Positions 1-26,338 of a stretch of 26,338 bases of DNA are shown piece by piece. This DNA comes from a virus. The stretch spans positions 1-26,338 of the IMG/VR virus record IMGVR_UViG_3300020171_000117; one strand, written 5' to 3'. The notes under the pieces are model-generated. The model made no database searches, was not told the origin of the DNA, and saw only the letters and a program-made list of their open reading frames with translations. How positions within the stretch are numbered: the first letter of the stretch is position 1; every line of letters starts with the position of its first letter. The position numbers and the translations under genes were made by a program.

Positions 1-85
1 TGCAGCTGTTACATTTGCATCCTTAATTTTAGCTGTCTCTACTGCATCTGTAGCCAGCTTTGCAGCTGTTACATTTGCATCCTTA
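1..85. repeat. 25-bp direct repeat with 60-bp period inside the fibre gene
   Basis: Positions 1-25 and 61-85 are identical, giving a 60-bp (20-codon) period. It encodes the repeating KDANVTAA segment. This is an internal coding repeat that can change copy number by slippage or recombination; the left edge cuts the array. Confidence 0.85.
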
Positions 86-198
86 TGTGTACCATCGTTT
101 TCATGATCAGCAATAAAAGCTCTATTTAATGTGTCTGCTTTTATCGGATGATTTTCTCCGACTAACTCTTCAGTATATTGTATTAATTTATTTGCCAT
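1..198 (-). CDS. Tail fibre-like protein, N-terminal part (runs off left edge)
   Basis: The ATG at 196-198 opens 66 codons that stay open to the window edge, so the C-terminal part is missing. The first 35 or so residues look like a small tail-attachment region. They are followed by a repeat of the form KDANVTAAKLATDAVETAKI, which restarts at the edge. Such short Ala/Thr/Lys/Asp/Val repeats are common in phage tail fibres and tip proteins and probably form a trimeric rod. It is the last gene seen of the tail-tip block, 11 nt after the preceding gene. No clear ribosome binding site precedes the ATG. The exact fibre family cannot be told from this fragment. Confidence 0.7.
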   Translation of the reverse strand, partial: MANKLIQYTEELVGENHPIKADTLNRAFIADHENDGTHKDANVTAAKLATDAVETAKIKDANVTAA

Positions 199-209
199 AA
201 TTTATAACG

Positions 210-1394
210 CTAATAATCTGTTAAATCTTTTTCTCCACCTGCCATTACAATACCACTTGCTATATATGTCCCATTTGCAAGATAGGCTATTGACAAATAC
301 GTTCCGAGATCTATGCCTCTAAATTTTACTTCCCCTTTTTCAAAATTTGGTGATACAGAAAGTATTTTTATAAATTGATTTATAAGTTTAGTTCCATCTA
401 TATAATATAAATGGTCAAATGATGCGGTCACAGCATCTCCGGCATCAATATCTATTCTCTTCATTGTAACATCCGTGAATTCTATATCCCATATTGGAAT
501 ACCGTATTTAGTGGTTATTATTTCTTGCATTGTTTGTATAGAGGTTAAATCTCTACACCAAAAAAAATCATAACCTGTTCCTTGCTGTACCCCGTAAATA
601 TTTTGAGAAGCAATATTGATGTGGCTTGATCCATCGTTATATTTACTGAAAGAATTAATGCTATAGTTATATGCATACTTACTTGGGCATTGATTTATTA
701 AACTAATTAATCTCTGTTTTGCATTATTTAAAACCATTTCTGTTTTTGGAATAATTGCTGAATAATTAATTACTGTTGACCCATCTTCTATTTCAAAAAC
801 AAGTTTATTATTTGCATTAATATATACTACCCCAAGAAAACTGCTAAGCATTTCTTGGATAATATCCCAGATTTTTTTATCTGAAATAATTACTCCGGCG
901 GCCTTATAATTTTGATTAGAAAAAATCTCCTTAGTTTGTACTTTTATAGTTGTATCAAAATTTGAAGAAGTAAAAGAATTTTGCACTGTTAAAAAATCAT
1001 ATATTTGGTCTATGATATTTTCTATTAATGTTCCTGAATCGTCTTTTCCTTTGCCTCTTGCAGTTATGTTTTCGTTCTTTCTATCTGTAGTAAAAGTAAC
1101 TGTTGCTATACTTCCAAGACCCTTATAGTTATTTGATTCAGAAAATGCATAACTTGCTCCGCTGATTATTATATTTTCTGAATATATATTAATAGAATTT
1201 CCATTCCCTACTGACAATACTTCATCAGCAGAAAAACAATAAACATAATTAGCAGTATCTATACATGGTAATTTCCAATTGCCATTTGTTCCATCTGTAA
1301 GATCTCCATAGACCAAAGGTAATGAATCATTTGAGTTTAAAGGAGAGCTATAATCTCCTGCTTTTGGTAATATATATGTATCATCAAACTTCAT
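210..1394 (-). CDS. Tail tip / baseplate-hub-like protein (394 aa)
   Basis: This large, mostly beta-type protein lies in the tail-tip position after the tape measure. Near residue 29 it has VYGDLTDG, followed by Cys- and Tyr-containing strands. The middle (about residues 120-200) is helical with TLIENIIDQIYDFLTVQN, and the C-terminal half has strands of the kind seen in siphovirus hub proteins. It ends with a motif LANGTYIASG that is echoed in the preceding gene. Its ATG overlaps the TGA of that gene as ATGA, so the two are probably translationally coupled. Assignment to the hub rests on position and general look; I do not recognise a named family with certainty. The stop is TAG. Confidence 0.55.
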   Translation of the reverse strand: MKFDDTYILPKAGDYSSPLNSNDSLPLVYGDLTDGTNGNWKLPCIDTANYVYCFSADEVLSVGNGNSINIYSENIIISGASYAFSESNNYKGLGSIATVTFTTDRKNENITARGKGKDDSGTLIENIIDQIYDFLTVQNSFTSSNFDTTIKVQTKEIFSNQNYKAAGVIISDKKIWDIIQEMLSSFLGVVYINANNKLVFEIEDGSTVINYSAIIPKTEMVLNNAKQRLISLINQCPSKYAYNYSINSFSKYNDGSSHINIASQNIYGVQQGTGYDFFWCRDLTSIQTMQEIITTKYGIPIWDIEFTDVTMKRIDIDAGDAVTASFDHLYYIDGTKLINQFIKILSVSPNFEKGEVKFRGIDLGTYLSIAYLANGTYIASGIVMAGGEKDLTDY

Positions 1395-1900
1395 TTTTCA
1401 TCTGCCTCTAATATCATTGTATTTGAAGTAATAGAAACTTCAGAAATTATTCCAGTAAAAACTCTCAAGTGTTCATAAAAATTTAAATCAGGGAATCCAA
1501 TATAATATCTCAATTCTTTTGCTAAAAAAGGTTCTTTAGGAAGCATTTTTGAAAAATATTTATCGTTGTTTGCCAATACTACCGTTATATGTTGCTGTTG
1601 TTTTTTAGTAAATCCCAATAATAACCCTTCTTTTTTGGGATTTATTGTTCTATTAAAACTACTAAGGCTAAGTATTTTTCCGGCTTTATCTATTACTCCT
1701 GCACTTGCCGAACCTGCAGTAATCGAACCATCAGCAAGATATGTTCCATCAGCATAAGCTACATCTCCGATGCTAAAAATAGATGTTAATTCTTTTTTTG
1801 CATAAGCTCTATGTCCCAAATCCGTTCCGATAATTACATAAGCAAAAACTTTTTTATCTTGATATAAAGAATTATGAAATCCTATTGTTGTTCTATACAC
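1391..1900 (-). CDS. Tail tip-associated protein (169 aa)
   Basis: The open frame starts at a GTG (1898-1900), with GGAG about 12 nt upstream and a stop codon three codons before it, so this is the only good start. The C-terminal half has the pattern VVLANNDKYFSK...EPFLAKELRYYIGF...HLRVFTGIISEV, which I read as a beta domain typical of phage tail-hub subunits (substrate strand, then F-x-G-x-I). The middle carries YADGTYLADGSITAGS, resembling the C-terminus of the next gene. It ends in ATGA overlap with the hub-like gene at 1394. The region just upstream is disturbed by a GIY-YIG relic, so its N-terminus may have been altered by that insertion. Confidence 0.5.
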   Translation of the reverse strand: MYRTTIGFHNSLYQDKKVFAYVIIGTDLGHRAYAKKELTSIFSIGDVAYADGTYLADGSITAGSASAGVIDKAGKILSLSSFNRTINPKKEGLLLGFTKKQQQHITVVLANNDKYFSKMLPKEPFLAKELRYYIGFPDLNFYEHLRVFTGIISEVSITSNTMILEADEK

Positions 1901-2034
1901 TTTTAATCACAACTCCATTAGTTAAAAGTAATGTTTGATATAAATGTTCAAAAATTCTCCTGTTTAACTGTTTGACCTATGTAAGCTTTACTATTAATCT
2001 TGTTGGTTATTTTACATATAATTATTTCACACAC
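1893..2034 (-). pseudogene. Relic of a GIY-YIG endonuclease gene
   Basis: The minus strand from a GTG at 2034 reads 28 codons to TGA at 1948-1950 and contains KITNKINSKAYIGQTVK. This is the N-terminal core of GIY-YIG nucleases, where the family has a 'Y-K-I-T-N ... Y-I-G-Q-T' pattern. A shift of one base after the Q codon (about 1959) gives RIFEHLYQ, matching the next conserved element (R-x-x-E-H). The reading then runs to TAG at 1893-1895. So one frameshift separates two conserved blocks, and the catalytic C-terminal part is gone. Free-standing GIY-YIG genes commonly invade phage intergenic spaces. Flanking copies of ACACTTTTAAT (1897-1907 and 2031-2041) may mark the insertion edges. The call is by eye only. 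Confidence 0.55.
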
Positions 2035-2041
2035 TTTTAAT
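1897..2041. repeat. 11-bp direct repeats flanking the GIY-YIG relic
   Basis: ACACTTTTAAT occurs at 1897-1907 and 2031-2041 (plus strand). The right copy overlaps the last codons of the tail gene at 2027; the left copy includes the GTG start of the gene at 1900. They could be a target duplication or the trace of a sequence-repair event. At 11 bp in AT-rich DNA, chance is possible. Confidence 0.4.
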
Positions 2042-2641
2042 TACCTCTATCATCGACAAAGATATATTGCTTTTATTTTTATGAGCTAACGTTCTTGGAA
2101 TAGCAGATAGTTCTACTATCCAAGTATTATTTGGACTCACAGAACTTTCAGTAAAATATATTGGTTGTAATTTTCCCGTTTCTCTATTAGCAATTGAATC
2201 AAACATTGATTCAAAATTATTCATTTCTTCGTCTGTAATTAAATCAAAATTATATGAAAAATCTAATTGCTTATTGTAAAATATATTTTTTCTTGCTCCG
2301 TAAGAAGTAATATTGGTTTCCAATATAGATTTTATATTTCTTGTCGGATTATCTGCCCAATATTTTTCTGGTTCAAAATAAGTTCCAAGAAACAATTCTC
2401 CTATTTCTATATAATTATCTGAATTAGTGGTATCCGTTATCTGTAATTGCCAATATCTTTTAGTTGTAGCAGCCGAAAGATAATGAATAATTTTATTATC
2501 ATTCCATGTAATTGCTTCTGAAAATAAAGTAGGTTCAACACCTTTAAGTGTAATTGTCGCAGCAGAAGATAAATTATGATCAAACAATACCAATACTTTA
2601 ACTTCTTGAGCAATTGATAAATCTATGTTTATTGTAATCAT
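2027..2641 (-). CDS. Minor tail protein, distal-tail-like (204 aa)
   Basis: The N-terminal half (about residues 1-90) is a jelly-roll-like domain with VLFDHNLSSAATITL, then RYWQLQITDTTNSDNYIEIG and ELFLGTYFEP. This arrangement is seen in phage tail proteins with a galactose-binding or discoidin-like fold. The C-terminal half (about 100-200) has strands and a helix around DEEMNNFESMFDSI. It follows the virion protein at 2643 with one base between stop and ATG. Position after the tape measure and next to the hub-like genes supports a distal-tail or tail-tip role. It ends in TGA followed four codons later by TAA; the GIY-YIG relic overlaps its last codons. Confidence 0.55.
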   Translation of the reverse strand: MITINIDLSIAQEVKVLVLFDHNLSSAATITLKGVEPTLFSEAITWNDNKIIHYLSAATTKRYWQLQITDTTNSDNYIEIGELFLGTYFEPEKYWADNPTRNIKSILETNITSYGARKNIFYNKQLDFSYNFDLITDEEMNNFESMFDSIANRETGKLQPIYFTESSVSPNNTWIVELSAIPRTLAHKNKSNISLSMIEVIKSV

Positions 2642-2642
2642 A

Positions 2643-3170
2643 TTATGCTATCCTATATGTTACAAATGTATTTGTTGCTGTTTTACGAGTTCTAAAAATT
2701 GCTGAGTTTCCATATATCCCGCCAGTTGCTGCATCTGCTGACTGCACTATCGGATTTCCTACTATTGTATTACTGACGCCGGCTGTTAATGTTATAGTAT
2801 CAACTGAGACACCAGATAAATTTATTAATGACCAATCAAAGCAAGTATCCACTGCGAATGATACTCCTGACTCACAAAGAGTCCCTGTTGGTAATGTATA
2901 AGCTTGTGTTGCTCCAGCTGCATGAGTTCCAGTTATGATTTTGGTAAGTATTTCTGCAATAGTTAAAGTTACTGCAACTGTTTTATCTGTTGGAGTAACT
3001 TGTGATTTAATTAACATTAATGGGTCGGCGGCTAAATCATTTGGATTCATACTTTTTGTAGTTCCAGTAGAAGCATCTGTAGTATCGCTTAAATCAACAT
3101 ATGGAATTTTATCGCCAACAGCAAGAGCCGCTGAATGAGCTGTTAAACTTGATATTTTTTTATCTGCCAT
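2643..3170 (-). CDS. Virion (tail) structural protein with Ser/Thr-rich beta region (175 aa)
   Basis: The N-terminus KISSLTA...VGDKIPYVDLSDTT followed by GTTKSMNPNDL is the short leader pattern found at the start of many phage tail-fibre and tail-tip proteins (a 'D-x-x-x-x-V-D' core followed by GTTK). The rest is Ala/Thr/Gly/Ser-rich and predicted beta, with no catalytic motif. GGAGG lies nine bases before the ATG. It sits between two other tail-tip candidates with one- or two-base gaps, so it is co-translated with them. Whether it attaches to the tail tip or decorates the tube cannot be decided. Confidence 0.5.
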   Translation of the reverse strand: MADKKISSLTAHSAALAVGDKIPYVDLSDTTDASTGTTKSMNPNDLAADPLMLIKSQVTPTDKTVAVTLTIAEILTKIITGTHAAGATQAYTLPTGTLCESGVSFAVDTCFDWSLINLSGVSVDTITLTAGVSNTIVGNPIVQSADAATGGIYGNSAIFRTRKTATNTFVTYRIA

Positions 3171-3171
3171 C

Positions 3172-3687
3172 TTATCCTGCCTCCGTGATTAATCTTGAAG
3201 AATCATCTTCAGATAATATATATAATAAGCCTTCTGTTTCTAAAACATAAGTATTTAATCCTGCCGATCTGTATCTGCTATCTCTATTCCAATCAACCAT
3301 CTTTTCAGTATTAAATAAATTAATCCCTTTTAAATACCACGTATCTGCAATTATAAAATCTGGAGATGTACCAGAAGAAAAACTAATATTTACTCCGTTA
3401 TTTAACGTAGAAACTCCACTTGCTGTTGTTACTCCTGTTGAATCCCATGCTCCGCTTCCATCTGACCATTTATAGGTAGCAAAACCTACAGTAACGCCAG
3501 CTACCACAGAATCTATTTCAATAATATATTCTAAATCTTTAGATCCACTAAAATTTCCTGAAGTAGTTAATACAGCAGATCCTGTTCCATCTTTTAAGGC
3601 AGATGTTACAATTCCGCTTCTCAACGAGGAAACTGTAACTGAAGTTCCAGAAGTTATTAAATTGTCATATAAAAATCTGCATTTCAT
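3172..3687 (-). CDS. Tail-tip structural protein (171 aa)
   Basis: It starts MKCRFLYDNLI and has a central pattern EYIIEIDSV...GVTVGFATYKWSDGSG, then WDSTGV and IADTWYLKGI. This resembles a beta-sandwich module I associate with phage tail structural proteins. The stretch EKMVDWNRDSRYRS near residue 130 looks like the ligand-edge loop of a discoidin-like domain. It lies three bases after the tape measure stop, and its own stop is just before the start of the next tail gene. Its ribosome binding site is weak. No enzyme motif was seen. Confidence 0.5.
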   Translation of the reverse strand: MKCRFLYDNLITSGTSVTVSSLRSGIVTSALKDGTGSAVLTTSGNFSGSKDLEYIIEIDSVVAGVTVGFATYKWSDGSGAWDSTGVTTASGVSTLNNGVNISFSSGTSPDFIIADTWYLKGINLFNTEKMVDWNRDSRYRSAGLNTYVLETEGLLYILSEDDSSRLITEAG

Positions 3688-3690
3688 TTA

Positions 3691-6600
3691 TTAATAGCCC
3701 CATCTCTGAAGTTTTTTTAATCTATCATCAACTTTTTCTACGAAATCATTAAAAGTATTTTCATCTGCAATCAATGTAGCTCCTGCTTCTATTGTTATAA
3801 TTGAATTAATATTTATTGTATTCCCTGCTCTTGATTGAGACTGTTTATTATTAAGTGGTATAACCTCTTCGGTACCATGTAATACCACAGGATATCCACT
3901 TTCAGGGCCACTAAATATTCCACCATCTTTACCACCGAGGCAATCTGACCATGAATCTTCATAATAATCTTTAAATCCTTTTCCCCAATCATCCCAGGCT
4001 TTTGATGTATATGCTGTATAATCGTTGGGTGTTAAAAGAGATACTACAAATGGCTTGATTGTTGTTGCTAACGTTCCTTTGACATCTTCCCAGATTTTTG
4101 TTGGGCTTGTTAAACGAGTATAACAATCGCCAAAAATTTCACCCCATTGTGGATTTGTATAATCTATAAAATCAAAAACCCAATTTAAAATATCATATAT
4201 TCCGCCTCCTATCATTCCAGATGCTTCATCTTTGACTTCAGATTCAACAAAGTAGTCTACAGTATCATCTATGACATCCCCTATAATACTATTCCATCCA
4301 TAACCAACATTTTTATTTCCTATTTGTCCCCCTTTTTCAAAAAGAAGATCATCTCCCCATTTTTTACCACCATATGATGACATAACTACACCAATATAAT
4401 ATGTAACTGCATCTTTTATGCCTTGATATATGCCACCATCATACCACCCCTTTAAAAAAGTTGTAAGACCGGCTTCTTGTAAATCATCTGCTACCGGTCT
4501 CCAGTCTGTAACTGTACCCCCTTCCGCATATTTCTTTCCACAAGGCCCGCCATTGCACAGTCTATCTTCATTTATTGCTTTAATCAGATCAAAATATTTA
4601 TTAGTGCTTTTTTGATTAATTACATATTCGCCTCCCATACCCCAGTGATTAATTCCAGGAGTTTGACCTAAATAAACATCATCTTTTGTTCTGCTGCCCT
4701 GTTGAATTATACCACCCATAGGATGATTTTCTATCCAACCGCCCTGTGCTTTAAATTCTTTTGCTACATGTTTTGCTCCGGCCATAAGAGCTATTGCTCC
4801 AGCAAGATATGCAGCACCATAACCCAATTTTGCTGCCACAGTATCACCTTGCGTTGAAGATGAAGCTGTTCCTAAACCAATATATGGCCCTATCACGGCT
4901 ATAATTTGATCTATTGCAGCATTATATAATGCTGTAGCTCCTTTGCCTGCAAGGTCAACTATCATATCTTTTGCCAATTCAGATGCCTTAACTTTTACAT
5001 CCTCTCCTCTTATCCATGTATCAACTATTGTTTTTACTGCATTATTATAACTATCTGCAATATCCTCAGCATATTCCTTACCTTTCTCGGCCCATGTTTT
5101 TGTTGCTTCATTCATATCTTTGATGCCGAGTTTAAACCCATCAACCCAAGTACCATTTGATAATAACATTTTGTCATTGTTTTTTTCAACTTGATCGACA
5201 TACCAAGCATCAATAGCAGCTTTATCTTTAACCGATACTTTATGATCGTTAGCTTCATCTTTATAAAGCTCCATGTATGCATCTCTTTGTGCATCAATCA
5301 GAGTTTGTTCTGCTTTAAAATAATCTCTTGAACTACCACCCATATCTTTCAACATATTACGAGCAGCCGTAGCACGATCGGCAGCAAGTTGTTTGGCGGC
5401 TTTGGCGGCATCTTTTATAGCTTTAGCTTTAGCGTCTTCAGTGTCTTCAACATCTTTTACTTCATCATCCAGTATTTTTTTCTTTTCTACTGCGGCTTTT
5501 GCAGCAGCTTTAACTTGTTCTAAAAATGATACTTTAATTTTTGCTGCTATTTCTAATGCAGCTTCAGTATTTTTCTTTGCTATAGCTTCTATATCTTCTA
5601 TGACTAATTCTTTAGTCTTATTCATCCCCGACTTTATATCAGACATCATTTTATCCCATGCTGAAAAAATAGTCTCTGTATATGCTGTCCAATTAGTTTC
5701 CATTTCGGCAACATATTTTTTATTAGTTTCCCCAAAATTAGCCAGAATATTAGCAGCACCTGAAAAATTGAAAGATAATGCATTCCATATTAATGTTCCT
5801 AAATTTACAAATTGCTCGCCTATCATTTTTACTGTTGCAATAGCATCACTAACCATTACACCAAAAGTTCCGCCTATTGATTTACCCAAATAAACAAAAA
5901 CATTAATAATATCTTCACCCCACTGCCCCATAAAATTCCAAAATTCTTGAAAAGATGTTTGTGGTGGGACTTCAACTTCACTGATAGCTTTATTTAAATT
6001 ATTTATTTCTTCAGTAGCTTTTTTAGTTTCATCTGCTACATTTGTAAAAAAAGTTATTACACCAGATGGAACAGCACTAAACAACGCCCATAAATCTGTG
6101 ACTGCGTCCCATGTAAATTTTACCGCCTCCCAAGCAAGACCAACTCCATCAATTATTATTGAACTTACAGAATAAAAAGCATCTCCAATAGTTTTCAGGA
6201 CTTTCTTTATTTCATCTTCGTTTTTCTTTATTACATTAGCAAAATCATTTATTTTTTCCGCTAAATATATAAATACTTCTTTCCCTTGAGTTTTAAAAAG
6301 ATCAAATACTGATATAGCCAATTCTTGCATGGCAGACAACATAACTTTCCATTGACCTTGAAATGTGTCCATCATTCTGGCGTACATCTCTGCTGTTCTA
6401 CCAACTCCTTTTTGAGATTCTTTTAACATATCTACAAATCCGGCAAAATCTGATTCTCCACTAACTGCTGCTTGTGCAAGTTTCTTCATATTTAAACCAG
6501 ATTCTGATCCAAATATAGCTACTGCTTGTTTTGTTGTGATACTCTTCTCGCCTATTGTTGTAAGAATTTCTCCAAATGTATTTGTCTCAGGATTGATTTG

Positions 6601-7308
6601 TTCAAATATCAATCCCATTTCTGTTAGTGCCGCTGTAGCTTCATCAGTTCCTTTTACTAATTGAACCATTGCCATCCTTAAATTTCTACCTGCCATCCCA
6701 CCCTGTAAACCGAGATTGGCAAATTGAGCAACGGCAGCAGTAGTTTGTTCAATAGACCATTCTAAAGCAGATCCAGTTGTGCCAGCAAATTTCATTGCTT
6801 CGGTTAATTTTTCCATAGTTAATTGTGATTTAGTTATTGCAGCAGCATATGTATCAGTTATTCGTCTTGAATCTTCTGCATCTAAGCCGAACTGTTTCAT
6901 TGATGATGCTAATAATCCAGTAGCTTGTGTCATTTCAGATCCTGTTGCCCCTGCTAATTTCATAGCATGTTCAACACTATCAACTATTTGACGGGTATTC
7001 ATTCCGGCAGAAGCAAGATCATACATTCCTTCAGCTGCTTGAGTAGCAGTAAAGGCAGTAGTTTTTCCTAATTCTCTTGCTTTGTTTTCTAATGCTTCTA
7101 AATCTTTGCCAAACGCTCCTGCAACTGTAGCTGTTTCTGTTAATGCTTGTTCAAATTTACCACCTACTAAACTAACAGCAGTTATAGCAGCAGTAAAAGC
7201 AATCGCCATTTTTTTAGCAGCAGAACTGGCTATATTACCAGCTTTTGCTAATCCACTTTTAAAGCCAGTAAGATCAGCTCCAATTCGTACAAGCATTGAC
7301 TCATTCAT
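3691..7308 (-). CDS. Tail tape measure protein (1205 aa)
   Basis: It sets tail length and is packed inside the tail tube. The N-terminal 300 or so residues match the TP901-type tape measure domain, with FEQALTETATVAGAFGKDL, KTTAFTATQAAEGMYDLA and GLQGGMAGRNLRMAMVQL. Hydrophobic helices follow around residues 380-480. A charged Ala/Lys-rich helical part lies about 570-680, and another hydrophobic segment about 790-860. The C-terminus has GGIFSGPESGYPVVLHGTEEVIPL-type sequence, a common ending of tape measures. The ATG overlaps the preceding chaperone frame stop as TAATG, with AAAGGT just upstream. The length would give a moderately long tail, roughly 0.15 nm per residue by the usual rule. Confidence 0.93.
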   Translation of the reverse strand: MNESMLVRIGADLTGFKSGLAKAGNIASSAAKKMAIAFTAAITAVSLVGGKFEQALTETATVAGAFGKDLEALENKARELGKTTAFTATQAAEGMYDLASAGMNTRQIVDSVEHAMKLAGATGSEMTQATGLLASSMKQFGLDAEDSRRITDTYAAAITKSQLTMEKLTEAMKFAGTTGSALEWSIEQTTAAVAQFANLGLQGGMAGRNLRMAMVQLVKGTDEATAALTEMGLIFEQINPETNTFGEILTTIGEKSITTKQAVAIFGSESGLNMKKLAQAAVSGESDFAGFVDMLKESQKGVGRTAEMYARMMDTFQGQWKVMLSAMQELAISVFDLFKTQGKEVFIYLAEKINDFANVIKKNEDEIKKVLKTIGDAFYSVSSIIIDGVGLAWEAVKFTWDAVTDLWALFSAVPSGVITFFTNVADETKKATEEINNLNKAISEVEVPPQTSFQEFWNFMGQWGEDIINVFVYLGKSIGGTFGVMVSDAIATVKMIGEQFVNLGTLIWNALSFNFSGAANILANFGETNKKYVAEMETNWTAYTETIFSAWDKMMSDIKSGMNKTKELVIEDIEAIAKKNTEAALEIAAKIKVSFLEQVKAAAKAAVEKKKILDDEVKDVEDTEDAKAKAIKDAAKAAKQLAADRATAARNMLKDMGGSSRDYFKAEQTLIDAQRDAYMELYKDEANDHKVSVKDKAAIDAWYVDQVEKNNDKMLLSNGTWVDGFKLGIKDMNEATKTWAEKGKEYAEDIADSYNNAVKTIVDTWIRGEDVKVKASELAKDMIVDLAGKGATALYNAAIDQIIAVIGPYIGLGTASSSTQGDTVAAKLGYGAAYLAGAIALMAGAKHVAKEFKAQGGWIENHPMGGIIQQGSRTKDDVYLGQTPGINHWGMGGEYVINQKSTNKYFDLIKAINEDRLCNGGPCGKKYAEGGTVTDWRPVADDLQEAGLTTFLKGWYDGGIYQGIKDAVTYYIGVVMSSYGGKKWGDDLLFEKGGQIGNKNVGYGWNSIIGDVIDDTVDYFVESEVKDEASGMIGGGIYDILNWVFDFIDYTNPQWGEIFGDCYTRLTSPTKIWEDVKGTLATTIKPFVVSLLTPNDYTAYTSKAWDDWGKGFKDYYEDSWSDCLGGKDGGIFSGPESGYPVVLHGTEEVIPLNNKQSQSRAGNTININSIITIEAGATLIADENTFNDFVEKVDDRLKKLQRWGY

Positions 7309-7538
7309 TATTTGCTACCTTTATTTTTTCTCATTGCCTCTATTCTCTTTTCTGCAAAAAAATTATCTCTTCCTCTTTTCATTTCATCAAATAAATACCA
7401 CTTTATTTGCTCATCTTTTGATAGTTCTAAAAATTTTGAATGACTACAATGTAAATATTCTGAACAGATCTGCATTTCAACGTATAATGGAGTTAATGTT
7501 TTAAAATCAGGATTTTCCCCTCTTTTGTTCAACCCCAT
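7308..7538 (-). CDS. Tail assembly chaperone, frameshift extension (T part, 76 codons)
   Basis: This short frame sits between the first chaperone frame and the tape measure, where lambda has its G-T pair. Its ATG at 7538 has no ribosome binding site. The frame is open upstream across the end of the gene at 7541 and is in the -1 phase to it. I therefore read it as the extension made by -1 slippage at 7547-7553, giving a fusion of about 250 residues (171 + 3 + 76). The sequence is charged and helical (EYLHCSHSKFLELSKDEQ), with a basic tail. In lambda, G and GT bind the tape measure and recruit tube subunits. Its stop overlaps the tape measure ATG. Confidence 0.7.
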   Translation of the reverse strand: MGLNKRGENPDFKTLTPLYVEMQICSEYLHCSHSKFLELSKDEQIKWYLFDEMKRGRDNFFAEKRIEAMRKNKGSK

Positions 7539-7540
7539 TT

Positions 7541-8059
7541 CTATTCTAAAAAACTTTCTCTTTCTTGTTCAGACCATTTAGTCAATGATGTAATATCGGT
7601 TATTATTTGGCCAAAATGATCGCCACTCATTTCCATACTTTTTAATATTTTAATTTTTTCCTGACTATCTGTTACCTCTTCGCCTTTTTCGTTTTTTATT
7701 GGGACGGCTATCCCTTTCATAAGGATTGCTATTCCTAAATTTGAATCATGTTCTTCTTTTGCCCTGAGGTATTCTGGGCAATTAAGATCAGGTATTTTCA
7801 TCCATTTCTTTTCTACTAATTTCATTTCTTTTCCAATTGCACTATCTGGAGTTACCAATTCATTTTTTATTGGTGGTATAGGAGCTTTTTCTTTATACGT
7901 ATCAATAAGTTCAGAAATTCCAGTTGATTTAATCGGTATTTCCAAGCAAATTATTTTGCCTTCTTTTGTAACTTTCACCTTACTAACTCCATGAGAAGCA
8001 AATACATTTTGTCCACTCATAAACTCGGTAATCTTCTGCGTTTTAATTTCTTCTGCCAT
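7541..8059 (-). CDS. Tail assembly chaperone (G-like, 172 aa)
   Basis: It lies between the tube genes and the tape measure, the usual place of the tail chaperone. The sequence is acidic-basic and helical, without membrane or enzyme motifs. It includes KVTKEGKIICLEIPIKSTGI near the start and EIKILKSMEMSGDHFGQIIT near the end, consistent with a non-virion chaperone. AAAGGA precedes the ATG by six bases. The last codons carry the T TTT TTA slippery site, so part of the product should be extended into the frame at 7308-7538. The call is by gene order and frameshift, not by a sequence hallmark. Confidence 0.7.
   Translation of the reverse strand: MAEEIKTQKITEFMSGQNVFASHGVSKVKVTKEGKIICLEIPIKSTGISELIDTYKEKAPIPPIKNELVTPDSAIGKEMKLVEKKWMKIPDLNCPEYLRAKEEHDSNLGIAILMKGIAVPIKNEKGEEVTDSQEKIKILKSMEMSGDHFGQIITDITSLTKWSEQERESFLE
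7547..7553 (-). other. Programmed -1 frameshift slippery site T TTT TTA
   Basis: The minus strand in the zero frame of the gene at 7541-8059 reads AGT TTT TTA GAA TAG. T TTT TTA is a perfect X-XXY-YYZ slippery heptamer, three bases ahead of the zero-frame stop. After a one-base slip the new frame reads AGA ATA GAA ATG and enters the 76-codon frame that ends at the tape measure. Position, phase and missing ribosome binding site of the second frame all agree with the G/GT frameshift of siphoviruses. Confidence 0.8.
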
Positions 8060-8082
8060 TAATTTTCCTTTCTTTTTTAATA

Positions 8083-8658
8083 TTAAATCGCTGTATATCC
8101 AGTAGAAAAACTTGAAATTCTGGTTACATCACCATAGCATTGGCCATTTACAGATAGTGTTAAGCCGTCTGCTGATTCTGATATGGATTGTTCGCCAGCC
8201 GGCAAATAAACTTCTTCATATCTATAACCTAAAGTAGTTGAACTTGCTATCCATGCTATTTCCAATCTATAAGCGTATTTTGCAGTATTATCTGCAAAAT
8301 TAGGTAATGCTACTCCATCAATCGAAGTTTTACTTTTAAAACTATATAATTGAGTTGTCCCACTAATTTTAGTTACTCCACTTATCCAATCACTTAATAC
8401 TCTGGTATTTGTAGTATCCGCCAGCTTACATGAAAATGTAACTGGTAGTGGAGCATATCTTGGGTCATCAACTCCTTCAACATAATGAGCATCAGTATCA
8501 AACTGACCTCTATTCATAATTAGAGTTTCAGCCGTTCTTGGCCTTGAAGTAGGGCCAGAAAAATTCATTTCACAAAATAAAACTTCGAGATATCTTGTTG
8601 TTCCATTTAATCCAAATTCTGCTATTCTTAATTCACCATCTTTACCTTGTAATAACAT
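8083..8658 (-). CDS. Major tail tube protein, copy 2 (191 aa)
   Basis: It starts MLLQGKDGELRI and shares with its upstream neighbour an identical block running from about EVLFCEMNFSGP to PVTFSCKLADT, plus the C-terminal GEQSISESADGLTLSVNGQ. Only the segment before the core and the middle (about residues 85-150) differ. The strand-rich fold, position just ahead of the chaperones and perfect AGGAGGTGAT ribosome binding site (high expression) all fit a tube protein. Having two full copies suggests either two tube subunits or one tube and one tail-tip/decoration variant. Which one forms the tube cannot be decided from sequence. Confidence 0.7.
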   Translation of the reverse strand: MLLQGKDGELRIAEFGLNGTTRYLEVLFCEMNFSGPTSRPRTAETLIMNRGQFDTDAHYVEGVDDPRYAPLPVTFSCKLADTTNTRVLSDWISGVTKISGTTQLYSFKSKTSIDGVALPNFADNTAKYAYRLEIAWIASSTTLGYRYEEVYLPAGEQSISESADGLTLSVNGQCYGDVTRISSFSTGYTAI

Positions 8659-9210
8659 TTATATCACCTCCTGTTAAATAAATATTGCTATACTTGCTCC
8701 ACTATAGAAAGCGGTTATACGAGTTACATCACCATAGCATTGGCCATTTACAGATAGTGTCAAGCCGTCTGCTGATTCTGATATTGATTGTTCTCCATGT
8801 TTAAAGCAGACTTCTTCCCACCTATATCCTAAATCATTACTTGACCCATCCCACAACACTTCTACTCTATAACTTCTTTTGTTTGGATCTGCAAAAGAAG
8901 CCAAAGTATTTCCATCAATCGTAGAAGAGCCATCCCATGAATAAACTACACTTGATGCGCTTGCTGTATTAGTAACCGTAACTCCTCCAACTCCTTCGGC
9001 AGTTAGCCAATCCATTAACATTGTTGTATTAACTGTATCCGCCAGCTTACATGAAAATGTAACTGGTAGTGGAGCATATCTTGGGTCATCAACTCCTTCA
9101 ACATAATGAGCATCAGTATCAAACTGACCTCTATTCATAATTAGAGTTTCAGCCGTTCTTGGCCTTGAAGTAGGGCCAGAAAAATTCATTTCACAAAATA
9201 AAACTTCGAG
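8414..9210. repeat. 176-bp perfect direct repeat shared by the two tube genes
   Basis: Positions 8414-8589 and 9035-9210 read identically, base for base, as far as I can compare by eye. A second nearly identical block covers about 8125-8200 and 8724-8799 (a 38-bp perfect run with a few changes around it). The DNA between the blocks differs. Identity including third codon positions points to recent duplication or ongoing gene conversion. Confidence 0.9.
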
Positions 9211-9297
9211 CCAATAAGTAGTTCCGGAAGGGTCGCTTCCTCTAATAGCTCCTTTTTCATATATTCTTAATTCACCATCTTTACCTTGTAGTAACAT
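8674..9297 (-). CDS. Major tail tube protein, copy 1 (207 aa)
   Basis: This is a paralogue of the gene at 8083-8658, 15 nt upstream, with the same N-terminal core and C-terminal motif and a longer, different middle (GGVTVTNTASASSVVYSWDG). The N-terminus carries an extra seven or so residues (IRGSDPSG). GAGGTG lies seven bases before the ATG. The shared core is identical at the DNA level over 176 bp, while the centre is unrelated enough that only structure would align it. It follows the small helical gene at 9310 and the tail terminator. The role is as for its partner: tube subunit, or a variant that decorates or ends the tube. Confidence 0.7.
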   Translation of the reverse strand: MLLQGKDGELRIYEKGAIRGSDPSGTTYWLEVLFCEMNFSGPTSRPRTAETLIMNRGQFDTDAHYVEGVDDPRYAPLPVTFSCKLADTVNTTMLMDWLTAEGVGGVTVTNTASASSVVYSWDGSSTIDGNTLASFADPNKRSYRVEVLWDGSSNDLGYRWEEVCFKHGEQSISESADGLTLSVNGQCYGDVTRITAFYSGASIAIFI

Positions 9298-9309
9298 TTT
9301 TATTCACCT

Positions 9310-9489
9310 CTACTTTCCATAAGTATTTTCTACAGCAGTTATATCTTTTGTTTTTGTTTTAACTATTTTATTTTCTATTTTTTTAATGAGGCCTCTTTTT
9401 TTTAAGGCAACAAAAAGAGAAGAAGCCATATCTTTTGCTCGTCTTTTGGAAAGTCCACATTCACTTAATATTTCTTCATAATCTCTCAT
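9310..9489 (-). CDS. Small helical protein, HTH-like (59 aa), unknown role
   Basis: An ATG at 9487-9489 is preceded at seven bases by AGGAG (the ribosome binding site overlaps the TAG of the gene at 9500), which makes this a well-supported gene although short. It encodes 59 residues: EEILSECGLSKRRAKDMASS then FVALKKRGLI, a helix-turn-helix-like arrangement, followed by a basic Lys/Ile/Thr tail. Stop TAG at 9310-9312. It lies between tail terminator and tube genes, where phages often carry small unassigned proteins. DNA binding is only suggested by the helical pattern; a structural or chaperone role is equally possible. Confidence 0.7.
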   Translation of the reverse strand: MRDYEEILSECGLSKRRAKDMASSLFVALKKRGLIKKIENKIVKTKTKDITAVENTYGK

Positions 9490-9499
9490 TACATTTCTC

Positions 9500-9979
9500 C
9501 TATGGTTTATTTGTTTCTCGCGTATAACTTAGCTCAAACGCAATTATATACTGATATAATGTTTGGGCTTCAGGCATTGGGCTATCATTAACAATATCTC
9601 TAACTTTTATAATATCTAATTGCGAACTGTCACCTATATAATGTTTTAAATTTATAGATTGCCCAATACCAAAATAATTTGCTATTGTATCTCTAATGAC
9701 ATAATGTCTATCGCTAACTGTAACTCCAGATTTTTTTACAAATATATTTACCTGAAATAATACATCGCTAATTTCTCCATATTTACTTGAACTTGCTTGT
9801 CTTGCATAAACAGAACTTATATCAAGTATTCTTGGTTGCACCCATTCACTAACAGCAGTATCGTCGAAAGGGACTCCTTCCCAATTAATATTTAATCCTT
9901 CTATAGTATAAATAGTATCATAGAAATATTTTTCCAATGATCTTTTTAAATTAGTTGCTGATGCTTGAGTTAAAGCCAT
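9500..9979 (-). CDS. Tail terminator / tail completion protein (159 aa)
   Basis: It lies directly after the HK97-gp10-like gene and before the tube genes, the normal place of the tail terminator. The sequence has a short N-terminal helix (TNLKRSLEKYFYDTIY), then strands and two helices with VLFQVNIFVKK and DRHYVIRDTIANYF, ending in YQYIIAFELSYTRE. This alternation fits the small alpha/beta fold of terminator proteins that cap the tube and join it to the head. AAGGA lies 11 bases before the ATG. Family-level identity is inferred mainly from gene order. Confidence 0.65.
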   Translation of the reverse strand: MALTQASATNLKRSLEKYFYDTIYTIEGLNINWEGVPFDDTAVSEWVQPRILDISSVYARQASSSKYGEISDVLFQVNIFVKKSGVTVSDRHYVIRDTIANYFGIGQSINLKHYIGDSSQLDIIKVRDIVNDSPMPEAQTLYQYIIAFELSYTRETNKP

Positions 9980-9994
9980 TTATACTATTTTCCT

Positions 9995-10462
9995 TTAAAA
10001 ATTAAATTTATTCCATTCTTTTAAAAATTCATCTGATAATTCTTTTGGCATTTTATTTCGTCTTTTTCTCATACTAATTCTAACCATGCCGGCGGGAGCT
10101 TGTTCTTTACTACCGCCATATTCCAAAAACATAATATAATGAACACTGTTAATCATATCTACATATTTAGAAAAAGTTCCTTTTGTTTTATCTATAAATT
10201 TTCCTTCTTTCTTTCCTTTTTCTACCCCGCTACCACTTCCTAAATCAAAATTCATTCCAAGACCAACAATAGATGGGTACCAAGCCCCACGAGCCCGCCC
10301 TGTATCAACAGGATGCCTCCCTTTTGGAGGCGGTTGTAAAATATCGGCTAATAAATCAAATGCCATGTTCTTAATAACTATTTCTGTAGCTAAATCACTT
10401 TTTTTAATAAAATTTTTCAAATCTCTATTAAATTTTGCTGTTTCCATTTTTAATGTTATCAT
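9995..10462 (-). CDS. HK97 gp10-like head-tail / tail completion protein (155 aa)
   Basis: The motifs PVDTGRARGAWYP (about residues 50-62) and YIMFLEYGGSKEQAPAGMVR (about 108-127) are hallmarks of the HK97 gp10-like family, which completes the neck or tail joining. I start it at the ATG 10460-10462 rather than at the TTG at 10492. The ATG has AAGGAAGGG upstream and forms an ATGA overlap with the preceding stop, whereas the TTG lacks a binding site and would overlap the previous gene by 31 bases. The protein is basic overall. Confidence 0.85.
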   Translation of the reverse strand: MITLKMETAKFNRDLKNFIKKSDLATEIVIKNMAFDLLADILQPPPKGRHPVDTGRARGAWYPSIVGLGMNFDLGSGSGVEKGKKEGKFIDKTKGTFSKYVDMINSVHYIMFLEYGGSKEQAPAGMVRISMRKRRNKMPKELSDEFLKEWNKFNF

Positions 10463-10869
10463 CAACAAACCCTTCCTTGCAAAAAGTAGCAAATATTTAA
10501 AGGATCTCTATTTATACTTTTTATTTGATATGTAGTTGCACTTTGATAAATGGAATTTGACTCAACTATCATATCATCAACTGATAATGTCCCTGAAACA
10601 GAAGAAGTATCTAAAATAAATTTGACATCTCCCATCTCTATTAATCCGCCTGATTTATCTATTTCATCAAGTAAATAACTTCCTTTAAAACTTGCCACAG
10701 ATGATATTGTATACATATCTGGAATAATTCCAGTTGTTGGATTCCATGTACTAACAGTAGCTCCAGACATTTTATAAGTTATTGTCGTACTTATTACATC
10801 ATCCCCAATAATATCCTGTATATCTAATCTAATACTATCAATTTCAGATTGAGTTAATATTGATACCAT
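10462..10869 (-). CDS. Head closure / head-tail joining protein (135 aa)
   Basis: A small beta-rich protein in the neck block. It has YKMSGATVSTWNPTTGI, SFKGSYLLDEIDKSGGLIEMGDVKFIL and TTYQIKSINRDPLN. Such alternating strands with 'G-D-x-x-F-I-L' are typical of head-closure (SPP1 gp16/HK97 gp7-like) proteins that bind under the connector. It ends in the three consecutive stops TGA TGA TAA, and the first TGA overlaps the next ATG. Upstream, its frame is continuous with the connector gene except for a TGA at 10876-10878. The name is by gene order and fold pattern. Confidence 0.65.
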   Translation of the reverse strand: MVSILTQSEIDSIRLDIQDIIGDDVISTTITYKMSGATVSTWNPTTGIIPDMYTISSVASFKGSYLLDEIDKSGGLIEMGDVKFILDTSSVSGTLSVDDMIVESNSIYQSATTYQIKSINRDPLNICYFLQGRVC

Positions 10870-10875
10870 TTTTAA

Positions 10876-11247
10876 TCAGACCCCAATGTATTCGCTTTTA
10901 TCTGTGCCAATGCTGCTAATATCATAATTCATAGAATCAACATATTCAACGGCATCTATCCCTGACCTTGAATCAAAAATTTTAGCAAGAGACATATAAT
11001 ATTCTGCTTTTTTCGTTTTATCTAAAGAAATATCGCCTTTACCAAGACCAAGTTTAATTGCTTCTTTTGCATATTTAGCGGCTAATGATCGGCAACAATC
11101 AGCAGCAGACGCCCAAAGATCATCACTATTCTGATCTAATATTGCTGTAAGTTCTGCATCTTCAAAAACATAATCAGTAGATGTAACATCGTTTACAAGG
11201 GTTCGTAATAATCCTTCTGAGGTCGAGGCATCATGGGTAAAAGCCAT
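10876..11247 (-). CDS. Head-tail connector (HK97 gp6-like) protein (123 aa)
   Basis: This helical protein has the pattern TSEGLLRTLVNDV...YVFEDAELTAILDQN, then DLWASAADCCRSLAAKYAKEA and KTKKAEYYMSLAKIF. It matches the connector-adaptor family: 'L-R-x-L-x-N/D-D', 'F-x-D-x-E-L-x-x-x-L', then an Ala-rich helix. These proteins form a ring under the portal. AAAGGA precedes the ATG by seven bases. It stops with TGA and is followed six bases later by the ATG of the head-closure gene in the same frame. Confidence 0.75.
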   Translation of the reverse strand: MAFTHDASTSEGLLRTLVNDVTSTDYVFEDAELTAILDQNSDDLWASAADCCRSLAAKYAKEAIKLGLGKGDISLDKTKKAEYYMSLAKIFDSRSGIDAVEYVDSMNYDISSIGTDKSEYIGV

Positions 11248-11250
11248 TTT

Positions 11251-11487
11251 TTATTCCTTTGTTTTTTTCAATATTCTTTTCTTAGATTCTTCACCGTCCA
11301 ATAAAATTTTTATTTCTTTAAGTTCATTCAAAATAGCCAGATTCGCATATACACTTAAAATAGATAATGTATTACTTTTTAAATGCAATTGCTTTGTTGC
11401 TGCAAGAAAATTGTTCATAAAAGCTTTATTATTTAATAGTTCTTCTACTTCAGGAATTTGAAATTTCTTAAAAATACTTTCTGCCAT
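11251..11487 (-). CDS. Small helical phage protein of unknown function (78 aa)
   Basis: It has a strong GGAGG nine bases before its ATG and sits two bases after the gene ending at 11490. The sequence is helical, IPEVEELLNNKAFMNNFLAATKQLHLKSN, followed by a leucine/alanine helix (ILSVYANLAILNELKEIKILL) and a basic tail. There is no enzyme, zinc or membrane motif. Its position between the capsid-side small proteins and the connector suggests a virion or assembly role, but I do not recognise the family. Confidence 0.6.
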   Translation of the reverse strand: MAESIFKKFQIPEVEELLNNKAFMNNFLAATKQLHLKSNTLSILSVYANLAILNELKEIKILLDGEESKKRILKKTKE

Positions 11488-11489
11488 TA

Positions 11490-11765
11490 TTAACTTCCTC
11501 CATTTTGTTTCTTTATAGCGATTGGAATTTTAGCCGCCCCTACTTGTACAATTTGCATATTGGGAGTAATTTCTTTAGGTGATAAAAACATTTTATTCTC
11601 TAAATCAAAAACCCAGTCTAAAGGAATATTCATTTTTAACTTCTCGCTAAGAATAATATTGACTAAGTTTGCTTCTGTTGTCTGAATAACTGATTTTAAA
11701 TTCTTAATTTCTGATTGATAAAAAGCAATTGCATTAATTCCTTCTGCTGTAACTTGTTTTGACAT
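11490..11765 (-). CDS. Small phage protein (91 aa) that is the C-terminal part of the fused frame
   Basis: Inside the long frame at 11490-13595, codon 611 is an ATG preceded at seven bases by a perfect AAGGAG (11773-11778). Translation from here gives a 91-residue protein: MSKQVTAEGINAIAFYQSEI, then a helix, then IPLDWVFDLENKMFLSP, and a short Gly-ending tail. The helix-then-WxFDxEN pattern looks to me like small phage proteins of head-neck regions. The Wzy domain upstream needs no such tail. I therefore think this is an older phage gene with its own start that became joined in frame to an inserted gene. Both the free and fused forms could be made. Confidence 0.6.
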   Translation of the reverse strand: MSKQVTAEGINAIAFYQSEIKNLKSVIQTTEANLVNIILSEKLKMNIPLDWVFDLENKMFLSPKEITPNMQIVQVGAAKIPIAIKKQNGGS

Positions 11766-13595
11766 AATTCTTCTCCTTGGAAATGGCGCAAGATGCCATA
11801 TTTTTTGTAATTCAGCTTTAGCGGCATCAAATAATGGATAAAAAAATAATGAATCCTTAAAAAACCTAACTGCATCTTCATATTGTTTATTTGCTACTTT
11901 TGCTATTCCACTGTTTAAAGCCATCACCCATGCCGGAGTCATCCCATCAAAATGTTGCCTCATAGATTCTGCATGTTGATCTGCTTCATTTGGAAAAGCA
12001 TCTATATATCCAATCATAGCATGTGTTCTAAATATTGTATCTTTTGGACAATAAGTTAATGCCTTTTGCAAATATCGTTCTTTATTAATTGCTACTGATG
12101 AAAAACTGTAACATCTGAAATAATAATTTCCTAAATTTGGTTTTATTGACCCTTCCCATATCATCGCCGACAAAGCCAGTAATACAAATAACACTAAAAT
12201 AAAATTACTTTGAAAACTTATTAATTCTATACTTCCGGTAATTCCTTCAATCATAGCTAAACCAATCCATATTGCTAATACAGATGAAGAAAGTCTTAAT
12301 GGAAAGAAAAAGAAAACATTAACGAGAACTCCTATGATACCAGAAAGAACTCCACTAATTAAAACGAAATCTTTTATTGAATTAACATTGCATAAAAATT
12401 CAAAGCCATGAAAAAATATAATAAACAAAATAACTAAAAATAATAATCCGCCTGTAATTCCGCCTTCAACAAAATTTTCTATAAAATCATTATGACATTC
12501 CCTCGGCTGTGGTGTTTGATAATTTTTTCCAAGAAATTGCCCATCTTTAGCATGTAATACTCCTTGTGCATAATATACTTCTTTTCTATATGTTCTTAAT
12601 CCGTAGCCTTGTAATGGTTTCTTTTTTATCAATTCCCATGCAGCTCTCCAATATCGCAATCTATATCTTAAATGAGCAATTGGATGATCTTGATGAGTAT
12701 GTTCTATGTCTAAATGCGTATTTATTCTACATTGCTTATTTGATAATATTTTTAACGGATTGATTCTTCTTACTTTTAATAAAAAATGCAGTCCAATAAA
12801 TAAAACAAAAGACAATAAAGCTAAAAACAAATGCATTGGCAAATTAGCAAATAATACAAAGCACGAATCAAAAACCAATCCTCTGAAAGAAATTAAAAAT
12901 AAGAAAGATAATATTGAAATTACTATTGCTAATATTGCTGCCCTACATTGAGTACATATTATAGCTGAAACTAAAATCATAATAGACAACAAAAACCAGA
13001 TTGATATTTCTACTGTTAAAAATATTAAAAATGGCAATGCTGATAAAAAATAGCCTGCTGCAAAATTAGTGTTTCCCAAACTCGATATTGATCTACTGTC
13101 TATAAAATTCTTATTATAAAAAAATGTTGGTATTTGTTCTTTAGTCTTCCCTTTAAAATCTTCTGTTCTTGATTTTACTCTTTCTGGAAATAAAAAATCT
13201 ATCCTAAACTTTTGTCCAATTGCATATATGGAAGTTATCATTGAAACAAAAAACACAGATAAACTTACACCAACAATATTACTAAAATTTTTAAACAAAT
13301 AGCTTGCAATTATAAATCCAAATATTGAAACAAATATTAACGGTACGTCTCTTAACGAATTATGTGGAACTGTTGACCATGAACAGCTCATCATTAAATA
13401 CAAAAAATATAAAAGAGCCAAAACACTTGTTAAATTTATTGGAAAAAATCCATTACTAATAAAAAATATTGTTGTTAGACTTATACCGATCGCTGCTATT
13501 CCAATTTGTGGTAAAATATATCCATCTAAACTTTTTAAAGGACAAAAAACTAATGGTGAAATTATTAATGTTAAACATAAAAATAATAAATCCAA
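11490..13595 (-). CDS. O-antigen polymerase/ligase (Wzy/WaaL-like) with TPR, fused to small phage protein (701 aa)
   Basis: It starts at a TTG (13593-13595) with AAGGAG five bases upstream. There are about a dozen hydrophobic membrane segments between residues 1 and 475. Family motifs: SISSLGNTNFAAGYFLSALPF (about 169-189, part of the typical 'G-N-x-N' loop), RYRLRYWRAAWELIKKKPLQGYG (about 310-332) and PRECHNDFIENFVEGG (364-379), containing the His-Asn of the Wzy_C/O-antigen-ligase family. A helical repeat part (about 500-600, TPR-like, 'KQYEDAVRFFKDSLFFYPL') follows, then a separate phage protein from codon 611. Such enzymes polymerise or ligate lipid-linked O-units at the inner membrane. 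It lies between virion genes, which is a very odd place, and probably was acquired. Confidence 0.85.
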   Translation of the reverse strand: MDLLFLCLTLIISPLVFCPLKSLDGYILPQIGIAAIGISLTTIFFISNGFFPINLTSVLALLYFLYLMMSCSWSTVPHNSLRDVPLIFVSIFGFIIASYLFKNFSNIVGVSLSVFFVSMITSIYAIGQKFRIDFLFPERVKSRTEDFKGKTKEQIPTFFYNKNFIDSRSISSLGNTNFAAGYFLSALPFLIFLTVEISIWFLLSIMILVSAIICTQCRAAILAIVISILSFLFLISFRGLVFDSCFVLFANLPMHLFLALLSFVLFIGLHFLLKVRRINPLKILSNKQCRINTHLDIEHTHQDHPIAHLRYRLRYWRAAWELIKKKPLQGYGLRTYRKEVYYAQGVLHAKDGQFLGKNYQTPQPRECHNDFIENFVEGGITGGLLFLVILFIIFFHGFEFLCNVNSIKDFVLISGVLSGIIGVLVNVFFFFPLRLSSSVLAIWIGLAMIEGITGSIELISFQSNFILVLFVLLALSAMIWEGSIKPNLGNYYFRCYSFSSVAINKERYLQKALTYCPKDTIFRTHAMIGYIDAFPNEADQHAESMRQHFDGMTPAWVMALNSGIAKVANKQYEDAVRFFKDSLFFYPLFDAAKAELQKIWHLAPFPRRRIMSKQVTAEGINAIAFYQSEIKNLKSVIQTTEANLVNIILSEKLKMNIPLDWVFDLENKMFLSPKEITPNMQIVQVGAAKIPIAIKKQNGGS

Positions 13596-13622
13596 ATTAT
13601 CTCCTTGTCTATCTTTAGTAAT

Positions 13623-13937
13623 TTATGCTCTTTTTATAATCAACTGAGCGGTACTATCAAGACTGCTTCCACTTACATCTAAATATGGTCTCACTCTTTC
13701 TCCGTCAAAATATATAGTTCTTTGATCATTTGCATTACTATGAACGATATGAGCTAAAGTAGCTCCGCTTATATTTACATTTTTTAAAACCCATATATCT
13801 GTTACATGTGGAATAAACATTATATAAGTAACTCTAATTCCAGCATCAGCAGCGGAGAAAGTATCTGTCCATGTCCAATTAGTGTCTATTGCCGTAAGAC
13901 ATGTTACATTGCCTGTTGTCGTTATTGTATTTGCCAT
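13623..13937 (-). CDS. Small capsid-associated protein (104 aa), function unknown
   Basis: A GAGGT site just before the ATG and a position after a terminator-like hairpin support translation. The protein is beta-rich with no charged domain: NVTCLTAIDTNWTWTDTF, YIMFIPHVTDIWVLKN, IYFDGERVRPYLDVSGSS. This resembles small head-decoration or fibre-base proteins in phages, but I do not recognise a family. The gene lies between the Gly-rich virion protein and the Wzy insertion, 27 nt before the latter. Confidence 0.55.
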   Translation of the reverse strand: MANTITTTGNVTCLTAIDTNWTWTDTFSAADAGIRVTYIMFIPHVTDIWVLKNVNISGATLAHIVHSNANDQRTIYFDGERVRPYLDVSGSSLDSTAQLIIKRA

Positions 13938-13951
13938 AATTTACCTCATAT

Positions 13952-14003
13952 AAAAAAATAGCAGATATAAGAGGCTTTTGATAAACTTCCTATATCTGCT
14001 ATT
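13952..14003 (-). terminator. Rho-independent terminator after the Gly-rich virion gene
   Basis: On the minus strand AATAGCAGATATA and TATATCTGCTATT (plus-strand arms 13957-13969 and 13991-14003) form a perfect 13-bp stem that extends by three more pairs (one a G-U wobble), with about 15 bases of loop, followed by seven T. It lies 13 nt after the stop at 14017 and just before the next ribosome binding site, so readthrough must feed the genes downstream or a weak promoter lies there. Confidence 0.85.
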
Positions 14004-14016
14004 GTTGTCAAATTAA

Positions 14017-14490
14017 TTAAGTTCCAAAAGCCATCCAGGCCAAACTTCCACCGCTTGACTTTAAAACAGCAGGAGTTAATGAAGTTCCACCATACATCAA
14101 ACCTGCTGTTACTGAGCCATCAGAAGTTGTAATACTGTGTTGAACCCATTCCACTCCATATGCTGCTGTTGGCGCAGAAGCCGGATCATTATAAAGCGAG
14201 CCAACAAATGTAGTTACTGTTGTTAGTCCAGTTGATATTAATACTGAAGAACCAGCCCAATTTGCAATACCTCCTGCAAATATTCCTCCAGCAGCCGTTC
14301 CGGCCATTACAACCCCACCTGCTCCATCTAAATAACCAACTTCAGTGGGCGTAATGCCAGTATTTCCGCTATACAATAGTCCCCCTTCAGCTAATGTTAC
14401 GCCTGAAGGTACCGTAGCTATTGTAGCCCCAGAAAGAATACCTCTCTGAGATAATCTCGATCCTCTTCCTGTTCCTTTTGATCTTGCCAT
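14017..14490 (-). CDS. Gly/Ala/Thr-rich virion protein, head-fibre or decoration-like (157 aa)
   Basis: A basic N-terminus (MARSKGTGRGSRLSQRG) leads into a low-complexity Gly/Ala/Thr/Val beta region with ITPTEVGYLDGAGG. This resembles the 'T-E-x-x-Y-L-D-G' repeat known from phage tail fibres and head fibres. It has the strongest ribosome binding site in the block (AAGGAGG) and lies immediately downstream of the major capsid gene, so it is probably abundant. It is followed by a terminator. A decoration or head-fibre role is inferred. Confidence 0.55.
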   Translation of the reverse strand: MARSKGTGRGSRLSQRGILSGATIATVPSGVTLAEGGLLYSGNTGITPTEVGYLDGAGGVVMAGTAAGGIFAGGIANWAGSSVLISTGLTTVTTFVGSLYNDPASAPTAAYGVEWVQHSITTSDGSVTAGLMYGGTSLTPAVLKSSGGSLAWMAFGT

Positions 14491-14524
14491 TTTTCAGTTC
14501 CTCCTTAAAAAATCAAATTAATAT

Positions 14525-14550
14525 AGCGGGTGAAACTAATAGCCACCGCT
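14525..14550 (-). terminator. Weaker hairpin before the Gly-rich virion gene
   Basis: On the minus strand AGCGGTGG and CACCCGCT (plus arms 14543-14550 and 14525-14532) form a stem of five pairs, a one-base bulge and two more, with a ten-base loop. AT-rich DNA with GATTTTTT follows after about ten bases. It could be a weak terminator or an RNA-stabilising hairpin between the capsid gene and its neighbour. Confidence 0.4.
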
Positions 14551-14574
14551 TTATAAACTTTCTTCTGTTTTTTA

Positions 14575-14616
14575 AATAGGGAGAATGGAGAAACATTTAA
14601 CAACATTCTCCCTATT
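14575..14616 (-). terminator. 13-bp hairpin after the major capsid gene
   Basis: AATAGGGAGAATG (14575-14587) and CATTCTCCCTATT (14604-14616) form a perfect inverted repeat with a 16-base loop, 12 nt after the capsid stop. On the minus strand it is followed only by TAAAAAAC, not a T run, so it may act as a 3' stability or processing hairpin that sets the capsid mRNA level rather than a full terminator. Confidence 0.6.
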
Positions 14617-14628
14617 ATTTAATTACAT

Positions 14629-15705
14629 TTAACTTGTACATTTATATACATGTTTAGAATCCACAGCAGTTATTGCACCATAGAAACGACACTTCATTCT
14701 TGCTTTAATATCCCGCTTGAACTCATCATCGTGTCCTGGTCTTTGTGCGATTGTCTGTAATGGCCATACTTCCATCCACCAGAAATCTCTTTTAAAATTG
14801 CCCCAATACCAAGTTGTACTTGACTGCTTGGTTACATAAGGACTTGAAAGAGGCAGAAATCTACTTTTAAAATAGTTTTCTGCATTTTCTGCTGATTCTG
14901 GAGTTTTAGTAGAATTAGCCATCTGCCACATTTCTACCTGAAGATCACTTGGCCCCAATACAACCAGATTATTCATATCAATATATATATAATCTGCATC
15001 ATCTGCCCCAAGAGAATCATCCTTCATCAACTGTGCTTTCTTCAATACTTCTTCTAATCCAGATTCACCAAAAGGGTTACTTGCTACAAGATTTCCATTA
15101 GCGGTAGAATAAAGAGCTGTTGCAACTCCTGAAGGATTCCATACATTAGTATTAACATCTTGGATTCCCTCTATAATGAGTTTTTCTCTATACTGTGCTA
15201 ACTTCTCACCAACCCCTCTTGCTCTAATAAGTACCTGACCTGTTTTATCGAAATAAATCATTTCTTCTGTGACATCTATGATTCTACCATATTTCTTGTT
15301 ATCGGCAGTTACATATTTTTCAGTCATTGTAGAGCTATCATATTCCTGACCTTCTCCTACTTGATCTGGTGATTCAGGAGTTGATAATCCTGCAATAGTT
15401 TCTTTTTGAACATTACTCGAAACGGTAGTTACAAGTTGGTCACCAATTTTAACTACAGAATCATATCCTTCGATTAATTTTGAGTTGATTAACGCTCCAG
15501 TAATTTTTGGGAATGCACTTGATGCAATTGCTTCATGAACGTTTGCCCCATTTGTGCATGCTTCCCATATTTCTTTAAGAGAAAAATCTTCTGCTCGAAG
15601 TTTCTTTGACTCTATGGCTTTACTTATAACTATTTGCGCTCCGTCTTCTCCCTTTGCTTCTAATAAATCTTTTAATGCTGTTCCAGTTCTATTTCTAAAA
15701 GACAT
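14629..15705 (-). CDS. Major capsid protein, HK97 fold (358 aa)
   Basis: The protein has the length and look of a HK97-fold capsid. It has a helical N-terminal part of about 80 residues (LKDLLEAKGEDG..., SLKEIWEACTNG) and an E-loop/strand region with QVGEGQEYDSSTMTEKY. The A/P-domains include the spine helix around GESGLEEVLKKAQLMKDD. It ends in FKRDIKARMKCRFYGAITAVD, the usual strand and 'D-x-K' C-terminus of these capsids. The ATG follows AAGGGGG at eight bases. Upstream are scaffold-protease and two paralogous accessory proteins; downstream a hairpin. Residues 1-80 may be the delta domain removed by the protease; I see no clear cleavage site. Confidence 0.9.
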   Translation of the reverse strand: MSFRNRTGTALKDLLEAKGEDGAQIVISKAIESKKLRAEDFSLKEIWEACTNGANVHEAIASSAFPKITGALINSKLIEGYDSVVKIGDQLVTTVSSNVQKETIAGLSTPESPDQVGEGQEYDSSTMTEKYVTADNKKYGRIIDVTEEMIYFDKTGQVLIRARGVGEKLAQYREKLIIEGIQDVNTNVWNPSGVATALYSTANGNLVASNPFGESGLEEVLKKAQLMKDDSLGADDADYIYIDMNNLVVLGPSDLQVEMWQMANSTKTPESAENAENYFKSRFLPLSSPYVTKQSSTTWYWGNFKRDFWWMEVWPLQTIAQRPGHDDEFKRDIKARMKCRFYGAITAVDSKHVYKCTS

Positions 15706-15729
15706 TTTCTATATCCCCCTTAATTTTTT

Positions 15730-16245
15730 TTATATTTGTTTGCTTACTCCAAAAGCTGGTTTAATAAATACTTCTACTGTAGTTGCATGAGTTTTACATT
15801 CTGCAAAATATCCCAATGCTTTTGTACTATCAGTAGTCTTTGCTATTTTCTGATTATACATATCGGAAGCAGAAGTAGTTCCTGATGGTGCAAACATATC
15901 CCCCACCTTAACGGTTTTTGAGGGTTTCATATCGAACTTAAACTTTCCAGAAGTTGCAATTGGAATTTTAAGATTATTAGCGTTATCTATTCCATCCTTA
16001 TCATCCATTGATACTCCAAGAAATCTACTTTTTACTTGTACTTTATTAAGCTCAAGTGAAGAGCCTGAAATTCTCAGATATTTAAGCGGATAACCATAAT
16101 TATTAGCAATTGAAGAACCATCATTTCTCAAATCATCTGAATTATCTAAAAACATTAAATCTCCAGTTTCAACAGTAACTCCAGAAAGAACCTCAACTAA
16201 TATAACATTGGCATCCCCTTCTATATGTCTATTTACGCTTGCCAT
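15730..16245 (-). CDS. Capsid accessory / decoration protein, copy 2 (171 aa)
   Basis: A paralogue of the gene at 16263-16790. Shared marks are VNRHIEGDAN at the start, NNYGYPLKYL near residue 55, RFLGVSMDD near 78 and ALGYF about 145. This is a beta-rich type found next to phage capsid genes (DUF2190-like in look) and is most likely a capsid decoration subunit or a head-assembly cofactor. Its ribosome binding site is weak. It sits 24 nt upstream of the major capsid gene. No enzyme motif; the exact role is inferred. Confidence 0.6.
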   Translation of the reverse strand: MASVNRHIEGDANVILVEVLSGVTVETGDLMFLDNSDDLRNDGSSIANNYGYPLKYLRISGSSLELNKVQVKSRFLGVSMDDKDGIDNANNLKIPIATSGKFKFDMKPSKTVKVGDMFAPSGTTSASDMYNQKIAKTTDSTKALGYFAECKTHATTVEVFIKPAFGVSKQI

Positions 16246-16262
16246 ATTTTCATACCATTAAA

Positions 16263-16790
16263 TTATGCAATACGTCCGCCAGTACCATAAGCTGTTCTGA
16301 TCTGAAAATCTACAAAACTTGCTCCTGATTCAGTCTTTACACAATACCCCAGATATGCAGTAGTATCATTAGCTGTTCCAAGAATAGAAACGGCCTGCTT
16401 TGAAGACGCTGAATGAGCAGATCCAGATGTAGTACTAACTGTCGTTCCAATAGTTACGGCTGAAGACGTATATAATGGATATCTAAAAACTCCATCTGAT
16501 GCTACTGTAATTTTTTCAGTTGTCCCAGACGGCGAACTTTCCATCGCAACGCCTACAAAATTAGTTTGAATTATACCGTTGATTTCTATTTCAGTCGAGG
16601 CCGTATTATGATAGCTGCTAAGCGGGAACCCATAATTATCTGCTGCTAAACCAGTTGCTGCGGCTCCTGCCATGCCACCATCTACACCATTCCTGACTAT
16701 AAAATCACCTGCTTCAATAGTGGTATTACCATGAATATCTATCAACACGTCATTGGTATCTCCTCTTAAATGTCTATTATGTGCTGCCAT
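16263..16790 (-). CDS. Capsid accessory / decoration protein, copy 1 (175 aa)
   Basis: The frame could begin at 16796, but I choose the third codon (ATG at 16788-16790). It leaves nine bases to AGGAG instead of three, and it aligns the N-terminus MAAHNRHLRGDTN with MASVNRHIEGDAN of the paralogue. Shared marks are ADNYGFPLSSY, NFVGVAME and YLGYCV. The protein is Ser/Thr/Gly-rich and beta-type. It lies between the protease-scaffold gene and the second copy, a position typical of head-decoration proteins. Function is inferred from position and fold type. Confidence 0.6.
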   Translation of the reverse strand: MAAHNRHLRGDTNDVLIDIHGNTTIEAGDFIVRNGVDGGMAGAAATGLAADNYGFPLSSYHNTASTEIEINGIIQTNFVGVAMESSPSGTTEKITVASDGVFRYPLYTSSAVTIGTTVSTTSGSAHSASSKQAVSILGTANDTTAYLGYCVKTESGASFVDFQIRTAYGTGGRIA

Positions 16791-16821
16791 TATCATTTTC
16801 TCCTTTTATATTTTTTAATAT

Positions 16822-18228
16822 TTATTTTTTAATACTACCAACAAAATCATCAACATCTTTATCATCGACTTTTTCATCTTTTTTAGATTCTTTTGTATCG
16901 ACTATAAATTCATCACCTGAATTCTTGATTTTGCCGGAACCTTTCTTTATAATTGCTTTTCTATCTTCGATCAATTGTTTAACTTGCTCTTCAACAGTTA
17001 CTGTATTTTCTCCATCAGTTTTATTTTCAATTGATTTTAAAGTATTCATAAATACTTCTGTAACCGCATCTTTTGGCAATTCTGCTTTTGTAATAAATTC
17101 TGTTATTAAGTTATTTTTGGCCGCTACCTTTTCCTCAAGTTCTTTTTCATCAAGTTTCATTTTAAGTCCTTGATTTTCTTCTTTCAAATCTTTAATCGCT
17201 TTGTCTTTATCCTCTATTTCTTTATCTTTATCAGAAATAGAATCTGTTTTTTCCTGTACTTGAACTTTCAATATTTCAACTTCATCTTTGATTTTTGAAT
17301 TATCTTCTTCCTCTTTAACTTCTTCTATCAAGTTTTTAACTAATTCAGGATATTCAGATTTTAAAATTTCCATCGTTAACTTTTCCATTTTTTTCTCTCC
17401 TTCTTTAATACCTGACAATCTTTTTTTAATCTCTTTGTCAAGATCATCAAAAATTGCCATTATTTTAGATTTTTTATCGTTAATCTTTAATTCTTTATTA
17501 TACAAAACATCAGATATAAGATCGTTAGCCATATAGCTAACATCGTTTATATCTTTTATAATTTTCTGATTATCAATTTTATCTTGTATAATTCCTTCCT
17601 CTACCATTATGATTTTAAATCTATCATTAATTCTTGATTCAAGAGTACTAAGAAAAATTACATCAGGATTATCTTTTAAATTTTCTTCTATTGCTGACTC
17701 AAAAAGAGAAGTCGTAGTAGCCGCTGAACTCACTAAATCAACCGACCTCAAAGAATCAACATCAACAACACTTTCCATTCCTTTATCATCCTGATAAACT
17801 TTCACTCTTGCATTAATAGAATTGCCAACATTTTTAGGTTGTAGCATTGCAATATCTTTTACTAAATCCCAATATTCTTCTCTACAAACAAGATCTCCAA
17901 AAACTTTCTCGCCTTCTCTGATAGAATTGGAATATATTCCAACCCAATCTCTTAAATCTCTAACTCCATCTCTTTCTTTAATTTCTGATTTTGTCGGGTG
18001 ATTAATAAAACATTTAACTCCGTTTGCTAAGACAGCCAATGACTCAATTGCTTTATCTTGATAAATTCTATTATTCTTTGATTCCCTTGTTCCAAAAAGA
18101 CAAACTTTCTTAATCATTAAATTATCTGAATCAATACTTTGTTCATTTACTTCACTAAAAATTCCATCAAAATTTTCTTTAATATCTTTTTGTTTAATTA
18201 AACGAATTGATTTAATTTTTTTAGTCAT
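16822..18228 (-). CDS. Prohead maturation protease fused to coiled-coil scaffold (468 aa)
   Basis: The first 180 residues look like a prohead protease: NNRIYQDKAIESLAVLANGVKCFINHPT with His77, VGNSINARV with Ser137, and RSVDLVSSAATTTSLFES (161-178), a pattern I associate with the gp21-like (S80) and related capsid proteases. His77 and Ser137 are plausible catalytic residues by spacing. The rest is charged and helical with a long Lys/Glu coiled coil (about residues 295-370) and an acidic-basic tail, the usual layout of an internal scaffold that is degraded in maturation. GAGGA sits before the ATG. An in-frame upstream coding sequence reaches this ATG, interrupted by one TGA. Confidence 0.85.
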   Translation of the reverse strand: MTKKIKSIRLIKQKDIKENFDGIFSEVNEQSIDSDNLMIKKVCLFGTRESKNNRIYQDKAIESLAVLANGVKCFINHPTKSEIKERDGVRDLRDWVGIYSNSIREGEKVFGDLVCREEYWDLVKDIAMLQPKNVGNSINARVKVYQDDKGMESVVDVDSLRSVDLVSSAATTTSLFESAIEENLKDNPDVIFLSTLESRINDRFKIIMVEEGIIQDKIDNQKIIKDINDVSYMANDLISDVLYNKELKINDKKSKIMAIFDDLDKEIKKRLSGIKEGEKKMEKLTMEILKSEYPELVKNLIEEVKEEEDNSKIKDEVEILKVQVQEKTDSISDKDKEIEDKDKAIKDLKEENQGLKMKLDEKELEEKVAAKNNLITEFITKAELPKDAVTEVFMNTLKSIENKTDGENTVTVEEQVKQLIEDRKAIIKKGSGKIKNSGDEFIVDTKESKKDEKVDDKDVDDFVGSIKK

Positions 18229-18390
18229 ATCAATTTCCTCGTTATTTTTTGTAATAGCCGCTCCTTGTAAATGTGCTTTCTTTTTTGCTCAATTCATTGC
18301 AGCTTGATTATTACATTGATAATAGTATTTTGTTCTACTTCCCCATTGTGCGAAACAACCTTTTGAATCGCTTCCTGTTTTTACTGGCAT
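18229..18390 (-). pseudogene. Small phage protein interrupted by an in-frame TGA, in phase with the protease
   Basis: From ATG 18388-18390 the minus strand reads 33 codons: MPVKTGSDSKGCFAQWGSRT then KYYYQCNNQAAMN, then TGA (18289-18291). Past the TGA the same frame reads AKKKAHLQGAAI and continues with no further stop into the ATG of the protease (exactly 54 codons). The pattern with W-G, K-Y-Y-Y, then A-K-K-K-A-x-x-Q-G-x-A-I matches a small phage protein type I remember; there the site before AKKKA is usually Arg, and CGA to TGA is a single change. Explanations are a nonsense mutation, readthrough, or assembly error. No good ribosome binding site was seen at the first ATG. Confidence 0.6.
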
Positions 18391-18413
18391 AATATTAACT
18401 TCTATTTTTATAT

Positions 18414-18447
18414 TATAATATTAAAAATATTGATTTATTTATATTAA
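18414..18447. repeat. 34-bp AT-rich repeat, copy A (candidate promoter, minus strand)
   Basis: These 34 bases are identical to 23446-23479. On the minus strand they contain TATAAATA, 13 bases later AATATTATA, and lie just after the stop of the Mu F-like gene and 24 nt before the broken small gene and protease block. TATAAATA is the known T4 late-promoter core. Downstream in this copy is also a good TATAAT. A promoter is inferred. Confidence 0.6.
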
Positions 18448-18457
18448 TTAATTGTTT

Positions 18458-19537
18458 CTATTTAAATTTCTTTTCTAATTCTTTTAATGTTAATGTTTTT
18501 TTAGAAGTCGCCATTTGACTAAACTTGATTTTTCCACTTTCCCATAATTTATAACGAGTTGCCCCTAATATATCTTTGACTGCATCAGGATCTGTCTTAT
18601 TCAAATTTGTAAGCCATTTACTATATGTCATCTTATCGCCTGCTTCTCCTGTAAATGGCATTTTAGAATTTTTATCTATATGTTCTGGAATTTTACTTCC
18701 AAGTTCTTTCCATGAATATGTAATTGGCGAATAGCAACATCTACAATGCGGATGTAAAGGAGGCAAAGGCCCATTATGATCTTCTCTACCTTTATATTCA
18801 TACACTTGCCCATCTAAATTTCCGCATTGGATACACGTCCTGCTGTCAAGAGTACCAAGAAATTTTACTCCTTTTAACACATCTTGATTTTCTCTATATA
18901 TTCCTCTTGAAACTTGATTACTAATATGTTGTATTTCTGTTCTTGCTATCATAGCAGCTCTATTTGCTATAGCTCTTTCGGCAGCTCCAGTCATTCCTGT
19001 TGTCAATGGATTGATTAATCTTTTTGCAGCTTGACCCATATCTTCGCCAAGAATTATTGATTGCGTTAATTCCTGATTAATATTTCTAATTACTTTCTTA
19101 TTTTCCCACAATAATTTTTCGCCTATTGATTCTCCAAGAAGTGGATTTGATATAATATAGTCAATTTGTTTGTATGGAAGTTGATTTATATTAATTCCTA
19201 TATTTGAGAATTTACTTTGAAGCATATTATAATAAGCATCTGAATCAGTTATTGCCAAACTTTGTAATGCTTCTTCTAATTTGCCTGCTGATTCTAATGC
19301 CGCTGCCCTTAATATTGCTTCTGTTTCGGCTATTTGAGAACTTAATCTTGCTATTTTCCATTCTCTTGATGCACCAGGAACTTCAAGTTGAGCCGCTGTT
19401 AATGCTTTATATAAATCTTGTTTAGCGGCTCTATAAGGTGCAACCATTTCTTGTATAGTTCCATTTTCTACACGATATAAAAAATGATTTCTACGCAGAA
19501 TAAAATTTTCAAAACTCTCGTTTACATTAGTTGTCAT
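18458..19537 (-). CDS. Phage Mu F-like head morphogenesis / minor capsid protein (359 aa)
   Basis: The Mu F domain is clear between residues 190 and 275: MIARTEIQHISNQVSRGIY, then DSRTCIQCGNLDGQVYEY with C235 and C238, and PPLHPHCRCCYSPI with H262, H264, C265, C267 and C268. The N-terminal half is helical. The tail has SKMPFTGEAGDKMTYSKWL and a short DAVKDILGATRYKLW segment often found after the domain. These proteins bind the portal and the capsid interior and act in head assembly. It follows the PP-loop gene by two bases, without a clear ribosome binding site, so coupling is likely. It ends in TAG just before the AT-rich repeat. Confidence 0.9.
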   Translation of the reverse strand: MTTNVNESFENFILRRNHFLYRVENGTIQEMVAPYRAAKQDLYKALTAAQLEVPGASREWKIARLSSQIAETEAILRAAALESAGKLEEALQSLAITDSDAYYNMLQSKFSNIGININQLPYKQIDYIISNPLLGESIGEKLLWENKKVIRNINQELTQSIILGEDMGQAAKRLINPLTTGMTGAAERAIANRAAMIARTEIQHISNQVSRGIYRENQDVLKGVKFLGTLDSRTCIQCGNLDGQVYEYKGREDHNGPLPPLHPHCRCCYSPITYSWKELGSKIPEHIDKNSKMPFTGEAGDKMTYSKWLTNLNKTDPDAVKDILGATRYKLWESGKIKFSQMATSKKTLTLKELEKKFK

Positions 19538-19539
19538 AT

Positions 19540-20247
19540 TTAGCTTTTATTTTCTTTTATAATCATAGCATCACAAAATCCATATTTTCTTCTTTCCAAA
19601 ATTTCTAATGGAATTTTATCTTTAGCTATATTATAGATAATTTTTTTTCTTTGGAATTTATCAACTTTTTCTGATAAAGGTATTTGAGATAAAAGTAAAA
19701 TTAAGTTAGAATCAATATATGGAAGTAATACTTCTATATCATTTGAATTTCTATTAAGTGGTTCTAATTGTTTTTTTTGTAATTTCCTAATAAATTTATA
19801 ATATGTTTTTTCATTTGGATATTTCATATGTTCGTAATAGCCACCAGTAAATTCATCTATTCCATCACACGCTATTATTTTTTTAATTTTTTTCAATTTT
19901 AAATTATTATAAAACATTCTTACAATTTCGTCTCCTGAACAATCATTCTTAAGTCTTTTAGGAATTTTACGAGGAGTATATATTTCTCCTTTTACTTTAA
20001 AATAATTTATTGCTATATTGGAATAAATATAATCGGGATGTTTTTCATTTAATGCAATTGTAAAAGTCTTAATATTTTTTCTAAATATTTTTGTCATGAA
20101 GTAGAGCATTAAAGATGAATCAACTCCTCCAGATAATGCTAAACAATTACAATTTAATTCTTTTATAATTTGTATTAATTGTTTTTCTATATCAATTAAA
20201 GTAATTTTTATTCCAATTTGTTTCCAATTTATAGGATATGTAATCAT
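19540..20247 (-). CDS. Asparagine synthase-like PP-loop ATPase (235 aa), inserted in head genes
   Basis: The PP-loop LALSGGVDSSLM (about residues 36-47) binds ATP and releases pyrophosphate. CDGIDEFTGGYY (127-138) matches the AsnB 'G-x-D-E-x-x-G-G-Y' element. LPYIDSNL (175-182) and LERRKYGF (217-224) match the later AsnB motifs, so this is an asparagine-synthase C-terminal domain of slightly reduced size. The N-terminal glutaminase domain is missing; it would have to use free ammonia or a partner protein. The stop of the portal is three bases upstream and the Mu F-like gene starts two bases downstream, without good ribosome binding sites. The Lys/Ile-rich composition is like its neighbours. 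The substrate is unknown. Confidence 0.85.
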   Translation of the reverse strand: MITYPINWKQIGIKITLIDIEKQLIQIIKELNCNCLALSGGVDSSLMLYFMTKIFRKNIKTFTIALNEKHPDYIYSNIAINYFKVKGEIYTPRKIPKRLKNDCSGDEIVRMFYNNLKLKKIKKIIACDGIDEFTGGYYEHMKYPNEKTYYKFIRKLQKKQLEPLNRNSNDIEVLLPYIDSNLILLLSQIPLSEKVDKFQRKKIIYNIAKDKIPLEILERRKYGFCDAMIIKENKS

Positions 20248-20250
20248 TAT

Positions 20251-23200
20251 TTATTTATCTTGATCCGACCATTTAGTTTTTTTAACACTCGCCAATCCCC
20301 ATAACACAGCATATTCTATTTTATTTATTTCTTTAATTTTAACTTTAAACCCATTGTTTAAATGATCATAAACAATTTTTGGCATTTTACTTATATCTTC
20401 AATATCTAAAACGTGTTGAAAAATCTTTCCATCTTTAATATGTTTTTGTTGAAATTTTATTCCTTTCATATCTTTTTTTTCATATAATTCACAATGATGC
20501 AAAATTTCCATTTCACTTTCTTTTTTAGGTTGATGCATATGATGAATTAAATATATCCAATCTTGTTCCGCTAAAAGCTTTTCTGCTTCTTCTATATTTA
20601 ATATATCAAAATCATATTTATGTTCTTTCAAAAGATTTTTTATATTTTCTTGTAATCCAAGAATTTTTGTTTTAGATATATTTTTTTCTATATTTTCTTT
20701 TGATTTTATTATCTCAATCAGATCATTGAGTTCTTTCTGAGGAATGCCACCAATATTCTCGCATATTTTTATAATTTTATCATAATCTTCATTATCTATT
20801 GCTTCATTTAACTCGTTATTACTGCCATACTGATTTATTGGAGAAACAGGCATATTAAAAGGCGATTTGAATTGATTGCCTCCGATTCCTCCAGTAAATT
20901 CGTCGTCATCTTCCCCTTCCATATTACCTTTTTCTATATCGTAATCCAACCCCATTTTAGCATCCCATGTTCTTTTGGAAACAGCCTTATATTTAAATAA
21001 AGTCTCATATGCTTTGGCCAATTTATCCAAATCAGCCTGAATCATTGGAGGAAATTCTACTCGACAAGTAGTTTTTGTATCTTCTGGCAAATCTCCATAT
21101 TTTATTTTATTATTAATTACTTTTTCAACTAAATCTTCATAAAAACTTGCAAAAAAATCTTGCCAGTCTTCAATCTCTCTAACCCATGGATTTTGTGCAA
21201 TTAATGATGATGAGTAATTTGCATTCGAGTTCCCCGATATTAATATTCTGCCTTTTCTTCTTGTAACCAATAATCCATTAGGAACTGTTGCACACCAAAT
21301 ATTGCCATTATAATTTATTTGTTCTATATTCTTTCTTAAAACCATACAATTATGTCCGTCACTTATATTTACATATTTGACACTATCTCCGAAATCTTTT
21401 GTTTCGACATTAAGACTGCTTGTTGTATGATAACCCAATTCAAAGGCAAGTCTTTGAACATCATTAACTAATCTTAATGAATTACTATAATACCGTCGAA
21501 ATGTTCTTTTTACTTTATCGCTATCTTCTTTATAGTCAGATCCATCACCCTTTATCAATGTATCTAATAATTTTTCTTTCAATTCGGTTGAAAGAGCCCA
21601 AACAAATTCAGGTAATTTTTTATTCCTACTTCCAACACCACAATTTGTTCTTAACCAAGAAGCTAGCGCTTGATCATAAGTTCTCCAATAACAAGCAATT
21701 TCATTTCCTATCCCTAAATTTTCATATTCTTTATATTTAAAATCAAAAGGAAGCTCAGAAATTAATTTTTTTATTTCATTCACATTCTCTTCATTTTTAT
21801 AAGTTTGACAAATATTAACGTGCCCACTTTTCTTATTGACAGATCCTTCAGATACAAACCATCCAATAAATTCTATCATTTTATCAATTCGGATAAATCT
21901 ATCTTCTTCTTTATTTGTTCCTTCTATTAAATGTTTTGTCTTTTCTGGATAATCATATTTTGTTATACAAACATACTCGTTATTTTTTTCTTCATTTTCT
22001 GCCGGTTCGATAAAATTCCTTATTGAAGAGAATTTAGTTCTCCATCCTTTATCTGAAGTATCTCCTAATGTGCATTTTGTAAAATTATCAATACCTCTAT
22101 CTTGTCTATATATAGGGAGTTTATGAGAACTTTCTGAACGCAGCCACATATGATGATTTTTTGTTACTAAAAAATTAAGTCTATTTCCTTCAAATAAAAA
22201 TGCTCTGCCATTATATTTAGAAAAAACCCAATTAATTGGGTTTTGATATTCTAATTTCCCATTTTCTTGACTTACTGTTCCAAGTTTAAAACCAAATTTA
22301 TATGCTTCTAATGAATCCATAAATCCATGATCTGTTAAAATTTCAGTTTCCGTATCATGACAGTAATCGGCTGTGAATATCATTTCAGGCATTCCAACAG
22401 CAGCCGCAATTGATAATAACATTGCTCTACCATCTTCGCCTACATCAGACGCATTTATATTTGGTGAAAGCATCTCATAACTTATTCCTTTACTGGCTGT
22501 AAGCACCGTTCCTCTTGCAAACATTTTCTGCTTTTTTCTATCCTGTGAATGTCTTGTACTGATATTTTCATCTCTAATACTTCCTATTTTTCCAACATTG
22601 CCTTCAACCTTTCTTATTAACGCAATAGCACTTCGGATTTTATTCAATACTATTCTATCTTCAAGCCATTCATCATATTGTCTTATTCTTTTTGCGCATA
22701 CTCTGAGAATAGAAATACCTCTTTTTTGGTCTGAATCAGATAATATTTTAATATGTATCATGTTATTTGCAGAAATACTTTCCTGAAAATCACCATTCAT
22801 ATTAACCTTATAATATTTCAGTGGAGTTTCAATATCATCTGATTCAGTTTCTATACCATAGCTAACTTTATCTGTAAGAGTTTTATCTTTGGGATTTGCA
22901 ATACTATTTGCCCGTATAAATCTTATTTTAGTATCTCCGTTTTCCTCATCAACAAAATCTCTTAAAAAACATTCTCCGTCTCTGAATGTTCTTACTGCTA
23001 TTTCTTTTTCTCTAAGATTGAATTTATTTATTCTTTTAAATCCATTCCATGCTTCCTTAACTTTCTCATTCTCGTCATCAAATATAATTTGTGGCCCTTT
23101 CCCCAAAACGAATTTAACCAATCCTCTTATTATTGCTCTTGCATGTGGGTTATTATGATATAATTTATAAGCGGACAGCAGCATATCCTGATGATTATCT

Positions 23201-23391
23201 TCTGTTCCACTAAAGCCGCTTGAATCAGAACCACCTATTAAAAACCAGTCTTTAGCCAACTCATCATCAACTACAGCGTTACTTACTTCAAGAACATCAT
23301 TCATCATTTTTATAGATGCTTCATATTCCTTAATTTTTAATCCACTCTCTAATTTTTTCAATTTTAACTTATCTTTAAAAATATCAAACAT
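20251..23391 (-). CDS. Portal protein interrupted by an intein (1046 aa; 668 aa after splicing)
   Basis: Residues 1-343 and 722-850 form a lambda-type portal. The N-terminal part has AYKLYHNNPHARAIIRGLVKF and FRDGECFLRD, the middle RGISILRVCAKRIRQYDEW and IAAAVGMPEMIFTADY; after the intein come SNANYSSSLIAQNPWVREIE and the stem part. It forms the ring through which DNA enters. The intein splits TADY from SNANYSS, a conserved site. After residue 850 an unusual C-terminal extension of nearly 200 charged residues follows (KIFQHVLDIED, EYAVLWGLASVKKTKW) that I do not recognise. AAGGA lies seven bases before the ATG, and a 34-bp repeat lies 55 nt further up. Confidence 0.92.
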   Translation of the reverse strand: MFDIFKDKLKLKKLESGLKIKEYEASIKMMNDVLEVSNAVVDDELAKDWFLIGGSDSSGFSGTEDNHQDMLLSAYKLYHNNPHARAIIRGLVKFVLGKGPQIIFDDENEKVKEAWNGFKRINKFNLREKEIAVRTFRDGECFLRDFVDEENGDTKIRFIRANSIANPKDKTLTDKVSYGIETESDDIETPLKYYKVNMNGDFQESISANNMIHIKILSDSDQKRGISILRVCAKRIRQYDEWLEDRIVLNKIRSAIALIRKVEGNVGKIGSIRDENISTRHSQDRKKQKMFARGTVLTASKGISYEMLSPNINASDVGEDGRAMLLSIAAAVGMPEMIFTADYCHDTETEILTDHGFMDSLEAYKFGFKLGTVSQENGKLEYQNPINWVFSKYNGRAFLFEGNRLNFLVTKNHHMWLRSESSHKLPIYRQDRGIDNFTKCTLGDTSDKGWRTKFSSIRNFIEPAENEEKNNEYVCITKYDYPEKTKHLIEGTNKEEDRFIRIDKMIEFIGWFVSEGSVNKKSGHVNICQTYKNEENVNEIKKLISELPFDFKYKEYENLGIGNEIACYWRTYDQALASWLRTNCGVGSRNKKLPEFVWALSTELKEKLLDTLIKGDGSDYKEDSDKVKRTFRRYYSNSLRLVNDVQRLAFELGYHTTSSLNVETKDFGDSVKYVNISDGHNCMVLRKNIEQINYNGNIWCATVPNGLLVTRRKGRILISGNSNANYSSSLIAQNPWVREIEDWQDFFASFYEDLVEKVINNKIKYGDLPEDTKTTCRVEFPPMIQADLDKLAKAYETLFKYKAVSKRTWDAKMGLDYDIEKGNMEGEDDDEFTGGIGGNQFKSPFNMPVSPINQYGSNNELNEAIDNEDYDKIIKICENIGGIPQKELNDLIEIIKSKENIEKNISKTKILGLQENIKNLLKEHKYDFDILNIEEAEKLLAEQDWIYLIHHMHQPKKESEMEILHHCELYEKKDMKGIKFQQKHIKDGKIFQHVLDIEDISKMPKIVYDHLNNGFKVKIKEINKIEYAVLWGLASVKKTKWSDQDK
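21229..22362 (-). mobile_element. LAGLIDADG intein in the portal gene (378 aa)
   Basis: The intein runs from Cys344 (codon 22360-22362) to Asn721 (21229-21231), followed by Ser722 as +1 residue. Block A is CHDTETEILTDHGF; block B is VTKNHHMW (409-416). The two endonuclease motifs are FIGWFVSEGS (508-517) and LLDTLIKGDGS (608-618). Block F is IWCATVPNG (698-706), and block G ends ISGN with Gly in place of the usual His. Removal restores the portal sequence TADYSNANYSS exactly. With both endonuclease motifs intact it may still home. The Trp-Cys pair in block F is like class 3 inteins, yet Cys1 is present. Confidence 0.93.
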
Positions 23392-23445
23392 TATACATTC
23401 CTTTTTTCAAAAAATGTTAAGTTTATTATTAATTATTTTATTTTA

Positions 23446-23479
23446 TATAATATTAAAAATATTGATTTATTTATATTAA
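23446..23479. repeat. 34-bp AT-rich repeat, copy B (candidate promoter, minus strand)
   Basis: It is identical to 18414-18447, five bases after the stop of the sigma-like gene and 55 nt before the portal ATG. On the minus strand TATAAATA is followed by AATATTATA. The shared place, directly after one gene and before a new block, argues for a promoter or RNA signal rather than chance. In AT-rich DNA the 34-bp identity is still far beyond expectation. Confidence 0.6.
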
Positions 23480-23484
23480 ATTAA

Positions 23485-24057
23485 TTATTTCAATATTAGT
23501 TTAATCATTGGTATATAAATCTCTTTCAGCTTACAATACAAATTATTATCAATCCCGCAATACTTTGTGCGCTTTCTCTCACGGCGACAATCAGATAAAG
23601 ATTGAGTTGCATCATCCCAAACAATTTTATACTTATCTGGAATTACATTTCTAAACTGATACCATGTCAACAATTTCTCAAATCCCATATTCTGAGGATT
23701 ATCTACTATTCCTAGTGTTTCTTTTAGTTCATCTATTGATAAAAATACTCTATCTTTTTTAGCATACTTTATTAAAAGAAAATATCTTGTAAAATTATAA
23801 AAATATAGTGGAAGATGAACATCAAAATTATTATATTTTTCTATACAAAATATAAATGTATCCCAACTAATACTTAATATTTCATTTTCTTCTTCTCTTT
23901 TGCCCCATTTTTTTAAAATTGTTTTAATCCACTTTATTTGAAACACCATTATTTTCTCATATAAAATATTTCTTAATTTTATTTTTGTTTTTTTAGTCTT
24001 TGCTTTGTTGTATTTCTTAATCAACTGTTTACATTCATCCTGTAAAACTTTATCCAT
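23485..24057 (-). CDS. Sigma-factor-like protein next to terminase (190 aa)
   Basis: The middle (about residues 30-100) has EENEILSISWDTFIFCIEKYN...LPLYFYNFTRYFLLIKYAKKD, which is like sigma region 2 ('E-x-L-x-x-x-G/W-x-x-x-I-x-x-Y'). The C-terminal 35 residues (LSDCRRERKRTKYCGIDNN) are basic and helix-turn-helix-like, as in region 4. The length is like the T4 late sigma gp55. GGAGG ten bases upstream overlaps the end of the terminase gene. It could give the phage its own late-promoter specificity, fitting the 34-bp repeats nearby. Alternatively it is a packaging cofactor (small terminase-like) that uses a sigma-like fold. Certainty is moderate. Confidence 0.5.
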   Translation of the reverse strand: MDKVLQDECKQLIKKYNKAKTKKTKIKLRNILYEKIMVFQIKWIKTILKKWGKREEENEILSISWDTFIFCIEKYNNFDVHLPLYFYNFTRYFLLIKYAKKDRVFLSIDELKETLGIVDNPQNMGFEKLLTWYQFRNVIPDKYKIVWDDATQSLSDCRRERKRTKYCGIDNNLYCKLKEIYIPMIKLILK

Positions 24058-24066
24058 TTATTATTA

Positions 24067-25794
24067 TTATCCTCCAAACCAAAAACCATCTTGTTCGACT
24101 TCCTCAAATTCAGGAGTATATTTCTCTCTTAAATATGGAATAGATGATGATATTACATATCTATCTATATCCATGCCATGATCATTTATTTTTTCTGGCT
24201 CTTTTGTATTTATTTTTCCATCTCTATGTCTTTTATATTTATATAACTCAAATTCACTATCAGTTCCTATCAAATCTACTTCGTTACAATCCAAATAATC
24301 ATTATATATATAATAATTCGCCTTCTTTTGTATTATATGTAAATGTGATCTTACACTATTTATTCCTGGCTCTACTGCATTATTAGCAGGATATGTAGAT
24401 ACACCATATAATTCTTCTAAATCTATTCTTGATTGTTTTGCCGATGGGTCTGCAAATATCGTCATGCCAGAAGTCCAATTTGGAGCGCCTTTTATTTTTT
24501 CGGAATGACCCTCCATTGTATCTTTGCCAGATCTATATTCATAATTGAGATAAAATGTTATTTTAGCTCTTATAACTTCATCTGGTTCTGATTCTTCTAC
24601 TTCTCTTTTAAAATCAGTTACATCAAGAACATATTCCTTATATACAAATGGATGACCAGGGCTACTTCCAAAATCTATACCCCCAATTATTTCTATCGTT
24701 CTGCTTTCTAATTCAACTCTTGGAATAAAATGTATTTCTCTATTCCAATAATCTCCATATACAAAAGCTTGTCTCGATGGTTTCTTATTAAACCACTGCG
24801 CATCAAGTGTATCTTTATCAAGCGTAATTACTTTATTTATAAAATCATCGGTCTTATAAAATCCATCACAATTCTTTGCCTTCCCTTCACAACAAATATC
24901 ATATATAGGACAACTACCATAATAATCGTCATTTTTGCATTTTCTATTACATTTCTCCAATACTTCCCATATACACCACTCATATATCTTAAACCCACCA
25001 TGTTTTCTTTTTTCTTTTTTAGCCAGATTCAGAAGTCGTTGCATTGTACCCGTATCTGTTTTTCTCGTACTACTATAAATATCCTGACTTAATATTTCCT
25101 TGCCAGTTGTTGGACTTTCTGTTGTCATACTCATAGAAAGACCTTCCTGTAATACATTCCAATCCATTAACTCAACTTCATCTATTCGAGCCTTATTTGG
25201 ATGAGGGCAATTTAATCCCTTAACACTTCCTGTTATAATCTCAGTAGTTGACCCATTCTTATACGTAGTTAATGATTTAATAGGATCTTTTAATAATAAA
25301 TCTTGTAAATATGCATTTCTGATATGAAACTGCAATAAATAATCATATCCTTTTGAAGCCTGATCTCTTGTAGCTCCAGCACTTGCTATTTCACAACCAG
25401 CTTTAAATGCCATATCAAGATGATTTAATATTGCTATATTTAATGTTTTGCCGCCTGTTCTATTAGCAAAAGCAATAGCATTTCTACATTGATCAAAATA
25501 CATATCACATATAAAACTAAATGGAGCTACATGATTTCTACAATAGCGTTTTCTTGGTATATTGAACCCCAAAAATGCTCTTATATAGAAATGTAATATA
25601 TCTGGATGCCTTGGTGGAGTTATTAAAAACGAATTTAATAGCTGTTCATAAAAAGTATCTTTGTCTTCTCTTATAAGAAATTCCTCTATAACACTATTTA
25701 TTTTTTGACGATTGATTGCAGTCCACATTGTTTGAGTACCATCATTGAATTTTAATATTGCAAATATTAATGATTGTGTTGTATATTTTTTCAT
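24067..25794 (-). CDS. Terminase large subunit (575 aa)
   Basis: The ATPase and nuclease that packages phage DNA. Walker A is FANRTGGKT (109-117) with Lys116 and Thr117; Walker B is ARIDEVELM (202-210) with Asp205 and Glu206. A Cys-rich insert (C274, C282, C286, C295, C301, C302, C309) probably binds zinc. The nuclease domain shows IGGIDFGSSPG with Asp374, TIFADPSAK with Asp449, and DHGMDIDRYV with Asp542 and Asp544. It is the first gene of the block after the leader and has no clear ribosome binding site at its ATG. A small terminase subunit is not visible in this window. Confidence 0.95.
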   Translation of the reverse strand: MKKYTTQSLIFAILKFNDGTQTMWTAINRQKINSVIEEFLIREDKDTFYEQLLNSFLITPPRHPDILHFYIRAFLGFNIPRKRYCRNHVAPFSFICDMYFDQCRNAIAFANRTGGKTLNIAILNHLDMAFKAGCEIASAGATRDQASKGYDYLLQFHIRNAYLQDLLLKDPIKSLTTYKNGSTTEIITGSVKGLNCPHPNKARIDEVELMDWNVLQEGLSMSMTTESPTTGKEILSQDIYSSTRKTDTGTMQRLLNLAKKEKRKHGGFKIYEWCIWEVLEKCNRKCKNDDYYGSCPIYDICCEGKAKNCDGFYKTDDFINKVITLDKDTLDAQWFNKKPSRQAFVYGDYWNREIHFIPRVELESRTIEIIGGIDFGSSPGHPFVYKEYVLDVTDFKREVEESEPDEVIRAKITFYLNYEYRSGKDTMEGHSEKIKGAPNWTSGMTIFADPSAKQSRIDLEELYGVSTYPANNAVEPGINSVRSHLHIIQKKANYYIYNDYLDCNEVDLIGTDSEFELYKYKRHRDGKINTKEPEKINDHGMDIDRYVISSSIPYLREKYTPEFEEVEQDGFWFGG

Positions 25795-26338
25795 AATAGT
25801 ATTTTTATCTTAGTTCTTTTCTTATTAAATACTTCAAAAAAAGTTTTATAATATTTTTTAGTTTTTGTATTTATTATTAAAAAGTTTTAATTCTATCTAA
25901 AATAAATTATTATAATATTTTTTTGTTTTTGGTATTCTGGTTAATAAATTATAATATTATAGCTGGGGCTATATACCACCTCATAAACAAAAAAGTTTCC
26001 AGTTTCAAATACATGGCGCCCTCTATACTATCAACACTCTATCAATTTTTATTGTTTCATATCTATATCGCCCATCATCATAAATATTTTTATATTATGT
26101 TGCTGTTTGGTTTTAGCTTTTATTCATATATGGGCTATAATCTATTTTCTGTTTATTCCTTATAATGGTATTTTGTTTTATGTTATTGTTTATTGTTCTT
26201 TTATTATGTGTTAGTTGTGTGTTAATTAGTTATTAGTTTGGTTGTGTATTGATTGTTAATCCTTATTGGTATTGGTTATAGTATGGTATTTAGTTAATGA
26301 GTATTGATATAAATAGATAAGATACCTTTCGCTTCTTT
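25795..26338. promoter_or_regulatory. Noncoding leader upstream of terminase with repeated TTATAATATT motifs
   Basis: No supported gene was found in these 544 bases. TTATAATATT occurs three times (25846-25855, 25910-25919, 25949-25958), the first two within 22-bp near-identical units (25846-25867 and 25910-25931, one difference). On the minus strand the first unit has ATAAATA 12 bases before AATATTATAA, the same layout as the 34-bp repeats. A small hairpin (TATAGC/GCTATA, 25958-25973) follows. From about 26170 to 26320 the plus strand is almost free of C. I read it as a promoter and leader, perhaps near a packaging site. Confidence 0.5.

Follow-up and report, generated by a model that had tools for sequence, protein, structure and literature searches.

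A gene for a membrane enzyme of the O-antigen ligase kind, fused in frame to a small soluble segment, stands among the virion genes of an uncultured phage, which raises the question of whether the locus encodes one protein, two proteins from one frame, or an enzyme recently inserted before an older phage gene. The window, which is the whole IMG/VR virus record IMGVR_UViG_3300020171_000117 of 26,338 bases, carries on its minus strand a standard tailed-phage operon in the order terminase, portal (with an intein), Mu-F, decoration proteins, capsid, Wzy_C gene, Hc1, Neck1, possible tail terminator, and tape measure. An earlier note on this DNA had placed a Wzy/WaaL-family gene inside the virion operon, and this is borne out; from that location, late expression appears likely. 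The features of the interval, from the capsid gene downstream, are as follows.

14629..15705, minus strand: major capsid protein, the upstream boundary of the conserved interval (Pfam Phage_capsid_4, 3.4e-21)
13601..13606, minus strand: Shine-Dalgarno (SD) sequence AAGGAG of the long frame, five bases before TTG 13595 (sequence)
11490..13595, minus strand: long frame of 701 codons with a TTG start, encoding a 13-helix WaaL/PglL-superfamily membrane enzyme, a TPR domain, and a tail
12435..12986, minus strand: Wzy_C domain, residues 204-387 (Pfam, E 3.8e-17)
11790..12092, minus strand: TPR-type helical domain, residues 502-602 (profile search, AF2 helices, Foldseek TPR matches)
11773..11778, minus strand: internal SD sequence AAGGAG, seven bases before the internal ATG, its position kept in 14/15 homologues
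11490..11765, minus strand: nested in-frame gene starting at ATG codon 611, with a predicted 91-residue product (long helix and beta hairpins)
11251..11487, minus strand: small gene of 78 residues separating the nested gene from the connector genes, found in several relatives
9500..11247, minus strand: connector genes, the downstream boundary of the conserved interval (PHROG matches)
10876-11247, minus strand: adaptor-position protein without a name, within the connector block
10462-10869, minus strand: Hc1 (PHROG match)
9995-10492, minus strand: Neck1 (PHROG match)
9500-9979, minus strand: possible tail terminator (PHROG match)

Elsewhere in the operon, the portal gene of the window (20251-23391, minus strand) is split by an in-frame intein that contains a LAGLIDADG domain, and the portals of two relatives, L006 and L008, match on both sides of the intein and have no insert. 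An asparagine-synthase-type (PP-loop) gene lies between portal and Mu-F (19540-20247, minus strand), with homologues in a similar general region at L042:4729-5451 and L044:1646-3562. Mu-F is 359 residues long in the window and exceeds 1100 residues, with large extensions, in L012:1-4263, L010:876-4361, and L060:12559-18000. The capsid gene of L008 is split into two frames (7995-8639, 8676-9095), and ORFs resembling homing endonucleases come after the capsid gene in L008, L037, and L010. Adjacent near-duplicate tail-region proteins (window 8083-8658 and 8674-9297, minus strand) occur in one to three copies in relatives.

The membrane enzyme of the long frame

The frame opening at TTG 13595 had been read as a Wzy-family membrane protein followed by a TPR-like region, and Pfam, a profile search, and an AF2 model all confirm this reading. 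In most homologues, an SD-like stretch and an ATG, GTG, or TTG occur at the position equivalent to the long-frame start. A search with the Wzy_C family (PF04932), as the earlier note had suggested, matches residues 204-387 at E 3.8e-17 with a score of 62.9 bits, above the PF04932 cut-off of 31.7 bits that eight relatives also exceed. The AF2 model of the long protein, built from 11 homologues (pLDDT 80.8, pTM 0.74), has WaaL (7tpg_B) as its best PDB match in Foldseek (probability 1.00, TM 0.60 on the target), with TPR proteins next, and a TPR profile search against consensus TPR proteins gave a best E of 8e-15 over residues 559-597. R218, R310/R312, and H368 are invariant across the enzyme family and, as assigned by motif and spacing, stand at the places of R215, R288, and H338, the key residues of WaaL (PMC3643930); the catalytic Arg, Arg, and His of the Wzy_C/WaaL-PglL superfamily are all present. 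The long frame encodes, with near certainty, a genuine member of this superfamily, and the enzyme is probably active.

WaaL O-antigen ligase (PF04932; PDB 7tpg) agrees in fold and in the two key Arg and the key His, whereas the phage enzyme has in addition a further last helix, the TPR domain, and the tail, and is phage-encoded within a virion operon. NCBIfam provides no name for the long protein of the window, and Wzy_C by itself cannot tell WaaL from PglL (PMC3643930). Acceptor specificity is not readable from the sequence: the PglL_A signature is absent, and WaaL specificity is likewise no more than putative. A hydropathy count gives the long protein 13 membrane crossings. With 13 helices, the N-terminus inside, and the catalytic loops outside, the TPR domain and tail would also lie outside the membrane, which suggests a periplasmic C-terminus.

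A predicted nested gene with its own start

Codon 611 of the long frame is an ATG (positions 11765-11763, minus strand). The earlier note had credited the last 91 residues with this ATG and with an AAGGAG seven bases upstream; both are there, and the segment looks like an independent translation unit. Looking at the tail separately, as that note had also proposed, gives a predicted folding unit but no family. Modelled alone, the tail reaches an AF2 pLDDT of 91.7 as a 39-residue helix with two hairpins, and the linker at the internal start (residues 605-612) is the flexible point of the long AF2 model. Searches of Pfam, PHROG, and, by Foldseek, PDB-fold and viral-fold libraries returned no relative of the tail and hence no similarity behind the label of head-neck protein that it had been given; the neck and connector genes are separate and lie downstream of it (9500-10869).

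At the junction, the DNA of every homologue combines a start codon with an SD-like stretch. Of the 15 homologues, which go down to roughly 27% identity, 14 have ATG, GTG, or TTG at this alignment position together with an SD match of five or more bases, against a background of the same SD match at 24 of 661 (3.6%) other in-frame start-type codons. When the alignment was scanned column by column, 10 of 11 sequences had a start and SD (at least five bases) at one single column, the window being offset one residue earlier; across the approximately 750 columns scanned, at most one sequence had a start with SD elsewhere, except for two at the neighbouring column. Three homologues (L055, L038, and L044) were fetched after the pattern had been noticed, and these three of the four late-fetched or held-out sequences have the start and SD, while the fourth (L005) has a four-base SD match. 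RNA folding also tends to be weaker at the internal start site than elsewhere in the gene (mean percentile 0.26).

Could the pattern be a by-product of protein sequence? In such a case there would be one product only: the tail would form the enzyme's C-terminal domain, and a basic linker rich in Arg, Lys, and Gly, whose codons are purine-rich, would account for the purine run that resembles an SD and for the Met after it; for some sequences the probability of an SD given the protein is indeed high (0.3-0.7). Against this, the linker residues vary while the nucleotide SD stays, being encoded through RRR, KKG, NRG, RER, GGR, and GGG in different relatives. Sequences that lack Met at the start position have Val or Leu there, and the codons are GTG, GTG, and TTG (3/3), while no other Met column shows the combination of start and SD. 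When codons were redrawn from the usage of each gene while the proteins were kept unchanged, the joint P for all 14 came to about 1e-8, a value that overstates independence since the homologues share ancestry. At 15-47% identity, the tail lineages are unlikely to share the pattern through short descent, and independence is incomplete. A single product is thereby left improbable. By comparison of the homologues (14/15), the internal start and SD are not due to chance, and the internal start is very likely used for translation, so that the gene would yield two translated products, the short one predicted.

The locus has the kept internal SD and start codon and the shared stop of an in-frame two-product gene. 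Its nearest precedent is found in the two-polypeptide phage endolysins, in which one gene with an in-frame internal start and a shared stop gives a separate C-terminal product (PMC9430671). The coding arrangement is shared, whereas those endolysins are soluble lytic enzymes and the phage gene encodes a polytopic membrane transferase and a short product whose predicted fold has no known relative. No description of such an arrangement was found in the open-access papers searched, which is not proof of absence.

Age of the enzyme-tail unit

Fourteen further homologues reaching the tail were fetched. Thirteen contigs, counting that of the window, cover the whole interval, and each has the gene, complete with tail and in one orientation, between capsid and connector genes; the contigs of relatives without the gene end too early to judge. 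Capsid and enzyme trees agree on one deep split with 100% support in both. These are uncultured phages with genomes of roughly 100-112 kb. INPHARED contained no phage with the enzyme and only two capsid matches, to archaeal viruses, at E 7e-4. For host assignment, the sole GTDB match with the phage operon was L027, on a 111-kb contig in a Planctomycetota MAG; this contig reads as all phage and may therefore be mis-binned.

The earlier note had proposed that an older head-neck gene had the Wzy gene inserted just ahead of it and joined to it. This proposal gains from the tail folding separately and having a start of its own, and from an outgroup, L046-L053 (capsid approximately 35% identical), that spans the same interval without the enzyme. 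However, the outgroup also lacks the tail, the small proteins in its interval bear no resemblance to the tail, and the tail has no likeness to head-neck proteins. No free-standing homologue of the tail was found in viral contigs (queried with the tails of the window and L022), in a tblastn search of INPHARED, or by an HMM of the tail over all ORFs of the loci fetched up to that point, and the small gene without its Wzy part, for which the earlier note had suggested a search of related phages, did not appear. Constant fusion in related phages was named in that note as grounds for dropping the proposal; since the tail is fused in every relative reaching it, the insertion idea fails and a recent insertion is very improbable. 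Five cellular homologues (Omnitrophota, Bipolaricaulota, Sumerlaeota, and others) have no tail, which removes the other objection the note had foreseen, that the tail might belong to host Wzy proteins. Since the outgroup has neither part, the enzyme-tail unit arose at or before the ancestor of the clade; judged from these sequences, it is long established in the clade and no recent insertion.

The outgroup holds GT2-type glycosyltransferases in the slot of the enzyme instead. One or two such genes lie among the head and connector genes, in that slot and near Hc1 (L046:8981-9613; L047:5358-5987, 6777-7451; L049:3725-4435; L050:9268-10005; L051:10485-11144, 11503-12201; L052:9274-9948, 10835-11539).

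Sugar genes and proposed role

Genes for NeuB (sialic-acid-type) synthases occur in six of six clade contigs longer than 50 kb (five from IMG/VR and the L027 contig), and CMP-sugar transferase and DegT aminotransferase genes are also present in all five of the IMG/VR contigs. One of these five, L045, belongs to the clade by its capsid alone; the locus stops short of the enzyme slot, and the contig has no Wzy_C match. The 111-kb L027 contig (L057-L061) carries NeuB, the CMP-transferase, DegT, a PseB-type dehydratase, and glycosyltransferases; by eye, its nonulosonate cluster includes HisH/HisF/WbpG-like genes. The 26-kb contig of the window does not cover the NeuB-type genes. Neither a Wzx-type flippase (PF13440) nor an initiating transferase (PF02397) was found in the phage contigs.

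In the proposed mechanism, the first product would be a polytopic WaaL/PglL-superfamily membrane glycan transferase, probably made late, that moves a lipid-carried glycan onto an envelope acceptor. The surface of the infected cell would thereby be changed, for example by masking a receptor, either to prevent superinfection or to keep progeny from sticking to debris. Given the NeuB synthases encoded by the clade itself, the sugars made by the phage are probably nonulosonic (sialic-acid-like) acids, though this co-occurrence does not establish such a sugar as the substrate of the enzyme. The host would probably supply the initiating transferase and flippase, as neither searched family was found in the phage contigs. 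The second product would be a soluble helix-hairpin protein of about 80-105 residues, translated from the internal start codon with its SD, that acts alone in the cytoplasm or partners the C-terminus of the first product as in two-polypeptide endolysins. Were the C-terminus periplasmic, the fused tail would be kept apart from the cytoplasmic short product, a point against an endolysin-like complex.

Phage enzymes of the Wzy class offer a functional comparison. The Wzy of phage D3 changes the O-antigen and blocks superinfection, and the Wzy-beta of phage epsilon15 carries a Wzy_C domain (PMC4815439). The Wzy-beta enzymes of D3 and epsilon15 are likewise phage-encoded and act on lipid-carried surface glycan, whereas their genes belong to lysogenic conversion units and the gene described here is fixed among head and connector genes and fused to the TPR domain and tail. 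In every relative that covers the interval it lies between capsid and connector genes, which is not the location of a lysogenic seroconversion unit.

An enzyme acting as a PglL-like protein O-oligosaccharyltransferase on phage or host proteins, and not on LPS, would fit the C-terminal TPR domain, the common superfamily that Wzy_C alone leaves undivided, and the similarly placed motifs, with the invariant G-N-x-N recalling Q178/N180 of PglL and G-x-G (330, 332) recalling G316/G318 (PMC3643930). However, Pfam gives no match to the PglL_A family (PF15864), a Phe stands at the PglL E404 position (a correspondence drawn by eye), and the active site should face the periplasm while virions assemble in the cytoplasm; protein glycosylation of this type is thus unlikely. 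A part in lysis, in which a late membrane protein sequesters lipid-carried intermediates and weakens the envelope, would suit the lysis-type genes that lie, by eye, between capsid and enzyme gene in several relatives (peptidase, lysozyme, amidase, and coiled-coil membrane proteins). The enzyme gene of the window lacks neighbours of this type, the catalytic residues are invariant, and the phage-borne sugar genes point to synthesis, which makes lysis hardly credible. Given those sugar genes and the known phage Wzy enzymes, surface-glycan remodelling during productive infection is the most likely role, and surface remodelling as the role may be given an even chance. The best explanation as a whole, a kept two-product gene for a late glycan transferase and a small soluble protein, is moderately favoured. 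It is put forward more tentatively, as a possibility, that a late membrane glycan ligase with its tail outside the inner membrane, together with a free cytoplasmic copy of that tail, joins sialic-acid-type surface remodelling, with sugars built by the phage, to virion assembly or to lysis timing.

Lysogenic conversion is the setting in which O-antigen enzymes of phages have chiefly been described. A fixed virion-operon enzyme in NeuB-carrying phages suggests that surface remodelling may be part of productive infection. The nested gene is of a kind that usual annotation would miss, and its kept internal start makes the short product a sharp, testable prediction. If the prediction holds, the one-gene, two-protein arrangement of endolysins would be extended to a polytopic membrane enzyme.

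Follow-up and report, generated by a model that had tools for sequence, protein, structure and literature searches.

Class 1 inteins usually carry an Asp at position F:4. Class 3 inteins are defined by the absence of a nucleophile at position 1 together with Trp at B:12, Cys at F:4 and Thr at G:5 (the WCT triplet), and their Trp B:12 stands two residues after the block B His, as do His65 and Trp67 of Msm DnaB-1 (PMC5222942). The Thr at position B:7 is generally missing from class 3 inteins (PMC6195587). The AceL NrdHF split intein was assigned a class 3 mechanism by mutation despite Met at B:12 and without the two C-terminal His residues; it has Ala at position 1, and its splicing begins at the F:4 Cys (PMC7891396). 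In class 1 mycobacteriophage inteins a Gly is found in the penultimate place; it works in the RDF intein, where a change to His leads to accumulation of the precursor (PMC5050341). A failed graft has been taken to mean that class 3 is unlikely to have arisen directly from class 1 (PMC7664689).

The stretch of DNA analysed here (the window, an IMG/VR virus record of 26,338 bases) carries, according to its gene annotation, the head/tail gene cluster of a tailed phage on the minus strand. One open reading frame of this cluster contains an in-frame intein, and judged by its profile matches its product is a lambda-type portal protein. The parts of the gene are as follows (all on the minus strand).

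20251-23391, minus strand: portal protein open reading frame with in-frame intein, 1046 amino acids (Pfam Phage_portal_2, E=5.5e-19; phrog_21 portal, E=1.7e-25).
22363-23391, minus strand: N-extein, residues 1-343, ending in IFTADY; from the translation and from intein-free relatives that are 47-66% identical.
21229-22362, minus strand: intein of 378 amino acids, portal residues 344-721; from motifs and alignment, with a predicted fold like that of whole inteins with HINT and LAGLIDADG domains.
22321-22362, minus strand: block A with Cys1 (CHDTETEILTDHGF); Cys1, Leu9, Thr10 and Gly13 are invariant in an alignment of eight inteins.
22141-22182, minus strand: block B with Thr67 (B:7), His70 (B:10), Met72 (B:12) and Trp73 (B:13); Thr67 and His70 are invariant in the same alignment.
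21844-21870, minus strand: first LAGLIDADG motif, FIGWFVSEG, with the acid Glu172; from sequence, Pfam and predicted fold.
21541-21570, minus strand: second LAGLIDADG motif, LLDTLIKGDG, with the acid Asp273; from sequence, Pfam and fold, Asp273-Gly274 being invariant in the eight inteins.
21292-21297, minus strand: block F with Trp356 (F:3) and Cys357 (F:4, portal residue 700); Cys357 is invariant in the eight inteins.
21229-21237, minus strand: end of block G with Ser376 (G:5), Gly377 (G:6) and Asn378 (G:7); Gly377 and Asn378 are invariant in the eight inteins.
21226-21228, minus strand: Ser+1, the first C-extein residue, which opens the conserved portal motif SNANYSS and is Ser in 7 of 8 empty alleles.
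20251-21228, minus strand: C-extein, 325 amino acids and the stop codon, collinear with intein-free relatives.

The portal protein is extended at its C-terminal end (window positions about 20251-20900, minus strand) relative to most intein-free portals, and the spliced protein would have 668 residues compared with about 510-550 in most of them.

Translation of window positions 21229-22362 (minus strand) is free of stop codons and gives 378 residues from Cys1 (portal residue 344) to Asn378 (portal residue 721), followed directly by Ser+1. An earlier note on this DNA had described an intein in the portal gene with Cys1 at residue 344, a Gly-Asn end and Ser+1, and the exact coordinates, the translation, the intein-free alleles and an orthologous intein (L169, see below) bear this out. 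The two LAGLIDADG motifs that it had listed were also found: the Pfam LAGLIDADG_3 model matches the insert above its cut-off (E=3.2e-9) and both motifs keep their acids. The Pfam intein model PF14890 made no call on the portal intein. Across the eight aligned phage inteins Cys1, Thr67, His70, Cys357, Gly377 and Asn378 are invariant, and the block F Cys lies in the F:4 column as had been proposed. The class 1 features Cys1, block B TxxH (T67-K-N-H70), terminal Asn378 and Ser+1 are thus all present.

The earlier note had also proposed a class-3-like Trp-Cys pair and, from it, an intermediate between the classes, with an alignment at B:12, F:4 and G:5 as the check. In that alignment only one of the three WCT residues is present, the Cys at F:4; position B:12 is Met72 and position G:5 is Ser376. 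In TKNHHMW the block B His residues are indeed followed by a Trp, but it sits at B:13, since the His of the TxxH motif is His70. We also considered His71 as B:10, which would move the Trp to B:12; this register was rejected as it breaks the invariant TxxH (Thr67/His70), and the L169 ortholog keeps SxxH at that place. The 21 residues from Cys357 to Asn378 match the spacing in class 3, but the presence of Cys1 as position-1 nucleophile goes against the class 3 definition. The Trp-Cys pair did not survive, given the Trp at B:13, the Ser at G:5 and a splicing domain that falls in a phage clade apart from classical class 3.

This clade, with Cys1, Cys at F:4 and a Gly-Asn end, is a grouping defined in the present analysis. 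Its residue frequencies were counted in 18 phage inteins picked by similarity to the window intein, to AceL NrdHF or, for two Gordonia inteins, to the intein L032, with block residues playing no part in the choice. Cys1 was found in 18/18, Cys at F:4 in 17/18 and Gly at G:6 in 18/18, and from these counts the three features are the rule in the phage group. Thr at G:5 was present in 10/18 and Trp at B:12 in 3/18, the latter figure being inflated because two of the three were found through L032, which itself has Trp at B:12. The host genes encode a nucleotidyltransferase, a T4-gp55-like protein, a methyltransferase, DNA polymerase, helicase, ribonucleotide reductase, thymidylate synthase, terminase and portal proteins, so as far as these sequences go the combination is not specific to portals. 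The best database match of the portal intein was the nucleotidyltransferase intein of mycobacteriophage cluster C1 (Daffodil gp3 and others; E=2e-18 to 3e-18). The Daffodil gp3 intein shares Cys1, the F:4 Cys and Gly-Asn and has TPNHRM as its own block B; unlike the portal intein, with which it is 26% identical, it has a different host gene, Thr+1 and a Val before the F:4 Cys.

A tree built from the splicing blocks only placed 26 inteins with Cys1, F:4 Cys and Gly-Asn, including that of the window, on one side of a branch with support of 100/97, and 21 class 3 inteins were separate (99/96). The class 3 references were the mycobacteriophage cluster C1 exonuclease intein and its IMG/VR relatives. 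The canonical class 1 references (Npu DnaE, gp41-1, Ssp DnaB, Mtu RecA and Mxe GyrA) were included in the tree, with Mtu RecA lacking most of its endonuclease part; none of the main contrasts depends on these five. Holding the window intein and L169 with class 3 was rejected in an AU test (p 0.0215), and a single origin of all inteins with an F:4 Cys was not rejected (p 0.339). With models built without the window intein and L169, the window splicing domain reached 94.7 bits with that of the phage clade, compared with 7.9 for class 3 and 7.3 for canonical class 1. Blocks A and B alone provided too few columns to resolve the groups, and the window intein still stood beside L169 and Daffodil. 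The classical class 3 inteins (Msm DnaB-1, 6bs8; Mch DnaB1, 6rix; the mycobacteriophage exonuclease intein) share with the portal intein the HINT fold and the F:4 Cys; they differ in that they mostly lack a position-1 nucleophile and have DxxH, Trp B:12 and a Thr-His-Asn end. Cys1 together with an F:4 Cys is hence no mixture of classes, and the proposed intermediate was abandoned, as Cys1, F:4 Cys and Gly-Asn are common in the phage group and grouping with class 3 is rejected. From its sequence, the most likely assignment of the portal intein is to class 1, with a homing endonuclease, and within a large phage family it is an ordinary case.

Some phage inteins combine Cys1 with the complete WCT triplet. 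Eight such inteins are in the tree (L004, the portal intein of Gordonia phage Woes, and L025, L027, L029, L032, L033, L037 and L074), and two more, L183 (Gordonia phage Belphegor portal) and L184 (GMA3 TerL), bring the total to at least ten. The IMG/VR members were collected in a scan requiring Trp-Cys and Thr at G:5, and their share is therefore no frequency. Those in the tree cluster together within the phage clade with moderate support (95/70), outside classical class 3, and holding them with class 3 was rejected (p 0.0256). The Woes and Belphegor inteins resemble that of the window in their portal host, Cys1, Trp-Cys at F:3-F:4 and Gly-Asn/Ser, but they have Trp B:12 and Thr G:5, the full WCT, and are inserted in other portal families. 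As these phage inteins combine Cys1 with the full WCT and yet fall outside the clade of class 3, the triplet is not by itself diagnostic of that class. In 2011 Tori and Perler reportedly described inteins that have the WCT triplet along with Cys1 or Ser1 and use the class 3 route, among them that of mycobacteriophage Catera gp206. The Catera gp206 intein is a class 3 intein and splices (PMC3196547).

The clade has a link to AceL NrdHF. The top PDB match of the clade profile was AceL NrdHF (6zgq, E=3e-10); the class 3 profile matched the Msm and Mch DnaB inteins at E of about 1e-33, and 6zgq was not among its PDB matches at E up to 1. The native AceL sequence was provided by five IMG/VR contigs (L188-L192) with an identical AceL N part: its N half begins DE/ALLVGTKVTT and its C half ends FHCLSVPGKSFVVTDEHGNRSVTGN/S, where the slash marks the intein boundary. 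Numbering from Ala1 gives His68 and Met70, in agreement with PMC7891396, and the other residues of interest are Ser65, Cys124, Thr144-Gly145-Asn146 and Ser+1. AceL NrdHF scored 57.9 bits with the phage-clade model, compared with 10.4 for class 3 and 7.4 for canonical class 1; in the tree it joins the clade as its outermost branch (100/97); placing it with classical class 3 was disfavoured, not rejected (p 0.085). Like the portal intein it has Met B:12, Cys F:4 and Gly-Asn/Ser+1; it differs in Ala1, Ser B:7, Thr G:5, its split form, the lack of LAGLIDADG motifs and its demonstrated class 3 mechanism. From its sequence AceL NrdHF looks like a relative of the clade whose Cys1 became Ala, with the F:4 Cys taking over. 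Since it lies outside the other members, Cys1 may have been lost within the clade or before it.

No paper linking AceL NrdHF to the phage clade was found in the open-licence literature. We tentatively suggest, at somewhat less than even odds, that the clade was the stock for a second, independent origin of class 3, with AceL NrdHF as a member that lost Cys1 and now starts from the F:4 Cys. If so, ordinary members, including the portal intein, would hold a latent second nucleophile, and some of them might splice, at least weakly, without Cys1. Clade members with an F:4 Cys and no His at G:6 are natural starting points for re-testing the argument of PMC7664689. The portal intein itself is one more phage intein; the link of its clade to AceL NrdHF is the part worth following.

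An AlphaFold2 model of the portal intein made from ten aligned sequences had a mean pLDDT of 72.9 and a pTM of 0.77 and was weak at residues 80-131. Its best structural match was TliVMA (7qsu; Z 22.1, rmsd 4.3, 292 residues aligned), and it also matched the whole inteins with endonuclease PI-PkoII (2cw7, Z 20.7), PI-SceI (Z up to 17.5) and PI-PfuI (Z 16.1). Model residues 132-343 matched the LAGLIDADG endonucleases I-Tsp061I (Z 14.6) and I-DmoI (Z 13.6), and together with the motifs this points to an apparently intact LAGLIDADG homing endonuclease. Among the mini-inteins listed, AceL NrdHF was the top match by fold (Z 12.8, 135 aligned) and Npu DnaE the next (Z 11.8), a gap between model-based scores too small to carry weight alone.

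The intein is inserted at ADY^SNANY in a conserved portal motif, as the earlier note had stated, and a search for intein-free alleles of the kind it called for yielded eight portals that are uninterrupted at this site (L008, L009, L010, L164, L168, L170, L172 and L173, the last from a bacterial genome assembly). These portals are 47-66% identical to the window N-extein and read (T/S)(A/G/S)D(Y/T/W)^(S/A)N(A/S)N without a break. An orthologous intein at exactly the same site was found in L169 (IMGVR_UViG_3300017963_001175), and searches of IMG/VR with the window intein or a two-sequence profile returned no other close copy. The L169 intein shares the ADY^SNANY site and the HHMW, WC and SGN motifs; it differs in having Ser at B:7, where the window has Thr, and 367 residues instead of 378. 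Because the empty alleles match both flanks and an orthologous intein occupies the same site, chance is ruled out for the intein. The empty allele of L009 reads ADY^ANANY, with Ala at +1, which should block splicing of an intein inserted there; it is possibly a resistant allele.

Protein identity is 57.8% between the two inteins and 55-58% between the exteins; at the DNA level it is 65.1% for the inteins and 57-59% for the exteins, with synonymous sites saturated. The L169 intein has 33.7% GC within a locus of 44.0% GC, as expected of a mobile element. This pattern of identity and base composition fits an element that entered one or both of these lineages after their split; an old insertion common to both is a possible alternative. 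Between the endonuclease parts dN was 0.38 and dS 2.27, the latter near saturation and indicative only; the dN/dS of about 0.2 indicates purifying selection on the endonuclease.

We favour, with a probability of roughly 0.8, a full-length mobile class 1 intein of a tailed phage that splices by the Cys1 route and spreads by means of its LAGLIDADG endonuclease. This reading follows from the presence of Cys1, TxxH, the terminal Asn and a +1 nucleophile, and from Cys1 in all 18 phage inteins; against it are the lack of Asp at F:4 and of His at G:6, and AceL NrdHF of the same clade, which starts from its F:4 Cys (PMC7891396). The anatomy with its exact boundaries, the ortholog at the same site, the empty alleles, the predicted fold and the clade are established; from these we infer splicing, cutting, a role for Cys357 and every chemical step of the following route. 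After folding, Thr67 and His70 would strain the Tyr343-Cys1 bond, and an N-S acyl shift would move the N-extein onto Cys1. The N-extein would then be transferred to Ser+1, Asn378 (preceded by Gly instead of His) would cyclise, and an O-N shift would yield the joined portal protein, TADY-SNANY. Cys357, at F:4 in the usual place of the class 1 Asp, would most likely coordinate the N- and C-terminal steps. By cutting portal alleles that have no intein at ADY^SNANY, the LAGLIDADG domain would make the gene spread.

Cys1 and the F:4 Cys are each close to fixation in the clade, and the F:4 Cys of Msm DnaB-1 is central between the two junctions, where class 1 inteins have their Asp (PMC6195587). These observations are consistent with a relay in which Cys1 forms the first thioester and the N-extein passes to Cys357 and on to Ser+1, with both cysteines on the path. 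We consider such a relay improbable: the literature we found describes none, and an Asp in the same place works as a non-nucleophile, so that conservation alone is no proof. Slightly less probable still is a class 3 mechanism, in which Cys357 would attack the N-terminal bond first and Cys1 would be dispensable. Cys357 does occupy F:4, and among solved relatives the closest to the clade, AceL NrdHF, splices in this way (PMC7891396) and groups with the clade at 100/97. However, Cys1 is kept in all other clade members examined, which would be unexpected of a dispensable residue; the portal intein has neither Trp B:12 nor Thr G:5, its Thr at B:7 is what class 1 inteins have, and the AU test rejects placing it with classical class 3 (p 0.0215). 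The second option of the earlier note, a different branching step, is accordingly a less likely possibility, though one for which AceL NrdHF, with Ala1 and a start from the F:4 Cys, offers an example (PMC7891396). The missing His at G:6 and the low-confidence model region at residues 80-131 might suggest an intein that is decayed or conditional, splices poorly and leaves a long portal protein, but this is very unlikely given 378 open codons with all catalytic positions kept, the dN/dS of about 0.2 relative to L169, Gly at G:6 as the clade norm (18/18) and a portal that is presumably essential to the phage. The Cys1 route is thus the reading that we retain.

Other inserts and gene differences were observed in the window and its relatives. 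In L008 a MuF-like open reading frame (3945-6704) that adjoins the intein-free portal has two intein-like inserts with His-Asn ends. The terminase open reading frame of L010 (1967-4111) has a small intein-like insert (CFVAGQD...GIVSHN) right after NRTGGK of the large terminase, and the terminases of the related L008 and L009 are uninterrupted at this position. Between the portal and MuF genes of the window (19540-20247, minus strand) lies an asparagine-synthase-like open reading frame (PF00733, E=2.9e-17), which is not at that place in L008 and L009; L010 has a metallophosphoesterase-like open reading frame there instead. Window positions 11490-13595 (minus strand), inside the head/tail cluster, encode a membrane protein that contains an O-antigen ligase domain (Wzy_C, E=3.8e-17). 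Finally, the adjacent open reading frames at 8083-8658 and 8674-9297 (minus strand) share near-identical stretches (beginning MLLQGKDGELRI, and EVLFCEMNFSGPTSRPRTAETLIMNRGQFDTDAHYVEGVDDPRYAPLPVTFSCKLADT) and are apparently a tandem duplication.
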